Part shown: positions 1 through 64,000 of the stretch, piece by piece
Numbering within the stretch: the first letter of the stretch is position 1
Layout of the letters: the number at the start of each line of letters is the position of its first letter
NCBI RefSeq assembly: GCF_000317145.1
Contig: NC_019697.1
Location: 5,879,889 to 5,943,888 of the forward strand
Source: Chamaesiphon minutus PCC 6605
GTDB taxonomy: Bacteria > Cyanobacteriota > Cyanobacteriia > Cyanobacteriales > Chamaesiphonaceae
DNA: 64,000 bases
Reading direction: 5' to 3'
Notes under the pieces: generated by a model
Seen by the model: only the letters and a program-made list of their open reading frames with translations
What the model was told of the DNA's origin: nothing
The model's database searches: none
Translations under genes and position numbers: made by a program

Positions 1-203
1 GGCTGTTGATGGAATTCATATATTCCGGCTTGGGCTAATTTGCCGACTTTTTGCCAAATTGTCTCAGTAAATGCTACTTTGGGCGATCGATCGCGGGCGA
101 GGGTTTGAATTGCTCGCCATCCCCGTTGCATCTGACAATGTGTATCTTCCCAACCCAGCGCAGGCTCAAACTGCGACCATAGATGATAGCTGGCAAAGTC
201 CAT
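1..203 (-). CDS. Hypothetical protein, partial (N-terminal 67 codons)
   Basis: An open reading frame runs from an ATG at 203 off the left edge with no stop. It begins MDFASYHLWSQFEP and is rich in Trp, Gln and charged residues, with cyanobacterial codon use. I do not recognise the family, and no motif, signal peptide or membrane segment is visible in the part present. The DNA just upstream (204-300) is a loose repeat of the type GGGTAATGGAATGAGTAATGG, which looks like intergenic filler and supports a start near 203. It is transcribed in the same direction as the penicillin-binding protein gene that ends about 180 bp away. Confidence 0.5.
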   Translation of the reverse strand, partial: MDFASYHLWSQFEPALGWEDTHCQMQRGWRAIQTLARDRSPKVAFTETIWQKVGKLAQAGIYEFHQQ

Positions 204-379
204 GAACGGGGAGTGAATGGGTAGATGGTTGGGTAATGGAATGAGTAATGGAATAAGTAATGGGTTGGTTAATGGACAACGGGTAAGACTACGATCGATC
301 GTCCTCTACTGGTCAACAAGGCGGCGACGCTGCCCATTACCCTCTACCGAACCGCTACTTTCTGCCTAAAACCTGAAGC

Positions 380-2989
380 CTACTGCTCGCTGGAACGACG
401 GCGACGGCGGCGACGGGGACTTTCTTCCGAACTGTTACTAGTATTAGTAGTGGTAGTATTATTGCTAGTGCTAGCTTCTGCCGAACGGCGACGGCGGCGA
501 CGGGGACTTTCTTCCGAACTGTTACTAGTATTAGTAGTGGTAGTATTATTGCTAGTGCTAGCTTCTGCCAAACGGCGACGGCGGCGACGGGGACTTTCTT
601 GAGAACTAGAGCTGTTATTTGTTGTTGTTGTCTCCTCGAAACGGCGACGGCGACGACGGGGACGGTCTTCAGAATTAGTTCTGTTATCGTCATCAACGCG
701 CTCGCCATCTTTAGGCATGGGGAGATCGCGCCGATAGCGAGGCTTAATTGGGTCGAGTTTGAGTTCGGGTTTGCGTCTGCTAAGATTGTCGGGACGAGCG
801 GGGAAGTCTTGGGAGGGAAAATCTTTGACGGCAACTTTCATAAACCGCGACCAGGCGTAGGCGGCAGTACTACTAGCATTACCCGTGGGTCGGTTGTTAT
901 CGTTACCCAGCCAGACGCCAGTAACTAATTGGGGCACAAAGCCGATGAACCAGAGATCCCGTTCTTTATCGGTAGTTCCGGTTTTACCCGCTACTGGACG
1001 ACCGATTTGGGCTGAGGTAGCCGTTCCTTCATTGACGACTCCCCTCATCATCCAGGTCATAATTGCATTAGTATCGGGTTCAAAGACTTTGGTGGGTTGG
1101 GGTTTGTTGTAATAGATAACTTCGCCTTTTTGGTTGATGACTCTGGTGATGCCATGGACGGGGTTGTGAATTCCCCGTGCGGCAAAGGTAGAATAAGCAC
1201 CAGTTATCTCTAGCAAGTTGACTTCCAATCCACCTAACGCCAAGGAATAAAAAGGTTCGAGTTTGGATTCGATGCCCATTTTTTTGGCATTATCGATGAC
1301 GGGTTCCCAGCCCGTATCGAGCAGGATTTTGATGGCGATGATGTTGATTGAATTAATCAGTGCATCGTGCATCGTGATGTAGCCTCTGAATTTTTTACCC
1401 GCATTTTTGGGCTTATAACCATCAACGTCAAACGGCGCATCGAGGTAGGATTTATTCGGGCTGATGCCACCAGCGATCGCGGTAGCATAGACGATCGGTT
1501 TGAAGGTCGATCCGGGTTGGCGTTTGGCTTGGGTGACGCGGTTGAATTGGTGGGTTTCAAAGTCGGTACCGCCCACCATCGATCGAATCCCGCCCGTGCG
1601 GGGATCGATACTTACCATGGCAGCTTGCCCGAAGGAGCCGCGATTATTTCTGACGGTGGAGTTGACGATTTCTTCAGCTTTGTTTTGCCACTCTGGATTG
1701 AGAGTGGTTTCGACAGTCAAGCCGCCTGCTTTGATGGCTTTAGCAGAGATGTACTTGGGTAGTTCTTGCTCGATATATTTAGTAAAATATCGGGCTTCTT
1801 GTAGTTCGCGTTTGATCGGGCTGCGTTTGGTCTTGAGTGGCTCTGCTTTTGCGGCTTTGGCTTCAGCAGCAGTGATAAATTTAGCTTCCAACATCCGATC
1901 GATCACCAGGTTGCGGCGTTGCTTGGCAAAGTTGGGATTGACAAAGGGGGAGTATTTATTGGGTGCTGGCGGCATTGCGGCGAGGGTGGCCATTTCAGCG
2001 AGCGTCAGTTGGTCTACGGTTTTACTAAAATAGACCCAAGCCGAATCGGCTACTCCATAAGTACCTTCACCCAAATACACCAGATTGAGGTAGCGTTCGA
2101 GAATCTGGTCTTTGGTGAGTCCGTCGGTCAATCTTTGGGCGAGGCGCACTTCGCGGAGTTTGCGCCAGAAACTGCGTTCTTGGTTGAGATAAACCATCCG
2201 CGCCAACTGTTGGTTGATGCTACTGGCTCCTTCGACCAAGTTTTTGGAGGTGACGTTTTGGACGAGGGCGCGGGTGACCCCTTTATAGTCCACGCCGTCG
2301 TGCTCGTAGAAGCGACGATCTTCGATCGCGACGAAGGCTTTTTTGAGTTTGTCGGGTATTTGCCAAATTTTGAGCGTCTCGCGGGTAGCATTGCCCGTTT
2401 GCAGCAGAATACTCCCGTCTAAACCTTTAATGGTAATCGTCCCCGGACGCACGTAGCTGAGGGCATCGGCGGGGGCATACTGGCTGACACTGCGATCGAC
2501 AAATAGCCACGCGCCACCTAGAGCTAACATGCCCACTCCCAGAGTAGAGCCAGCCCAAAACAGGCGATTTTTGTGTAGGGGTTTTGGCCCTTTAAATGGT
2601 TTGGCGACGACTGTCCCGACTCGCCCCACCGTGGTGCCGATAGTGGTTGCGGTTTTACCTACTGCTGTTGCCAGTTGTTTAGCTTTACGTTGGGCTGGGG
2701 ACTTGACAGCTCGATCGGTTGGTGGGGACGGAGCCATTGAAGAATTAGCTTTATCCTCATCTGCGGTTGGTGAGTGGGTAGCAGCTTTAGCAGGATATAA
2801 ATTGTTGGCAATTTCTCTAGCGGTGTTATTGACACCCAGCGAGCCAGAATCCGGATCGATCGCAGGTACGCGAGAATGCTCAAAATCATTACTACCAGCT
2901 AATTGTTGACGATCGTCACGAGGTTTTGCGGCCCCAGCCAGCGGCAATTTAGCGGACAGTTCCTTTAACCTGGCGAATAAGTTCAACAC
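380..2989 (-). CDS. Class A penicillin-binding protein (PBP1A type)
   Basis: Bifunctional peptidoglycan synthase of about 869 residues, anchored in the inner membrane with its catalytic part in the periplasm. A basic, Ser/Ala-rich cytoplasmic stretch precedes one membrane segment at about residues 143-164. The GT51 glycosyltransferase follows, with AIEDRRF (catalytic Glu near 223) and GASSINQQLAR. The transpeptidase has S494-TFK, SIN (547-549) and KTGT (669-672), so all catalytic motifs are intact. The start is GTG, with AGGAG a few bases upstream. The C-terminal tail is unusual: runs of six or seven Arg alternate with Ser/Thr/Asn-rich linkers, encoded by an 87-bp tandem repeat. Such a tail could bind anionic cell wall or a partner protein (inference). 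Confidence 0.95.
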   Translation of the reverse strand: MLNLFARLKELSAKLPLAGAAKPRDDRQQLAGSNDFEHSRVPAIDPDSGSLGVNNTAREIANNLYPAKAATHSPTADEDKANSSMAPSPPTDRAVKSPAQRKAKQLATAVGKTATTIGTTVGRVGTVVAKPFKGPKPLHKNRLFWAGSTLGVGMLALGGAWLFVDRSVSQYAPADALSYVRPGTITIKGLDGSILLQTGNATRETLKIWQIPDKLKKAFVAIEDRRFYEHDGVDYKGVTRALVQNVTSKNLVEGASSINQQLARMVYLNQERSFWRKLREVRLAQRLTDGLTKDQILERYLNLVYLGEGTYGVADSAWVYFSKTVDQLTLAEMATLAAMPPAPNKYSPFVNPNFAKQRRNLVIDRMLEAKFITAAEAKAAKAEPLKTKRSPIKRELQEARYFTKYIEQELPKYISAKAIKAGGLTVETTLNPEWQNKAEEIVNSTVRNNRGSFGQAAMVSIDPRTGGIRSMVGGTDFETHQFNRVTQAKRQPGSTFKPIVYATAIAGGISPNKSYLDAPFDVDGYKPKNAGKKFRGYITMHDALINSINIIAIKILLDTGWEPVIDNAKKMGIESKLEPFYSLALGGLEVNLLEITGAYSTFAARGIHNPVHGITRVINQKGEVIYYNKPQPTKVFEPDTNAIMTWMMRGVVNEGTATSAQIGRPVAGKTGTTDKERDLWFIGFVPQLVTGVWLGNDNNRPTGNASSTAAYAWSRFMKVAVKDFPSQDFPARPDNLSRRKPELKLDPIKPRYRRDLPMPKDGERVDDDNRTNSEDRPRRRRRRFEETTTTNNSSSSQESPRRRRRRLAEASTSNNTTTTNTSNSSEESPRRRRRRSAEASTSNNTTTTNTSNSSEESPRRRRRRRSSEQ
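396..600. repeat. 87-bp in-frame tandem repeat in the PBP C-terminus
   Basis: The motif CGACGGGGACTTTCTT recurs at 411, 498 and 585, giving an exact 87-bp period (29 codons). Each unit codes for a run of six Arg plus a Ser/Thr/Asn linker ending in ESP. The two full copies are nearly identical, and a third, diverged Arg block lies at about 636-665. The near identity implies recent duplication or slippage, so copy number probably varies between strains. Confidence 0.9.
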
Positions 2990-3248
2990 ATCAACTCCTA
3001 ATGTAAATCTGGCAGTCGTAAATACTATCCAATAGCGGTTGCCGTTCTAGATCGCTAATGTTAATTGAGAATGATAGCGTACTGAGCGATTCCTGGGGAA
3101 TACTAATGAAGACTCTGGAGATCGATCTTCACAATTATACTAGACATCCTAATTGTTAAATACACAATTGGCGTGGGGTGTAGATATTTCCTACCAACGA
3201 ATGCCGATCCGAATCTAACTGCATTGACTATCCCATTTTCTGGCCTAA

Positions 3249-4484
3249 ATGAACAACGATCTTCACTATTTAACTGCGGCTGACCCACAACGGAATGCGA
3301 TCGGGAGATTTCAGTATCTAAGTTGGGGAGAATTTACTGGTGCTGTAGATATTACGGTGGCGTCGGGCCAAGCATGGGAAATTGTCTTCTATCAAGGGCA
3401 GATTGCCTGGAGTATCGATCGCACCCAGCCCAATCGCATTTGGCAGCGACTGCTGCGTGCTGAGATCGGCTACGAGCATGTTGGACTCGACTTATTATTT
3501 CAGGCTGCCAATCATCATCCTTGGCCGGGATTCGAGCAAGGGCGCGAAGTTTGCTGGCAATACCAAGGCGCGCTGGCTCTAATGATGTTAGCCGAAATTA
3601 AAACTTCCGAGCTGACCAATATTTTGACGATCGCCGCGCGGGAGACAATTTTTGACTTGTTGCAGTACAGTCAAGGCCAAAAGTTAAACTTTCGATCGCA
3701 GTCCGAAATCTTTATCGAGCGACCGCCAATTACAATTAATACCGAAGAAGTCATCGCTCAAGCTGAAGTAATGTGGCAAGAGTGGAATACTCAGAAATTA
3801 GGGAATATTTCCCCGCATAAAACCCCAGTTATCAGACATCCCGTCCAACTCTATCGCCAAACTACGCCGATTATTTATCAAAATTTGGTGCAGGTGATTA
3901 CTGGCAAACGGACGCTGCGAGAAATTGCCGTCGAAATCGATGAAGATTTGTTATTACTAACGCGCTCTCTGACTCGTTATATTCAGACTGGCATCATCGA
4001 ATTAATCGATCTACCAGATCTCAAGTCGCCCCAGCTTGTTAATAAAGTTTTGCCAGAGCGATCGATCTCTCGGACACCATCGCTACAGCATAAAACCATC
4101 CAATCTAAATTAGTGATTTGTATCGATGATAATCCTCATGTTTGTGAAAGTATGAGAGCGATCGTTACCGATGCTGGTTATCGATTTATTGCAATTCAAG
4201 ATGCAACGCAAGCTTTACCAAGATTACTAGAAAATAAGCCAGATCTAATTTTTCTAGATTTAATTATGCCCAAAGTTAATGGTTATGAAATTTGCGGCCA
4301 AATTCGTCGAATTTCAGCTTTGGCTAACACGCCAATCGTAATTTTAACAGGTAAAGACGGATTGCTCGATCGCGTGCGTTCTAAAGTAGTCGGTGCGTCA
4401 GAATTTACCTGCAAACCAATCACTGAATATACAATTATTTCTTCGCTTGAAAAATACATCGGCACTGCCTCTTCAAGAAACTAA
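3249..4484 (+). CDS. PatA-type response regulator (PATAN-REC)
   Basis: A 411-residue protein. The N-terminal half is the PATAN (PatA N-terminal, DUF4388-like) region, recognisable from FQYLSWGEFTGAVDI and VFYQGQIAWSID. The C-terminal receiver spans about residues 286-405, with the acidic pair D293/D294, phosphoacceptor D337 in FLDLIMP, T367 and K389. PatA/PixG-class regulators act at the output end of cyanobacterial chemotaxis-like (phototaxis, pilus) phosphorelays. The next gene, 123 bp downstream on the same strand, carries an HPt domain, a plausible phosphodonor. No CheA kinase, CheW or MCP gene follows, so the rest of the pathway must lie elsewhere. Confidence 0.9.
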   Translation: MNNDLHYLTAADPQRNAIGRFQYLSWGEFTGAVDITVASGQAWEIVFYQGQIAWSIDRTQPNRIWQRLLRAEIGYEHVGLDLLFQAANHHPWPGFEQGREVCWQYQGALALMMLAEIKTSELTNILTIAARETIFDLLQYSQGQKLNFRSQSEIFIERPPITINTEEVIAQAEVMWQEWNTQKLGNISPHKTPVIRHPVQLYRQTTPIIYQNLVQVITGKRTLREIAVEIDEDLLLLTRSLTRYIQTGIIELIDLPDLKSPQLVNKVLPERSISRTPSLQHKTIQSKLVICIDDNPHVCESMRAIVTDAGYRFIAIQDATQALPRLLENKPDLIFLDLIMPKVNGYEICGQIRRISALANTPIVILTGKDGLLDRVRSKVVGASEFTCKPITEYTIISSLEKYIGTASSRN

Positions 4485-4569
4485 TTCCGATCCAGATGCT
4501 CATTGGCAAATTAAATTCTCAATGTTTAGATCGATAACCAACGAATATTTATTATAACAACCGATCGCT

Positions 4570-4602
4570 AATTATCAATTATCAATTATCAATTATCAAT
4601 TA
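4570..4602. repeat. Heptamer tandem repeat (AATTATC), about 4.7 copies
   Basis: Four full copies of AATTATC plus AATTA end five bases before the ATG of the HPt gene and fill the place where a Shine-Dalgarno sequence would lie. Short tandemly repeated heptamers are a known feature of cyanobacterial genomes. The same heptamer on the other strand precedes scpB at 32021-32041. Confidence 0.9.
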
Positions 4603-4607
4603 CCGTC

Positions 4608-6092
4608 ATGAATGACTCACAAATTCAAGCACAGGCTTATAGTTACTTTTTAGCGGAGGCTCCAGAATTACTCCACGTTATCGAGCAAGAAATTCTCACT
4701 TTACCTAACGAACACACTACAGCTAAAGTCCATAACCTAATGCGGGCGTTACATACGCTCAAAGGTGCAGCAGCCAATGTCGGGTTGACGACGATCGAGC
4801 GGATCGCACACAATTTTGAAGATGTCACGCGAGTTTTTTACGATCTAGACGTAGAAATAGATGTATCGATTCAAACTTTACTTTTAGATGGATATTCAGG
4901 ATTATCTGAATGCTTAACTGCCCATGTTGCTACTGGTGAGAGTAGAGAAATTGATGAAAGCGCGATCGTCGAGCGGATGACAGCAACCATCGAACAATTA
5001 AAAGAAAAATTAGGCGATTGGAGTGAAACAGAAATTGCCCTACCGACAGCGATCGAATTAGGCTTTGATATTGTTGCTTCAATTTTTGAAACGACAATTC
5101 AAGAGCAAATTGACGAAGTTGTTACAACGATTGCCACTCACGATCCAGATCTGATTACCCAGTGTCTCCACAGCGTTGCCGACATTTGCATTAGTTTGGC
5201 AGAATCTTTTGAACTCCCTGGTTTCTTGGCCATCAATCAGGCAATTTTGGCCGCAATTACCAATCATCCCGATCGAGTGAGCGATATTGCACTGCTTGCT
5301 CTAATCGATCTCCAACAAGCGCAAAGTGACGTCCTCGCAGGCGATCGAACTATCGGCGGAACCATTTCTCCCGCTCTAGAAAAACTAGCCCAAAGTACTG
5401 CTTTAGCAAGCGATCGAATTTTAGTTGATACTGCTGCTCCCGATCTCGATCGACTAGCTGAAAATAGCGAAACATGGGCAGATATACCTCAAGCCGACCT
5501 ATCGATCGAAACTGAAGTTATCGACCCCAGAGAAGCCGAATTGAAGGAATTCCAAGCATTTTTGATAAGCGACAGATTTCGCAAGCGCAATCAATTTAGT
5601 ACCGACAATCAGCATCTATTCGATCGCATCGTTCGCTTGTGCTGGGATTGGTTCCGACACGAGATTCAAGCACTTCCAGCTCAGTTAAATCTAGAAATAT
5701 TAGTTATGACTGAAGGATTAACAGATTTAGATTATATCCATCACTGGATCGGCCTATTATTAAAAGCCTTAAGTCCATCGAGCGATCGAGATAGTCTTTA
5801 TCTCTATCGTCAGTGTTGTATCTATCAAGTCGTATTTGCTGTAGCTAAATATTTAGCTGGTACCGAACCACACCCACAATTAACTCCAGAATTTTTGACT
5901 GAGTTACGGTTGGGTTTGCAAACTACTGTAAATACTTACAAGCAAGGATCTCCAGTTACTGCCAACGAACGCGGCTGGATCGATCGCATTATTCTTCCCC
6001 ACCACTGGCTCAAGAATTCTGAGCCGAATCCTAGCGAAGATCTGCTCTTGACCGAAATCTGGGGTCAACTAGATTTTGGTAAGAATCATTAG
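4608..6092 (+). CDS. HPt-domain protein without a kinase domain
   Basis: A 494-residue protein starting with a histidine phosphotransfer domain at about residues 8-110. The motif ALHTLKGAAANVGL places the phosphoaccepting histidine at H49. CheA/PixL-type proteins continue into dimerisation, ATPase, CheW and receiver domains; none of these is visible here. The remaining 370 or so residues are mostly helical, with a C-terminal part rich in Trp, Leu and His that I cannot assign. The gene follows the PatA-type regulator on the same strand, so the pair could be a phosphotransfer module fed by a kinase elsewhere. No Shine-Dalgarno is visible; a heptamer repeat takes its place. Confidence 0.8.
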   Translation: MNDSQIQAQAYSYFLAEAPELLHVIEQEILTLPNEHTTAKVHNLMRALHTLKGAAANVGLTTIERIAHNFEDVTRVFYDLDVEIDVSIQTLLLDGYSGLSECLTAHVATGESREIDESAIVERMTATIEQLKEKLGDWSETEIALPTAIELGFDIVASIFETTIQEQIDEVVTTIATHDPDLITQCLHSVADICISLAESFELPGFLAINQAILAAITNHPDRVSDIALLALIDLQQAQSDVLAGDRTIGGTISPALEKLAQSTALASDRILVDTAAPDLDRLAENSETWADIPQADLSIETEVIDPREAELKEFQAFLISDRFRKRNQFSTDNQHLFDRIVRLCWDWFRHEIQALPAQLNLEILVMTEGLTDLDYIHHWIGLLLKALSPSSDRDSLYLYRQCCIYQVVFAVAKYLAGTEPHPQLTPEFLTELRLGLQTTVNTYKQGSPVTANERGWIDRIILPHHWLKNSEPNPSEDLLLTEIWGQLDFGKNH

Positions 6093-6375
6093 TAAACAAC
6101 TACATCGATCGATAGCAATACAAAATCATCATAAATTGCTGGGCATAATAAAAGTATCGCAGAATACTATTTTTATGAGATCTCGCAATGCGATCGCACT
6201 CGACGGTTGCCGGGGGTAGCCAGCCAAGATCGATCCTTTGACCCTAGCCACCGTCAGAGATGGAGTTTGTCGGTTGCCATTTAAGGCTTGGTGTCACCAG
6301 CGACGTAGCTTGAATCCCCACTCTCATCTTGTCTTTACTGTTAACAATCTGGCTTGCTTTCACAAGTATATTTAT
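6093..6375. other. Leader region before the substrate-binding protein gene
   Basis: No gene is supported here. The stretch 6190-6310 is GC-richer than its surroundings, contains CGGTTGCC twice (6204 and 6275 regions) and could fold as a structured leader. I compared it by eye with guanidine-I, TPP, cobalamin and glutamine riboswitch cores and found no convincing match. The frame of the downstream gene is open back to 6238 (TTG), but the lipoprotein signal at 6376 shows that this extension is not translated as part of the mature design. Confidence 0.4.
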
Positions 6376-7416
6376 ATGAAACGACGTTCTATTCTAATTT
6401 CAAGCTCGATCTTTCTCCTCAGTCTGGTCGTTACTGTTGGGTGTAATAATAGTCCTACCAGTCAACCTAAAGCCACAGTTAGTCCACAGCCCGGAGATGT
6501 TAAATTAGGTTTTAGTGCTTGGCCGGGTTGGTTTCCATGGCAAGTAGCACAAGAAAAAGAAATTTTTGGCCGATCGAAAGTTGGCGTCAACCTCAAATGG
6601 TTCGATAGTTATGTTGACTCGATTACTGCGCTCAATAATGGCAGTATCGATGCCAATAGTCAAACATTAGCAGATACGATTAGCTCGATCGCTAGTGGCA
6701 ATGATTTAGTAGTAGTACTGACCAATGATAATTCTACTGGTAACGACAAGATTATTATTAGCGAACAAATTAAATCTGTCAAAGACCTTAAAGGTAAAAA
6801 AGTAGCAGCAGAAGAAGGTACTGTCGATCATTTCTTGTTAGTACAAGCTCTCAAAAGAGTCAATATGACTATGAAAGATATTCAGTTTGTACCGTTAGAA
6901 ACAAGTAAAGCTGCGGATGCTTTTGTCGCTGGTCAAGTAGATGCAGCCGCAGTATTTGCACCGTTTACGACCAAGGCTTTAAAAAGACCTGGCAGTAGGG
7001 AACTATTTAGTTCTAAAGATTTTCCCGGTTCGATTTCCGATCATTTAGTATTTACGCGTAAATTTGTCAAAGAGCACCCCGATAAAGTTCAAGCCGTAGT
7101 CGATAGTTGGTTTGCTACTCTGGGCCACATCAACAGAGGCTTGTATCGAGATGAAGCCGACCAAATTATGGCCAAACGCGCGGGAGTAAGTATGGCAGAA
7201 TACAAAGATTATCTTGATGGGACTAAAATCTTTAGTTTAGAAGATAATCTAGAAGCTTTTAAACCCGGTACAGATACTACCTCTTTACCGCGAGCAGCCG
7301 CAGAAGCTAATAAATTTTTGTTTGAGAATAAGTTAATTAAAACTCAAGTAGATGTAAGTAAAATATTTGACGATCGATTTGTCAAGGCTTATGCTGCCAA
7401 AACTAGGGGGAAATAA
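6376..7416 (+). CDS. ABC transporter substrate-binding lipoprotein (NMT1/SsuA-NrtA-like)
   Basis: Periplasmic solute-binding protein of 346 residues. The ATG at 6376 was chosen over the upstream TTG because MKRRSILISSSIFLLSL...VGC is a classic lipoprotein signal, with lipidated C23. The mature part has the periplasmic binding type-2 fold: KLGFSAWPGWFPWQVAQE near the N-terminus, VKDLKGKKVAAEEGTVDHF in the middle, and FVAGQVDAAAVFAPF. This is the layout of nitrate, sulfonate, taurine and pyrimidine-precursor binders. No permease or ATPase gene adjoins it, so the ligand cannot be inferred from context. A strong terminator hairpin follows about 45 bp downstream. Confidence 0.85.
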   Translation: MKRRSILISSSIFLLSLVVTVGCNNSPTSQPKATVSPQPGDVKLGFSAWPGWFPWQVAQEKEIFGRSKVGVNLKWFDSYVDSITALNNGSIDANSQTLADTISSIASGNDLVVVLTNDNSTGNDKIIISEQIKSVKDLKGKKVAAEEGTVDHFLLVQALKRVNMTMKDIQFVPLETSKAADAFVAGQVDAAAVFAPFTTKALKRPGSRELFSSKDFPGSISDHLVFTRKFVKEHPDKVQAVVDSWFATLGHINRGLYRDEADQIMAKRAGVSMAEYKDYLDGTKIFSLEDNLEAFKPGTDTTSLPRAAAEANKFLFENKLIKTQVDVSKIFDDRFVKAYAAKTRGK

Positions 7417-7460
7417 CTCAGTGTGCTGTTGACAAAGGCAGGAGGTAGAAGGCCGTTTTC

Positions 7461-7487
7461 AAAGATCGGGTCATAGACCCGATCTTT
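7461..7487 (+). terminator. Terminator-type hairpin after the substrate-binding protein gene
   Basis: A perfect 10-bp stem (AAAGATCGGG / CCCGATCTTT) encloses a 7-nt loop, TCATAGA. It stands 45 bp after the stop codon. The 3' arm ends in TTT but no long U tract follows. Confidence 0.75.
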
Positions 7488-7540
7488 CGCTATAAATTGA
7501 GTAAGTAGATAGGTATAATTAAATATAAAATATTGCGGAA

Positions 7541-7920
7541 GATGGGCACTGTCCACCAGCTAGATTTTAGACATAATCTACTTTATAAATAATTGCACTT
7601 ATCTACTTAGATAACTCAAGTTGCTACCTAAATTCACAGCGGTTAAAACCGCCGCTTGTGATGCAAAGTCCGCCTACGCGGACTGAATTATTAGTCCGCG
7701 TAGCGGCTCGCTCTGCGGAGGTTTCCTCCGCAGAGAAGCGAGACAGCGACGCAGCTCCCTTCGGGAAGGCTCCGCCAACGACCCGGAGGGAACCTCCCGG
7801 TTGTGTGCGTCAGCGGCTCGCAGCCGGGAGGCTCCCGCCCATACAATTGCGACAAGACAGCAGAAACGCGAGCCGCCGCTCCCCGCAAAATAGTAACCTT
7901 ATTTACGCCGTAGACTACTA
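7541..7920. repeat. Palindrome-rich repeat cluster in a 774-bp gene-free stretch
   Basis: The whole stretch 7417-8190 lacks a believable gene. From 7541 (GATGGGCACTGTCCACC) to about 7900 it holds nested GC-rich inverted repeats: CGGTTAAAACCG, AGTCCGCCTACGCGGACT, TGCGGAGGTTTCCTCCGCA, CTCCCTTCGGGAAG and GGAGGGAACCTCCC. The AGTCCGC module recurs at 15384-15427 and 17671-17719, so it belongs to a dispersed family. An open frame at 7658-7921 exists only because of this composition. Confidence 0.8.
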
Positions 7921-8190
7921 GGTTTAGCGCGTCGCTTCATGAATTGCCGCTACACGCCTTTGAGAGAGCGCGCCGCAGATTGCCATACCCGCTCAAACTA
8001 AGATTTAGATACAATAGTTAATAGTAACTATCTGCGCAACTTGCGCGATGGAGTGACGATCGATATTGCCCCGGCTGACTCTCTAGAACGCCGCTAGTAG
8101 AGGTGTTTTAGCGGCACGTCACGGTTTCAGATAGATACTGTCGAGATTGTCTTAAGTCGCACAATTGATATTCACAGGATTTATTCGCTC

Positions 8191-9867
8191 ATGCAAGCTC
8201 TTACCAAGATCGATAGTTCTCGCCAGCGGGAGATATTAGAAATCCTATTGCACCATGGCTGGGACTTCATGCGCCAAATCCTGACTATGGGCAAAGCCGT
8301 GGGTGGAGACGCGACAGCAGAGAATCGAGTCGATGTCCCACCACCAGAAATTCTCCGCAGTATTTTGGTCGATTTGGGTCCTGTTTATGTCAAGCTAGGA
8401 CAATTGCTCAGTACCCGTCCGGATCTGTTACCGCTGGAATATATCGAGGCTCTGAGCGAACTCCAATCGAATGTGCCGCCGATCGATTGGCGTGAGATCG
8501 AAACAATCTTGATCGAACAACTCGCGCAACCACCTTCAGAAATTTTCAGCCAGATCGATATTGTCCCTGTCGCCGCCGGATCGATCGCTCAAACCCATCG
8601 TGCAATTCTCAAAGATGGTCGGATCGTCGCCATCAAAGTCCAGCGTCCGGGGATCGATCGCTTGGTGACTAGGGATATTGCCATGATTAAGCAGATCGCC
8701 AAGCTGCTCTCTGGCACTGACTTTGGCAAACGTTACGACTTAGTTTCCCTCGCTGCCGAATTTAGTACCGCCCTCCAATCGGAGCTAGATTTCACTCAAG
8801 AAGCGCGCTATACAGAGGCACTCCGCCAAAATTTACTGGCGGGTAAGTGGTTTGACACCACCAAAATTATGGTGCCAGAGATCGATCGGCGGTTATCGAC
8901 TCAGAAAGTCTTGGTGCTCCAATGGTTGGATGGCGTACCAATTTTGGCCGCGCGGCTGACGGGTAAAAATCATGGCGGCGATATTCAACAGGAGCGTCAA
9001 GCACTCACCGTCCTATGTTTCCGCGCCTTCTTTCAGCAATATCTCGTCGATGGCTTGTTCCATGCCGATCCGCATCCCGGCAACCTTTTCTACCTCGACG
9101 ATGGGCGAGTCGCCGTTCTCGATTGTGGCATGATGGGACGACTCGATGCTCGCACCCAGTCGGCTCTAGTCGAAATGATTCTCGCGATCGTCAATGGCGA
9201 TGCCCAACGTTGCGCCCAAATTACCCTGCAACTGGCCGAACCCATGGGCGAACTCAATCTCTCTCGCCTAGAATGGGATTACGATCGCCTGCTGCACAAA
9301 TATAACAATATCAGCTTGCAGAATATGAATGCCAGCGAAGCTTTCGCCGAGATCCTTCAAGCTGCGCGCCGCAACAACCTGCGCTGGCCGAGTAATATCG
9401 GTCTATTTGCCAAATCCTTAGCCAATTTAGAGGGCGTCGGACGACAATTTAATCCCGAAGTCAATTTATTTGAAGAAGTTCGTCCGCTAATGAATGACAT
9501 GTTCCAGCGGCAACTTTTCGGCGACGATCTGATCCAATCGCTACTTAGAACGGGCTTAGAATTAAAAAATCTCTCGATGCAATCGCCGCGACAATTAGGA
9601 TTTTTACTCGATCGATTTAGCTCCGAAACGTTGAAGCTAAATATCACGATTAAAGACTTAGATGGCATCCAAAATAGCATCGATGATGCAGCTAATCGGC
9701 GATCCTTTAGTACGGTAGTCGGCTCTTTAGTCGTCGGAGCCGCGATCGTTTCGGCAAATGCCCAAACTTCACAATTGCAACTGCTAAGTAATGTGCTGTT
9801 TGGCACGGCAAGTATTCTAGGGTTATGGTTAATTGTGAAAATTATTAGGTCTGGAAATTTACTTTGA
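8191..9867 (+). CDS. ABC1/UbiB (AarF) family atypical kinase
   Basis: A 558-residue member of the ABC1 kinase-like family, whose members support quinone, prenyl-lipid and tocopherol metabolism in cyanobacteria and plastids. Diagnostic elements are present: KLGQ at 68-71, the Ala-rich loop AAGSIAQTH at 128-136 in place of a Gly-rich loop, ion-pair lysine K149 in VAIKV, HADPHPGN at 291-298, and D311 in DCG where canonical kinases have DFG. Two hydrophobic segments near the C-terminus (around 510-555) should anchor it in a membrane. Its last 23 bp overlap the end of the convergent LRR-kinase gene. Confidence 0.92.
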   Translation: MQALTKIDSSRQREILEILLHHGWDFMRQILTMGKAVGGDATAENRVDVPPPEILRSILVDLGPVYVKLGQLLSTRPDLLPLEYIEALSELQSNVPPIDWREIETILIEQLAQPPSEIFSQIDIVPVAAGSIAQTHRAILKDGRIVAIKVQRPGIDRLVTRDIAMIKQIAKLLSGTDFGKRYDLVSLAAEFSTALQSELDFTQEARYTEALRQNLLAGKWFDTTKIMVPEIDRRLSTQKVLVLQWLDGVPILAARLTGKNHGGDIQQERQALTVLCFRAFFQQYLVDGLFHADPHPGNLFYLDDGRVAVLDCGMMGRLDARTQSALVEMILAIVNGDAQRCAQITLQLAEPMGELNLSRLEWDYDRLLHKYNNISLQNMNASEAFAEILQAARRNNLRWPSNIGLFAKSLANLEGVGRQFNPEVNLFEEVRPLMNDMFQRQLFGDDLIQSLLRTGLELKNLSMQSPRQLGFLLDRFSSETLKLNITIKDLDGIQNSIDDAANRRSFSTVVGSLVVGAAIVSANAQTSQLQLLSNVLFGTASILGLWLIVKIIRSGNLL

Positions 9868-11167
9868 TTGCAGATAATACTCGCTCGATTTCTCTAAATA
9901 ACGGCCTCTTAGCAGGAATGGACTGTAAACAATCTTGGCATAACTTATTTAATGTCAACTTTGCTGGATTGTCATCTAGCAATTGACAGCGATCGAGTAA
10001 ATCTTCTAATAGACAACCAAATGCTCTGACTTCCAATCTTTCCAATGCCGTACCCAAGATCGGATCGTTACGATCGTAGCTAGAAGCGGCACCAAAATCG
10101 CCTAACAAGCTATGCCCACTTCGATTTACCAGAATATTGTGAGCGTATAAATCGCCGTGCATTATGCCTTGGGAGTGAAGACGATCCGCCGCCGCACAGA
10201 TCCCGATGGCGATTTTTAAAAGTTTGGCTACCGAAAAAGATGTCCCCGCAGCATAGGTATCTCTAGTACATGTATCCAAATTCGGCGGGTTGCCTAGATT
10301 GCGATAATCGGGGGGAATTAATGACAACATCAAACCCAATCTATCGTTAGGGCAATCGACAATTTTACCCAATGCACCAACCAAATGCGGATGTTCGCCA
10401 GCAGCCATACAAGCATTCATTTCATCTGCTGGTACACCATCGCTGGTCATCGCGCCTTTAAAAATCTTGATGGCGACATTAGTGGGCGGCTGCGTTGATG
10501 ACTCCCAGACACCCTTGGAAATCACCCCAGAAGCACCTTCACCCAAGGTATCCGAAAGAGTCAAATCTGCCCACGGAATGGTGGTTACAGTTGGCGATAG
10601 ATTCGCAATACAGCACGGATTGCCCGCATAAGCCAACCACGACAGCCGAGGCAAAGTAAATAACCAGTTTGGCAAAGATTCGAGGCAATTTGCCGACAGT
10701 CTAATCAGTTCTAAATTCTGACAAGCCGCCATTTTATCTGGCAGCGATCGCAATTGATTTCCAGCGAGCATTAATTTTTGCAAGCGTTGGAGTTTCCCGA
10801 TCGAATTTGGCAGCCGTTCCAATTTATTGTCCGTCAAAATCAACCACCTCAAATTGAGCGGTAATCTATTTTCGCCCACGATCTTAATTTTGTTAGATTT
10901 GAATCCTATCATGGATAAGCTCGGACAATCTGCCACTGCGCTAGGGATTTCCTCAAAATCGTTGTTACTTAGAAAGATAACTTTGAGCTGGTGTAGCCGA
11001 TCTAAATTCTCAGGTAAAGACCGTAAGTTATTATCAGACAGATTCAATATTTCTAAAGAATCTGCTAGATCGAAAATCTCAATCGGGAATTCTGTCAAAT
11101 TAGCAGCTAAATCTAGTCGTTTGATCCCCTGCAATTGACCAGAGCGCAGCAAGTCGATCGTTTCCAT
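9845..11167 (-). CDS. Leucine-rich-repeat protein kinase
   Basis: A 440-residue fusion. Residues 14-180 hold about seven leucine-rich repeats of the LxxLxLxxNxLxxLP type (for example LEILNLSDNNLRSLP and LQKLMLAGNQLRSLP). A compact protein kinase domain follows at about 203-435, with glycine loop LGEGASG (208-214), K234 in VAIKIFK, catalytic HGDLYAHN (337-344, proton acceptor D339) and DFG at 357-359. All catalytic residues are kept, so it should be an active Ser/Thr-type kinase. There is no membrane segment, so it is probably cytoplasmic, with the LRR part sensing or recruiting a partner. It meets the ABC1 kinase gene tail to tail with overlap. Confidence 0.9.
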   Translation of the reverse strand: METIDLLRSGQLQGIKRLDLAANLTEFPIEIFDLADSLEILNLSDNNLRSLPENLDRLHQLKVIFLSNNDFEEIPSAVADCPSLSMIGFKSNKIKIVGENRLPLNLRWLILTDNKLERLPNSIGKLQRLQKLMLAGNQLRSLPDKMAACQNLELIRLSANCLESLPNWLFTLPRLSWLAYAGNPCCIANLSPTVTTIPWADLTLSDTLGEGASGVISKGVWESSTQPPTNVAIKIFKGAMTSDGVPADEMNACMAAGEHPHLVGALGKIVDCPNDRLGLMLSLIPPDYRNLGNPPNLDTCTRDTYAAGTSFSVAKLLKIAIGICAAADRLHSQGIMHGDLYAHNILVNRSGHSLLGDFGAASSYDRNDPILGTALERLEVRAFGCLLEDLLDRCQLLDDNPAKLTLNKLCQDCLQSIPAKRPLFREIERVLSAIKVNFQT

Positions 11168-11243
11168 AGCTCGGTAACTCGTTTATCCTAAACTTAGCCA
11201 TCATAGATCGTAGTTGCGAACTTAGCTACTACAAAACCAAAAA

Positions 11244-11423
11244 ATGCTCTGCAAATATCTATGCTGCCACCTTATATCTATCGTTCGAGCTTTACAAGAA
11301 GCTGAGTTAATCCAGAAACACGATCGACTCTGCGATTTAGCGGCGATCGAGATCGAGCCACACAAATTAGTTAGCTCCAGCGCGTTCGGTTTAATTACTA
11401 GTGAATTATCTATATTTGCGTGA
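11244..11423 (+). CDS. Possible small ORF, 59 codons
   Basis: An open frame starting MLCKYLCCHLISIVRALQEA lies between the divergently placed LRR-kinase start and the end of the response regulator gene, which it overlaps by a few bases. Its central part has charge patterning and codon use like neighbouring genes. No Shine-Dalgarno is seen and I recognise no family. It may be chance or a remnant. Confidence 0.2.
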   Translation: MLCKYLCCHLISIVRALQEAELIQKHDRLCDLAAIEIEPHKLVSSSAFGLITSELSIFA

Positions 11424-12069
11424 ATGAATCTGTGATATTTTGAGATACCCAGAGAGCGATTTGTAATCTGTCGCGTAAATTCAAACAAGTGAGAATATTC
11501 GTGACGTAGTTTTTGACAGTTCCTTCCGTCAGATGTAAATCTTTAGCAATTTCTCGATTGCTTTTACCCTTACCAATTTGCTTGAGAATTTCAATCTCAC
11601 TGTGATTGAAATGTTCTAAAATAGCTAATGTCGGCGATGGTGTTACCGCTCGTTCGGGAATGCGTGCGAATACTTTCAATGCGATCGCCGGATCTAGTTG
11701 TCCGAAACCGCGATCGAGACTGCGAATCGTCGTTGCTAACTGTTGGGATGGTGTACTTTTGAGGATATAGCCCAGCGCGCCATTTTGGAGCGACTGACAG
11801 ATATATTCATCTTCATCAAACGTCGTCAACACCATGATTCTAATCCACGGAAATCGCTGATGAATGACTTTTGTGGCTTCTACCCCATTACAGATCGGCA
11901 TTCGCACATCCATCAAAATTACGTCAGGACGTAGCGTTTCGGCAAGCAAAATTGCCTCTTCACCGTTGCCAGCTTCGCCAACAATTTCAATATCTGGTTC
12001 GAGGTTAATTAGTGCCGCTAATCCTTGCCTGAAAATAACTAGGTCATCAACCAATAGTAAGCGAATCAT
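11410..12069 (-). CDS. NarL/LuxR-family response regulator
   Basis: A 219-residue two-component regulator. The receiver (about 1-120) has D8/D9, phosphoacceptor D54 in ILMDVRMP, T82/T83 and K104. The C-terminal LuxR-type helix-turn-helix (about 152-205) reads EIEILKQIGKGKSNREIAKD then LTEGTVKNYVTNIL, the normal DNA-binding helix pair. It is the last gene of a same-strand unit whose first gene is a HisKA_3 histidine kinase, its evident partner. Two unknown genes lie between the pair. Confidence 0.93.
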   Translation of the reverse strand: MIRLLLVDDLVIFRQGLAALINLEPDIEIVGEAGNGEEAILLAETLRPDVILMDVRMPICNGVEATKVIHQRFPWIRIMVLTTFDEDEYICQSLQNGALGYILKSTPSQQLATTIRSLDRGFGQLDPAIALKVFARIPERAVTPSPTLAILEHFNHSEIEILKQIGKGKSNREIAKDLHLTEGTVKNYVTNILTCLNLRDRLQIALWVSQNITDSFTQI

Positions 12070-12148
12070 ACGTTAGTCGATCGTTGATAATTGAGGAGAT
12101 TGGTGATACCGATCGATAGTTAAATCACTTCACATTAAGTAGAGAAAA

Positions 12149-12544
12149 TTAATTGCGATCGTTTCGATCGGATTTAGCTATTCCTGTAAACCGTGAATAT
12201 TTTGCTAAGTTACTAGCAGCAGATGTAACAGCTATTAACCCCGTGTTAATATCTTCAAAGAAAATTACTCCGCCAATATGTTTGTTTGCGATGAAAGGTG
12301 CATGGTAAAATTGATATTCTTTAATGTAAATTGTTAAAATATCATCGATGTTGGTAGGTTTGCCGAAGATTTGTTGACATACCTGTGCGATGACATTCAA
12401 GAGAAATTCTTGTCGAACTGGCTCGCCGAGATCGCTAAACTCTGGGCGATCGCCAAATTCATCCATATAATATAACCAAATTTTAGAGAGATCTGTCTCT
12501 TTTTGCAGCTTTTCTTTGAGTTGGGATAATTTTTCGAGTTTCAT
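12149..12544 (-). CDS. Unknown protein (131 aa) inside a two-component unit
   Basis: A soluble protein of 131 residues with a charged, probably helical N-terminus (KLSQLKEKLQKETDLSKIW), an acidic middle (YYMDEFGDRPEFSDLGE) and a C-terminal part that looks beta-rich (HIGGVIFFEDINTGLIAVTS). No signal peptide or membrane segment is visible. I do not recognise the family. It lies 57 bp after the 197-aa unknown gene and 79 bp before the response regulator, all on one strand, which suggests co-transcription. Whether it serves the signalling system or is an inserted pair with its neighbour is open. Confidence 0.65.
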   Translation of the reverse strand: MKLEKLSQLKEKLQKETDLSKIWLYYMDEFGDRPEFSDLGEPVRQEFLLNVIAQVCQQIFGKPTNIDDILTIYIKEYQFYHAPFIANKHIGGVIFFEDINTGLIAVTSAASNLAKYSRFTGIAKSDRNDRN

Positions 12545-12601
12545 GAGTGTATACGAGATCTAGATATAAACGCTTATTGGTAAGTAGATACCTCTCGGTC
12601 A

Positions 12602-13195
12602 TTAGGATTTATCATCATCAATAACAAATCCTAATTCCTGTGCTTGGGAGAGTGTCAGTGGCGCGATTGCTGTTAAATCTGGCAACATTAATCGAGAGAC
12701 AGTATTAGCTTTATAGTCTCTGTAAAAAAGAATTGAATTAATAATTTGCCAATCATACTCTATCTCGACAAACTTGGGCGGCCACATATTAGTGATGATA
12801 TAGAGATAATATGAATGTTTTTCTTTGTAAATCAGAACTGCTGTTAACTCATCGAACCAAGCAATATAGCGAATGCGGCAACCAAAATAATAATTATATG
12901 ATTCAATACCTACACTCTTGCTAACTCCTTTATTATTAACATGGTAGATTAAGTAATAAATCTCGACAAAACCCCAGATATCTTCAGGTTTTTCCCATCG
13001 TTCGAGATAAACTATTTGCTTGTTGTCAGGATGAACGCTAGCTGCTTCTATTTCTCGCTCGAAACCTTCTCGATCGGTAAATACAATCTGACGATTCAGC
13101 AGTTTCGCGGCTAGTTCTATTTGTGACTTGTCCAACTCCAAGCCTAAATGATGTGTATCTGGATAAATTGGATTAGGGTTATTGGCGATATACAC
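12602..13195 (-). CDS. Unknown protein (197 aa) inside a two-component unit
   Basis: A 197-residue soluble protein starting at GTG, 34 bp after the histidine kinase gene. It is rich in aromatic residues, especially Tyr and Trp (WGFVEIYYLIYHV, SYNYYFGCRIRYIAWFDE, KHSYYLYIITNMWPP), in an alternating pattern suggesting a large beta-sheet. It ends with an acidic IDDDKS tail. I do not recognise the family, and no catalytic motif stands out. Position between the kinase and its regulator suggests a sensor accessory or a two-gene insertion. Confidence 0.65.
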   Translation of the reverse strand: MYIANNPNPIYPDTHHLGLELDKSQIELAAKLLNRQIVFTDREGFEREIEAASVHPDNKQIVYLERWEKPEDIWGFVEIYYLIYHVNNKGVSKSVGIESYNYYFGCRIRYIAWFDELTAVLIYKEKHSYYLYIITNMWPPKFVEIEYDWQIINSILFYRDYKANTVSRLMLPDLTAIAPLTLSQAQELGFVIDDDKS

Positions 13196-13229
13196 TGTGC
13201 TAGAAAATTATAGTTATCGAGCGACAATT

Positions 13230-14390
13230 TTAGCTAGATGCAGGTACGAATATTTTAATTCGGGTACCTCGTCCGACTTCACTATCGAGATTAAATTCTC
13301 CACCCAGACATTGCACGCGTTCTTTCATATTTCTTAAGCCAAACCCAGCGTGAGGGCGATCTAAGTCGAATCCTTTGCCATTGTCACAGATATCCAAAAT
13401 CGTACCGCGATTGACGATCGTACTCTCGATTGTAACTCGATTTGCGTGAGCGTGTTTCTGAATATTTGTCAGCGATTCTTGGACGATGCAGTAGAGCTGA
13501 TAGCTCGACTGGAGCGATAACGGCGGGAAGCGCACATCGACATGTACCTCAAATGGCAGGTTTTGCTCCGCTAGCGCGAAGATAGCTTCGGTGAGGTCAA
13601 AATTAGAACGCTTCATCGTTCCCAAGGCTTGGCGGACGTTATCGAGGGCTTGGGAGCTAAGTTTTTTGGCTAGATCGATCGATTGTTGCGCTCTTTCTGG
13701 CTCGGTGGCTTGGATTCTTTGCGCGAGTTCGATTTGCACGTCTAACGATGTGAGTGAATGTCCCAATGTATCGTGAATATCGCGAGCGATTCTATTGCGT
13801 TCTAAATCTGTCGCGAGAGTTTCTACTTGTTGCGACAGTCGATCTGCTTTTTGGCGCGACTTTTGTTCTTCCGTCCAAATAGTACCTAGTAACAAAACAA
13901 AAATAGAATTACCAAAATAACTGGCGGTGTAACCAGTAACTAGTCTGGGTGAATTTAAATATAGTTTGATATCGGTGTGCTGCACTCGATGGATAATTTC
14001 TGGGACGCGGATAGCATAGCTACTACTACTGACAATCCAACAAAACATCGCGATTGTAGCTACTTCTTTTCGAGGTAATAAAAAACATCCCTTCAATAAA
14101 AAAGTACCAAACAGACAAAAACTAGTAAACTCATAATAATCAGTAATGATGACGCTTAGCATTGATAGAATGATATAAAATCTTCTTTGCCAGAGCGGGC
14201 GATCGACAGGTAGAAATACGATCGATGGCGTAAATATCAACACAAATAAAATTGTATGTTCGAGCATTTGTGGAGATTTTTGCAAATGTGGATTTGCAAA
14301 ATTTGTCCAAATACTGAATGCTAATGCAAATAGCTCGATGACAAGGAGCGAGCGACGCATTTTAAGAGAAACTGGCGGTAAACTTGTCAC
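13230..14390 (-). CDS. Membrane sensor histidine kinase (HisKA_3, NarX/DesK type)
   Basis: A 386-residue kinase. The N-terminal 170 residues hold several hydrophobic segments (about 15-30, 43-62, 70-105, 110-125 and 150-172) and no obvious extracytoplasmic domain, as in membrane-state sensors of the DesK kind. The HisKA_3 box has IARDIHDTLGHS, with phosphoaccepting H206. The ATPase domain keeps N309 in QESLTNIQKH, DNGKGF (336-341) and GFGLRNMKER. The start is GTG; an ATG eleven codons later is an alternative. It probably phosphorylates the NarL-type regulator three genes downstream. Confidence 0.92.
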   Translation of the reverse strand: MTSLPPVSLKMRRSLLVIELFALAFSIWTNFANPHLQKSPQMLEHTILFVLIFTPSIVFLPVDRPLWQRRFYIILSMLSVIITDYYEFTSFCLFGTFLLKGCFLLPRKEVATIAMFCWIVSSSSYAIRVPEIIHRVQHTDIKLYLNSPRLVTGYTASYFGNSIFVLLLGTIWTEEQKSRQKADRLSQQVETLATDLERNRIARDIHDTLGHSLTSLDVQIELAQRIQATEPERAQQSIDLAKKLSSQALDNVRQALGTMKRSNFDLTEAIFALAEQNLPFEVHVDVRFPPLSLQSSYQLYCIVQESLTNIQKHAHANRVTIESTIVNRGTILDICDNGKGFDLDRPHAGFGLRNMKERVQCLGGEFNLDSEVGRGTRIKIFVPASS

Positions 14391-14595
14391 ACTATCTAGA
14401 TCGATACTTGCTTCGATTGTAATTCTATCCCTAAAGCTAACGGTATGACCTTAGTCATATTTTGTATGACCTTAGTGAATACTCAGCTTGCAGAAACTAA
14501 GTTATTCTCTACTAAATGTGCTGTCGTGTGACACTTGTGCGGCTAGAGCTATCACCAGTACTAGTATTGACAAGATTGCTTCAAGAGGTTGCGGT

Positions 14596-15339
14596 ATGAA
14601 AATTTATCTAGCCTATGTATTGCTAATAACTGGTTCGCTGTGGATGACATTGCCCATAGTAGTTGTAGCCAAACCCAATCCGACGAGTGTCAAGCCAACA
14701 GTTACCACGGCTAGAATTACACCCACAGCCGCATTAGAACGACTGATACTTGCGCCTAAATTAGATGCGAGTTGGTTTACGCCCGAATTTCTTAAGGCGG
14801 CGGATAAAAATTCTGATGTAAATACGGTGCAGTTTCAGCGCGATGTGTCGCTGAAGTTGGGCAAGATGCGCTATGGCAATTATAAATCCGTCCAACCAAT
14901 TGGCGACGATCGATATCGGATTATTTTCGATCGCGCCGAACCCGATGCCGTCATCGCACAATTTTATATCGATAAATTTGGCAGAATAGCAGGCATTAGT
15001 TTAGTCGAGAAAAGGAACGAACCCAATGCAGCAGCACAAGTAGCAGCACAGGCGGCTGTCGATCGATCTTTTAAGACGAATGTGGGGAGTAATGGTAAAC
15101 CCAATCAATTATTTGTCAGTCTCAAACAATGGCTGGGAAATTATCGCAAAGTTCTTAAAAAAGATGCTAGTAACTATTTAGGCGTGTTCGAGCGTGGTTC
15201 GGTACCTGTGACAGTTAATTTTAAACCCGACGGCTCGATCGAGAATTTTAGGATGGGTTGTCCCGTCACCCAATCGACGACGGTAAGTCAGGCACCTCAG
15301 CAGCTCCAGAAGTTATTAGCCAATTGTCCCGATCGCTAA
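14596..15339 (+). CDS. Secreted protein with two copies of a cyanobacterial DUF3887-like unit
   Basis: A 247-residue protein. The ATG at 14596 was chosen because an AGAGG lies eight bases upstream and it opens a signal peptide (MKIYLAYVLLITGSLWM, cleavage near AKP). The mature part contains two related units: ALERLILAPKLDASWFTPEF with YKSVQPIGDDRYRIIFDR, and a second with LKQWLGNYRKVLKKDASNYL and GVFERGSVPVTVNF. In other cyanobacteria a similar unit precedes beta-lactamase-like hydrolase domains (recalled, not checked); no hydrolase is present here. It precedes the Omp85 gene on the same strand, with a palindromic repeat between. Confidence 0.65.
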   Translation: MKIYLAYVLLITGSLWMTLPIVVVAKPNPTSVKPTVTTARITPTAALERLILAPKLDASWFTPEFLKAADKNSDVNTVQFQRDVSLKLGKMRYGNYKSVQPIGDDRYRIIFDRAEPDAVIAQFYIDKFGRIAGISLVEKRNEPNAAAQVAAQAAVDRSFKTNVGSNGKPNQLFVSLKQWLGNYRKVLKKDASNYLGVFERGSVPVTVNFKPDGSIENFRMGCPVTQSTTVSQAPQQLQKLLANCPDR

Positions 15340-15352
15340 TTGCCAGATTAGC

Positions 15353-15436
15353 CCACGACTTCTAGTCGTGGCTGATGTTGCGTAGTCCGCGTAGGCGGAC
15401 TAGTTAATCAGTCCGCGTAGGCGGACTTCGCAACAT
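15353..15436. repeat. Palindromic repeat with two direct copies of AGTCCGCGTAGGCGGACT
   Basis: Two copies of AGTCCGCGTAGGCGGACT (15384-15401 and 15410-15427) are enclosed by inverted ATGTTGCG / CGCAACAT. A separate 8-bp stem, CCACGACT-TCT-AGTCGTGG, lies at 15353-15371 just after the upstream gene and may act as its terminator. The same 18-mer occurs at two other intergenic sites in this window. Confidence 0.9.
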
Positions 15437-15514
15437 GAGGAGCGGTTTCTAACCGCTTGGGTTATAACTAGCAACTTGCATCCTCAATATTATTAATCTA
15501 TCCTTACCGAAACC

Positions 15515-17623
15515 ATGCGCTGGAAATTATTTTTATTAGCTACGATCTCTACCCTCAGTCACATCTCAAATCCCCCGATCGCACATGCCGAATCGAGGCA
15601 GAATGGGAAATTAATTGCCGAGCGCAACTTAGCTAACTTAACCCTAAATCGCAATCGGATCGACACAACCAAAGACATCCCCAGCGCAACCGAACTTATC
15701 GCCAAATCAAAACGCAAATCGCGCAAACCAGCCACCCGCCAACAACCAGCAAGTACCATTCCTCCGGCTAAACCGTCGAGCGCGCAGACGCCAGCATCGA
15801 CGAATCCCGAACCACAAGTCATCGTTGCCGATATCGTTATTACCGCAGATCGAGGTGTGCTAGAACCAGCCTTAGCCGCCAAAATTCGCCAAGTGCTGAC
15901 GATCGAAATCGGCAAACCCACCACACGCAGCCAATTAGAGCAGAACCTAAATGCCGTCAAGGCTCTAGGCGACTTTGCCACCGTCCAGATCGTGCCCGAA
16001 GATACCGCCAAAGGCGTGAAAATTAACTTTTTGGTCAAAACCTACGGCACTCTTTCTCAAGTACAGCTTAAAACCCTGCCAGCCACTATTATCAGCATTC
16101 TCAATCCAGCCGCGATTGAGGAAATATTCAAGCCACAATATGGCAAAAGATTAAACGCGATCGAATTCAAAACCACGATCGACAAATTAAACCAACTCTA
16201 TCAAACCCAAGGCTACAATCTCGCCCAAGTCGTCGATATCGAAGAACTCAATCCCGATGGCAAGCTAACTGTCGTCGTCGCCGAAGGATCGATCGAAGAT
16301 GTGCGCGTGCGATTCCTCAATAAAAAAGGCGAGGCTGTAGATGAGAATAAACAACCTTATCCGGGACAAACTCGACCCTTTATTATCGTCCGCGAAGCCC
16401 AGTCTAAATCGGGGACGATCTTCAATCGCAACACCGTCGAAAAAGATCTGCGCCGGATCTATGGCTTGGGTTTATTCGACGACGTGCGCGTCTCCTTCGC
16501 ACCAGGGAGCGATCCGGCTAAAGTCGTCCTCCAGTATGATGTCATCGAACGCGGCAAAAATTTCTCGATCGTGCCAAATGCTGGCTATAGCTCCATTAAC
16601 GGCTTTTTTGCCAGCCTGAATTACAACCAGCTCGATGTCGGCGGCAATGCTCAAACCTTGAGTGCGAACGCTCAAACAGGTACCACAGGTTTGTTAGGCG
16701 AACTGAACTTCACCGATCCCTGGATTGCCACCGATCCGCATCGCACATCATATACCGTCAATGCCTTCGCGCGTCAATCGACATCCTTCGTCTTTAGCGG
16801 CGGTAAAACACCCCTATCCGTACCAGGAACCACCAGCGATACCCCCACAATTCTCCGCACTGGTGGCGGCATTACTTTCAATCGTCCCCTCGATGGCGAT
16901 CCTTACAATAACGGTGGCTGGCGGGGTTCCCTGGGGGTACAGTATCAGCGCGTCTCCACCCGCGATATCAATGGTGGATCGATCGTGCCCAAAGACTCTG
17001 GCGGTAACGATCTGAGCTTTAGCAAAACCGGACAAGACGATCTGTTGATGTTGCAATTGGGAGTAACCAAAGATGCCCGCGACAGTTTTAGCGATCCGAC
17101 GCAAGGCTCCCTGCTCAAATTGGGGGTAGACCAATCCGTACCAGTCGGACTAGGCAACATCACCATGACCAAAGCCAGAGCGAGTTTTACCCAATACGTC
17201 CCCATGAAATTGATAAACCTGTCACCAGGCAGTCAATCGCTGCTATTCAACGTTCAAGGTGGGACGATTTTGGGCGATTTGCCACCCTACGAAGCATTTA
17301 GTCTCGGCGGTACATCGGGCGTGCGTGGGTACGAAGATGGCGATGTCGGTTCGGGACGCAGCTATCTTCAAGCTACCGCCGAATATCGATTCCCGATCGT
17401 CTCCTTCTTCGGTTTGGGGATCTTCGCCGACTACGGTACCGATCTGGGGACGGGTAGCAGCGTTCCTGGCAATCCCGCAGGCGCGCGGAGCAAACCAGGG
17501 AATGGGTTTGGCTATGGTGCTGGCGTGCGCTTTCAATCGCCGATCGGCCCCTTACGTCTCGATTATGCCATCAACGATCTCAAAGAAACGCGGATTCAAT
17601 TCGGATTGGGAGAGAGATTTTAA
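15515..17623 (+). CDS. Omp85/BamA-family outer membrane protein with POTRA domains
   Basis: A 702-residue outer membrane beta-barrel assembly or export factor. It opens with a signal peptide (MRWKLFLLATISTLSH) and a Pro/Ala-rich linker (about 65-105), followed by three POTRA-like units up to about residue 345 (VIVADIVITADRGVLEPALA; EIFKPQYGKRLNAIEFKTTI; FNRNTVEKDLRRIYGLGLFD). The rest is a 16-strand-type barrel with the hallmark GGTSGVRGYEDGDVGSG, containing the VRGY lid-loop motif, and a C-terminal strand ending in FGLGERF with terminal Phe. Three POTRA domains and the linker fit the cyanobacterial Omp85/Toc75 type. It could be the main assembly factor or a paralogue. Confidence 0.93.
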   Translation: MRWKLFLLATISTLSHISNPPIAHAESRQNGKLIAERNLANLTLNRNRIDTTKDIPSATELIAKSKRKSRKPATRQQPASTIPPAKPSSAQTPASTNPEPQVIVADIVITADRGVLEPALAAKIRQVLTIEIGKPTTRSQLEQNLNAVKALGDFATVQIVPEDTAKGVKINFLVKTYGTLSQVQLKTLPATIISILNPAAIEEIFKPQYGKRLNAIEFKTTIDKLNQLYQTQGYNLAQVVDIEELNPDGKLTVVVAEGSIEDVRVRFLNKKGEAVDENKQPYPGQTRPFIIVREAQSKSGTIFNRNTVEKDLRRIYGLGLFDDVRVSFAPGSDPAKVVLQYDVIERGKNFSIVPNAGYSSINGFFASLNYNQLDVGGNAQTLSANAQTGTTGLLGELNFTDPWIATDPHRTSYTVNAFARQSTSFVFSGGKTPLSVPGTTSDTPTILRTGGGITFNRPLDGDPYNNGGWRGSLGVQYQRVSTRDINGGSIVPKDSGGNDLSFSKTGQDDLLMLQLGVTKDARDSFSDPTQGSLLKLGVDQSVPVGLGNITMTKARASFTQYVPMKLINLSPGSQSLLFNVQGGTILGDLPPYEAFSLGGTSGVRGYEDGDVGSGRSYLQATAEYRFPIVSFFGLGIFADYGTDLGTGSSVPGNPAGARSKPGNGFGYGAGVRFQSPIGPLRLDYAINDLKETRIQFGLGERF

Positions 17624-17670
17624 ATAAAGTTCGACATCGCCGTGGGGTTAGAAACCCCCGCTAATGTTGT

Positions 17671-17719
17671 AAAGTCCGCCTACGCGGACTAGGAAATCCA
17701 GTCCGCGTAGGCGGACTTT
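17671..17719. repeat. Perfect 20-bp inverted repeat of the AGTCCGC family
   Basis: AAAGTCCGCCTACGCGGACT and its exact complement enclose the 9-nt loop AGGAAATCC, about 50 bp after the Omp85 stop codon. It could fold as a very stable terminator-like hairpin. A weaker pair, GGGGTTAGAAACCCC, lies just upstream. Confidence 0.92.
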
Positions 17720-17856
17720 GCAGCACTAGCCCCGATTTCAATCGAGGGCATTATGACCAATAATGATTAAACTCCATGTCATCCATAACAGCTAAAGTCG
17801 ATCGATTCTTTACCCAGATGTTCAAAAGTAGCTAAATAAACATCAAAAAAACAGAT

Positions 17857-18471
17857 ATGGACTTAGTGGAACCGATCGCATTAGCGGCTCCCGCATCTAT
17901 CCTTATTGGGCCAACTGGAGCTGGTAAAAGTACTATAGGATTATTGCTATCCAAGCGATTAAACCTGCCCAGTGTATCGATGGATGGTATCGCCGAACCT
18001 TATTACAATGAGTGCAATTTTGGCATTGCTGTATTTCAGCAACTGCGAGCCGAACAGGGCTTTCTGGCAACTCATCGGCAGTGGGAGCCAGTCCGAGTTT
18101 ACGCAGTCGAGCGCGTCATGTCAGAATGTGGGCGCGTCGTTTTAGATCTGGGAGCCGGACATACACACTATGAAAATCCTGTCATGTTCGATCGAGTCAA
18201 ACAGGCGATCTCCTCGTGCCCCAATGTCATCTTATTACTGCCTTGTGCCGATTTGGATCGATCGGTTCGCATCCTAAAGGAGCGATGTATGTCGGAGCGT
18301 GGAAGTGACTGGATTAAAGATGGCTATGATTTCATCGCACACTGGGTCAAAGATAGTTGCAATCATGACTTAGCAACAATGACCATTTTCACTGAAGGTA
18401 AAACACCAATGGAGACCTGTGAGGAGATTATCGATCGAATGGTTACATCTTCGATTGAACAGAATCGTTAG
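17857..18471 (+). CDS. P-loop kinase-like protein (shikimate kinase fold)
   Basis: A 204-residue soluble protein with Walker A GPTGAGKST at 18-26, followed by LPSVSMDGI, where shikimate and gluconate kinases carry the substrate-binding Asp. Later elements are VVLDLGAGHTHYENP and NVILLLPCADLDRSVRILKER, resembling the core strand and lid of small-molecule kinases. The substrate cannot be told: the usual shikimate-binding Arg residues are not clearly placed, and the length exceeds AroK (about 170). No clear Shine-Dalgarno is seen. It precedes the decayed prolyl oligopeptidase gene by about 50 bp. Confidence 0.7.
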   Translation: MDLVEPIALAAPASILIGPTGAGKSTIGLLLSKRLNLPSVSMDGIAEPYYNECNFGIAVFQQLRAEQGFLATHRQWEPVRVYAVERVMSECGRVVLDLGAGHTHYENPVMFDRVKQAISSCPNVILLLPCADLDRSVRILKERCMSERGSDWIKDGYDFIAHWVKDSCNHDLATMTIFTEGKTPMETCEEIIDRMVTSSIEQNR

Positions 18472-18522
18472 AAGTTTTTTTCCGCCCGATCGTCACCACC
18501 TAAAACAATCTTTAAATCTAAT

Positions 18523-20356
18523 ATGACTGAAATCAACAACCAACCGATCGCACCAATTCAACCAGTTACTGATAACTACTTTGGCACAGATGTCATCGAT
18601 AACTATCGCTACATGGAAAATTTCAACGATCCAGCCGTACAGCAGTGGGTGAAAGCGCAGGCTGACTACACGATCGAGACTCTAGCACAACTACCCGAAC
18701 GGGATGCTTTTTTCGATCGAATGAGGGAATTAGATGGTTCGGTTCCCGCTAAGGTATATGGCATCATGCGGCTAGCTAACGGCAACATTTTCTATCTCAA
18801 GATCGAAGTACAAGAGGATGTCGCCAAACTCTACATGCGATCGAGTCTGGATAGTGCAGAAATTTTGTTGGTCGATCCTGACAGATTTGGGCTGGAAACT
18901 GGCCACAAATACGCCATCAATGACTTTAAACCATCATGGGATGGTAAATATGTCATCTATCTCATTTTCGGATTCCGGCTACGCGATCGCACTTTTTTTC
19001 TATGGTACGCAACGCAATATCGAACTACATATTTCCAAGCTTTCGGCACTTATCCAAAACATGCCAGAGTGGATAAAAATCTGTGATGCTACCGATGAAA
19101 TTAGGCACTTTGTTACTCATGAGAACGATCTGTACCTGCTAACTTCCAAGAATGCACCTCGCTTCAAGATTATTAAAACATCATTAGTTAAACCCGACTT
19201 ATCCACTGCCGAAACTGTGCTGGCTGAGAGTGATTCGATTATCAAAGATATGTTTGCGGCTAATGATGCGTTATATATAAGAGTCTCAGACAATGGCATT
19301 AGCAAGGTAACTCGGATTACCTATGATGGTACAATAGCGAAATTAAAATTACCATTTGATGGTATAGCTGAATTTATCAAAAAAGATTTTCATATAGATG
19401 GATTAACGATTATCATCGGATCTTGGACACAAGTCGATCGCTATTATCAATACCATCCCACAACAGATTTGTTCACAGATATAGTATTTCAATCTAAAGG
19501 AAAATATGATGCTCCCCACGATTTAGTTGCGACAGAAGTAACAGTAAAATCTCATGATGGCACGATGGTACCACTGTCAATTATTCACAAACAGGGGATC
19601 GAGCTAGATGGTTCAAATCCATGTTTGTTGATGGGATATGGTGCTTATGGTTATTCCTTCGACCCGTTCTATCTACAGACTCAATATGTTTGGTACGAGC
19701 GCGGAGGTATATTTGCGATCGCTCATGTGCGCGGTGGCGGTGAGAATGGAGAAGAATGGTATCGCGCTGGATTTCAACAAACCAAGCCAAATACTTGGAA
19801 AGATTTTATCGCTTGTGCTGAATATCTCGTCGAGCAAAAATATACTTCACCAGCCAAACTAGCGGGTGAAGGCACAAGTGCTGGCGGCATCTTAATCGGT
19901 AGAGCGATTACCGAGCGTCCCGATCTATTTGCGGTGGCAATTCCACGGGTAGGTTGCCTGAATTCAGTCCGGCTTGAAACAACACCAAATGGGGTGAATA
20001 ATACCCCTGAGTTTGGTAGTTGTGAGACTGAAGCAGGTTTTCAGGCTCTCTACGAAATGGATGCGTTTTTACACGTTCGTGATGGTATCAATTATCCAGC
20101 AATGTTAATTACTCATGGTATTACAGATCCGCGTGTAGAGCCGTGGCAATCAGCGAAGTTTGCCGCCAGAGTTCAAACTGCATCGGCAAGTGGTAAACCT
20201 GTGTTGCTGCGGATAGATTATGAAGCAGGGCATGGCATTGGTTCGACGAAAACCCAGATCGTTCAGGAACGCGCCGATATATTCGCTTTTATGATGTGGC
20301 AATTTTTAAGCATGAAACCCAACATCGATCTCAATGTTGGGTTTCATTTATGCTAG
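18523..20356 (+). pseudogene. Prolyl oligopeptidase, frameshifted and internally deleted
   Basis: S9 serine peptidase. The N-terminal part (from MTEINNQPIAPIQPVTDNYF) runs to about 18965 in one frame; the rest continues in the next frame. Removing one T from the TTTT at about 18963-18966 would join VIYLIS to SDSGYAIALFFYG. Even so, about 100 residues of the propeller expected between these blocks are absent, so an internal deletion accompanies the frameshift. The catalytic part looks whole: GEGTSAGG (Ser), HGITDPRV (Asp), AGHG (His). The frame ends WQFLSMKPN and runs through the terminator hairpin; deleting one T at about 20302-20306 would restore a stop right after WQF. Probably inactive. 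Confidence 0.85.
20313..20346. terminator. Bidirectional terminator between prolyl oligopeptidase and secA
   Basis: A perfect 13-bp stem (TGAAACCCAACAT / ATGTTGGGTTTCA) has an 8-nt loop, CGATCTCA, and sits between two convergent genes. The present stop codon of the decayed upstream gene lies beyond the hairpin, which supports a lost original stop. Confidence 0.9.
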
Positions 20357-20363
20357 ATATTAC

Positions 20364-23159
20364 TTAAGCTGCCTGAGCTTGACGTTCGGGGGTGAATTGG
20401 AACATTGAGTAGACTACATTTCGACGAATATCGGTCATCATTTCCAAGAACATTTCATAACCTTCTTGCTTATACTCGATTAACGGATCTTTTTGACCGT
20501 AACCGCGCAAACCGACCGATTCGCGGAGAGCATCCATCGATTGGAGGTGTTCGCGCCAGAGAGTATCGATTTGTTGGAGGATGAAGAAACGTTCGGCTTG
20601 ACGGGTGAGTCCGGCTTGAACTCGATCGATTTGAGATTCCTTGATATCATAGGCTCGGCGCACTTCTTCACGCATGAAGATTTTGATTTCATCGTAGCTC
20701 ATATCGTCGATCTGGGTAGGAGTCAGATCGTCAAACAAATTGACAAATTCTCGTGCTTTAGAGACTAAGCCTTCGAGGTTCCATTCTTCAGGTGGTAAGT
20801 CTGGGTCGATGTAGGCGTTGACGATATCGTCCATCGTCCGTTCGGCATATTTAACTACTTGCTCCTTGAGGTCTTGACCTTCAAGGACGCGACGACGTTC
20901 TGCATAAATGGCGCGACGTTGATTGTTCATCACTTCGTCGTATTCAAATACTTGTTTGCGGATGTCGTAGTAGTAAGTTTCGACCTTTTTCTGGGCACCT
21001 TCGAGGCTATTGGTGAGCATTTTGGACTCGATGGGCATGTCTTCTTCGACGCGGAAGGCATCCATTAAGCCACTGACTCGATCGCCACCGAAGATTTGCA
21101 TCAACGGATCTTTTAAACTGAGGAAGAACTTAGTGGAACCTTTATCGCCTTGACGACCCGCACGACCCCGCAGTTGGTTATCTACCCGCCGCGATTCGTG
21201 ACGCTCGGTACCGATGACGTGCAAGCCACCGTTGTCTAACACTTCCTCATGTTCGACAGATGTAAAAGCATCGTACTCTTTGCGGATTGCTTTATAGGCA
21301 TTCCGTAGCTTTTGGACGGCTTCGATTTCGGTCGGTGCTTTTTCGCAGGCGACGGCGATGGTTTCTTCGGCGTCAAGTTCGGATAAGCTCCGTTCGCCGT
21401 AGTGTCCGACGGCAAAGTTGACGGCATCTTTGAGTAATGCTTCGGTTTCTTTAGAGATTTCGGTGGGGAAAATATCGGGCGATGCTTTCCATGTTTTCGC
21501 TTTTTTACCGCCGCCAAAACCTTGTCCAGAAGCCTTGCTCTGCTGTGCCGCAGCTACTGTCGCAGGGCTAAAGTTGCCATCATCTTCTGGTGCGACGATG
21601 CGCGGCATTAGGTATTCCCGCAGCTTCAGGCGCGCCATGTAGTCAGAGTTACCACCTAAGATGATATCCGTTCCCCGACCTGCCATGTTAGTCGCGATCG
21701 TGACGGCACCTTTACGTCCGGCTTGAGCGACGATTTCCGATTCTCGTTCGACATTCTCTGGTTTGGCATTCAGAAGCTGATGCGGAATTTCCAATTGATG
21801 CAGCAATTGGGACAGAATCTCCGATTTTTCGATACTGGTGGTACCGACGAGTACCGGACGACCAGTCGCGTGCATTTCTGCACATTCTTGAGCGACGGCG
21901 CGCCATTTGGCTTCTTCGGTCTTGTACACGACATCGGGATAGTCATACCGTTGACTCTTCCGATTGGTTGGCATTACCGTCACCTGGATTTTGTAGGTTT
22001 TTTCCAGTTCCACTTCTTCGGTTTTTGCCGTTCCAGTCATCCCGCCCAATTTAGGATAGAGCAGGAAGAAGTTCTGATAAGTAATCGTCGCCAGGGTTTG
22101 GGTTTCGTTCTGAATTTTGACTTTTTCCTTAGCTTCGACAGCTTGGTGCAAACCGTCGCTCCAACGGCGTCCCGATAATACCCGTCCGGTAAATTCATCG
22201 ACGATCGTCACTTCATCGTTGATGATGATGTAATGGGTATCGCGGATAAACAGTTCTTTAGCTTTGATCGCATTAAAGACATAATGCGCCCACGGATCGG
22301 CTTCGTCATAAAGATCCGTTACGCCCAAGAGTCGCTCGGCTTCGGCGAAGCCTTCATCAGAAAGTAGGACGTTTCGCGCTTTCTCGTCTACTTCATAGTG
22401 CTTTTCTTTATTTAAACCGCGTGCAATATCGGCAGCTTGGAGATATTTTTCGGTCGGACGTTCGACTTGACCGGAAATAATCAACGGCGTCCGTGCTTCA
22501 TCAATGAGAATTGAATCTACTTCGTCGATGACGCAGAAGTTAAACGGACGTTGGACAACTTCCGCCATCGCTTCGGCCATATTATCCCGCAGATAGTCAA
22601 AACCCAATTCGCTGTTGGTGGCATAGGTGACATCGCAGCTATAGTTTTTCTTCCGCTCTGGAGGATTCATCCCCGATTGGATCAGTCCGACCGACAACCC
22701 CAAGAAACGGTGAACTTGCCCCATCCACTCCGCATCCCGTCGCGCTAGGTAATCGTTGACGGTAATGACGTGAACGCCCTTGCCTGTAAGGGCATTTAAA
22801 TAAGCTGGAAGAGTTGCTACCAAAGTTTTACCTTCGCCAGTCTTCATCTCGGCAATTTGGCCTTCATGAAGTACCATTCCCCCCAGCATTTGCACGTCAA
22901 AGTGGCGCAACCCAAGCACGCGCTTACCAGCTTCGCGGACTACCGCAAAAGCTTCAGGCAGAATTTCTTCGAGGATTTCCTTTTCTTCCTCGTCATTATT
23001 TGCCTGCTCCAATCTGCGTTTAAATTCTGTTGTTTTCCCTTTGAGTTGTTCGTCACTGAGTTGCTGCATCTCCTCTTCTAGAAGACTGATTTCAGCCACG
23101 AGCGGTTGATATTTTTTGAGTTTGCGTGCGTTAGGGTCACCCAGTAATCTTTTTAGCAT
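20364..23159 (-). CDS. secA: Preprotein translocase ATPase SecA
   Basis: Motor of the Sec system, about 931 residues, driving proteins through SecYEG in plasma and thylakoid membranes. Clear elements are [20 protein letters not shown] (Walker A), [20 protein letters not shown] (DEVD box with preprotein cross-linking region), [13 protein letters not shown] and [11 protein letters not shown] of the second RecA-like domain, and the helical scaffold [20 protein letters not shown]. The ATG at 23159 ([13 protein letters not shown]) is the family start; an in-frame TTG lies three codons upstream. An insertion around residues 520-570 and the lack of the C-terminal zinc motif are common in cyanobacteria. 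Confidence 0.97.
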
Positions 23160-23390
23160 AGGAGGCAAGCGGTAGGGAAGTTTAATCTAAAATTTATGAG
23201 TGCTGAAGTATTCAAATCTTCATAGCTTTCGTATGTATATTATGGTATCATCAGCCACTGGTTTATGGGTGTGCGGTATGCCGATCTGTAGAGAGTAAAG
23301 AGTAGAAGGTAGAGGCTAGAGGGGAATGAGGAAAAAAGTCAATCTAATAAAATAGAACCAGAAAATCACGCTCTGGCGTTTGGCAATATC

Positions 23391-23759
23391 TCAAACGGTT
23401 GTAGTCGCAGTCGCGCTGGGCTGCTCTGCGGAAATCTTGAGGTGTCTGGCGAGGAGAAAGAGCGGAAAGGTAACGCTAATGGCAATGAGCGGCGACAGCA
23501 GCAAGTATAGCCATACATAGCGCACCCCCACCCGCCGACCTTCGACTACCATAAATATACAGGCAGCGGCTGCGAGTAAAAATAGGTCGTTAGACAGTGA
23601 AGCGGCGGCAGCATTTGCATATGCAGCACGCACGAAGTCCGTCATCGAAGCGTTGTTGGGCTGGCTCATGAAGGCAATATTATTAATCCAGGTCGCTGGT
23701 AATGCGACAATCGCGATCGAGGCATAGGTAGCACAAATAAGTTTGTCTTCAATCTTCAT
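23391..23759 (-). CDS. DUF2834-like small membrane protein
   Basis: A 122-residue protein with three hydrophobic segments: LICATYASIAIVALPATWI near the N-terminus, FLLAAAACIFMVV in the middle, and YVWLYLLLSPLIAISVTFPLFLLA near the C-terminus. The middle contains LSNDLFLLAAAACIF and RYVWLYLLLSP, typical of DUF2834 proteins, whose function is unknown. The Ala-rich AYANAAAASLSND loop probably lies outside the membrane. No operon partner is evident. Confidence 0.65.
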   Translation of the reverse strand: MKIEDKLICATYASIAIVALPATWINNIAFMSQPNNASMTDFVRAAYANAAAASLSNDLFLLAAAACIFMVVEGRRVGVRYVWLYLLLSPLIAISVTFPLFLLARHLKISAEQPSATATTTV

Positions 23760-23933
23760 AGTTGAGATATTTTACCCTATTAATTAAATTTAAATTCGGA
23801 TACTTTTGTCGATCGATTATATTTTATGCTCGGCTCTCATCATTTGCCAACAAAAAATACTGTAATCTGGACTTATATGGCTAGAAGAGTGGATGAGATC
23901 GATCGTTGTCGCTGACATTGACTACCTTTGGCT

Positions 23934-24794
23934 ATGTTTTGGGCATACTTACTATGTAATCTCGCGATCGATAGTCTGATGCGGTGCAAAAAATTAATCT
24001 CTCCAGAAAAGTCTGTACAGTCTCCGATCGAATATCGATTTAAATCATTGCTTCTTCCAAATCTTTCCTATGCTATGGCAGCTACTATAGGATTTGCTTT
24101 TGTGTTCGGTATTTTTGCCACAATTGTAATTAAATCTATGGTTGAGGCTATTGCTACATCCATTAGTTTCTCAATTGGTTTGTTATTGGCAGAGCTTCTA
24201 GTTGTGTATTTCTTAATTAAGGAATCTGATTTCATAATAACTTCAGAACACATTGAGGCGGTTGATTACTGGTACCGTCGTAAATGTATAGGCTGGCAAG
24301 AGATTACTTTAGTAAAACATTGTCAGTTGTTTGGAATTAGATATGTATCGATTAAAACAGCAAATGGTAAAAGTGTTCAAGTACCACCTAGCTTTTATAA
24401 AACATCTGAAATACTCGATCGAGTTAGAGAATTAGCCGGAGAGGAACATATATTAGTCCGATCATTAGAAAAAGAATTATCGCGTCCGCGTCACGAACTG
24501 ACCAAAGTTTGGTGCTGGGTAATTGGCTCGATCTTATTGACGATGAGTATTTACCTAATTGGGGGAAATATGTATGCAGCGGAGCAAGAAAAACCATTAG
24601 AACAGGCGATCGCAACTTATGTACGCCAACATCCCAAAACTGCACCCAATGAATCGGCGATCGAGTTACAATCCTTGATGACTAAATTGGGGCTATCTGT
24701 AGAAGCTTTTGGCGATGGTAGTGAGGTAAAAGTTAAACCAGACAAAGTAGCGATCGAGGAATGGAAATCGGTGGAACCGACTTTTATAAAATAG
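23934..24794 (+). CDS. Unknown membrane protein with PH-like domain
   Basis: About 286 residues, with hydrophobic segments at about 48-70, 75-97 (IATSISFSIGLLLAELLVVY) and 195-215 (VWCWVIGSILLTMSIYLIG). The stretch between (DFIITSEHIEAVDYWYRRKC, then RYVSIKTANGKSVQVPPSFY) looks like a membrane-associated PH-type sheet. The last 70 residues are soluble. ATG at 23934 is used; an in-frame TTG lies six bases upstream. The frame continues in phase directly after its TAG into the next reading frame, so it may once have been part of a longer gene. Confidence 0.55.
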   Translation: MFWAYLLCNLAIDSLMRCKKLISPEKSVQSPIEYRFKSLLLPNLSYAMAATIGFAFVFGIFATIVIKSMVEAIATSISFSIGLLLAELLVVYFLIKESDFIITSEHIEAVDYWYRRKCIGWQEITLVKHCQLFGIRYVSIKTANGKSVQVPPSFYKTSEILDRVRELAGEEHILVRSLEKELSRPRHELTKVWCWVIGSILLTMSIYLIGGNMYAAEQEKPLEQAIATYVRQHPKTAPNESAIELQSLMTKLGLSVEAFGDGSEVKVKPDKVAIEEWKSVEPTFIK

Positions 24795-25423
24795 TTGGAG
24801 AACCAACAAAAAAATCAAGAATCGATCGAGCCAATTCCAGAGAAGTTAGCAAATTATATTAAAGTTCATCAACCCGATTTTAAGGCGATCGAAAACCTAC
24901 TAGTAAATAATACTACGCCACAGTGGGGATTTGATTCAGCTTGGATTGAAAAGAGCGATCTAAAAGGTGGTAGTAGTCCATTATCAAAGCAAATGAATGG
25001 AGTCTCTCTATGGTATCTCGAAAATTTGATAATTATTAATATTCTCGATAAACAGTCTCTACCTACTGCCGATATTTCTAGAGATTTAGTTGCAATCGAG
25101 AGAATTCAACAATCTTTTCAATCTCAACCATCCTTAGTTGGGCAGTTATTCGGCAGATTTGGCTAACGTCGAATTTCAGACATGGTAAGACGTGTCGATA
25201 AAATCCCATCTGGATGGGGCAATAATTTATTGAGCTTAGAGCGTCACCAACAGATGATTAATTCGATTAAGAATGAGGAGATGTGGATGGATAGAATACT
25301 CCAAAATCCTCTTACTTTAGATCGAACTTTAATTAATGCAAACAATTTTGGCAAGCTTTAGGTGTCAACTCTGTCGATATCGATCCATTAACTTATACGA
25401 TTAAACCGATCGCTAAAACATAG
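24795..25423 (+). pseudogene. Decaying gene of unknown function
   Basis: Coding-like sequence continues for 630 bp in three pieces. Piece one (24795-25166) follows the TAG of the previous gene in the same phase and could start only at TTG; it reads EKLANYIKVHQPDFKAIENL and NGVSLWYLENLIIINILDKQ. Piece two (25181-25361) is in another phase and reads MVRRVDKIPSGWGNNLLSLE. Piece three, in yet another phase, reads WQALGVNSVDIDPLTYTIKP up to a TAG at 25421-25423. The junction of two and three needs a single-base shift at about 25351. The parts read like one ancestral protein broken by one stop and at least two frameshifts. Confidence 0.6.
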
Positions 25424-25448
25424 CATCCATTCGATCCACATTAATCTG

Positions 25449-25474
25449 TAGGGGCATCCCCTTGTGGGTGCCCT
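25449..25474. repeat. Short cyanobacterial intergenic repeat (GGGGCATCCCC type)
   Basis: GGGGCATCCCCTTGTGGGTG followed by CCC forms a small hairpin (GGGCA..CCC with GGG.TGCCC). It is of the type TAGGGGCAATCCCCTTGTGG, scattered through many cyanobacterial genomes (recalled). Confidence 0.55.
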
Positions 25475-25536
25475 GTTCGTGCGTAGCTAAATTGCTAAGT
25501 ATGGGTATTAAACATCGCTTTTAAAAATATTTAGCA

Positions 25537-26121
25537 TCAACCAGCAGATAAAATCTCATCAGCAGTTAGATCGAGCAAGGTATCCTGAAATAATAATTTG
25601 TCGCTACCGCGATAAACTTGCTCCTGATATCCTGCTGATATCAATGTTAATACCGTAATTTCTAGCACTTGTGGATCGACAATCCAGTAGGCAGGAATTT
25701 CTCGATCGAGATACTGATTTCGTTTGGCAATATAATCTCTATCTCGTTGTAGATTGCCAGGGCTGACTACTTCTATTACCAAATCTAGTGGTGCCATACT
25801 CAATCGAATCGTATTGCGAGAACGTAATTGTTCGATATGTTCTGGTTTAATAATCGTCAAATCGGGATAACGATTGCGAGGTTCTCCATTTACTTCCAAC
25901 TCTAATCCATGTCCCCGAACGCGCAAATAGCCGACAATTGGCAGAAAAGAAGCTAATAAAAAATTAGCAATTCCGATATTAAATCCCGATTCTGGCGGCA
26001 CTTCGACTAATTTGCCGTTAAATAATTCATACAGCCGATTGTTGCTATCAGTGTACTCTAAATATTCCTCAAAAGACTCAAATCGAGGATGCTTAACTAC
26101 TTCTCCGGTTGATAATATCAT
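25537..26121 (-). CDS. Uma2 family (DUF820) endonuclease-like protein
   Basis: A 194-residue member of the large cyanobacterial Uma2 family with a PD-(D/E)xK nuclease-like core. Visible core motifs are YELFNGKLVEVPP near residue 32, NRYPDLTIIKPE with the Asp, LDLVIEVVSPGN with the Glu, and DYIAKRNQYLDREIPAYWIV with Lys and the conserved YWIVDP. The active-site set appears complete. The cellular role of Uma2 proteins is unsettled. It is monocistronic. A second Uma2-type remnant lies at 45270-47050, split by an insertion sequence. Confidence 0.88.
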   Translation of the reverse strand: MILSTGEVVKHPRFESFEEYLEYTDSNNRLYELFNGKLVEVPPESGFNIGIANFLLASFLPIVGYLRVRGHGLELEVNGEPRNRYPDLTIIKPEHIEQLRSRNTIRLSMAPLDLVIEVVSPGNLQRDRDYIAKRNQYLDREIPAYWIVDPQVLEITVLTLISAGYQEQVYRGSDKLLFQDTLLDLTADEILSAG

Positions 26122-26208
26122 CTAACGGAAACTCCTAAAAGGACTATAACTGAGTATATTTTAACAACAGCAGAATCGATCGAGAACGATCGCGCCCTCA
26201 ATCTGAAC

Positions 26209-26985
26209 TCAATCAATTACATGAATCGGGCCGTGGATGCTAGCATTAAAAAATTGGCGCATCAGTGGGTTATCGGTAGTATCGATATCAGCGGTTTTGC
26301 CATCCCATTGCACCTTACCTTGATAGATAAACACAATTCGATCGGTAGTCCGTCGAATCGTGCTACTTTGGTGGGTAACCATGACATAAGTGCCACAGCC
26401 AGCTTGATGCTGTAACTCTCTAACCAAATCTTCAATTACTGTAGACGCGATCGGGTCTAGACCTGCCGTCGGTTCGTCATATAATAAAACCTCTGGATTA
26501 TCTTCAGGATGTTCGGGATTAGACATAATCGCCCGCGCAAAACTGACGCGCTTGCGCATTCCCCCAGATAATTGAGCGGGATATCGATCTGCGACATCTA
26601 CCATGCCGACCATTGCTAGTTTAGCCTCAACTAGCTCTCGAATTTTTTGGTGCGAAATATGCGATTGCTGAAATAACCGAAAGCCAACATTTTCTTCAAC
26701 CGTGAGTGAATCAAACAAGGCGGCTTGCTGAAATACCATCCCGATATACACCGGATCGTTACCGTCTTCGATTAACCCCTGTCGCTTTTGTCCCCGAATC
26801 CAAACTTCGCCCTCATCTGGGGCAAGCAATCCGGCAATAATGCGCAAAATGGTCGATTTGCCCGTTCCTGATGGCCCGATGATTCCCAAACCTTGCCCTG
26901 GATAGATATCTAAATCCATCCCATCTAAAATTACGCTATTACCAAAGGCTTTGGAGATGCCGCGTAGTTGAATGATTGGTTCCAT
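26209..26985 (-). CDS. ABC transporter ATP-binding protein, MlaF-like
   Basis: A 258-residue ATPase with Walker A GPSGTGKST (37-45), Q-loop MVFQQAALFDSLTV, signature LSGGMRKR (139-146), Walker B LLYDEPTAGLDP (D170, E171) and switch H in VMVTHQSST. The FDSLTVEENVGFRL motif and GGMRKRV signature place it with MlaF/Ttg2A lipid-transport ATPases, which pair with an MlaE permease and an MCE-domain substrate protein. Neither partner adjoins it, as is usual for the scattered Mla genes of cyanobacteria. A five-copy AGTGGGGG repeat lies directly upstream. Confidence 0.88.
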   Translation of the reverse strand: MEPIIQLRGISKAFGNSVILDGMDLDIYPGQGLGIIGPSGTGKSTILRIIAGLLAPDEGEVWIRGQKRQGLIEDGNDPVYIGMVFQQAALFDSLTVEENVGFRLFQQSHISHQKIRELVEAKLAMVGMVDVADRYPAQLSGGMRKRVSFARAIMSNPEHPEDNPEVLLYDEPTAGLDPIASTVIEDLVRELQHQAGCGTYVMVTHQSSTIRRTTDRIVFIYQGKVQWDGKTADIDTTDNPLMRQFFNASIHGPIHVID

Positions 26986-26990
26986 TAGGG

Positions 26991-27030
26991 AGTGGGGGAG
27001 TGGGGGAGTGGGGGAGTGGGGGAGTGGGGG
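26991..27030. repeat. Five exact copies of the octamer AGTGGGGG
   Basis: The octamer is repeated five times without error, immediately upstream of the MlaF-like gene start (5 bp away). This is a slippage-prone microsatellite of a type common between cyanobacterial genes. It lies where the ribosome-binding and leader region of the ATPase gene should be. Confidence 0.95.
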
Positions 27031-27108
27031 CAGAATGCTTGCTTTTTATCTGATTTCTCCCACTTCCCGACCTTGAATGCTCAAAAAAGATCGACTATCT
27101 ACTATCCA

Positions 27109-28533
27109 CTAATCTACTGCATTATACTTTTGGGTAAATATACCACCGATCGCGGAGATTGCAGCTAAGCATAATAACACGGTGGGGACGCCTAGAGCTG
27201 TTTCGGCGATGCCCGTCAGGGCAAGGGGTAAACTCAGGGCGATGTTAATAGCGTTGTTTTGCAGTCCGAATACCTTGCCACGCATTTCTTCTGGGGTTTC
27301 GCTTTGGATTGTCGTCTGCATGGGAATCAGGACACTGGCACTAAATACGCCCATGCCGACCAAGCATAATATACTCAGCCACAGCGAGTGCGAAAATGAT
27401 AACCCCACTAAAGAGGCTGCCACACCGATCGAACCGTACAAACTCAGTCGATCGCGAGAGAATTGTCGATCGAGGTAACTCAATCCTACCGCACCGAGTG
27501 CCAGCCCGACGCCACCCGCAGCCAAGAGAAATCCAAATTGGGAAGCTTTAATTTCGGGTAAGAGTTCGGCCATCCGCACGGCGACTACTGTCATTGAGGC
27601 AATAATCGATTGTAAAACAACCAATTGAATTAATGCGCCTTTGATTTTTTTGTGTTCTCCTAAGTAGCGGATGCCATCGCGCAAATCGGCTAAAACATGC
27701 GGCTCATTGCCAGTGACAATCTGTTTGGTTTCGCCCGTCCGCATCACAATGAGCAAAATCCCGGCAATTGCATAGCTAGCACCGACTAATAATTCCTTGC
27801 CGATATTTACACCCAAACCAATGCTCGCCCCCAAACTATCGGCAAGAGCTAAAATTGGTTCGCCAATCGCAAATCCGACAATCAGCGACCCCATAGCCGT
27901 CGTCGTGTAGAGCGAATTAGCCGAGAGTAGATTTGGTTTATCTACAATCATCGGGATTGTCGCTTGTTCGGCGGGCGAGAAAAATTGACCCAGTGTAGAC
28001 ACCAAAAAAGTCACTGCTAACAGAATTTCAAACCCTAACGGTAAATTGGCGAGTACTTGACCCCTGGTCAACCATAATAAAAATGGCACTGACAGCACCA
28101 AAATTCCGCGCAGGAGGTTGGTACTTACCAGTACCTCTTTTTTATGCCACCGATCGACAAATACCCCAGCCAGAGAGCCAAATAACACTGCTGGAATCGT
28201 ATTGGCAATCATGATCGCCGATACCCAACCACTGATACTCTGATTTTCTGATTGAAATTGACTCTCAATAATCGCAATCATCAATACCACATAGACTTTA
28301 TCCGCTAGTTGGGAGAAAATCTGTCCGCTCCACATGGTAACAAAGTTGCGATTTTTGAGCACTGCTAAAAATCCTGGTTCGGGAGCTACGCTCTGTGCTT
28401 GGGTTTCTGGTGCCACATTTTCCTCCCCAGTTGCCGCTACCACATCCATTGGCAACCCCGAACTTGATTCTTCAGTTGCGTGGAGATCGGTCAATTCATT
28501 TTCTGGTGCTTTGTCAAAATCAGATAATCGCAT
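27109..28533 (-). CDS. MFS transporter (MFS_3 / enterobactin exporter-like)
   Basis: A 474-residue major facilitator with 12 hydrophobic segments after a 45-residue acidic N-terminal extension (MRLSDFDKAPENELTDLHAT). Typical motifs are NFVTMWSGQIFSQLADKVYV in helix 1, GSLAGVFVDRWHKKEVLVST (motif A, loop 2-3) and a Gly-rich second half. This subgroup exports small molecules such as siderophores or drugs; the substrate here is unknown. ATG at 28533 gives a complete protein. No regulator gene adjoins it. Confidence 0.88.
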   Translation of the reverse strand: MRLSDFDKAPENELTDLHATEESSSGLPMDVVAATGEENVAPETQAQSVAPEPGFLAVLKNRNFVTMWSGQIFSQLADKVYVVLMIAIIESQFQSENQSISGWVSAIMIANTIPAVLFGSLAGVFVDRWHKKEVLVSTNLLRGILVLSVPFLLWLTRGQVLANLPLGFEILLAVTFLVSTLGQFFSPAEQATIPMIVDKPNLLSANSLYTTTAMGSLIVGFAIGEPILALADSLGASIGLGVNIGKELLVGASYAIAGILLIVMRTGETKQIVTGNEPHVLADLRDGIRYLGEHKKIKGALIQLVVLQSIIASMTVVAVRMAELLPEIKASQFGFLLAAGGVGLALGAVGLSYLDRQFSRDRLSLYGSIGVAASLVGLSFSHSLWLSILCLVGMGVFSASVLIPMQTTIQSETPEEMRGKVFGLQNNAINIALSLPLALTGIAETALGVPTVLLCLAAISAIGGIFTQKYNAVD

Positions 28534-28901
28534 TGAGTAATGTGGTAGGGCTGTGAAAACCGCTGAATTTAAAGTTCGATCTTAAAAAACCGTGCCTCCA
28601 GGAAGAGTCTTCACCAAAAGGCAATATCTTCCATTTTAAAGCGATCGGTGCGGGCTGGGCAGATAACTGTACTCTAGCTGACGGTGTAACTAGTTTTTAA
28701 ATTATCTAGAGTGTCAGATCTTCAACCATGTTAGATGGCGTGTCACTCGTTGGCGATGGTGAAAGCCGCACCTTTGGGCTGATTTGCCAGCTATTAGTGT
28801 AGCGGGTTTTGGCACAGATGGGTGGATGCTTCTCCTGACTCCAGACGCCACGCTAAGAGGAGGTTCAGCAATAGGGTAGATGGGTAGACCCGATCTGCTG
28901 A
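28534..28901. other. Gene-free stretch, no feature recognised
   Basis: About 370 bp between the MFS and recO genes. No coding frame above about 25 codons looks convincing, and no tRNA T-arm motif or known RNA core was seen. The composition is mixed, without repeats shared with the other intergenic regions. An unannotated RNA cannot be excluded. Confidence 0.5.
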
Positions 28902-29717
28902 CTAGAAATCGATGAGTGCGGCGGAGCGAATCTGAATATTGAGGTGGTAATGGATATATTGACGCAAAATGCGTTCGAGTCGCCGCCAGACGCCAGCGAG
29001 TTCCAGATCGGAGATGGTATCGATCGAAAATTTATCAATCGCGAGATCGAGCCTATCGAGGTTAGGATCGGACAGATGTTGAAAGCATAGCAAGTCTAGA
29101 GCTGTCAGTCGATAATTGACGGCGATGCTAGGATCGTCTGTAGTGAGATTCAAACCGACGGTACTGCCCGATTCGATGCTAAATCCAGTTTGCCAATTAA
29201 TGGTGGTAAAATTTGGCTCGATCGCCTGTCTGGTAATGCAACAATCGTAGACTTGAGGCGCGATGCCATCGAGAGCTAGTAAGTGAAAAATGCCTTGACA
29301 TAAATGCGCGATCGATCCGGTATTGTCGCCGCGATCGAGCGAATTTAATCGGCCTAAATGTAACAATAATAATTGATATAATTCTTCTTGCGGTCGATCG
29401 CTTAAGGCTTGTGCTAGTGCGATTTCTGCTAGGTATTGACTGGCGGCAAGTTTGCCTAAATCGTCAATCAATCTGCCGTAAGAAATCGTCGTCTGAGCTT
29501 GGGTAATCTTATCTAAAGAGCGACCTTTGGCAATTAATAGCTCGTTAACCATAAATAGCGTACTACGTCCGCCCAGACTAGAGTTGGACTTGCGCGCACC
29601 AGGAACGATCGCCTTAATTAAACCATGTTCGCGGGTCAGAATCGTCACCAATCGATCGTTTTCACCGATCGGAATTGTTTTGAGATTGATCCCTGTCGCT
29701 TTATATGTACCGCTCAT
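28902..29717 (-). CDS. recO: DNA repair protein RecO
   Basis: A 271-residue recombination mediator that helps RecR load RecA on SSB-coated single-stranded DNA. The N-terminal OB fold is recognisable (YKATGINLKTIPIGENDRLV, then TREHGLIKAIVPGARKSNSS). A helical C-terminal domain follows (SQYLAEIALAQALSDRPQEE and YQLLLLHLGRLNSL). Length fits cyanobacterial RecO. The divergent Rieske gene starts 45 bp away, so the two promoters must lie in a very short shared region. Confidence 0.93.
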   Translation of the reverse strand: MSGTYKATGINLKTIPIGENDRLVTILTREHGLIKAIVPGARKSNSSLGGRSTLFMVNELLIAKGRSLDKITQAQTTISYGRLIDDLGKLAASQYLAEIALAQALSDRPQEELYQLLLLHLGRLNSLDRGDNTGSIAHLCQGIFHLLALDGIAPQVYDCCITRQAIEPNFTTINWQTGFSIESGSTVGLNLTTDDPSIAVNYRLTALDLLCFQHLSDPNLDRLDLAIDKFSIDTISDLELAGVWRRLERILRQYIHYHLNIQIRSAALIDF

Positions 29718-29762
29718 GAACTAGGATATGCTGACAAGTCTTATATACTATAAACTCTATAA

Positions 29763-30875
29763 GTGCGAAACTTATCGTCGATCGTGCCCATCGGCGAATT
29801 GCTGTTAACAACACTGAAACTCGTGACCGAATCGAAACAAAATTTTCTTCGCAATATTTGGTACTACGCTCTACCCGCAGAACGCATCAAAGCGGGTCAG
29901 ATGCTAGCCAAACAGCTCCTCGGCGAACCAGTGGTGTTCGGACGCACTCAGGCTGGTGAAGTGTTTGCCCTGCGCGATATCTGTCCCCATCGTGCCGTCC
30001 CCTTGAGTTGTGGGCGATTTGACGGTAAAGAGATCGAGTGCGCGTATCATGGCTGGCGATTCGACGATGGGGGGACGTGTACCGCAATTCCGGCTTTAAA
30101 TGACGATCGAGATTTGGACTTGAGTAAGTTTCAGGTGCGGCGGTATCCCGTGCGCGAAGTTCAGGGTAATATTTGGATTTACATGTCCGATCTCGATCGC
30201 TGCGACGAACGAGAGCCACAACAGACGGTGCCGGAAATTGCCGGATTTGAAGGCGTGACGCATCAATCGACATTTACGATGAAGTTCCCTTGCTTTATCG
30301 ATCATGCCGTCGTGGGGCTAATGGACCCGTCCCACGTTCCATTCGTACATCGCGCGTGGTGGTGGCGATCGGATACAATCCTCACAGATGAAATTAAAGC
30401 CTTCGATCCTTCTCCATACGGCTTTACCATGCGCCGCCATCGATTGGAGCGACAGACTTTCTTCTATCGGTTGCTTGGTGGCGATGCAGAGGTCGAAATC
30501 GCTTTCCGGTTACCTGGCGTGCGGATCGAACAGATCGTGACTAATACCAATCGGGTGTGCAATCTCACGGTAATTACCCCGATTTCGGAGACAGAAACCG
30601 AAGTCACGACGATGTTTTATACCACCATCCCTTGGTTCAAACCCTTGCGTTGGCTGATTCAACCATTTATCACCACCTTCTTGGGTCAAGATCGAGATAT
30701 GGTGGTCAAGCAACAAATTGGTTTAAAATACAATCCACCATTGATGTTAATCAGGGATGCTGACACCCAAGCTATCTGGTACTACCAGCTCAGAGCCGAA
30801 TACCTTAAATCGATCGGCGAAGATCGCGAGTTTAGCAATCCCGTTAAATCTCAAATCTTACATTGGCGCAGTTGA
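29763..30875 (+). CDS. Rieske-type non-heme iron oxygenase (VanA/PaO-like)
   Basis: A 370-residue oxygenase alpha subunit. The Rieske [2Fe-2S] ligands are C74-P-H76 (CPHRAVPL) and C93-AY-H96 (CAYHGW). The mononuclear iron site is in the DHAVVGLMDPSHVPFVH segment (D188, H191, H196). The arrangement resembles vanillate O-demethylase and the pheophorbide a/chlorophyllide oxygenase class of phototrophs. The substrate is not predictable from context. The start is uncertain: GTG at 29763 gives the longest form; a GTG at 29823 would open with VTESKQNFLRNIWYYALP, closer to the conserved beginning. Confidence 0.88.
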   Translation: MRNLSSIVPIGELLLTTLKLVTESKQNFLRNIWYYALPAERIKAGQMLAKQLLGEPVVFGRTQAGEVFALRDICPHRAVPLSCGRFDGKEIECAYHGWRFDDGGTCTAIPALNDDRDLDLSKFQVRRYPVREVQGNIWIYMSDLDRCDEREPQQTVPEIAGFEGVTHQSTFTMKFPCFIDHAVVGLMDPSHVPFVHRAWWWRSDTILTDEIKAFDPSPYGFTMRRHRLERQTFFYRLLGGDAEVEIAFRLPGVRIEQIVTNTNRVCNLTVITPISETETEVTTMFYTTIPWFKPLRWLIQPFITTFLGQDRDMVVKQQIGLKYNPPLMLIRDADTQAIWYYQLRAEYLKSIGEDREFSNPVKSQILHWRS

Positions 30876-30891
30876 GATCTAGTCGGCAATC

Positions 30892-31236
30892 TTACTCGCG
30901 GTTTTCGTCGCTAGAGATCGAACTCGAACCAGTGAGCATGTCTTCTAGTTCCATGCGCTGCTCCATTTGACGCAAGAAATAGCCAGTCATCATCGCCGAA
31001 CCTAAGAGATTGGCGAGGTTATCGCGATCGGTCGTAACTTGAACGCTAAAGCCATCGCTAGGCAACATCCCCAATAAGCCCTGGATGTTGTGGGTGATAA
31101 TATCTTTTACCTGGGGAGTTGTGGCCTTAGCAATTTGGGCTAAGACTTCTGGGGATTGATGTTGAAGATACTTCAGCAATTGATTGACTTGAGCATCTTC
31201 AGATTTGCGTTCCAGAAAATCAGGATTAAATGCCAT
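30892..31236 (-). CDS. DUF760 protein
   Basis: A 114-residue soluble protein of the DUF760 family, conserved in cyanobacteria and plastid-bearing eukaryotes; function unknown to me. Typical stretches are LLKYLQHQSPEVLAQIAKA, VKDIITHNIQGLLGMLP and LANLLGSAMMTGYFLRQMEQ. The tail is acidic and Ser-rich (TGSSSISSDENRE). It converges with the Rieske gene, the stops being about 16 bp apart. Confidence 0.85.
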   Translation of the reverse strand: MAFNPDFLERKSEDAQVNQLLKYLQHQSPEVLAQIAKATTPQVKDIITHNIQGLLGMLPSDGFSVQVTTDRDNLANLLGSAMMTGYFLRQMEQRMELEDMLTGSSSISSDENRE

Positions 31237-31422
31237 TATGACTTAATTTGATGGATCGAGAGTGGTGTTTAGTCAGCTTTGAAGCTTTTTGGCTCGATAA
31301 GAATATGATACTGTTTTATCGAGCAGAGCGCAGTGATAAGATCGCTATTATTAGTATGCCCTCAGAACGGTTATCCGCATTCATTGAGGTTGCAATTGGC
31401 GCAGAGCATAGATTTTGGTAGG

Positions 31423-32013
31423 CTAATGGTTTTCGCTATTCGAGTCCACCTCAGTGGTGAAATCCACCCCTGAATCCTCATCTGGTGGCTCGATATTCGC
31501 GACATCTTCTTCATCAGCTAGCTTGGGAATAGCAGCGACTGGTAATTGAATTGGTAAATCGTTTAGTTCGTAGGTGCGGTGGAATTTGTCAGTTACTTGC
31601 AATAGTGACGAGCGACTTCCTGACTGACGTCGTTTGCGCACAAATCCTACTTCTACGAGTTCTTGAACGTGCTGATAGGCACCGCTACCTCTCAATTCTA
31701 CCAAATCTGTCTGGGAAATCGACCCCTTAATCGCGATCGCGGCCAAGGTGCGCAGCGCACCCGTCCCGATTTCGGGGGGAATCATTTTATCGATCAGCGT
31801 TTGGAACGAGCCACGCAACTGAAGTGTATACCCCTTGGGCGTTTCGACTACCTCTAGCGCGCTATCGCGATGGGCATAGTCATCCATCAACTCCATCATC
31901 GCCGTTTCGGCAGCATCGCGATCGCACCCCGCACATTCAGCAATAACTGCTAAATCTAGGGGTTGTCCTTTGAGATACAAAATGGCTTCAATTTGACTGG
32001 AGAGACGAAACAT
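31423..32013 (-). CDS. scpB: Segregation and condensation protein ScpB
   Basis: A 196-residue kleisin-interacting protein of the SMC-ScpAB complex, which organises and segregates the chromosome. Two winged helices are visible: LSSQIEAILYLKGQPLDLAV at the start and TLAAIAIKGSISQTDLVELR in the middle, followed by the family VRKRRQSGSRSSLLQVTDKF. The last 40 residues are acidic (LADEEDVANIEPPDEDSGVD). A three-copy heptamer repeat lies just upstream of the ATG. Confidence 0.93.
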   Translation of the reverse strand: MFRLSSQIEAILYLKGQPLDLAVIAECAGCDRDAAETAMMELMDDYAHRDSALEVVETPKGYTLQLRGSFQTLIDKMIPPEIGTGALRTLAAIAIKGSISQTDLVELRGSGAYQHVQELVEVGFVRKRRQSGSRSSLLQVTDKFHRTYELNDLPIQLPVAAIPKLADEEDVANIEPPDEDSGVDFTTEVDSNSENH

Positions 32014-32020
32014 TTATATT

Positions 32021-32041
32021 AATTGATAATTGATAATTGAT
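32021..32041. repeat. Three copies of heptamer AATTGAT upstream of scpB
   Basis: Read on the minus strand this is the same heptamer as at 4570-4602 (ATCAATT is a rotation of AATTATC). It ends eight bases before the scpB start, in the leader. Confidence 0.9.
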
Positions 32042-32064
32042 AGTTAACAGCTATCGAATTCTCA

Positions 32065-32165
32065 GATTGTAGGATAGGCACTGTCTTGTCTCCATCAACC
32101 GTTGGGGAACCCGGCAAGCGGGAGCCGCTGCCAACCATCTAGATTGTAGGGCGAGCACTATCTAC
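32065..32165. repeat. Pair of related GATTGTAGG..GCACT elements
   Basis: GATTGTAGGATAGGCACTGT at 32065 and GATTGTAGGGCGAGCACTAT at 32142 are diverged direct copies of an element also seen at 7541 and 36540. Between them lies GC-rich sequence with the short hairpin CCCGGCAAGCGGG. Confidence 0.55.
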
Positions 32166-32229
32166 GGTTTTGGCAATTTCGATCGGGTTGTGAATCTCGA
32201 TCGAATCTAAGACAAACTTAAAACAAATC

Positions 32230-32493
32230 TTACTCTATGAATACCAAATCATCTTTTTCTAGTGACATTTCATCGAGAGATTGCCAGCCCGGTTTCCATT
32301 GGCTGGTATCTTTTATCGCTTGAGCATTGATCCAGAATCTGACATTCGGATCGCAGGAGGATACCATTTCAGCAAAGACCCACTTACCATCATTGCGACG
32401 ATTGACTACTTGAAAATGTCGCCACCCCCACATTTTTTGGGTAGCCGTCCATTTGGAGCCGAGTAGGTGTGGAAATTTTTGCTTTTTTGCCAT
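32230..32493 (-). CDS. Tryptophan-rich TIGR02450-family protein
   Basis: An 87-residue protein; ATG at 32493 (MAKKQKFPHLLGSKWTATQK) is chosen over longer in-frame options because it lies 8 bp after the RNase gene and matches the family start. Six tryptophans occur in KWTATQKMWGWRHFQV, GKWVFAEMVSSC, RFWINAQAIKD and QWKPGWQSLDE. Its function is unknown to me. Tight spacing behind the RNase II-type gene indicates co-transcription. Confidence 0.8.
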   Translation of the reverse strand: MAKKQKFPHLLGSKWTATQKMWGWRHFQVVNRRNDGKWVFAEMVSSCDPNVRFWINAQAIKDTSQWKPGWQSLDEMSLEKDDLVFIE

Positions 32494-32501
32494 GATTGAG
32501 G

Positions 32502-34520
32502 CTATGCTAACGAGCTGACAATTTGACCGGAAATTTCTCGCAGGTGAATGATATCCTGGCGCGGATCGACGAGTGCGACTTGGACTTGGATTTGTTCGCC
32601 CAAAGCGACCCACCGATTGAATCGCATGGCGAGTTCGATGCCTAATTCTTCAATTAAGATTAGAGCCAGACTTTCGTCCTCGCGCAGCCAGCGAAGGAAT
32701 AAAGCATCCCATTCGCGATCGCCCGATCGATTGAGGTATTCTAATGTCCAGTAGCGATTGGTTTGGCGTTCGACCATTGTGGCTTCGTAAATACTCGTTC
32801 CCAATCCCATCATAATTTCCTGCAATCGCTCGACGGTAAAAGGTAATTCGTCGCCGCGCAGGTGAGCTTTGATTTGGAAATGGGAGAGTAAATCTGTATA
32901 ACGACGAATTGGAGAGGTAACTTGAGAATAGGTGTTTAAACCCAAGCTAGCGTGCCGAGAAGGCGTAGTTGCCATTTCACTACGAGGCATACAGCGACGC
33001 ACGGCACAGGAGCGTGCAGGGCCGACTGGGATGAGAATCAGTTCTTCTTCTGGCGGGAGTTCTGGTTGGGGTTGGCCGCGATAAGGGAGTGGGAGGGAAT
33101 TGTCTTGTCCGTATTTAGCAGCTACTTCGCCAGCGAGAATCATCATTTCGGCAACTAAGCGGCGCGCGCGATTGTCTTCGATCAGATCGATCGAGACTTT
33201 ATCGCCGCTGACTTTGACGGTAGACTCAGGCATATTGATATTAATCGAGCCTTGAGAGAGTCGCCACTGGTTGCGGAGTTTAGCCGCTTTGGCGATCGCT
33301 TCGATTTCGTTTTCGCCAGGAATCCGCAGTTGCAGCATTTCCTCGACATCTTCATAAGTGAGTCGATAAGTCGGCTCGATCGTGCTCGTAGTTATCTCAT
33401 ATTCGCTCGCGGCACCGCTTTCATCTAAGATTACCCCAAAACTTAAGGCACAGCATTTTTGCCCCTGCCGCAGGCTCATTGGCCCGGTTGCGAGTTCGGG
33501 GGGGAACATCGGAATCATCCCTGTTGGCAGATAAATTGTGACAGATCTTTTCCGCGCTTCGAGATCGAATTCATCATCGGGCGATAATAACCGCGTGGGA
33601 TCGGCAATATGAATCCACAATTTTTGGCGGCCATCTGGCAATGTTTCAACACTCAAACCGTCGTCGATTTCTTGGGTACTCTCATCATCGATCGTGTATA
33701 CCTTCAGGTGAGTAAGATCGCGGCGGCGGGTTGCATCGAGATCGACAGGAGGATTTGTCAGTAATTCATGCGCCACAGTTTGCATCTTGTGTGAGAAGTG
33801 AACGGGAGTCTGAGAACGTCGCAAATGGATGTTTTCATGTATGTCCCACCATCCCAATTCCACGAGGAGCGAGAATACCGCAGGCTGGGTTTGCGACACG
33901 TTGAGAGCGGACAGATATTCACCTAGTTTTTGCGGGGGAACATCGGGATTGAGTACATATTTTTCGAGGACTTCGAGTCGCTGTTTGTCGGTGTCTTGCC
34001 ACTCAACAGCCTTGCCTGCTAACTTCTGCTCGATGCGGGCGATAAATCCTTGCTGTTCCCGCTCTTTTTGCTCTTTGACACTAGCTTGGTGTTTGAGTTC
34101 GGCAACTTGAGTGCGGCTGCGGGCTTCGTATTTGTCTTCTTTCTTGTTCTTGAAATAGATCTTGTCTTCGGAGAGCAAGATGTGAGCAGCATAACACAGA
34201 ACTGGAGTACGATCAGAATACAATAAGTCTGCTAAAGCGGGCGGATCGACGAGTTCGCTGTCTTCTACCAACATTTCCCAAGCTACTTCCAAGCTGTCAG
34301 GATCGACATTCGGTGCGACTTCGGTTGTAAATTTATTGATTTCTGCTGGCTGTTTGCAGCTAATCCCGGCTACTTCATAAGTAATATCGCGCGGATGCAG
34401 CGTATGCGACTGACTGCGAGCATCGATCGCGATCCAGTGTTTTTTCCCTTCTGGACGATCGGCAATAGCTAGACGGCGTTCTCCATTGTGCCAAAATTCA
34501 ACTAGAGTTCCCTTCTCCAC
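32502..34520 (-). CDS. RNase II/RNase R family exoribonuclease (RNB domain)
   Basis: A 3'-to-5' exoribonuclease of 672 residues. GTG at 34520 is preferred because AAGGAA lies about seven bases upstream and VEKGTLVEFWHNGERRLAIA begins the conserved domain; a TTG at 34544 is an alternative. The catalytic RNB region contains VYTIDDESTQEIDDGLSVE, with the metal-binding Asp cluster, then TPSRHASLGLNTYSQVTSPIRRYTDLLSHFQ read in two blocks, and a C-terminal S1-like barrel. It lies behind the ribosomal genes rpmG and rpsR on the same strand, the usual cyanobacterial order. Confidence 0.93.
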   Translation of the reverse strand: MEKGTLVEFWHNGERRLAIADRPEGKKHWIAIDARSQSHTLHPRDITYEVAGISCKQPAEINKFTTEVAPNVDPDSLEVAWEMLVEDSELVDPPALADLLYSDRTPVLCYAAHILLSEDKIYFKNKKEDKYEARSRTQVAELKHQASVKEQKEREQQGFIARIEQKLAGKAVEWQDTDKQRLEVLEKYVLNPDVPPQKLGEYLSALNVSQTQPAVFSLLVELGWWDIHENIHLRRSQTPVHFSHKMQTVAHELLTNPPVDLDATRRRDLTHLKVYTIDDESTQEIDDGLSVETLPDGRQKLWIHIADPTRLLSPDDEFDLEARKRSVTIYLPTGMIPMFPPELATGPMSLRQGQKCCALSFGVILDESGAASEYEITTSTIEPTYRLTYEDVEEMLQLRIPGENEIEAIAKAAKLRNQWRLSQGSININMPESTVKVSGDKVSIDLIEDNRARRLVAEMMILAGEVAAKYGQDNSLPLPYRGQPQPELPPEEELILIPVGPARSCAVRRCMPRSEMATTPSRHASLGLNTYSQVTSPIRRYTDLLSHFQIKAHLRGDELPFTVERLQEIMMGLGTSIYEATMVERQTNRYWTLEYLNRSGDREWDALFLRWLREDESLALILIEELGIELAMRFNRWVALGEQIQVQVALVDPRQDIIHLREISGQIVSSLA

Positions 34521-34757
34521 CCCTATTATCTTCCTTTGTAACAATTAAATGTTACGCGTTATTTGGTTGTGTTTAGTTTCAGTCTCGATTTTCTCTTCAT
34601 TCAGATGCTAAGACAACGCAAATGAAACTACCTTCTCTAGTTTACGGCGAATGGGGTATAGCTGCTAGATCTAAAACTCAGCCAGGAATGTGAAGATATG
34701 AAGTTTGCTGGAAACTTTCGAGCTACTAGCAACCCTCATTCCTCATCCCTTTTACTG

Positions 34758-34973
34758 TTAGCCTTCGACGTTGATGAATGGCATCAAGGCGATTTGACGA
34801 GCGCGCTTAATCGAGAGAGTCAGATCTCTTTGTTGTTTGGAGGTTAAGCCAGTGATTCTGCGAGGTAAGATCTTGCCCCGTTCGGTAACGAACTTGCGGA
34901 GTAAGTCTACATCTTTATAATCGATGGGTTCTCCAGGCTTGATCGGCGATAACCGTTTGCGAAAATATGCCAT
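34758..34973 (-). CDS. rpsR: 30S ribosomal protein bS18
   Basis: A 71-residue protein with the complete S18 signature: [40 protein letters not shown] and [18 protein letters not shown]. It is a platform protein of the 30S subunit that pairs with bS6. It is second in the rpmG-rpsR-RNase II order. The 193 bp separating it from rpmG includes a small hairpin, CGTCGGGTTTCCCGACG, so attenuation or a separate promoter is possible. Confidence 0.98.
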
Positions 34974-35166
34974 GTGTTTAGTGGATAGTGAATAGCGACT
35001 TGCGCTCGTCGGGTTTCCCGACGGTTTAGCAAATCAAGACGGTGGATAGTAGATAGTTACAATTCTTAGTTGGATTGGGGAAGGGGTAAAGGAAAAATGT
35101 GTTCCATTGCCTTTACCCTTTAAACTTTCCCCTCTCCCCTACGAATCGATATAACTAACAACATAA

Positions 35167-35361
35167 TTATTTGATCTCTTTGTGTGTCGTGTGCTTGTTG
35201 CAGTAGCGACAGAATTTGCTCAACTCTAACCGTGCGGTGGTGTTCCGACGATTTTTCATTGTTGTGTAACGGGATACGCCAGCAGAGCGTTTGGCAGGAT
35301 TACTGCGACACTCAGTGCATTCCAATGTGATGATAATACGAACGCCCTTTTTGGCTGCCAT
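35167..35361 (-). CDS. rpmG: 50S ribosomal protein bL33
   Basis: A 64-residue protein with four zinc-ligand cysteines in two CxxC pairs (LECTECRSN and FCRYCNKH), the zinc-containing C+ form. The remainder ([20 protein letters not shown]) matches plastid and cyanobacterial L33. It heads the ribosomal protein and RNase cluster. Confidence 0.98.
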
Positions 35362-35762
35362 ACTCTTTACAGACCCAACGCGGGAATAAAATAGACACAG
35401 CCTATGATTATCTCATGAGTATCGCTCGATCGGCAACTACTAACTCCTATAACCTTACAACAAACGATCGCTTCTGAGAACTTGTAGGTTCAGTCTTTGC
35501 AATGGCAGCAAAGCATTATACAAGTTTTCGCCCGTCATGAAACAATTTACGCAAGAGAGCTTATCGAAAGCAAGTTGCTAATTATATTCGCGAGGTGGTT
35601 ATGGGGGACAGGGGAAAGGAAATTGGAAATTGTTCTATCCTTTGCCCTTTGCCCTTTCCCCCTTCGACACTAAAAATCTGTAACTACAACTTAGGTTAAT
35701 AGTAGCAACTGTTACGATTCGATCGTTTGTATAATCATTAAGGGGAATATGCTCGACCTTTT
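35362..35762. other. 401-bp gene-free region between rpmG and ccdA
   Basis: The two genes diverge here, so both promoters must lie inside. No coding frame is credible. At 35604-35665 there is purine/pyrimidine-rich filler (GGGGACAGGGGAAAGGAAA and CCTTTGCCCTTTGCCCTTTC) that can pair with itself. A similar filler lies at 35076-35146. Confidence 0.5.
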
Positions 35763-36500
35763 ATGCCAACGATCGATCTTCAGACTGCATTATATCAACT
35801 CGAACACTTTGCCGATCGATTGGTGACCGAGCAACTGACTCAGATTACCTGGGTATCGATAGCGACGATCTTCTTAGCGGGATTGCTCACTAGTCTGACG
35901 CCTTGTACGTTATCGATGTTACCGATTACGATCGGGTATATCGGCGGCTACGAATACAAAAGCCGTTGGCAAGCTGCATTACAATCGACTTTTTTCTGTG
36001 TGGGCATCGCTACAACCCTAGCAGGATTGGGCATATTTGCGGCGGTAGTAGGTAAAGTTTACGGTCAAATTGGCTTAGGATTGCCGATCTTTGTCAGTGT
36101 GGTGGCGATTCTGATGGGTTTGAATCTGCTTGAAGCTTTACCCTTCCAACTGCCCGATTTTGGGGGGATGGATTGGATTCCCAAAGATTTACCGAATGGG
36201 TTGCGTTCTTATTTGTTAGGAGTCACCTTTGGCTTAGTTGCTTCGCCTTGCAGTACTCCGGTATTGGCTAGTTTGCTAGCTTGGGTGGCGAGTACGGGCA
36301 ATATCTGGCTGGGTGCGGGACTCCTCCTAGCATATACGGCTGGTTATGTGGCACCATTAATATTGGCAGGGACATTTACGGCTGTAATTAAGAAGTTATT
36401 GGAAGTACGTAAATGGTCGGGATGGATTACCCCAACTAGTGGCATCCTCTTAATTGGGTTTGGGGTGTTTTCCTTGTTGACTAGAATTCCTAGTTTTTAA
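35763..36500 (+). CDS. ccdA: Cytochrome c biogenesis protein CcdA
   Basis: A 245-residue thiol-disulfide carrier that passes reducing power across the thylakoid or plasma membrane to keep apocytochrome c cysteines reduced. Six hydrophobic segments are visible. The redox-active cysteines are C48 in LTPCTLSMLP and C163 in ASPCSTPVLA, both with the conserved Pro. The Ccs1 gene follows 207 bp downstream on the same strand, so two parts of system II lie together. A MITE-like element and a heptamer repeat separate them. Confidence 0.95.
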   Translation: MPTIDLQTALYQLEHFADRLVTEQLTQITWVSIATIFLAGLLTSLTPCTLSMLPITIGYIGGYEYKSRWQAALQSTFFCVGIATTLAGLGIFAAVVGKVYGQIGLGLPIFVSVVAILMGLNLLEALPFQLPDFGGMDWIPKDLPNGLRSYLLGVTFGLVASPCSTPVLASLLAWVASTGNIWLGAGLLLAYTAGYVAPLILAGTFTAVIKKLLEVRKWSGWITPTSGILLIGFGVFSLLTRIPSF

Positions 36501-36539
36501 GAACTCAATCATATATTTTAAAAAATAGATAAATCAGGA

Positions 36540-36667
36540 GTAGGGTGGGCACTGCCTACCAACTAAATTGTAGACAACATATAAATAATAAATATTTTTA
36601 CAAACATCCTTATTTTGTATAAATAAAGTTGTTTTCAACATTAAATGTTGGGCAATGTCAACCCTAC
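36540..36667. mobile_element. MITE-like element between ccdA and ccs1
   Basis: The left end GTAGGGTGGGCACTGCCT and the reverse complement of the right end GTAGGGTTGACATTGCCC agree in 14 of 18 positions and bound a 128-bp AT-rich interior without a gene. This layout fits a miniature inverted-repeat element. Related ends occur at 7541 and 32065-32165. No clear target duplication could be identified. Confidence 0.5.
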
Positions 36668-36683
36668 GAATTAACTGGTGTAG

Positions 36684-36704
36684 AAAATCCAAAATCCAAA
36701 ATCC
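36684..36704. repeat. Three copies of heptamer AAAATCC running into the ccs1 start
   Basis: AAAATCC occurs three times and is followed by AAAATGG, so the ATG of ccs1 reads as a one-base change of a fourth copy. No Shine-Dalgarno remains in this position. Confidence 0.92.
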
Positions 36705-36707
36705 AAA

Positions 36708-38114
36708 ATGGCGATCGAATCCAACGTAACAGCTTCTAGTAATTTCTGGCAAATACCCCAACAATGGTGGCGAAAAAAAATCGTGCCAGTTATTGCCAAT
36801 CTCAAATTTGCGATCGTGTTGGTACTGATTATCGCAGTTGTGAGTATTACGGGGACGGTCATCGAACAGGGAGAGACGCCCGGATTTTATCAGACTAACT
36901 ATCCCGAGCATCCAGCTTTATTTGGTTTTCTCACTTGGAAAGTAATTCAAGTAATCGGCTTAGACCATGTATATCGAACTTGGTGGTATTTAGGACTATT
37001 AGTTCTGTTCGGAATTAGTCTGATGACTTGTACTTTTACCACTCAGTTGCCGATGCTTAAGTCGGCGCGAAAGTGGAAATTTTATGACAATCCTAAATTC
37101 TTTCAGAGATTAGCCTTAAGTGCCGAAATCGAAGACCGAGATTTGACAGCACTTACCGAACAACTCCAAGCGCAGAAATACAAGATTTTTACTGAAGGCG
37201 ATAAACTTTATGCTCGCAAAGGATTGATTGGCAAAATTGGGCCGATCGTCGTGCATGTTGGCATGATTTTAACTCTCCTCGGCGGCGTCTGGGGCGCGAT
37301 GACTGGATTTATCGGTCAAGAAATGGTGCCGAGTGGCGATACTTTTCAAGTTAAAAATATTCTCGATGCGGGGCCATTAGCGCGCAACCAAATTCCCAAA
37401 GATTGGTCTGTTAAAGTCAATCGTTTTTGGATAGAATATACACCCGCAGGCACGATAGATCAGTTTTACTCCGACCTGTCGGTAGTCGATAATAGTACGC
37501 AAAAAGAACTCGATCGTCAGACGATTTATGTGAATAAACCCCTGAAATATCAAGGAGTTTATTACTATCAAACTGACTGGTCGATTTCGGGAGTGAAAAT
37601 CAGATTAAATAATAGCCCGATCTTTAGATTGCCCATGGCACAAATCGGACAGGGTGCCCAAAATCGGCTCTGGGGTACTTGGATTCCGACTAAGCCAGAT
37701 TTAAGCGAAGGTGTTTCGCTGTTGGCAAAAGACTTGCAAGGAACGATGCTAGTTTACGATACCAAAGGACAACTGATTTCGAGCGTGCGTGCTGGTAACT
37801 CGATCGAAGTTAATGGAGTCACGTTAAAAATTCTCGAACTGATTGGTGGGACTGGCTTACAAATCAAAGCCGATCCGGGAATTCCGATCGTGTATCTAGG
37901 CTTTGGTTTGCTGATGTTAGGTGTCATTATGAGTTACTTCTCGCATTCCCAAATCTGGGCAGTAACTAAAGAAGGTAAATTGTACTTGGGTGGCCGCACA
38001 AATCGCGCTCAAGTGGTGTTCGAGCGCGAAACGATTGACATTATCGAACGGCTCCAAAATGCGGGTACGTGCGAAGTAGCTAGCGATCTAGATGTGCCCA
38101 CGGCAGTCGGTTAG
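36708..38114 (+). CDS. ccs1: Cytochrome c biogenesis protein Ccs1/CcsB (ResB-like)
   Basis: A 468-residue system II protein that, with CcsA, forms the haem delivery and ligation complex. Three N-terminal membrane segments are visible ([59 protein letters not shown]), then a large lumenal domain, and a fourth segment ([20 protein letters not shown]). The lumen-facing PIVVHVGM His is the family's haem-interaction residue. CcsA is not in the window. The gene ends 5 bp from the convergent YdcF gene. Confidence 0.94.
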
Positions 38115-38119
38115 ATAAC

Positions 38120-38725
38120 CTAATACGATCGCATTAAATAAGAGGTGTAGCTAAATACTTCTCGGACTGTCGAATATAAATCGCGCAGCTCAAAGAAGTT
38201 GGCGTGTGCGGTATAGACGGTTTTAATTCCGAATTTTTGGAGTGCTAATTTGGTGCGGGGGAGATGAAAATATTGAGAGATTGCAATCGCACTATCCCAC
38301 TTATGTTCGGTCATTAGTTGGGCGGTGCGCTTGGCGGTGAGATAGGTATTATTCCCTTGACTATCGACATAAATCCGCTCGGCGGGTAACCCCTGGGTTA
38401 CTAGGTACTGCTTCATCACTACCGCTTCGTCGAACCCTTCTTTACCCACGCCACCGCTGACGATCGTGTTTTTAAAAACTCCCTGCTGGTAAAGTTGAAT
38501 CGCTTTATCTAATCTGGCTTGCAAGCGCGCAGAAGGTTTGCCGCTAGGATCGACCGTATTGCCCAGCACGACAGCAACATCTGCCCGATCGATATTATCG
38601 ATCGATCCGGCGATCGCGATCGCGCCAGCACTCACGAGTAATAAGGCGATCGACCCGATCGTGCCGTGAGTTACAATTTTCGCAATTCGCTGGCGATCTC
38701 CGCTCCATATTTTGCTAATCTTCAC
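38120..38725 (-). CDS. YdcF/SanA/ElyC-family protein (DUF218)
   Basis: A 201-residue protein with an N-terminal membrane anchor (GTIGSIALLLVSAGAIAIAG) and a DUF218 domain. Family motifs are ADVAVVLGNTVDPSGKPSAR, IVSGGVGKEGFDEAVVMKQYL, DSQGNNTYLTAKRTAQLM and ISQYFHLPRTKLALQKFG. Members are linked to envelope integrity and vancomycin sensitivity in enterobacteria (established for SanA and ElyC); the reaction here is unknown. It converges on ccs1 with only 5 bp between stops. Confidence 0.88.
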   Translation of the reverse strand: MKISKIWSGDRQRIAKIVTHGTIGSIALLLVSAGAIAIAGSIDNIDRADVAVVLGNTVDPSGKPSARLQARLDKAIQLYQQGVFKNTIVSGGVGKEGFDEAVVMKQYLVTQGLPAERIYVDSQGNNTYLTAKRTAQLMTEHKWDSAIAISQYFHLPRTKLALQKFGIKTVYTAHANFFELRDLYSTVREVFSYTSYLMRSY

Positions 38726-38794
38726 GGCTGATGTCCGCCACTCTTACAATTAATTAAGACTATTCTACCGAGCGAGATCGCTTGCAGCATCCAG

Positions 38795-40024
38795 ATGAGC
38801 CAAGTTGTAATTATTGGGGCGGGGCCGACGGGTTTGACTTTGGCACTGCTGCTAGTTCAGCGGGGGGTCGAGGTGACATTAATTGAAGCCTCGCGCAACT
38901 TTCGGCGGACTTTCCGGGGCGAGGCTTTGATGCCGAGCGGCTTAGAGGCAATCGAGCAGATGGGATTGACAGATTTAGTCGCCCACATCCCCCACCGTCC
39001 CCTCGCTGCGTGGGAGTTTATTATCGAGAATCGAGCGATTTTTCGAGTTGAGGAGCCGATGGAAGCAGGAGGTAAGCCTTGTACGCTGATTTCTCAACCT
39101 GCTTTTCTCGAAGGGGTGATGGCTAAAGTTAGTGAGTATCCAAACTTTGAATTTATCGCTGGCTCTGGCGTCAGAGATATCTTGTGGGAGCGAGAGCGGG
39201 CGATCGGGGTCATTTTGGCCGATAATCGTCAGATTCCCGCAGATCTGGTCGTAGGTGCCGATGGCCGCAATTCGATCGTGCGTCAGCAGGCCAATTTAGC
39301 GATCGATTTAGCCGCTCAAAGTTACGATATTCTCTGGTTTAAACTAGCCAGTACTCCTGAGTTGGAACTTGAAAATATCTTCTATTCGGTATTATGTGGC
39401 GATGCTGCTTTTGGCTTATTTCTGGGTTCGGAAGGACAGCTTCAGATCGGATGGTCGTTAAATCGGGTTACAGAGGGACAAAATGACCCCAAACAGTGGC
39501 AAAAAATCGATTGGGTCGAAACACTAGCCGTAGCCTCTCCCGACTGGTTAGCAGCCGCCTTAAGACAGCAAGCAGATACTCTGGAACGTCCGTTTTTACT
39601 CTCGGTGACAGTCGGACTCTGCCCGCAGTGGCACGCCCCAGGAGTGCTCCTTTTGGGTGATGCCGCGCATCCGATGTCACCAATTCGCGCGCAGGGTATC
39701 AATATGGCGTTACGCGATGTTATTGTAGCAGCCAACCATCTAGTACCAGTATTAAAACAATCTCATCTGGCCAACATTGACGCCGTACTCGCGCAAATTC
39801 AAGCCGAACGCGTACCCGAAATCGTCCGCATTCAACAGCTCCAACGCGCCGAAATCGCCCAGGGCGAACTTCTGCACGATTATCCGCCGCTGCGCTATCT
39901 CGTCAGCCGGATCGTCCCGCGCATCCCACTGCTACGCAACCGCATTCGCCAATCCTGGATCGATCGACAACTCCAGCTCCGGAAAGGATTTACACAAGTA
40001 TCTTTGCAGGTCTCAAGGGGGTAA
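38795..40024 (+). CDS. FAD-dependent monooxygenase (PHBH/UbiH fold)
   Basis: A 409-residue flavoprotein. The N-terminal dinucleotide fold VVIIGAGPTGLTLALLLVQR binds FAD; the DG motif GADGRNSIVRQQANL lies near residue 150; the second FAD motif LLLGDAAHPMSPIRAQGINM lies near residue 285. This is the class that hydroxylates aromatic rings or oxidises quinone precursors and isoprenoids. No pathway neighbour identifies the substrate. The next gene starts 73 bp downstream on the same strand. Confidence 0.88.
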   Translation: MSQVVIIGAGPTGLTLALLLVQRGVEVTLIEASRNFRRTFRGEALMPSGLEAIEQMGLTDLVAHIPHRPLAAWEFIIENRAIFRVEEPMEAGGKPCTLISQPAFLEGVMAKVSEYPNFEFIAGSGVRDILWERERAIGVILADNRQIPADLVVGADGRNSIVRQQANLAIDLAAQSYDILWFKLASTPELELENIFYSVLCGDAAFGLFLGSEGQLQIGWSLNRVTEGQNDPKQWQKIDWVETLAVASPDWLAAALRQQADTLERPFLLSVTVGLCPQWHAPGVLLLGDAAHPMSPIRAQGINMALRDVIVAANHLVPVLKQSHLANIDAVLAQIQAERVPEIVRIQQLQRAEIAQGELLHDYPPLRYLVSRIVPRIPLLRNRIRQSWIDRQLQLRKGFTQVSLQVSRG

Positions 40025-40097
40025 AATGTAGTAAAAATTTAGCGATTGTCTCTATTTTTGACTTAATAACGTCCAGAAGTCTTTTGGAGCAATAGTA

Positions 40098-41834
40098 TTG
40101 AGCGCAGTCACCGTAGTCTCTTCGATGGAGAATCGATCTATCCAGATTTTATCGATCGAAGCCGATCCAGTCATCCAGTCGGGGTTAATTGCCTGCTTGA
40201 ATCGGTTTCCCGATTTACATGTCGCTGCTGAAGCCCAAACCGTCGCCAGTGCCGAGCTAATGCTCGCAGATGCTGCGGCGCGAAGATGGCGCGATAGTAC
40301 TGGCGAACCGATCGATCTCGATCTAATTCTAATGGGATTGCCATTACGCGATCGCCCGAATGCGACTGCACATCTGACCTTTTGTCAGCAAGTGAAAGCC
40401 ACGTATCCCAACTTACCGATCTTGTTAATAGCCGAGCCTCAAAGTCCAGATTTTGGGACAGCATTTCAAATCGGCATCGACGGTTGTTGCCTTAGGGGTA
40501 GTTCCATTCTTGATTTAGTTGCCAGTATCCGCCGAGTTGCCGCAGGCGAAACTAGTTGGGCATCAGCAATTTTACAACAGGTCAGTGTCGGCGGCCAAAC
40601 TCGCCCTCTGAGTTGGCGCGTTCGATTGCGGTTCGCCAGTCTCCAGCAAATCGAAACTACTTTAGCCGAAGTAAATACCAACCTCAGTACCGATCGACTC
40701 TCACCACTCGATCGAGCCATATTAACCGGACGCCAGCGCGAACTCAAGACCGCCCGCTGGCTAGTCAAACGCTTATTTTCTGCTCCAGATCCAGTCAGGG
40801 AGAGCGATCCCAATCCGCCCATCCTGAATGCCTCCAGCCAACTAGTTTTATCTTCGCCGCTGGCTCAACCCGAACGAGTCAATCCGCCACTCCAAAACTT
40901 GTTCGAGCGGATTGCTGCTAAATTACAATCCAATTTAGAAAATCTTACCAGTAGTCGGCTAGAAATCGATATTCTCCGATCGGATAAGAAGCGAGAACTG
41001 TTTTATTTAATCTTGCAACAGTTTGAAGGCTTAATCGATGAATTACGGTTTTCTCAAGTGACGATCGACCAACTATCGCTCAAGTTGCCGATAATCTTAC
41101 AAGATTTATGGTCATCGGTAACGACTGATTTTTTTGGTAGATATCATACCCTTTCCACAGAAGATCGCCATGTCGAAATTATTCCAATTTTGCTACAAGA
41201 CGTCGCAATCGTTCAGTCTGAAATTCTTGCTAAAATATCTCAACCGAGCGAATTATTTAACTACTTACTATTCAAAACACCGCTGACGATCGATAATACG
41301 ATCTGTGCCTTTGGCAGTCCCGCCGCTGAAGATCGAGCTAGTGCGCTGCTCGAAAATCTGACGATTCACATGGCAAATGCCGTCATGCAACCCCTACTCA
41401 ATCGGTTTGGCAATTTAGAATCGATGAAATCGGGATTTTACGATCGACGATTGCTTTCTAGTCGAGAAATCGAACGCTTCCGCAACGATCTTTCATGGCG
41501 ATACCGGATCGATCGTTATCTGAGCGAGCCTCAAGCCATTTTTGAAAGTGAATATCGCTTATTGATCTTTACGGCTTATGGAATTAAACGCACTAATATA
41601 TATGCACCTCGACCCCAAGAGCTAGAAAGATTGACCGGAATTCCGTTGGCAGTTACATTAACTCTAGAACTCAGAGACGCGCTGTCGCCGCGACTGCGAT
41701 CGGCTACGACATTTCTGGGTAGTAGTGTTGTATATTTATTAACAGAGATTATCGGTCGCGGTATCGGTTTAATCGGTCGCGGTATCATCAAAGGTATTGG
41801 TAATATCTGGCAAGAAACCAATCGCAATCGTTAG
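40098..41834 (+). CDS. DUF3685 protein with degenerate receiver-like N-terminus
   Basis: A 578-residue protein. Residues 12-165 look like a receiver (SIQILSIEADPVIQSGLIAC; LDLILMGLPLRDR; LPILLIAEPQSPDFGTAFQI). However, the phosphoacceptor position reads LILMG, lacking Asp, so it is unlikely to be phosphorylated. The large remainder is the DUF3685 region, conserved in cyanobacteria, with no known reaction. It ends in a Gly/Ile repeat (GRGIGLIGRGIIKGIGNIWQ) that may be amphipathic. Start TTG at 40098, or ATG at 40125. The ycf20 homologue follows 8 bp downstream, so the two are co-transcribed. Confidence 0.82.
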   Translation: MSAVTVVSSMENRSIQILSIEADPVIQSGLIACLNRFPDLHVAAEAQTVASAELMLADAAARRWRDSTGEPIDLDLILMGLPLRDRPNATAHLTFCQQVKATYPNLPILLIAEPQSPDFGTAFQIGIDGCCLRGSSILDLVASIRRVAAGETSWASAILQQVSVGGQTRPLSWRVRLRFASLQQIETTLAEVNTNLSTDRLSPLDRAILTGRQRELKTARWLVKRLFSAPDPVRESDPNPPILNASSQLVLSSPLAQPERVNPPLQNLFERIAAKLQSNLENLTSSRLEIDILRSDKKRELFYLILQQFEGLIDELRFSQVTIDQLSLKLPIILQDLWSSVTTDFFGRYHTLSTEDRHVEIIPILLQDVAIVQSEILAKISQPSELFNYLLFKTPLTIDNTICAFGSPAAEDRASALLENLTIHMANAVMQPLLNRFGNLESMKSGFYDRRLLSSREIERFRNDLSWRYRIDRYLSEPQAIFESEYRLLIFTAYGIKRTNIYAPRPQELERLTGIPLAVTLTLELRDALSPRLRSATTFLGSSVVYLLTEIIGRGIGLIGRGIIKGIGNIWQETNRNR

Positions 41835-41842
41835 AGAGCGTC

Positions 41843-42208
41843 ATGCAAAATACTCGTCTAAATACTCTATTCGATCGACTCACTCGACAGTTCGGAAGAT
41901 GGGTTGAAAATCCATGGCGGCGACTATCGATAATTATTATCAGTCTATTATTCGGGAACTTTCTGGCCTCCGCGATCGCCACATCTACCGGACAAAGAGC
42001 CAATCTAGATGTCTTTGCATCGCTCACACTAGTCGCCATTGTCGAATCGATCGGTTGGCTGACTTATGGCACTATTTTCGGTCGGCGCAGTACCGAAGGG
42101 CGAGATCAAATTATCGGTCAGCGTCCGATCTCGATCGCTATTTTAAATAGCCTTAAATTAGGCTTAATGTACGGCTTATTTGTCGAAGCATTTAAATTGG
42201 GAAGTTAA
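41843..42208 (+). CDS. ycf20: Ycf20-family protein (DUF565)
   Basis: A 121-residue protein with a basic N-terminus (NTLFDRLTRQFGRWVENPWR) and three hydrophobic segments (LSIIIISLLFGNFLASAI; VFASLTLVAIVESIGWLTYG; LNSLKLGLMYGLFVEAFKLG), the DUF565/Ycf20 pattern shared by cyanobacteria and algal plastids. Plant homologues have been linked to non-photochemical quenching (recalled). It sits 8 bp behind the DUF3685 gene, suggesting a shared membrane or thylakoid role. Confidence 0.88.
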   Translation: MQNTRLNTLFDRLTRQFGRWVENPWRRLSIIIISLLFGNFLASAIATSTGQRANLDVFASLTLVAIVESIGWLTYGTIFGRRSTEGRDQIIGQRPISIAILNSLKLGLMYGLFVEAFKLGS

Positions 42209-42245
42209 ATTAATCGATCGTCAATGATATTAAAAACAACAGAAA

Positions 42246-43193
42246 TCAGCCTCGAACGTGTAAAACTGCTTTACCGAGAAACTGTCGATCGGTCAATTGT
42301 TGGGCGACAGTAGCAATTTCCGTCCATGGAGCTTCGAGATCGATGTGGGGAATTAATTCTCCCGTTGCAACTAACCCCACCAACCGCGCTAAACCCGCTG
42401 CCGCAGTTTGCTTCTTAAGTTCGTGAAACAGAATAAACCCATATAAACTCAAACCGCCACCACCATAAAATTTGGATGCATTAAAAGTAATTTCTGTACC
42501 CGCCGTCGCACCAAACATTACACAGGTACCGTCTGGTGCCAGACTTTCTAATACTCTCGGTAAAATATCCCCACCGACAGAATCGAGTGCCAAACTATAA
42601 GGCGCGTAAGCTGAGAAATCATTGCCGACAATAACTTGATGCGCGCCAGCCATCGTCACAAAATCGACCTGTTCCGAGCGACGAACTTGGGCAGTAACGA
42701 TCGCTCCAGAACGCGCGGCTAACTGACAAGCAAAGTAGCCAACCCCGCCAGATGCCCCGGTAATCAGTACCGATCGAGTTAATAATAGTCCCCCACGTTC
42801 GAGAGCCAGTAGTGCGGTTAGTCCGGCAACAGGCAGCGTTGCAGCCGCTTGAAACGACACGGTATCCGGCAGAGCGGCGATCGCGTGAGTCGGCACCACG
42901 ACTCGCTCTGCCCAAGCCCCTTGAGCCATAAATCCGACAATCCGAGTTCCCGCCGGAAATCCCGAACCATCAGCGGCGGGTGTATCGATCGTGCCTGCAA
43001 AGTCCCAACCCGGTCGCCATCCGGCTGCGGCAGTTTGCGAACGACGCACTTCGCCGCGATTGAGAGAGATGGCGGCAACTCGGACGATCGCTTCATTGGG
43101 TAATGGTGCGGCCAGTTCGACCGATTTAATTACCAATCTTTCTGGCACTGAAGGATCGACAACAACTGCGCGAATGAGGTTAGGTGCGTCCAT
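42246..43193 (-). CDS. Zinc-independent MDR-family oxidoreductase
   Basis: A 315-residue quinone oxidoreductase-like medium-chain dehydrogenase/reductase. The N-terminal GroES-like part contains AISLNRGEVRRSQTAAAGWR and the NADPH fold has VLITGASGGVGYFACQLAAR. Structural-zinc cysteines are absent. It should reduce an activated double bond or quinone with NADPH; the substrate is unknown. It stands alone, divergent from bioA with 160 bp between. A second MDR gene lies at 49424-50428 in the accessory cluster. Confidence 0.87.
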   Translation of the reverse strand: MDAPNLIRAVVVDPSVPERLVIKSVELAAPLPNEAIVRVAAISLNRGEVRRSQTAAAGWRPGWDFAGTIDTPAADGSGFPAGTRIVGFMAQGAWAERVVVPTHAIAALPDTVSFQAAATLPVAGLTALLALERGGLLLTRSVLITGASGGVGYFACQLAARSGAIVTAQVRRSEQVDFVTMAGAHQVIVGNDFSAYAPYSLALDSVGGDILPRVLESLAPDGTCVMFGATAGTEITFNASKFYGGGGLSLYGFILFHELKKQTAAAGLARLVGLVATGELIPHIDLEAPWTEIATVAQQLTDRQFLGKAVLHVRG

Positions 43194-43353
43194 GTATTTA
43201 GTATTCCTGTTATTGTCAAAATCTACCTGGTTTCGTCAAGATTCGATCGATATTTTAGATCGATAACTTATCGTCGATCGACAACAACCGAACCAGATCT
43301 GCTCGATCGATCGAGCATTGAGAATATACTAGCAATATCGACCCTCACAATCC

Positions 43354-44637
43354 ATGCCGTCTTTAGAACAACTCCTCAATTTCGATCGCCTGCATGTTTG
43401 GCATCCCTATGCAGCCATGCCCAACCTGTTACCAGTATTTCCAGTCGAGTCAGCACAGGGCGTATATATTCAGTTAATGGATGGTCGATCGCTCATTGAT
43501 GGTATATCCTCTTGGTGGACTTGCATTCATGGTTATAACCATCCCCACTTAAACCAAGCAGCCCACGCGCAGATCGATCGGATGTCGCACATTATGTTTG
43601 GCGGTTTGACTCACCAGCCAGCGGTAGATTTGGCGATGAAATTGGTTGCCATGACACCAGCGGAACTCCAGCAGGTGTTTTTTTGCGACTCTGGCTCGGT
43701 AGCTGTAGAAGTCGCCATGAAGATGGCAGTGCAGTATTGGTACAATCGCGGCTTACCGCAAAAGCAGCGGTTTCTGACCATTCGCAATGGCTATCATGGG
43801 GACACCTTTGCGGCTATGTCAGCCTGCGATCCGGTGAATGGGATGCACCATCTGTTTGGCAATATTTTGACTCAGCAATACTTCGCTGATGCACCGCAGA
43901 TAGCCTTCGACGATGATTGGCAACAACGAGATCTCGACAGTTTTGCAGCATTGCTAGCAGCTCACCACGATCGGATTGCCGCAGCCATTTTTGAGCCAGT
44001 AGTGCAAAATGCTGGGGGGATGCGCTTTTATCATCCCGAATACGTGCGTCAAGCCAAGGCGTTATGCGAAGAATACAATGTCTTGCTGATCTTAGATGAA
44101 ATTGCCACTGGCTTTGGCCGCACGGGCAAAATGTTTGCCTGCGAATACGCGGCGGTATGTCCAGACATTATGTGTGTGGGTAAGGCTCTATCTGGCGGTT
44201 TTATGTCTCTGGCTGCGACGCTGACGACGCGAGAGATTAGCGAGACTTTTGCAGCAGGTGAAGCAGGTGTCTTTATGCATGGCCCCACATTTATGGCTAA
44301 TCCCTTGGCTTGTGCGGTGTCGCTCGCAAATTTGGCTTTGCTCGAAAGTTACGATTGGCAATCGACAATTCGATCGATCGAAACTCAGCTCAAAGCCGAA
44401 CTAGAACCTTGTCGGAGTTTGGCCGCAGTTAAGGACGTGCGGGTACTAGGGGCAATCGGGGTAGTAGAGTTACACGATCCGGTGAATATGCAAGCGATCC
44501 AGCCGCGCTTTGTCGAAGAGGGGGTATGGTTGCGTCCGTTTGGGCGGCTGATCTATACGATGCCGCCGTATATCATTCAACGATCGGAACTAACTGCGAT
44601 TACTAGTGCTATTTATAAAATAGTCGATCGAATTTAA
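43354..44637 (+). CDS. bioA: Adenosylmethionine-8-amino-7-oxononanoate aminotransferase (BioA)
   Basis: PLP enzyme of biotin synthesis, 427 residues, converting KAPA to DAPA with S-adenosylmethionine as amino donor. Diagnostic stretches are DRLHVWHPYAAM at the N-terminus, SSWWTCIHGYNHP, RNGYHGDTFAAMSACDP, LLILDEIATGFGRTGKMF (Asp 248 contacts the PLP ring nitrogen) and CVGKALSGGFM with Schiff-base K277. No other bio gene adjoins it, as is common in cyanobacteria. Its stop overlaps the end of the convergent GNAT gene by 4 bp. Confidence 0.94.
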   Translation: MPSLEQLLNFDRLHVWHPYAAMPNLLPVFPVESAQGVYIQLMDGRSLIDGISSWWTCIHGYNHPHLNQAAHAQIDRMSHIMFGGLTHQPAVDLAMKLVAMTPAELQQVFFCDSGSVAVEVAMKMAVQYWYNRGLPQKQRFLTIRNGYHGDTFAAMSACDPVNGMHHLFGNILTQQYFADAPQIAFDDDWQQRDLDSFAALLAAHHDRIAAAIFEPVVQNAGGMRFYHPEYVRQAKALCEEYNVLLILDEIATGFGRTGKMFACEYAAVCPDIMCVGKALSGGFMSLAATLTTREISETFAAGEAGVFMHGPTFMANPLACAVSLANLALLESYDWQSTIRSIETQLKAELEPCRSLAAVKDVRVLGAIGVVELHDPVNMQAIQPRFVEEGVWLRPFGRLIYTMPPYIIQRSELTAITSAIYKIVDRI

Positions 44638-45155
44638 TCGCAACGATCGAAGTGTAAGACGAGATGCTCTTCATCAAAATACACACCATCTACAAATAAA
44701 GCATCCCGCTCGAAGCCGAAAGGCTGGAAACCGCGAGATTTGTAAAGGGAGGAGGCGGCTAAATTGTTTGCAGTTACACCGAGGACGATCTGTCTCAGGA
44801 CGCCAAGTCCTTTGGCATGGGATAATGCCGCATCGAGCAGGGCAGATCCCAAGCCGCGACTGCGAAATTCAGGCACAACGTACATACTCCAGAGATTGCC
44901 GATGTGGGCGCGCTTCAGACGGCTCTCGCGCGAAAAGCCGAGCATCCCGATGAGTCGATCGTTGGTATCGTCAAAGGCACCGAAAATACCATTGATGGAA
45001 TCGGCAGGGCAGACTCTAGCGGCAAAGTCAGCCATCGGCAGACAAGCTTCTTGCTCGTAACTAGAACCAAATGCTGTTGGTGACTCTTGCAGTGCTTGGA
45101 GCCGCAGCGCATAGTAAGCAGTGACATCCTGCGAGTTTAGAAATCGGATTTCCAT
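44634..45155 (-). CDS. GNAT-family N-acetyltransferase
   Basis: A 173-residue acetyltransferase with the acetyl-CoA pyrophosphate loop in YVVPEFRSRGLGSALLDAAL and a C-terminal NNLAASSLYKSRGFQPFG (motif B). The N-terminus (MEIRFLNSQDVTAYYALRLQ) matches the single-domain GNAT fold. The acceptor substrate cannot be inferred. It converges on bioA with a 4-bp overlap, and the IS-split Uma2 remnant follows its start. Confidence 0.88.
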   Translation of the reverse strand: MEIRFLNSQDVTAYYALRLQALQESPTAFGSSYEQEACLPMADFAARVCPADSINGIFGAFDDTNDRLIGMLGFSRESRLKRAHIGNLWSMYVVPEFRSRGLGSALLDAALSHAKGLGVLRQIVLGVTANNLAASSLYKSRGFQPFGFERDALFVDGVYFDEEHLVLHFDRCD

Positions 45156-45365
45156 TTTACGATCGACGAATTACCAAGAAAAATAGGTGTCAAGCCTCCC
45201 CGTTCATTGGGAAATCAAGCAAGATTATTGATTATTGCAACCCTTTGTCCTTCAGACGGTCGTCATTGACTACCAGCAATCGCTCTCTATTTAGGAACTT
45301 GGCCAGAAACTAAACCCGATCTCAATGGCTATTGGCTGCGGTGGTGGAACCAGTCTTCGGCAATC

Positions 45366-46849
45366 CATTAGTGACAAGTTAAGAAGCGATCGCACTTGTC
45401 AAGCGGGCTTGAGGCGATGAGTCGAAGAAAAAATTGTCTGTTCGACTCATAGAATCAGGAAAAGGTGCAATAATTAACTTAACATTAGGTTTACGAACAG
45501 TTTTAACAATACCTAAATCTTGATTCTCTGGGGCAGCAAAATAGGTGACTGGATTGGCAGCTAAACCTTTATGATGAGCTACATGAAAGTGATAAAGACC
45601 TCGATAAATCATCTCTAAAGAAATGCGGTCGAATGGGAGAGATAATTCATCAGCTACAGCATCACCTAAATCGACTAGAACTGCATAAAACAGCCAAGTC
45701 CCCCACATCTGTAATTTAATTCCATTAACTGAACCAGTCCATAAATAACTCAACCCGAGCAATCGTTTAACAGTATTAAAAGCCTCTTCAATTCGCCACC
45801 GTCTTCCGTACAAATCGGCGACTACATAGGGAGGAAGATTCAATGGGTCGAGTACACTAGTTAGATAAGAATACCAGACTTTACCCACTTTAATTTCGAC
45901 TAATCTTACAGTTATATATGGAGTCTTTTTGGTGCCAGACCCCATCCGCACTATTCGGTCACGGATACTATAACTATTGCTAAATACTCGCTCTATCTGT
46001 AGCGATGCACCTTTTTTTAATCGAGTAATAAAATGAATATCTCTGTTAATTAATTCTTGCCAAAATTGGAAATGATAGAAGCCTCGATCCAAGAGCAATA
46101 AAGTGCCCGATGTTACTAAATTCAGGATATCTTTCTCAAAATTAACATCTGAAGCTTTGGGATTTTCTCTAAACCAGATTTCAATCGGCAATCTCGTCAC
46201 CAAATCTATGACTACTCCCATTTTTCCCGCTAGTTGTCCGATTGGCACATCAGATAAGCTATCTAATTTCTTGAATATCGCTTCCAATGTGGAGCCATCA
46301 CATGCCCAAATCCGCTCAAATTTTGCTTGAGCAAATTCAATGCTTTGTGGCAACAATCGCTGTTTTCTCTGGTGCCACTTCACTCTAAATTCTGGCAGTA
46401 ATTCCTTAAACACTCTCTCAAATAACTCAGATGGAAAGGTCAGAAATCTTTGTGCAATCGCCTGTTGACTTACTTGTGTTGGCTCACACCACAAAAATCC
46501 TTCTCGCCCTAACATTCGGCTTAGTTCTCTGACTCCTGGCACATTCCGCCACAGTAGCGTCAGCACTGCTGCCATCATCAAGGGTAAATTTAACAGCCGA
46601 TTTCTCAGCCCTAATTGTCGGTAGTAATGACTTTGATTGAAAATTGCTGGTGTCAATAAAGCCTCTACTTGAGCGGCGATGATCTCATCTTCCACACCTG
46701 GTTGGTGGTTCTTTTTGGCGTGGTCGCGGTTACTTCTTCGGCGGCTGGTCATCAGGCCTCTATTCCCTCAAACTCTTGACTAGAAACAGTTTGGCATCTT
46801 TTTATTACCTTTTTGACAAATCTCTGATTTTCTTAACTTGTCACGAATG
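45366..46849 (-). mobile_element. IS4-family insertion sequence with 9-bp target duplication
   Basis: The 1484-bp element has terminal inverted repeats CATTAGTGACAAGTTAAGAA (left) and CATTCGTGACAAGTTAAGAA (right, complement), with one mismatch in 20. It is flanked by perfect direct repeats TCGGCAATC at 45357-45365 and 46850-46858. It carries one intact transposase gene and no passenger. The perfect ends and duplication indicate a recent insertion. Confidence 0.93.
45379..46752 (-). CDS. IS4-family DDE transposase
   Basis: A 457-residue transposase filling the insertion sequence. The catalytic triad is recognisable as the first Asp in WACDGSTLEAIF, the second in LLLLDRGFYHFQFW and the Glu in RRWRIEEAFNTVKRLLGL, the YREK-type signature of IS4. 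The N-terminus is basic (TSRRRSNRDHAKKNHQ), suited to end binding. The frame is uninterrupted, so the element may still be active. Confidence 0.94.
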   Translation of the reverse strand: MTSRRRSNRDHAKKNHQPGVEDEIIAAQVEALLTPAIFNQSHYYRQLGLRNRLLNLPLMMAAVLTLLWRNVPGVRELSRMLGREGFLWCEPTQVSQQAIAQRFLTFPSELFERVFKELLPEFRVKWHQRKQRLLPQSIEFAQAKFERIWACDGSTLEAIFKKLDSLSDVPIGQLAGKMGVVIDLVTRLPIEIWFRENPKASDVNFEKDILNLVTSGTLLLLDRGFYHFQFWQELINRDIHFITRLKKGASLQIERVFSNSYSIRDRIVRMGSGTKKTPYITVRLVEIKVGKVWYSYLTSVLDPLNLPPYVVADLYGRRWRIEEAFNTVKRLLGLSYLWTGSVNGIKLQMWGTWLFYAVLVDLGDAVADELSLPFDRISLEMIYRGLYHFHVAHHKGLAANPVTYFAAPENQDLGIVKTVRKPNVKLIIAPFPDSMSRTDNFFFDSSPQARLTSAIAS

Positions 46850-47086
46850 TCGGCAATCTTACCTTGGGCGGTAGAACAGATTGAAACCGAATGCCAAAGA
46901 GCCGAACAGGAGAGCTTGAGAGCCGATCGAGAACGCGAAGAGAAGGAAAAATTAATCGCCGCTCTCCGCGCAAAAGGTTTCGATCCAAACAAAGTTATTC
47001 GAGCTAGATATTTAATGTGCGGAGGAAACCTCCGCACATTTCGTTGCTGACGATCCAAACCCACCCTCATAACGATCGCCGCAAAA

Positions 47087-48046
47087 TCATTGCGCTTTAG
47101 CAGCTTTTGTCTGTTGGATCGTCTCTTGAATTGTTTCAGTTTCGCCAATTTCATAGAGAACGATCGAGCCATTATCCATAGTAAAGATTTGCTTAACTGT
47201 CATATCCGCAAGCAAATTGCCCTGCAAATCTCTGACGATTTGATGAACGGTAACGACATTTCGATTGTGTTCGTCAGTCTCAAACTTTAAGGCTTCAAGC
47301 TGCACTTGAATAACATTATATTGATTAGTCCAGTATTCGCGCACCGCGTCGCGGCCATACACGAAACCGCCTTCTACGCCGTTGGCCCATTTCACGTCTG
47401 GGTGCATCACCTCAACGATCGTTTCCAGCTCGTGGTTATTGAAGGCTGTGTATAAAGTTTGCAGAAGCTGCCGATCTGAACTCATAGTTAATACTCCAGG
47501 TAATTTTTGGTGCAACCAGTAATGCCAGTTGGTTTGGTAGTTGAGGAATCCCGAACATTGATATAAGCCGTCTTTTGAGGTAGAAGAGGCGATCTGGAAG
47601 GGATGTGCGATCGCGATTGCCGATGTGAATCGAGAATCAATCTCCCTATACAGCGAGCGATTTTCCGCAGGAGAGGCTACGCCAACAGGGTTTGGCAGCC
47701 CAAATCCAGGAATCGACACAGAACCTGTCGCTCGATGCACGAGTCGGACTTGGGTGCCGCCTGCGACTGGAAATAATGTCCAGATTACTCGTGAGGGTGT
47801 ATCCGATGGATGCTCTTTCCAGCTATAAACTAGACGTGTTGGGGCCTCCACTTCTAGCACTTGGCAGTAAATTGTGACTTCCAACCCTGGTAGCGGACGA
47901 CTTTGAAACCGAAACTGATGCCCCAAGCGAGCTTCAAAATTGTTGTCCATCATCCAGACACTTAAAGCACGGCGATCGGTTAGTGCCTGCCAAACGCGCT
48001 CTGGTGGATGGGGATAAAACGTTTCCAGCACGATTTCTTGGCTCAC
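47087..48046 (-). CDS. SRPBCC (AHSA1-like) and SnoaL-like fusion protein
   Basis: A 319-residue frame. Residues 1-113 and 166-186 form one AHSA1-like SRPBCC domain (EIVLETFYPHPPERVWQALT; ... LNYQTNWHYWLHQKLPGVL). Residues 114-165 interrupt it with sequence resembling a translated intergenic repeat. From M188 (MSSDRQLLQTLYTAFNNHEL) a SnoaL/NTF2-like domain follows. That Met has its own GGAG nine bases upstream, so two former genes may have fused by loss of a stop. It overlaps the arsR gene upstream by 4 bp (ATGA), a translationally coupled ArsR-SRPBCC pair as widely seen in bacteria. Whether the interrupted domain still folds is doubtful. Confidence 0.75.
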   Translation of the reverse strand: MSQEIVLETFYPHPPERVWQALTDRRALSVWMMDNNFEARLGHQFRFQSRPLPGLEVTIYCQVLEVEAPTRLVYSWKEHPSDTPSRVIWTLFPVAGGTQVRLVHRATGSVSIPGFGLPNPVGVASPAENRSLYREIDSRFTSAIAIAHPFQIASSTSKDGLYQCSGFLNYQTNWHYWLHQKLPGVLTMSSDRQLLQTLYTAFNNHELETIVEVMHPDVKWANGVEGGFVYGRDAVREYWTNQYNVIQVQLEALKFETDEHNRNVVTVHQIVRDLQGNLLADMTVKQIFTMDNGSIVLYEIGETETIQETIQQTKAAKAQ

Positions 48047-48366
48047 GAGCGTTCCTCCAGATACTCACCTAAAGCATCCAGTTTTGCCGTCCAAAACTGT
48101 TCGTATTGGCTGACCCAGTCCGATACTGGCTTGAGGGATAATGGATTGAGTCGGTAGATCCGCTGCCGTCCCCGGCGATGCTGGATGACTAATCCCGCTG
48201 CGGATAAGATTTGCAGGTGTTGGGAAATAGCAGGTAAAGACATTGCAAATGGTTCGGCAAGCTGCTTGACAGGCTGCTCGCCATGCTGCAACCGCTCGAG
48301 AATCGCCCGCCGAGTGGGATCGGCGATCGCTTGAAAAATGTCGGTACTGGCAATCGATCGATTCAT
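48043..48366 (-). CDS. ArsR-family transcriptional repressor
   Basis: A 107-residue winged-helix regulator: IFQAIADPTRRAILERLQHG, then VKQLAEPFAMSLPAISQHLQ as the recognition helix region, and the wing RGRQRIYRLNPLSLKP. There are no metal-binding Cys motifs, so it belongs to the non-metal ArsR subgroup that pairs with SRPBCC proteins. It overlaps its partner by 4 bp. A large inverted repeat stands just before the ATG and is the obvious autoregulatory site. Confidence 0.93.
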   Translation of the reverse strand: MNRSIASTDIFQAIADPTRRAILERLQHGEQPVKQLAEPFAMSLPAISQHLQILSAAGLVIQHRRGRQRIYRLNPLSLKPVSDWVSQYEQFWTAKLDALGEYLEERS

Positions 48367-48372
48367 AGAGAT

Positions 48373-48419
48373 AATTAAGCAAATGCTTAATTAAATAATA
48401 CTTAAGCATTTGCTTAATT
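48373..48419. promoter_or_regulatory. 18-bp inverted-repeat operator upstream of arsR
   Basis: AATTAAGCAAATGCTTAA (48373-48390) and its exact complement (48402-48419) are separated by 11 bp. Each arm is itself nearly palindromic (TAAGCA..TGCTTA), so the site holds two stacked operators, one for each ArsR dimer. It begins 7 bp before the arsR start codon on the transcribed side. Confidence 0.88.
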
Positions 48420-48496
48420 GTCAAGCTTGCTTCAGCCTGCTCTTAAGCACCAACAAGTTGGCGATCGATCGGACTCTAATACTGCTATGGATCTAT

Positions 48497-48703
48497 TTAT
48501 TTCAAACTAGAAGCTTGTCGTCCACCCAATCGTGACTGTTCTACCGCTGGCAAAACTTTTACCGAGATTGTCGTGTAAAAATTCTGCAATTGCCCGATCG
48601 CCAAAAACCTTACAAAGTCTGCAATTCCCTCAAGTAAACGAGCATTTCGCAAGCCACCACTATCGATGGCTACAAACCCAATCTCTTCAGCTAACTGCAT
48701 CAC
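48497..48703 (-). pseudogene. C-terminal stump of an NADP-dependent oxidoreductase
   Basis: The frame MQLAEEIGFVAIDSGGLRNA followed by RLLEGIADFVRFLAIG and a C-terminal GGRQASSLK is the end of an F420-dependent-reductase-like NAD(P)-binding protein. The nucleotide-binding N-terminus is missing: a TAA lies in frame two codons before the first possible start. It points away from the TetR gene across the operator region, so the intact ancestor was probably the TetR-controlled target. A full-length relative lies at 50505-51122. Confidence 0.72.
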
Positions 48704-48739
48704 AGTTTATTCCAATCTTCATTTGGCTGCTCCTGATAA

Positions 48740-48791
48740 ACAGACAGGTCTGTTTTGTTTTGATATTTTCAATATAAACAGACAGGTCTGT
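48740..48791. promoter_or_regulatory. Twin TetR-type operators upstream of the tetR gene
   Basis: The sequence ACAGACAGGTCTGT occurs twice, at 48740-48753 and 48778-48791. Each is an inverted repeat of ACAGAC with a 2-bp centre. They lie 38 bp apart and the second ends 50 bp before the tetR start. Such paired sites normally control the tetR gene and a divergent target. Confidence 0.88.
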
Positions 48792-48841
48792 AGCTTGTCA
48801 AGTTATAATCGAACAAAGATTGTTTCGATCGACAAACTACC

Positions 48842-49405
48842 ATGCCCAGAAACGCTACTGATGCCCGCGATCGCATTTTGAACACTGCCGACACACTGTT
48901 TTACCAGCAAGGAATCCGAGCGATCGGGGTAGATACGATTATTGCTCGATCGGAAGTAGCAAAAACGACCTTCTACCGATACTTCCCGGCGAAGGATGAC
49001 TTGGTAATTGCCTATTTGGAAGATCGAGATCGACGGTTTTGGGAGTTGTTTGAAGAAGCTGTCAGCCAGTCTGCGGGTAATCCACAGCAGCAGCTAATCG
49101 CGATCTTTGACTGGTTAGCTAAATTGATAGCCACCGAGGAGAATCAGGGCTGTCCATTTCTGATAGTAGCCAGTGAATTTCCCGATAGCGACTATCCAGG
49201 GCATCGAGTAGCCATCGCCCACAAGACTAAAATGCGCGATCGGCTGACGGAATTGGCAACAGCCAGCGGCATTAACCAAGCTGAAGAATTGAGTGCCGGA
49301 TTGATGTTACTAGTCGATGGTGCTTTTGTGCAGCGGCGGTTGGATCGATCGCGTCAGATCGACTTACACCAAGTAGCAACGAGGTTGATTAGAGCTTATG
49401 AATGA
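48842..49405 (+). CDS. TetR/AcrR-family repressor
   Basis: A 187-residue regulator. The N-terminal helix-turn-helix is NTADTLFYQQGIRAIGVDTI, then RSEVAKTTFYRYFPAKDDLV; the helical ligand domain has the usual subgroup pattern (CPFLIVASEFPDSDYPGHRV; LSAGLMLLVDGAFVQRRL). Two ACAGACAGGTCTGT operators precede it. The likely targets are itself, the truncated oxidoreductase remnant on the other side, and possibly similar genes elsewhere. The inducer is unknown. Confidence 0.92.
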   Translation: MPRNATDARDRILNTADTLFYQQGIRAIGVDTIIARSEVAKTTFYRYFPAKDDLVIAYLEDRDRRFWELFEEAVSQSAGNPQQQLIAIFDWLAKLIATEENQGCPFLIVASEFPDSDYPGHRVAIAHKTKMRDRLTELATASGINQAEELSAGLMLLVDGAFVQRRLDRSRQIDLHQVATRLIRAYE

Positions 49406-49423
49406 GTTGTGTTAGCATCGTCT

Positions 49424-50428
49424 TCAAACTTGAATAACCACCTTACCAAAGTGAGAGCCACTTTGCAGATGACGATAGGCATTTGGTGCTTCAGCGAAGG
49501 GGAAAACTCGATCGATAATAGGCTGAATTTGATGCAGTGAGATCGCGCGAATCATGGTTTCAAACATCTCGCGACTGCCGACGTAAATACCCTGAATGTC
49601 GATCGCTTTCATCAGAATTTGGGCATGATTGACTTCTCCCGCACCGCCTAGTACGCCAATTAAACTCACTTTTCCGCCGATACTTGTCGCTCGCAAGGAT
49701 TTTTCTAGCGTTCCGGCACCACCAACTTCAATGACTCGATCGACACCTTGTTGTTGTGTCAGTTCGTAGACTTTTTCTTCCCAATTGGGGAACATTTTAT
49801 AGTTGATAGTTTCATCCGCACCTAGTTGTTTTGCTCGTGCTAATTTTTCATCGCTACTGGAAGTAATAATTACCTTCGCTCCCAGGATTTTGGCAAATTG
49901 GAGAGCGAAGATCGACACCCCACCCGTACCCAATAATAAGACAGTTTCCCCTGCGATCGTGCCGCCGCGATGTACCAAAGCTTGCCAAGCCGTCACCGCC
50001 GCACAAGGTAAGGTTGCACCCTCTTCATAGGATAAGTGTGCGGGTAAGATTACCACCCCCTCCTGACTTAATACGACGTATTCTGATAACATGCCATCGA
50101 TCGCGCCACCTAGAGCCGATTTGATTTTCTGTCGATCGAGTTTACCTGCAATCCAATCCTGAAAGAAAATACCCGCCACGCGATCGCCTACTATTACCCG
50201 CGTTACTCCCGCGCCGACGGCTACGACTTCCCCCGCGCCATCTGAGAGCGGAATAATCGGTAAAGTTTGTCCGGGGTACCTGCCACTAACGACAGCGGTA
50301 TCTCGATAATTGAGTGAAGTAGCGCGTACCCTTACCAATACTTGCCCTGCTCCTGGCTGTGGTTCTGGTAAATCCACCAGTTTGAGTCCGTCGATTCCGG
50401 CAGCGGTTTGAATCTGATATGCTTTCAT
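49424..50428 (-). CDS. NAD(P)-dependent MDR alcohol dehydrogenase/quinone reductase
   Basis: A 334-residue medium-chain dehydrogenase/reductase. The N-terminus (MKAYQIQTAAGIDGLKLVDL) and the SLNYRDTAVVSGRYPGQTLP block mark the zinc-poor subgroup; the Rossmann motif is VLLLGTGGVSIFALQFAKIL. It may reduce enones, quinones or aldehydes with NAD(P)H. It lies first in a same-direction series with the NADP reductase and three small SnoaL-type or dimeric barrel genes. Gap to the next gene is 76 bp. Confidence 0.88.
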   Translation of the reverse strand: MKAYQIQTAAGIDGLKLVDLPEPQPGAGQVLVRVRATSLNYRDTAVVSGRYPGQTLPIIPLSDGAGEVVAVGAGVTRVIVGDRVAGIFFQDWIAGKLDRQKIKSALGGAIDGMLSEYVVLSQEGVVILPAHLSYEEGATLPCAAVTAWQALVHRGGTIAGETVLLLGTGGVSIFALQFAKILGAKVIITSSSDEKLARAKQLGADETINYKMFPNWEEKVYELTQQQGVDRVIEVGGAGTLEKSLRATSIGGKVSLIGVLGGAGEVNHAQILMKAIDIQGIYVGSREMFETMIRAISLHQIQPIIDRVFPFAEAPNAYRHLQSGSHFGKVVIQV

Positions 50429-50504
50429 AAATTAATCTCGATCGACACACAATAATTTCTCAGTTCCAGAATTATTTGCTGAGGCAATACCCAATTCACA
50501 GAAC

Positions 50505-51122
50505 CTACATCAAAGACGGTAAGTGTTTTTGAGCTTCTGCAACCAACATCGGGTGATTGTAGAGCACCCCGCCTGGTTCTTGGTGTATGACTCGATCGAG
50601 TTTACCGATATCGACTCCGGCAAAACCGCTGTCAGTAATCAATCGATCGACTGTTGCTTTTGCCTCCGGATCGTCGCCGCAATAGAACAAGGCATAAGGA
50701 TCGGCGCGATGATGCTCGGTGGCGAATGTAGCGGTGGGGAGGGTATTGTAGGCTTTGACGACATGCACTTGTGGCAGTTTGGCTGCCAGTTCCAAGCCAG
50801 AGCTGGCACCCGGAACGCGGTGGATATTGCCATCCGTGCGGAGATAAGGATTGGTCGCATCAATTAAGATCTTGCCGTCGATGTTACCGCAAGCAGCAAT
50901 CGCTTCATCCGTCGTCCAATAATACACCGACAGAAAAATTACATCGCCAAATGCCGCAGCTTCGGCGATCGATCCCGCCTGGGTATTGGCTCCAGCAGTT
51001 GTCACCAACTCTGTGAGTTTCTCTGGATTGCGCGAACTAAAGAAGACTTCATGCCCAGCTTTTGCCCACAGTGTGCCGACTGTTCCGCCAATTCCACCCG
51101 CTCCGACTACACCAATTTTCAT
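50505..51122 (-). CDS. NADPH-dependent F420 reductase-like protein
   Basis: A 205-residue Rossmann protein opening with MKIGVVGAGGIGGTVGTLW (GxGxxG at 7-12) and SSRNPEKLTEL for the NADP phosphate. The middle has SVYYWTTDEAIAACGNIDGK and ILIDATNPYL; the family's helical end is short. F420-dependent reductase relatives in bacteria without F420 use flavin or unknown acceptors. The stump at 48497-48703 is from the same broad family. It is embedded in the AraC-bordered cluster. Confidence 0.85.
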   Translation of the reverse strand: MKIGVVGAGGIGGTVGTLWAKAGHEVFFSSRNPEKLTELVTTAGANTQAGSIAEAAAFGDVIFLSVYYWTTDEAIAACGNIDGKILIDATNPYLRTDGNIHRVPGASSGLELAAKLPQVHVVKAYNTLPTATFATEHHRADPYALFYCGDDPEAKATVDRLITDSGFAGVDIGKLDRVIHQEPGGVLYNHPMLVAEAQKHLPSLM

Positions 51123-51164
51123 GGATATTGCTCCCGCTCTAACTATAATTTACTGGAATCCCGA

Positions 51165-51578
51165 CTAAATAGTCGCCTTCATCTGTTGCATTCCTAACAG
51201 CCAATCTTCAAGATGCCAAGATTCTGCAATCTGCCCTGCTTCAATGCGATGAAAATCGTGAGCGACAATCTGGATGCGTTGTCCTGTGGGGGCAACACCC
51301 AGCCATTTACCCCGCTGCGTTCCCACGATCGTCGCACGTACGGCAACTGTATCGTCCTCTGCGATCGTGCCTTCGATCTTGAATTGGAGATCGGGAAAGG
51401 CTGCTAAAAAAGCTGCTGCGATCGGCTTGTACTTTTGAAGTGCCGAACCTTGCCCTGGCAATTGAGGGTGAATCATCCAACCCGATTGCAGTACACGATC
51501 GAGTTTATCTAAGTTGCGATCGTTAAATGCCTCATAAAAACGCATTACAATTTGTTTATTCCCAGGATTATTCATCAA
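51165..51578 (-). CDS. SnoaL-like polyketide cyclase/ester cyclase family protein
   Basis: A 137-residue NTF2-fold protein: NKQIVMRFYEAFNDRNLDKL at the start, then PIAAAFLAAFPDLQFKIEGT, RATIVGTQRGKWLGVAPTGQ and HDFHRIEAGQIAESWHLEDW. The HDFHRI..G.I.E.WH pattern is that of the SnoaL ester cyclase subgroup. The reaction is unknown. It starts 17 bp after the 97-aa gene, a spacing that indicates an operon. Confidence 0.87.
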   Translation of the reverse strand: MMNNPGNKQIVMRFYEAFNDRNLDKLDRVLQSGWMIHPQLPGQGSALQKYKPIAAAFLAAFPDLQFKIEGTIAEDDTVAVRATIVGTQRGKWLGVAPTGQRIQIVAHDFHRIEAGQIAESWHLEDWLLGMQQMKATI

Positions 51579-51595
51579 TATAGTATTTCTCCTAC

Positions 51596-51889
51596 TTATT
51601 TTTTTACAAATAACGATGCATAGCCTGTGTAGGATTTGAGTGGTAAAACTTCACAGGTGAGAATACCTTCTTTAACCATCGGGAGTTTTTGTGTTTCTTG
51701 AGTAACAGATTCGACACTTTCTCCTTCCCAGAGCATCACAGCCCCACTCATATCGGCAATATAATACATCTGCCGAATTTGTTCGACTGTACAAAACTCC
51801 CATACTTGAGCTGCTTCTGCACTCACCAAAGGCAACACTCGATCGATCGATATTCCAGCTTTAACGCGTGCGATAACTAAAACTTGCAT
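51596..51889 (-). CDS. Muconolactone isomerase-like small protein
   Basis: A 97-residue protein with one ferredoxin-like (dimeric alpha-beta barrel) unit: MQVLVIARVKAGISIDRVLP, VWEFCTVEQIRQMYYIADMS and AVMLWEGESVESVTQETQKL. This resembles the muconolactone isomerase-like group found next to SnoaL genes. Catalytic residues cannot be assigned. It is packed between two SnoaL-type genes (17 bp and 35 bp gaps). Confidence 0.7.
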   Translation of the reverse strand: MQVLVIARVKAGISIDRVLPLVSAEAAQVWEFCTVEQIRQMYYIADMSGAVMLWEGESVESVTQETQKLPMVKEGILTCEVLPLKSYTGYASLFVKK

Positions 51890-51924
51890 AGTTCTAAATA
51901 CCTAAGTTTCAACATTCAATTTAT

Positions 51925-52320
51925 CTAATGCATTTGGTTATATTCCTTAGCTTTACCATCAAAGCTCGCAGGATCGTAGAAGTAGCGTTCGTGAATAATT
52001 TTGCCATCTTGCCAAGTCTGCAAGCCAACTTCTTCTAGCTTGATGCGATAGCCATCGTGAGTAGTCGCATCTAAAGACATTTCGGCCATCGATCGATCTC
52101 CATCGACTAAAATTGCCCCGATTTTGAACTCATGGACTTCTTTGATATTCGCATTCATCAGCTTCTGGCGTTCGATGCTCAAAGCTCGTCCGACGCGTGG
52201 CGGTTGTTGGTTTTCGCGAACGACAACATTTTCAGCATAATATTCTTCATAGATAGCTTCTGGTGGCGGATTGGTTTTGAAGAATTCAATCAACTCATGC
52301 ATCCGATTATTAGTAGACAC
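51925..52320 (-). CDS. SnoaL-like NTF2-fold protein
   Basis: A 131-residue protein: MHELIEFFKTNPPPEAIYEE, YYAENVVVRENQQPPRVGRA, VHEFKIGAILVDGDRSMAEM and LEEVGLQTWQDGKIIHERYF. The G...W.DGKI..E.F/Y ending is typical of SnoaL-like proteins. It is the first gene of the small-protein operon and begins about 105 bp from the end of the AraC gene, which points the same way. A third SnoaL-like domain is in the fusion at 47087-48046. Confidence 0.83.
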   Translation of the reverse strand: MSTNNRMHELIEFFKTNPPPEAIYEEYYAENVVVRENQQPPRVGRALSIERQKLMNANIKEVHEFKIGAILVDGDRSMAEMSLDATTHDGYRIKLEEVGLQTWQDGKIIHERYFYDPASFDGKAKEYNQMH

Positions 52321-52424
52321 GCTATTGCTCCAGCTTAACTATGTGGATATTATGTGTAGCGATCGATTCGATCGATCGACAATTTCCCAGATCGCTAGCA
52401 TAGCCAGTCGATCCCTCTAAGTTC

Positions 52425-53357
52425 TTATAGATTCGTGCTGTTTTTACAGGTTCTTGCTATTTCTTTGGGCGTGACACCAGTCAGCCGCTTAAAATGCCAA
52501 TTGAGATGTCCTTGATTGGCAAAACCACATTCCAAAGCTATTTCGGCAAAGCTTAATTGGCATTGCCCAATCAGCCGTTTTGCCCGCTCTACTCGTTGTT
52601 GAATCACATATTGATGGGGTGTGACTCCTAACGATCGCTTAAACAATCGACTGAAATAAAACTGACTCATTTCTGCTTGTCGAGCTAGTTCTGACAATCC
52701 TAAATCTCGATCGAGATGGGCGGCAATATACTCAGTCACTCGCACTAACTTGTGATGAGATAAACCATCGCTATAGGTCATGATTGGAACTTGTCGAACA
52801 CTATAACTGCGGAGCAGATGCATTGCTAAAGTTACTTGCAGTTGTTCAATGAATAAATGCGAACTCGGCATAGTGGCGATCGATTCTTGCTTGAGTGCAA
52901 ATAAAATTCCCTGCAATAATGGATCTGAAATTGTTGCAAAGTGGGGAATCAATTCAATTCGATCTCGATCGATCGATTCCTCCGCGATTTTGACGAGCGA
53001 CTGCGGATCGATGCCGACAAACATAAACTCAATCTCTTGCTGCCATTCACAGCGATGTAACGCCCCCGCAGGCAGCATAAATATGTTATTAGATCCTGCT
53101 AAATTCTGTTGAAATTTACCCTCGATCGATTGATTTATCGACGTTCCCGATGTCACCATCGTCACGATGTGCATCTGGTGAAGATGTGCGCCCGTATCGT
53201 GTGCGGGCTGCTGCTGTACCTCAAAATGCCACTGATTCGATCGATCTAGATTAGAAACCATTGCTGCTTGTGGCAACACCAAATTCGATGCTCCCGGTTG
53301 TTTGCGATAGTCAAGGACGGGAATTCGATCTAGTTGTACTGGCTTTGCTGCTGTCAT
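52425..53357 (-). CDS. AraC-family transcriptional regulator
   Basis: A 310-residue activator. Residues 1-180 form a cupin-type sensing domain (WHFEVQQQPAHDTGAHLHQM; IFMLPAGALHRCEWQQEIEF). The C-terminal 100 residues carry both helix-turn-helix units: RDLGLSELARQAEMSQFYFS, then FKRSLGVTPHQYVIQQRVER and FAEIALECGFANQGHLNWHF. It heads the run of SnoaL, reductase and dehydrogenase genes that follow on the same strand, and likely controls them in response to a small ligand. Confidence 0.92.
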   Translation of the reverse strand: MTAAKPVQLDRIPVLDYRKQPGASNLVLPQAAMVSNLDRSNQWHFEVQQQPAHDTGAHLHQMHIVTMVTSGTSINQSIEGKFQQNLAGSNNIFMLPAGALHRCEWQQEIEFMFVGIDPQSLVKIAEESIDRDRIELIPHFATISDPLLQGILFALKQESIATMPSSHLFIEQLQVTLAMHLLRSYSVRQVPIMTYSDGLSHHKLVRVTEYIAAHLDRDLGLSELARQAEMSQFYFSRLFKRSLGVTPHQYVIQQRVERAKRLIGQCQLSFAEIALECGFANQGHLNWHFKRLTGVTPKEIARTCKNSTNL

Positions 53358-53435
53358 TCTGCTTTAAGTCGAGACTTTACACCACAACGCATCTTGAAGA
53401 CTCATTCTAGTGTAATCGATTCTTCACAGCAGAGA

Positions 53436-53558
53436 CTACACCAACGAGATAGCTAGCAATCTCGCTTGCTGTGAAGCCGCTCCCATCGCAACTAAACCAT
53501 GAGTCAGTAAATCCGACCAACTGTCAGACTCGGTCGTCATCGAGTGTTGTTTCATCAT
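53436..53558 (-). CDS. Possible small ORF, 40 codons, after the glycosyltransferase gene
   Basis: The frame starts MMKQHSMTTESDSWSDLLTH and continues GLVAMGAASQQARLLAISLV. It is preceded by AGAGG at Shine-Dalgarno distance from the second Met and starts 51 bp after the glycosyltransferase stop on the same strand. The composition (amphipathic, Ala/Gln/Leu-rich) looks like a protein rather than chance. It may be a genuine small protein or the start of a truncated gene. Confidence 0.35.
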   Translation of the reverse strand: MMKQHSMTTESDSWSDLLTHGLVAMGAASQQARLLAISLV

Positions 53559-53609
53559 CCTCTGTGCTGCCAGTTGTCAAAAACTCCGCTAAAGAATAAC
53601 TTTAAAGCC

Positions 53610-54884
53610 TTACAAAACATCGGGTTGACAGTCGATCGATCTCACGATCGAAACCACAGTCCCCACCCCATTCTCAGCTCGAATTTTTGCCCCTAGCTCG
53701 GCAGCACGTTGCCGGATTTGTGGATCTGTCACCGCTCGGTCGATCGCCTGTGCCAAGCGTTCTACCGTTAATTGCTTGCGGGGAATCGGTGGTGCGCCCA
53801 CACCTAAATCTGCTACTCGCTGCCCCCAAAAGGGTTGGTCGCCAAAGAAGGGAATCACGATCGAGGGTACGCCCGCTCTGAATCCTGCCGCCGTCGTCCC
53901 CGCACCACCATGATGCACTACAGCCGTCATGCGTGGGAATAACCAAGTATGCGGAATGGAATTTACCATCAAAATATTATCGGGTACGTCAGCCTTGCTC
54001 AAGCCACCCCAACCAGCTTGCAAGATAGCCCGTTGTCCGGTGCGATTTATTGCCTGTAAAACCAAATCTGCGGTTTCTTCTGGCTTGCGACTGCCCATGC
54101 TACCAAAGCCGATATATACTGGCGGCGCGCCGCTTTGCAGAAATTCTACCAAGTCTGCGGGTGGAGTCCAATCGCTAGCATCCAAAAACCAATCGCCGAC
54201 AATCTCTGTATTATGCCAATCCGCAGGCTTGGGAATGACAGATGGACTGAATCCATAAATCGTCGGGTATCGATGCATTACCGCCGATTTATACGGCCCC
54301 CAGAAAGATGTGGCGAGTATGTTTAATACTTGCTGTCTGGCAAGACGATCGGCTTTGCGAAACCCTTGCCACATTATCTGCCGCAATAGTAGGTGCGATA
54401 ACCAGTTGAAGGTACCACCAAGCTTGCCGAGCGACTGGGGAAACAAGATGCCCGGAAATGCTCGCGTCGGCGTAAAAGGAAACAAAAAAGCTGGAAGTAA
54501 GGGTATCTGCAATTTCTCCGCTAGTGCAACCGCAACGTTTAATCCGCCAACTCCCGCTACAATTAAATCCACATCCTGACTAGCAATTAAACCCGCCTGC
54601 ACCCAGTCGATCGCGGCTGCCTGAGCTAGTTTAGATGTATGTGCGTTAATTGCCAAGAAATTTCCTTTTTCTAATAGCGCGCGCATTTCCGGCGACTCGA
54701 CGATCTCTTGGACGTTGCCTTTGACAGGATAGAACTCTAATCCATGAGATGTGACTAACCGTTCGTAGTTGGTATGGGTCATCATCCGCACTGAGTGACC
54801 ATCTGCTTGCAAACCTTTTGCCAGCGCAACATAGGGTTGCACGTCACCTTGAGAACCGAGGGCGATCGTCAAAATTCGCATCAA
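53610..54884 (-). CDS. UGT-type glycosyltransferase (GT1/GT28 superfamily)
   Basis: A 424-residue GT-B enzyme. The N-terminus has TIALGSQGDVQPYVALAKGL, the macrolide and sterol glycosyltransferase opening. The C-terminal donor site contains PPVYIGFGSMGSRKPEETAD and the signature NSIPHTWLFPRMTAVVHHGG followed by AGTTAAGFRAGVPSIVIPFF and GDQPFWGQRV. It transfers a sugar from a nucleotide donor to a lipid or small hydrophobic acceptor, giving glycolipid synthesis or detoxification. The divergent TetR gene and the operator between imply induction by a ligand, favouring detoxification. Confidence 0.91.
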   Translation of the reverse strand: MMRILTIALGSQGDVQPYVALAKGLQADGHSVRMMTHTNYERLVTSHGLEFYPVKGNVQEIVESPEMRALLEKGNFLAINAHTSKLAQAAAIDWVQAGLIASQDVDLIVAGVGGLNVAVALAEKLQIPLLPAFLFPFTPTRAFPGILFPQSLGKLGGTFNWLSHLLLRQIMWQGFRKADRLARQQVLNILATSFWGPYKSAVMHRYPTIYGFSPSVIPKPADWHNTEIVGDWFLDASDWTPPADLVEFLQSGAPPVYIGFGSMGSRKPEETADLVLQAINRTGQRAILQAGWGGLSKADVPDNILMVNSIPHTWLFPRMTAVVHHGGAGTTAAGFRAGVPSIVIPFFGDQPFWGQRVADLGVGAPPIPRKQLTVERLAQAIDRAVTDPQIRQRAAELGAKIRAENGVGTVVSIVRSIDCQPDVL

Positions 54885-54910
54885 TAATTCTCCTGAGTCG
54901 TTCGAGGCTA

Positions 54911-54945
54911 AATTGACATTAGTGTCAATTTGATATTAGCGTCAA
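54911..54945. promoter_or_regulatory. Palindromic operator between glycosyltransferase and TetR genes
   Basis: AATTGACATTAGTGTCAATT (54911-54930) is an inverted repeat of AATTGACA with a TTAG centre. A weaker overlapping copy, TTGATATTAGCGTCAA, follows at 54930-54945. It lies about 27 bp upstream of the glycosyltransferase start, where a bound TetR dimer would block transcription. Confidence 0.88.
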
Positions 54946-54976
54946 TTTATCTCGATCGTCAAATCAGCACGAATAC

Positions 54977-55006
54977 AGATCCGCGACTTTAAAAAGTCGC
55001 GGATCT
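54977..55006. terminator. Strong hairpin in the divergent promoter region
   Basis: AGATCCGCGACT and its exact complement enclose TTAAAA (12-bp stem, 6-nt loop). It lies between two divergent genes, where a terminator is not needed, so it may be a repeat element or an RNA-level regulator in the tetR leader. Confidence 0.7.
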
Positions 55007-55087
55007 GGGCACAACCTAATTGTTATCTAGTGGCGATCGCACGTAAAATACGATGGCTTTGCAGTAGGCTAAAGGATATCAAAAACA

Positions 55088-55729
55088 ATGCAGCCATCGC
55101 GACGAGCATCGATCGGTCTAGAAAAACGAGAACGCACTCGATCGAATTTAATAGCCGCCGCTTATCGGGTATTTGCCCGTAAAGAAGCCGAAGCCGTAAC
55201 GATCGACGAGATTATTGCCGAAGCCGCCGTGGCGCGGGGCACGTTTTATAACTATTTCCAGACGCGCGAGGAAGTGCTCACCGCCGTTGCTGCCGCTTTG
55301 AGCGACGAAATGAACCATAGTATTTGGGCGCAATCTGCCCAGATTGAAGATCCCGCCGCACGGATGGCGATCGCGATTCGGCAATTTCTACATCAAGCCA
55401 TGCGGGATGCAACTTGGGGCTGGGTCATCGTTCGTTGCGGCTTGGTGGCTGCTCCATTGAGCGAAACGATTTCCACAGGGGTAACGACGGATCTAGAGAC
55501 AGGGATGCGATTAGGGCTGTTTCAGGTGACAAATCGACAAGCAGCGATCGATCTAATTTTGGGTACGGGATTGATGGCGATGCGAACTATTCTGGGCGGA
55601 CATTCAGAGCCAGATTATCCAGAACAGATCGCCGAGCTGATTTTGAAGACGTTAGGAGTGGAGGCGGAGGAGGCTCACTCGATCGCATTTCAAGTTTTGG
55701 AGTCATTACCAACACGAACTGAAGTTTAG
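55088..55729 (+). CDS. TetR/AcrR-family repressor of the adjoining glycosyltransferase
   Basis: A 213-residue regulator. The helix-turn-helix is LIAAAYRVFARKEAEAVTID, then EIIAEAAVARGTFYNYFQTR; a helical ligand domain follows (IRQFLHQAMRDATWGWVIVR; LGLFQVTNRQAAIDLILGTG). It is divergent from the glycosyltransferase gene, with a perfect 8-bp-arm palindrome between them, the usual local-repressor layout. Confidence 0.92.
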   Translation: MQPSRRASIGLEKRERTRSNLIAAAYRVFARKEAEAVTIDEIIAEAAVARGTFYNYFQTREEVLTAVAAALSDEMNHSIWAQSAQIEDPAARMAIAIRQFLHQAMRDATWGWVIVRCGLVAAPLSETISTGVTTDLETGMRLGLFQVTNRQAAIDLILGTGLMAMRTILGGHSEPDYPEQIAELILKTLGVEAEEAHSIAFQVLESLPTRTEV

Positions 55730-55857
55730 CGAACATTGATGACTTAAGGCCACGTCCCTAAATTACGGCTATAGCGATTTACACTCACAGCGGTTTTAAT
55801 CGCTGTCTCGAAGCTTGCGCGCCGCCGAAGCGTCGATCGCTCGTAAACCCTCTCCAC

Positions 55858-55892
55858 CTGAGTTCGATGAGGCATAGCCTCATCGAACTCAG
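55858..55892. repeat. Perfect 15-bp palindrome beside IS982
   Basis: CTGAGTTCGATGAGG and CCTCATCGAACTCAG enclose CATAG. A diverged copy of the right arm (GAGGCACAGCCTCATCGAAC) occurs at 57169-57193 on the other side of the IS982 element. The neighbouring 55787-55806 (CAGCGGTTTTAATCGCTG) resembles sequence at 7636. Confidence 0.85.
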
Positions 55893-55948
55893 ATGTGACA
55901 ACATGTTCAGCTTAATAGCAAATTTTATGTAAATTTTGGCACGATAAA

Positions 55949-56963
55949 ACCCATCATTAAGATGATTAATGATTGAAAATATTGAGTTAAGTTAATAAAT
56001 AAATAATCGGCTAAATAGGAACAATACTAAAGAAGTTTTGAGCAGGCTCATCTAGCTTCAAACTCGGCTTTTTAGGTTGATGAGTATAAGCAATTAATGC
56101 TGTAATCAGATTTAGCATGAAATTATGCAAGCTCCGATGGCGAGAATGGACTAAATAACAAATATTTTTTAACTGGTCATTTACCGTTTCAATCAGCGAG
56201 CGTTTCCGAAGTGATATTTTGTCATCCATCAAGATGAGCTTGTTTTTCATATTAGATTTTAGTGGCGTAATTAGCTGCAATCCTTTATTTAATAATTCTT
56301 CAAATAGTTCTTTCTTAATATATCCTTTGTCTCCAAATATTTTTCCTGATATTCCCTGTGTCATTGATGGCAAATGTGTGCGGTCATCGACATTGCCAGG
56401 TGTGATTTTGCAGCTTAATATCTCTCCGCAATCATTAATAATTAAATGAAGCTTGAATCCAAAGTACCATCCCATAGAACTCTTACTCAGCTTGGCAGTT
56501 TCTTTGAAAACCTTATTTCTTTTAATTCTTTTTGGGTGACAAACTGGAATAGCCGTGCTATCCACGAAACTAATTCCAGTCACCTTACCTTGACGAGAGT
56601 TGAGATAATAAAGGCAAGCTATTAAAACATTTGGCATCAACTCCACCATTCTATTGTAACTAACCAACTTTGGAAAATAATCAGTTAAGTTTTGACAAAC
56701 ATTTTTGAGGTAATAATCCTTAAATGTTCGATAGCTTGACTGATGGAAATGAATAGAAATAGTCATGACCTCGCTCAGTGATAGGCCGCAGCGTTTTGGT
56801 AAGCTATTACCGTTGGCAGGGAAAGATATTGATGAAAAAGTTGCTAGCCAATCTTGGCAGAAATCATCTATTTCACAAAATAGTTCGGTTAAGTCCATCA
56901 TCTAAGTGTGGTTTTCTAATATATATATTAATTTAACCAGAATCAGAGATTATACATAAGGGT
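55949..56963 (-). mobile_element. IS982-family insertion sequence
   Basis: A 1015-bp element. Both ends start inward with ACCC (ACCCATCATTAAGATG at the left, ACCCTTATGTATAATC at the right, complement), the terminal tetramer of IS982 elements, and the length is right for the family. Beyond the first bases the inverted repeats are weak, and no target duplication could be identified, so the exact ends are less certain than the transposase. Confidence 0.72.
56011..56901 (-). CDS. IS982-family transposase
   Basis: A 296-residue DDE transposase. Catalytic residues fall in ISFVDSTAIPVCHPKR (first Asp), GKIFGDKGYIKKELFE (second Asp) and LRKRSLIETVNDQLKNICYL (Glu). The N-terminus EIDDFCQDWLATFSS and SLSEVMTISIHFHQSSYRTF are typical of IS982. 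The frame is intact. Its base composition is AT-richer than the neighbouring genes, with fewer CGATCG sites, as expected for recently acquired DNA. Confidence 0.94.
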   Translation of the reverse strand: MMDLTELFCEIDDFCQDWLATFSSISFPANGNSLPKRCGLSLSEVMTISIHFHQSSYRTFKDYYLKNVCQNLTDYFPKLVSYNRMVELMPNVLIACLYYLNSRQGKVTGISFVDSTAIPVCHPKRIKRNKVFKETAKLSKSSMGWYFGFKLHLIINDCGEILSCKITPGNVDDRTHLPSMTQGISGKIFGDKGYIKKELFEELLNKGLQLITPLKSNMKNKLILMDDKISLRKRSLIETVNDQLKNICYLVHSRHRSLHNFMLNLITALIAYTHQPKKPSLKLDEPAQNFFSIVPI

Positions 56964-57060
56964 TGCAATGCTATTTGTACTTTTATTTGCCGACCGCTCC
57001 TCAGAACTTTTAATAACTTATTAATTGTTAATTATTTGTAATTATCGATCGACGTTTTAC

Positions 57061-57107
57061 TTCCAAGTCATTATCAATAATCAAAGCTTATTGATAATGA
57101 CTTGGAA
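57061..57107. repeat. Perfect 20-bp-stem hairpin
   Basis: TTCCAAGTCATTATCAATAA (57061-57080) and its exact complement (57088-57107) enclose TCAAAGC. It lies in the 657-bp gene-free stretch between IS982 and the carotenoid protein gene. The next bases are AT-rich (ATATCTCATTTTAATAA). It is far more stable than an ordinary terminator and could be a small mobile palindrome. Confidence 0.9.
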
Positions 57108-57154
57108 ATATCTCATTTTAATAATTGATGTTTATGACTCAAGCACAGTCAGAG

Positions 57155-57240
57155 ACTTGATTTGATGATGAGGCACAGCCTCATCGAACTCAGGTTCTCC
57201 GTAGGCATAGCCTACACGTAGCGTCTTGTAGAGAATACAG
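57155..57240. repeat. Degenerate palindromic repeat (second copy)
   Basis: GATGATGAGGCACAGCCTCA followed by TCGAACTCAG repeats the arm at 55858-55892 in weaker form. It runs into CTCCGTAGGCATAGCCTAC and ACGTAGCGTCTTGTAGAG, a palindrome type known from Nostoc-like genomes. The remainder of 56964-57620 holds no credible gene; a 98-codon frame on the minus strand at 57310-57606 is judged spurious. Confidence 0.7.
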
Positions 57241-57620
57241 AGCGCGCATTCCTGCTCGCGATCGAACTTAACAGCTCACCATTTATCGATCGATTAATTT
57301 CACGATAATCTATCTGTAGCAGAACGGATTAATAATCATAAATTGAAAACATTTTAGTTCGCTCAAAAATGAACTTGTGCCGTCAGCCCGTTGGCAAATC
57401 CTACCGTAGGTACAGCCTTTCGGAACATCACTTATTTCCCACTTTTGCGATTCACACCTCAGTTTATCAACATCACATCTATCTTTAGGGGTGAATGTTG
57501 TCTCTGTCTTCTGTAGGATTGTTCGGCTCGATCGATTCGTTAAGTTGAGGAGGTGCCGACCGAGAATCTTGCTTCGGCACTCTTGCAAAGTAGCAAAGAA
57601 ATTCATTTTTTGGAGTTTAT

Positions 57621-58058
57621 ATGACTTACACTGTCGATGCCGATACTCAACAAGCTTTAGACGATTTTAAAAGTTTCGATGTAGATACTCAACTTGGCCT
57701 ACTTTGGTATGGCTACTTGGATATAAAAGACGAGCTACAACCCGCACCTCCTCAAAGCGTAGAAGTTGTTGGTAACGCGGTATACGACCAAATTGAGGCA
57801 TTATCTCCAGAAGAACAACTACAAGCACAGCGCGATTTGCTCTCAGGTAAGGCTACAGGTGCGACCACCGCTTACAATGCGCTCAGTCCTAATGCTAAGT
57901 TGGAAGTCTGGCTGCTGCTCTCTCAAGGGATGGAGAAGGGCAGCATCATTCAAGTGCCGTCTGATTATCAATTACCAGCTCAGACAGATGAGTTTGCCGC
58001 CAAGATCTCTAAGCTGAGCTTGGAGCAGCGCATTAGCTTTATGCTGCAAGTAATCTAG
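57621..58058 (+). CDS. Helical carotenoid protein (OCP N-terminal domain homologue)
   Basis: A 145-residue all-helical protein similar to the carotenoid-binding N-terminal domain of orange carotenoid protein: [60 protein letters not shown] and IPSDYQ-like [14 protein letters not shown]. The C-terminal NTF2-like sensor half of OCP is absent and no C-terminal-domain homologue gene adjoins, so it is a stand-alone HCP. These bind a ketocarotenoid and quench singlet oxygen, and some quench phycobilisomes. It is shorter than usual (about 160-180), lacking the first helix. TGGAG gives a ribosome site. Confidence 0.85.
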
Positions 58059-58107
58059 ATCGGTAATTTGCTGAGTCTCAAATCGAGATCGCATTCGATC
58101 TAAAGTT

Positions 58108-58140
58108 AAAGGTGTCGTGTATGTAAGCATGGCACCTTTT
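58108..58140 (+). terminator. Terminator after the carotenoid protein gene
   Basis: AAAGGTGTC and GGCACCTTT pair with one mismatch around a 15-nt loop and are followed by TTG. It lies 50 bp after the stop codon. Confidence 0.65.
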
Positions 58141-58305
58141 GAATTGCTGGTTTGGAAGCGCAACCTACTTTCTTCGCCGCTTTAGATTAGATGCCTGTGA
58201 TTCGCTGCCGATTGGAGGGTGCCCCCCCAATTTTGTAACTTATCGTTAAATTTGAGGGGCGATCGATCGAGTGATAATGGAAACTAAATCTACAAGAACA
58301 ACCCC

Positions 58306-59448
58306 ATGACACTCGCAATGTCGATCGAGACTAATCAACTACAGCAGCTCAAACCACTGAGCGTTCCCAATCGTCTGTTATTGGGGCCAGGGCCTTGTAA
58401 TGCTCATCCGACCGTTCTTCAGGCAATGAGTACCACCCCATTGGGACATCTAGATCCGGCATTCTTGCAGATTATGGATGAGATTCAATCCCTGCTGCGG
58501 TACGCATGGCAAACCGACAACCCACACACGATCGCCGTTAGCGGTACTGGTTCGGCGGCAATGGAAGCGACGATCGCCAATAGTGTCGAGCCTGGAGATG
58601 TGATGCTGATTGGGGTTGCCGGATATTTTGGCAATAGATTGGTGGATATGGCGGGACGTTATGGTGCAGATGTGCGCACTATTTCTAAACCTTGGGGGCA
58701 GAATTTCTCCATCGAAGAACTGCGTGCTGCGATGGCCGAGCATCGTCCTAAAATTTTAGGGCTAGTTCATGCTGAGACATCTACAGGTTGCCGCCAACCG
58801 ATCGACGGCGTGGGCGAATTGTGTCGGGAGTATGACTGTTTGCTGCTGCTCGACACCGTAACCAGCCTGGGTGGCGTGCCAATTCACCTCGATAAGTGGG
58901 GGGTCGATCTGGCCTACAGTTGTTCTCAGAAGGGCTTGGGCTGCGCGCCTGGAGCATCGCCATTTACGATGAGTCCGCGTGCGATGGCCAAATTACTAGC
59001 CCGCAAGACGAAGGTGCCCAACTGGTATCTAGATATGTTGTTATTGGGTAAATATTGGGGTGCAGAGCGGATGTATCACCATACCGCACCAATCAATCTC
59101 TATTATGGTTTGCGCGAAGCTTTGCGCCTAGTTTCAGAAGAAGGTATCGATAATAGTTGGGCGCGACACCAAGCGAATGTCGAGTATCTGTGGTCGAGTT
59201 TAGAATCGATCGGGCTAAAGATGCACGTCGAAAAACAGTATCGGTTGCCAACGCTTACTACTGTCTGCATTCCTGATGGTGTCGATGGTAAAGCCGTCGC
59301 CAAGCAACTCCTGACCGAGCACAATATTGAGGTCGGTGGCGGTTTGGGCGAATTAGCAGGGAAAGTTTGGCGGGTGGGGTTGATGGGTTATAACAGTCGC
59401 AAGGAGAGTGTCGATCGATTGATTGCGGCGTTGACACAAGTTATCTAA
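58306..59448 (+). CDS. PLP-dependent alanine/serine-glyoxylate aminotransferase family
   Basis: A 380-residue class V aminotransferase. Motifs are NRLLLGPGPCNAHPTVLQA (substrate Gly/Pro-rich start), VSGTGSAAMEATIAN, LLLLDTVTSLGGVP with D183, and CSQKGLGCAPGASPF with Schiff-base K209. In cyanobacteria this enzyme supports photorespiratory glyoxylate transamination and has often been mislabelled as a soluble hydrogenase 42-kDa subunit. Start ATG at 58306, or the Met five codons later. No operon partner is seen. Confidence 0.92.
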   Translation: MTLAMSIETNQLQQLKPLSVPNRLLLGPGPCNAHPTVLQAMSTTPLGHLDPAFLQIMDEIQSLLRYAWQTDNPHTIAVSGTGSAAMEATIANSVEPGDVMLIGVAGYFGNRLVDMAGRYGADVRTISKPWGQNFSIEELRAAMAEHRPKILGLVHAETSTGCRQPIDGVGELCREYDCLLLLDTVTSLGGVPIHLDKWGVDLAYSCSQKGLGCAPGASPFTMSPRAMAKLLARKTKVPNWYLDMLLLGKYWGAERMYHHTAPINLYYGLREALRLVSEEGIDNSWARHQANVEYLWSSLESIGLKMHVEKQYRLPTLTTVCIPDGVDGKAVAKQLLTEHNIEVGGGLGELAGKVWRVGLMGYNSRKESVDRLIAALTQVI

Positions 59449-59690
59449 TCGTTGCAGACGATCGCGTTGCCATTGCCCCTACCGCAAATTTCGCGAGTGG
59501 CAATGGCAAAATGTTGACAAATTAACAGGGATTTTTGGCCAAATAGCGAAACTTAATTTGGGCACTGTTGCGCGGCAAAATTCGCATTCAAGGTTCGCCC
59601 AAACTCCTGCAATCTTTTAGGAAATGTTTTCCAGCCTAAGCTTTAATTGGCATCGATTCAGTAACGCTAGATTTTAGTTTCAAACCGCGT

Positions 59691-59846
59691 TTGAATGACG
59701 ATCGCGGTATATTAATGACGTTGGGTAATGAAAATTCGCGACCGATACCGCAGGTAAAACAACTCGATCGAATGATTGGCACGGCAACAAAATTATCGAA
59801 CCACAACTTAAAGCGGCACTTTTTTAATGGTTGTAGAAACAAATGA
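59691..59846 (+). CDS. Possible small ORF overlapping the metallopeptidase start
   Basis: An open frame from 59640 to a TGA at 59844-59846 overlaps the next ATG as ATGA, as in coupled genes. It reads NDDRGILMTLGNENSRPIPQ, then VKQLDRMIGTATKLSNHNLK, with CGATCG in codon register like real genes here. Start candidates are TTG at 59691 or ATG at 59715. An in-frame TAA lies at 59637, so this could be a 43-51 residue gene or the tail of a broken longer one. I do not recognise it. The 240 bp before it (59449-59690) hold nothing else. Confidence 0.4.
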   Translation: MNDDRGILMTLGNENSRPIPQVKQLDRMIGTATKLSNHNLKRHFFNGCRNK

Positions 59847-60586
59847 AAATACACACGATCGACACGAATGCTCGAGATAGCGAACTCCGCTTCTATTTAG
59901 ATGAGATCGTTGTAGATGTGGTACGAAAGAATATTAAAAATGTCCATCTCAGCGTCTACCCGCCTGCTGGTAACGTCCGTATTTCTGCCCCCTTGCGAAT
60001 GAATCTCGATACAATTCGGGGCTTTGCTAGTTCTAAATTAGACTGGATTAAAAAACAGCAACAAAAAATTCGCAGCCAAACACGGGAATCGCCTCGATCT
60101 TATCTCGATCGAGAAAGCCACTATCTTTGGGGCAAAGGCTATCTCCTCAACCTCATCGAAATCGATGCACCACCCCAGATCGAACTCCGCCAAGATTCGA
60201 TCGTGTTGCACGTTCGTCCGAGTACCGATATCGCCACAAAACGCGCCCTTGTCGATGAATTTTATCGCCAGCAAATTGAGGCAGCTCTTCCACCGCTGAT
60301 TGTCAAATGGGAAAAAGTCATGGGTGTGCGTGTTACTAGTTTTACCGTCAGAAAGATGAAAACTAAATGGGGTAGTTGTACGCCAGCTTTACAAACCATC
60401 CGCTTCAATCTGGAACTAGCCAAGAAACCAGCCGAGTGCCTGGAATACGTCGTCGTCCACGAATTAGTCCATCTGCTGGAACCAAGTCACAATCGTCGTT
60501 TTATCGCTTTTATGGACTCTTTTATGCCCAAGTGGAGATTCGTACAGGCAGAACTCAATCGACTACCAATCAGCGTTGAAAACTGA
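59843..60586 (+). CDS. YgjP/SprT-like metallopeptidase (M48-related, DUF45)
   Basis: A 247-residue zinc peptidase of the YgjP family. The zinc site is VVHELVHLLEPSHNRRF, with H206, E207, H210 and a third ligand H216. Upstream is the conserved RKMKTKWGSCTPALQTIRFN. In many bacteria this gene lies beside type I restriction-modification genes; none is present here. The natural substrate is unknown. Its ATG overlaps the TGA of the small upstream frame. Confidence 0.9.
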   Translation: MKIHTIDTNARDSELRFYLDEIVVDVVRKNIKNVHLSVYPPAGNVRISAPLRMNLDTIRGFASSKLDWIKKQQQKIRSQTRESPRSYLDRESHYLWGKGYLLNLIEIDAPPQIELRQDSIVLHVRPSTDIATKRALVDEFYRQQIEAALPPLIVKWEKVMGVRVTSFTVRKMKTKWGSCTPALQTIRFNLELAKKPAECLEYVVVHELVHLLEPSHNRRFIAFMDSFMPKWRFVQAELNRLPISVEN

Positions 60587-60819
60587 CACATGTGAATCTC
60601 CTGGTATATTAGTTGCTATGAGGCTCGATCGACACTGCCACTATTCGAGCGCAAGTTGACAATTTTTAGCCGATCGATTTTCTGATATCCCAACCATCTT
60701 TGTCTAAATATTAAATTATCGATCGAGTGTAGTTGTTAATATTAAAATTATCGCTTTTTGTGAATTTTAACTGTTTCTTGTCACTATTTTAATTACTGTT
60801 ACCACGTAGATCCGACACT

Positions 60820-61317
60820 ATGATTCGAGAAGCGACGATTGCAGATTTACCAGCAATTATTGAAATTTACAACACATCGATTCCCGGACGGATGGCGACG
60901 GCAGACTTGGAGCCAGTAACGGTAGCCAGTCGGATGGAATGGTTTTTAGCACACAACCCCGAATTGCGTCCGCTGTGGGTATCAACAGCAGAAGATAAGA
61001 TCGAGGCATGGTTGAGTTTTCGATCGTTTTACGGACGAGCTGCTTATCGGCATACAGCAGAGATAAGCATCTATGTATCGCCAGATTCGCTCCGCCAAAA
61101 ATTGGGCGATCGGCTATTATCAAAAGCGATCGAAACCGCACCCCAGCTAGATTTAAAAACACTGGTAGCATTTATTTTCGCCCACAATCAACCCAGTCTC
61201 AATCTATTCAAAAAACATGATTTTCAGCAGTGGGGCTACCTCCCGCAAATTGCCGAACTCAATGGAATCGATCGAGATCTAGTTATCTTGGGGCGACAAT
61301 TATCAATTAACCCCTAG
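60820..61317 (+). CDS. GNAT N-acetyltransferase (phosphinothricin/methionine-sulfoximine type)
   Basis: A 165-residue acetyltransferase: MIREATIADLPAIIEIYNTS at the start, LWVSTAEDKIEAWLSFRSFY, then AEISIYVSPDSLRQKLGDRL with the acetyl-CoA loop, and FIFAHNQPSLNLFKKHDFQQ WGYLPQIAELN near the end. This is the PAT/MnaT subgroup that acetylates phosphinothricin or methionine sulfoximine-like amino acids. The ending suggests the same subgroup, but substrate is not certain. It is followed 59 bp later by the membrane protein gene. Confidence 0.87.
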   Translation: MIREATIADLPAIIEIYNTSIPGRMATADLEPVTVASRMEWFLAHNPELRPLWVSTAEDKIEAWLSFRSFYGRAAYRHTAEISIYVSPDSLRQKLGDRLLSKAIETAPQLDLKTLVAFIFAHNQPSLNLFKKHDFQQWGYLPQIAELNGIDRDLVILGRQLSINP

Positions 61318-61376
61318 CCCGATCGCCCGGACTAGATTATAGTTAGTCCAATATAAATTTTCACTCTGTCCTTTGA

Positions 61377-62066
61377 ATGACTGCTTTTAGCCCAGAACCG
61401 ATACTTCGCCGCAAACAACACGCGCTAGACGTGCAAGATCTCGAAGGACTCCTACGTATCCACATCCAATTTAGAGACTCCAAACTATTTTCCGGCTTTT
61501 ATACCCGCATCGACCAAGTTTTTGTATTGTGGGGTGTTATTACCACAATCGTCTTCGCCACTGCTCAGTTTATCGACTTGAATTGGACGTATCAGGCAGT
61601 TGCCTGGTCGATATTAACCCTGATTGGCTCCTGGGGTACCTACCATCTCGCTTGGTATTGGGTAACCGTCGAGCGTCTGCGGTGGGTGGTTTATGCCTGG
61701 GTAGGACTGATGATTAGTGGGGTGTTATTGACTAATTGGGGAATTTTTGGTGGTGGCTGGATCGTCTTGCCGCATCTGTGTCAATTGTGGCTGGGATTGA
61801 GCGCGATCGGTTATATGATTACAGCGTGGGGACTGCGTTCTCGTGCGCTTTTGTTGAGTGGATTGCTACATCTAGGTGCAATCGCACTTTTACCTTATAT
61901 TTCAACTTGGCAATTTCTCTTTACAGGAACTATTACCGCAGGTATCCTATTTTTCCTCGCTGAAGTCCAATGGGATATGCAATCTACTACCGACGCCCAA
62001 TTATTGACCTTAGAACAAAAACAGTTTAACCAACATCAACGCAAACTCAGACAGATTGAAATATGA
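61377..62066 (+). CDS. Unknown six-helix membrane protein
   Basis: A 229-residue protein with a 48-residue basic, soluble N-terminus (RRKQHALDVQDLEGLLRIHI) and about six membrane segments: VFVLWGVITTIVFATAQFI, AVAWSILTLIGSWGTYHLAW, WVVYAWVGLMISGVLLTNWG, LCQLWLGLSAIGYMITAW, LLLSGLLHLGAIALLPYIST and FLFTGTITAGILFFL. It is Trp-rich. The family is not known to me. No operon partner is clear, though the GNAT gene precedes it on the same strand. Confidence 0.7.
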   Translation: MTAFSPEPILRRKQHALDVQDLEGLLRIHIQFRDSKLFSGFYTRIDQVFVLWGVITTIVFATAQFIDLNWTYQAVAWSILTLIGSWGTYHLAWYWVTVERLRWVVYAWVGLMISGVLLTNWGIFGGGWIVLPHLCQLWLGLSAIGYMITAWGLRSRALLLSGLLHLGAIALLPYISTWQFLFTGTITAGILFFLAEVQWDMQSTTDAQLLTLEQKQFNQHQRKLRQIEI

Positions 62067-62607
62067 TGTTGTGGTATAACATTACCCAAAATAACCATTT
62101 TCAAAACTCATCCAAAAGGACGATCTTCTAATCGAAATAGTTAGCTAATATTGGATTATGGACAGCGGGCAATTTCTTTTGCTAACTTCCTATGATTTGT
62201 AAAAAGATAATTTCACGTTCTATTTAATAGAGCAATGCACTGGATGGGGGTTATATCGCAGTGACCCAGTGCTGCCCATCGTAGGAGAGCGACGGTAGAG
62301 GGGCAGACAGTGCAGAAGTTAGCATTCTAAATGTCATTTTTAACTGCAAATATTACCGGATCGAGCATCCATTTAGTGTAGAGTTTTTGTCGCTTCCTCT
62401 ACTTTGTTTCTACTAACGGGGAACTAAACTTCCCATCAGAGCGATCGAAAGTAGAAAATAAATGGATGACTTTCATAACAAAGGCGTAAGTTTGATAAAT
62501 AATAATTATTTTTAGATCTCATGAGCGCGCGCTTAGGTTAAGGGAATCGACCGCGATTGCCAATAACTTTTAGCAATCTGGTAGATCGATCGAGTCAAGA
62601 TGATATT
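62067..62607. other. 541-bp gene-free stretch with foldable core
   Basis: No credible coding frame. At 62237-62271 CACTGG pairs with CCAGTG, and GCTGCCC (62272) pairs with GGGCAG (62300), giving a possible structured RNA of about 90 nt. It does not match the tmRNA, RNase P, SRP or 6S cores that I could recall. The region from 62440 to 62607 is AT-rich and probably carries the promoter of the next gene. Confidence 0.35.
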
Positions 62608-63306
62608 ATGGCTCAGGTCATTACATCTACTCGTATGTTGAATCTTAGAAAAGTTTGTTGGGGAATGCTGGGAGTCATAGCAATCGGTGCATTCGAGCCT
62701 GTGGTTTGGGCGGCAATTCCCGAAATTGAGCCAGTAGTTAGTTTCAGATCTAATTTATTAGCAGCAGATCCGAGCTTTGCCGATATTTTAAAAGGTAATA
62801 GCATTCCCACCTCAATTAAATTGAGAGAATTAACTCCCGAATGGCGAGCGATGAGTACCAACGGTCAGTTAGAAATTGGTAACTTTCAAGCCTTTGTCAG
62901 TTTATTTGGCGGCGGAGCTTTTGCCAACAATTATTACACCAAAGGCCAAACCGTTACCATTGGTTCCGAGACATATATTGTCGCTTATAGCATACTATCT
63001 TTAGCCGAGCGAGTGGCTCCAGATCTAACGCTCAACCTTTCGCTTTTGAACCTAAAAACGATCGGGAGTATGAGCAATATTAGGGCATTTGATACGATCG
63101 CTGAAACTAAAGTTTTAGAGAAGCAGCTAGCAAGCCTTCAAATTACGAATCTTTTTGGGGGTAATAAGACAGAAGAAAAGCCAGTCGAAGCACCTGTCGT
63201 TCAACCTGCCGAAGTGAAACCGCCAACAACTGTGCGTAAAAAACGCCGTACCATTAGAAAACCTCGTCGCAGACAAATTAGAAGAACTATTAATAGAAAT
63301 AATTAA
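62608..63306 (+). CDS. Secreted protein with very basic C-terminal tail
   Basis: A 232-residue protein starting at ATG 62608 (an upstream in-frame TTG at 62557 is less likely). A signal peptide spans about 11-36 (NLRKVCWGMLGVIAIGAFEP; cleavage near VWAA). The mature part (LTPEWRAMSTNGQLEIGNFQ; FVSLFGGGAFANNYYTKGQT) is unrecognised. The tail is Pro/Val-rich (EKPVEAPVVQPAEVKPPTTV), then a run dominated by Arg and Lys (KKRRTIRKPRRRQIRRTINR). A cationic exported tail suggests binding to peptidoglycan, nucleic acid or polysaccharide (inference). A hairpin follows at 63359. Confidence 0.6.
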   Translation: MAQVITSTRMLNLRKVCWGMLGVIAIGAFEPVVWAAIPEIEPVVSFRSNLLAADPSFADILKGNSIPTSIKLRELTPEWRAMSTNGQLEIGNFQAFVSLFGGGAFANNYYTKGQTVTIGSETYIVAYSILSLAERVAPDLTLNLSLLNLKTIGSMSNIRAFDTIAETKVLEKQLASLQITNLFGGNKTEEKPVEAPVVQPAEVKPPTTVRKKRRTIRKPRRRQIRRTINRNN

Positions 63307-63358
63307 GTAACAGTTGGAAATTAAGGACTAATCCGAACTGGATTTGACCTCACCTCAA

Positions 63359-63382
63359 CCCTCTCCCCATTCTGGGAGAGGG
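63359..63382. terminator. Hairpin between convergent genes
   Basis: CCCTCTCCC and GGGAGAGGG pair around CATTCT (9-bp stem), lying between the secreted-protein gene and convergent rnz. It resembles the CCCTCTCCC..GGGAGAGGG repeat common in cyanobacteria. Confidence 0.6.
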
Positions 63383-63515
63383 AGTAAGATTAAATCTGTT
63401 ATCTAAGCTGTGTGTTCCTGATTCGAGTCATTACGATCGACGGCGTTGCTGATTCTAGTTACAATTTGCTCTTTTTCGATCTCTTTGCCCCGCTCCCCGC
63501 TTTAGCAACGCCTGA

Positions 63516-64000
63516 TTAATTAATTCTCCGTGCTATTTCGTGAGTCATCAGATCGTAAGCCATCTTAGTCTGGGGAAAAATCGCGCGTGCGGCTTGCAAC
63601 AAATCGTCTAACACGATCGGATTTCCCGGTGCATAGCGGGGGCTAAAATGAGTCAAAATCAGCTCCTTAGCTCCCGCACCCAAAGCGACTTGAGCGGCCA
63701 TCGTCGAGGTAGAATGCAGCCGATCGAAGGCCATTTCGGCATCCTCATGGGCGAATGTAGACTCATGAATCAACACATCAGCGTCTGCTGCTAATTCGAT
63801 CGAATTTTCGCAGAATACGGTATCGGTACAATAGACAAATTTGCGCCCGATTTCTGTCTCGCCACATAAATCGCGACCGTTAATTACCCTACCATCTGCT
63901 AGAGTAACGACTTCACCATTTTTGAGCTTGCCATAAATCGGCCCTGACGGAATCCCTAATTCTTTAGCCTTCTCTAGATTGAATCTTCCTGACTTGTCGG
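63516..64000 (-). CDS. rnz: Ribonuclease Z, partial (C-terminal half)
   Basis: Metallo-beta-lactamase-fold endonuclease that trims the 3' ends of tRNA precursors. The frame stays open to the right edge and gives about 161 residues of the usual 310 or so. Visible elements are FVYCTDTVFCENSIELAADA, DVLIHESTFAHEDAEMAFDR, LHSTSTMAAQVALGAGAKEL and ILTHFSPRY, carrying zinc-ligand His/Asp residues (HSTSTMAAQ and THFSPRY). The N-terminal HxHxDH motif lies outside the window. A shorter frame from an internal Met is not the true start. Confidence 0.9.
   Translation of the reverse strand, partial: DKSGRFNLEKAKELGIPSGPIYGKLKNGEVVTLADGRVINGRDLCGETEIGRKFVYCTDTVFCENSIELAADADVLIHESTFAHEDAEMAFDRLHSTSTMAAQVALGAGAKELILTHFSPRYAPGNPIVLDDLLQAARAIFPQTKMAYDLMTHEIARRIN

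Follow-up and report, generated by a model that had tools for sequence, protein, structure and literature searches.

Phosphotransfer from a sensor histidine kinase to its response regulator, and DNA binding by the regulator's helix-turn-helix (HTH) domain, are established behaviour of the DesK-like kinases and NarL-like regulators. Both families are represented at a locus of the cyanobacterium Chamaesiphon minutus PCC 6605, whose kinase has a catalytic half homologous to that of DesK from Bacillus subtilis and, like it, carries a hydrophobic N-terminal region. Unlike in DesK/NarL-type pairs, kinase and regulator are separated here by other genes, which encode proteins of 197 and 131 amino acids (U197 and U131). 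For U131, a described counterpart is the cargo of hupL elements: some U131 relatives sit inside split hupL genes, whereas the U131 studied here is found in a two-component operon, between kinase and regulator. No report on this locus was found in the published literature, as searched through titles and abstract openings.

The locus lies in a stretch of 64,000 nucleotides (the window), which is part of a 6,284,095-bp contig in a genome of 6.76 Mb and three contigs. Four open reading frames are arranged head to tail on the minus strand: a membrane sensor histidine kinase of 386 amino acids (13230..14390, GTG start), U197 (12602..13195, GTG start), U131 (12149..12544), and a NarL/FixJ-type response regulator of 219 amino acids (11410..12069). 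The gaps between them measure 34, 57, and 79 bp, and the regulator is three genes away from the kinase, all of which agrees with an earlier reading of the sequence alone. The codon usage of each gene scored well above base shuffles (z of 7.6 for the kinase, 4.4 for U197, 5.1 for U131, and 6.6 for the regulator), with 23 ATG-started window ORFs of at least 300 codons as the reference, a set that probably includes the kinase itself. Given its score, U197 can very probably be counted as a real gene, despite having almost no relatives. The GC fraction is 0.365 in U197 and 0.364 in U131, against 0.427 in both the kinase and the regulator. A promoter consensus scan returned 5 promoter-like sites, fewer than the mean of 10.6 for shuffled sequence, and the only one on the minus strand lies within U131.

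The identity of the flanking genes was clear at the level of domains. Pfam matches covered HisKA_3 (E 2.9e-19, 69.8 bits against a cut-off of 24) and HATPase_c (E 2.2e-10, 41.4 bits against 26.4) in the kinase, and Response_reg (E 6e-24, 84.8 bits against 30.2) and the GerE HTH (E 3.6e-13, 49.4 bits against 23.5) in the regulator. We take His206 to be the phospho-accepting residue of the kinase from its position in the RDIHD motif, and Asp54 of the regulator, in LMDVRMP, to be the phosphorylation site. The top PDB match of the kinase was DesK itself, over residues 174-384 (E 8.3e-19). The sequence-only reading had proposed a DesK-like kinase with a multi-helix membrane sensor; the catalytic half of that proposal holds, as does the presence of three hydrophobic stretches in the N-terminus (Kyte-Doolittle > 1.4), while homology of the sensor half falls outside the PDB match, as none of the PDB matches extends upstream of residue 174. 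The likeness to DesK is thus one of the catalytic half. Among NCBIfam models, the regulator came closest to NarL (152 of 250 bits), and UhpB scored 116 of 408 bits; as these cut-offs for named equivalogs were missed, the specific function of the pair cannot be named. An ordinary DesK/NarL-like two-component pair is the best reading of these two genes.

The same pair was then compared across relatives. Of the order's 195 genomes, 85 gave a kinase match with an E value no higher than 1e-30, and the best 20 loci were studied: the window and 19 others (L031-L049), each reaching 1.5 kb beyond the kinase match where the contig allowed. The regulator was found downstream of the kinase and on the same strand in 18 of these 19 loci, the single exception being genome G054, in which it lies on the opposite strand. 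Gap sizes, as extrapolated from alignment ends, were about 21 bp or less in 13 of the 18 codirectional loci. Neither U197 nor U131 was found between kinase and regulator in any of the 18, nor anywhere in the 19 loci. The gene-order check that had been suggested for relatives therefore gives a plain answer, in that the two signalling genes adjoin each other without the two middle genes. The linkage noted from the sequence is real, but it is not conserved, and the functional link to the pair that had been suggested for the middle genes is unsupported.

Full-length orthologues of the kinase were detected in 3 of the 8 other genomes of the genus, namely G090 (83% identity), G073 (73%), and G164 (64%), with regulators that are 97.7%, 87%, and 90% identical, respectively. 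These 3 genomes are among the 5 with wider gaps (G164, 86 bp; G090, 232 bp; G163, 525 bp; G162, 608 bp; G073, 647 bp), and what fills these gaps differs. The gap of G090 contains a C-terminal remnant of XisI (Pfam E 4.8e-17), that of G073 an Hlip-like ORF (Chloroa_b-bind, E 8.1e-06), and that of G163 an ORF resembling glyoxalases (E 0.0011, narrowly missing the cut-off); no recognised gene was found in the gaps of G164 and G162, the latter without a convincing ORF. In a blastn alignment of the window with the G090 locus (L051), similarity ends at 13222 and restarts at 12112, with nothing resembling U197 or U131 between the two matches in G090. The segment missing from the orthologous gap thus covers 12113..13221 on the minus strand, with borders that are approximate, being alignment ends, and the XisI remnant sits where the window has U197 and U131. 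XisI is in this sense an occupant of the homologous slot, and U131 is likewise a small cyanobacterial gene, but neither U131 nor U197 had a Pfam match to XisI or XisH at E values up to 1. As the contents of the gap are different and mutually unrelated among relatives, it is a tolerant slot.

The two middle genes have very different distributions. Among the 195 genomes of the order, U197 was found only in its own. A wider sample of the phylum (386 genomes) yielded one likely distant relative, in G208 (identity of 24%, single-genome E value of 2.4e-6); five further matches, with E values from 5e-4 to 0.009, were dropped when a two-row profile failed to recover them. No match to U197 was found in the named genome collection (genome_contigs), in plasmids, in phages, or in viral contigs. 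Its best Pfam match was SNaCT14 at E 0.22, far below the cut-off, and none in NCBIfam, PADLOC, or PHROGs was significant, a PHROG at E 0.026 being the only hit in the last two. The predicted structure is all-beta and propeller-like, with a pLDDT of 65.8 and only two sequences to build on, for which reason we claim no fold; the best structural match reached a Z of 8.6 (6.2 Å over 165 residues), and many of the rows were propellers. U197 has probably either evolved fast or been acquired recently.

U131, by contrast with the near-orphan U197, belongs to an uncharacterised cyanobacterial family, which was detected in 22 of the 195 genomes of the order. In the 21 of these other than C. minutus, no match to U197 was found, which shows that U197 and U131 are not a conserved pair. 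The suggestion that the middle genes are an inserted pair is thereby split: relatives whose signalling pair lacks both genes argue for an insertion, whereas U131 occurs singly and scattered and U197 is nearly an orphan. Relatives of U131 were also found in 5 plasmid records and, in the named collection of genomes (genome_contigs), at 106 positions; the best 80 of these were retained and are mostly from Nostocales, judging by record titles. No match was confirmed in viral contigs. As had been stated for both middle proteins, U131 resembles no known family: its best Pfam match was RNase HII at E 0.064, far below the cut-off, none in NCBIfam was significant, the anti-phage defence library PADLOC and the phage protein library PHROGs had none at E values up to 1, and the best match of its profile to PDB sequences reached only E 0.15. 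Its structure was predicted with a pLDDT of 84.8. A fold assignment was tried and rejected: the best match had a Z of 5.4 (the Tim21 part of a fusion, 2.9 Å over 78 residues), and there were also monellin/cystatin-like and Ugi rows, mostly at Z 4.5-5.1. For the predicted model, these matches may reflect merely a common arrangement of a helix and a sheet.

The genomic neighbourhoods of U131 are equally scattered. We compared 99 loci, a few of which are the same record twice, and 94 of which have a recognised U131 ORF. The most frequent neighbour families are present in 10 of the 99, and no family, such as a transposase, was common to more than that. Neighbours of at least 90 amino acids lay on the strand of U131 in 32 of 52 cases upstream and in 23 of 65 downstream, so that their orientation is of little information. 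U131 also stands beside a helicase gene and near genes that look, by eye, restriction- and toxin-antitoxin-like.

One recurrent setting could be recognised. At those 10 loci, U131 is on the same strand as a 5' fragment of hupL, assigned through PF00374, and begins 180-284 bp behind it; the fragment in turn follows hupS. A search with PF00374 covered 8 of the 10 hupL-adjacent genomes, along with two genomes in which U131 lies away from hup. The N- and C-terminal halves of hupL are separated on one contig in 6 of the 8, by about 3.8 to 21.6 kb, and contig ranges place U131 between the halves in all six; in the other two, the halves are on different contigs. A second, unsplit PF00374 match was present in 7 of the 8 genomes, and the gene is whole in both genomes with U131 elsewhere. 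Judged from sequence, a split hupL with U131 inside looks like the known hupL excision elements. In a survey of such elements, one hypothetical protein is described as conserved in five of them (PMC4874684); it is possibly U131. This location, together with the plasmid copies and the helicase, restriction-like, and toxin-antitoxin-like neighbours, would fit a cargo role or one in genome conflict, which is a guess.

Similarity between copies of U131 mostly ends close to the gene. Among 69 copies, 396 pairs with at least 85% DNA identity were compared at their borders (pairs that are not independent of one another), and the median match ran from 47 bp upstream of the ATG to 2 bp beyond the stop codon. 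Similarity was lost within 150 bp at both sides in 331 of the 396, while some pairs matched for hundreds of bases more, where the loci have a common setting. Two Rhizonema copies in different settings of one assembly share 98.3% identity over 479 bp, a match that begins 67 bp ahead of the ATG and extends 1 bp beyond the stop codon. In six of nine same-assembly pairs, similarity reaches 1-3 bp beyond the stop codon, and in two more it reaches 13 and 20 bp; the remaining pair has a shortened partner. Locus L111 was set aside as a case of an ORF-exact border, as its upstream sequence equals that of L137 minus a short stretch and it looks like a deletion. A motif, T(A/G)GTA(A/G)ATTTTTA, was found within 250 bp upstream in 20 of 68 relatives and was not seen in the leader of the window's U131, which matched the leaders of four relatives no better than shuffled sequence did (208 to 952 of 1000 shuffles reached the score). 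Flank searches for four loci (L144, L143, L098, and L140) found no clean empty site. The left flank of L144 proved repetitive, with as many as 47 matches in a single genome, the right flank of L140 is a repeated element, and the left flank of L143, looked for in 3 genomes, occurred only in its own. The left flank of L098 was present in its own genome and in 23 others of the 25 searched; in these 23, similarity stops at least 300 bp short of U131, the fetched stretch contains no U131, and the right flank is represented by scraps of 27-53 bp in four genomes only. A tentative reading, which we hold to be possible rather than likely, is that U131 is a nomadic single-gene unit of about 0.48 kb, consisting of some 50-75 bp of upstream sequence and the ORF, with a right end at about its own stop codon. 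Such a unit would be moved by some agent and come to rest downstream of host genes in many different surroundings; among these genes would be hupL, in excision elements, and, on two occasions in Chamaesiphon, a copy of this kinase.

The second of these kinase settings was found in G073, the sole one of the three same-genus genomes with a kinase orthologue that also has U131 (89% identical). There, U131 lies outside the intact pair: it is found upstream, beyond an Omp85 gene, and starts 8 bp past the stop of a kinase remnant of 47 residues. U131 thus follows a copy of the same kinase in both genomes, in the window with U197 in between. The blastn match between the two U131 genes runs from the ATG to 3 bp beyond the stop and then ends. 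Their synonymous divergence (dS) is 0.45, compared with 1.32 for the kinase, 1.31 for the regulator, and 1.59 for Omp85, values above 1 being close to saturation. Counts of differing fourfold sites agree, with 9/40 in U131, 63/117 in the kinase, 42/78 in the regulator, and 141/232 in Omp85 (Fisher p for U131 of 0.0008, 0.0015, and 1e-5 against these three, respectively). A dS this far below that of its neighbours points to lateral transfer, and U131 has probably been transferred laterally, as far as sequence divergence can tell. The remnant ends in VPASS-stop, as does the window kinase, whereas the intact kinase of G073 ends in VPSNF-stop; its dS is 0.27 to that intact sister and 1.39 to the window, measured over 48-49 codons only. 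From these values, the remnant looks like a duplicate that arose in the lineage of G073, while the shared VPASS end makes transfer by recombination at the 3' end of the kinase possible.

Several explanations for the presence of U197 and U131 between kinase and regulator were weighed. We consider it likely that the pair is an ordinary DesK/NarL-like one and that U197 and U131 are cargo inserted into the gap in the window's lineage. One could instead see in U131, with or without U197, a soluble accessory protein recruited in Chamaesiphon to modulate the kinase or the regulator. The shared orientation and short gaps would suit such a partner, neither protein has strongly hydrophobic stretches, so that both could be cytosolic, and U131 follows a kinase copy in both the window and G073. 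In L065 and L068, from one genus, it also stands directly downstream of a different response regulator on the same strand (about 23% identical to that of the window). More widely, a kinase- or regulator-like gene is found within five genes in 9 of the 94 loci with a U131 ORF, the G073 locus among them; these are few, yet keep an accessory role alive. The remaining 85 have no such gene within that distance, the intact pair of G073 is without U131, which there adjoins a dead kinase fragment instead, and no three-component arrangement with U131 or U197 was kept in any of the 18 codirectional loci. We therefore regard recruitment as an accessory as unlikely, although some lineage-specific recruitment into signalling is possible, as is a selected association of U131 with the kinase, since touching a copy of the same kinase twice counts against chance insertion.

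The G073 remnant, which shares its final residues with the window kinase and stops 8 bp short of U131, could also be taken as a trace of an ancestral order of the genus, kinase-U131-regulator, from which G090 and G164 would have lost U131 and to which U197 would be a later arrival. Vertical descent does not, however, give a silent divergence in U131 of about one-third of that in kinase, regulator, and Omp85, and the remnant looks like a duplicate made within the G073 lineage; this order appears very improbable to us. Hardly credible is that U197 and U131 are outputs of the system, targets of the regulator placed inside its own operon and autoregulated along with it. The operon-like layout would allow it, but in none of the 19 loci studied from relatives does the regulator retain either gene, and what else fills the slot is of mutually unrelated kinds.

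On the preferred reading, of inserted cargo, the kinase would autophosphorylate on His206 and hand the phosphate on to the regulator at Asp54, and the regulator would then bind DNA through its LuxR-type HTH. U197 and U131 would have entered the tolerant slot in the lineage of the window, U131 stemming from a family that appears to spread as a single gene. Given the common orientation and the short gaps, the kinase promoter probably also drives the regulator and the two cargo genes, by read-through. Their absence in relatives suggests that the two genes are probably unnecessary for signalling by the pair, and they are most likely passengers.

Close, same-direction linkage of unfamiliar genes to a two-component pair can thus be recent cargo rather than function, and gene order combined with silent divergence in close relatives is the test that separates the two. 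The main interest of this locus is U131 rather than the kinase: it represents an unnamed family that appears to spread gene by gene in cyanobacteria and that is found within split copies of hupL, where developmentally excised elements are located.

Several Nostocales genomes carry relatives of U131, the 131-aa protein of an uncharacterized family encoded between the kinase and the NarL-type regulator, in split copies of hupL, a gene interrupted by excision elements. These relatives are located just within the 5' edge (loci L118, at 3518-4692; L135, at 7149-8411; L139; L142; L145; L146; and L147). The gene adjoining U131 in L135, L142, L145, L146, and L147 is an ORF of 516-519 aa, labeled by eye as ATPase-like, and a 526-aa ORF given the same label by eye lies one gene farther from U131 in L139.

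Other settings were also found. A single Rhizonema assembly contained 2 copies of U131 that were 98.3% identical (L141 5089-5567 and L143 6427-6905), with sharp borders and differing flanks; no terminal repeats were noticed at these copies, and a search for an empty site did not find one. At locus L144, a repetitive sequence (3700-4190) that matches as many as 47 times in individual genomes of the genus stops a few bases short of U131. In two genomes of one genus, the gene directly upstream of U131, in the same orientation, encodes an unrelated response regulator (L065 8743-10091; L068 9144-10360).

Within Chamaesiphon, a 47-residue remnant of a duplicated kinase lies directly 5' of U131 in genome G073 (L050 11837-11989), and the kinase-regulator gap of genome G090 retains the C-terminal half of a XisI gene (L051 9154-9327; Pfam E 4.8e-17). 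In the window, the gene just 3' of the regulator (9845-11167, minus strand) encodes a protein that combines leucine-rich repeats with a protein kinase domain at its C-terminus.
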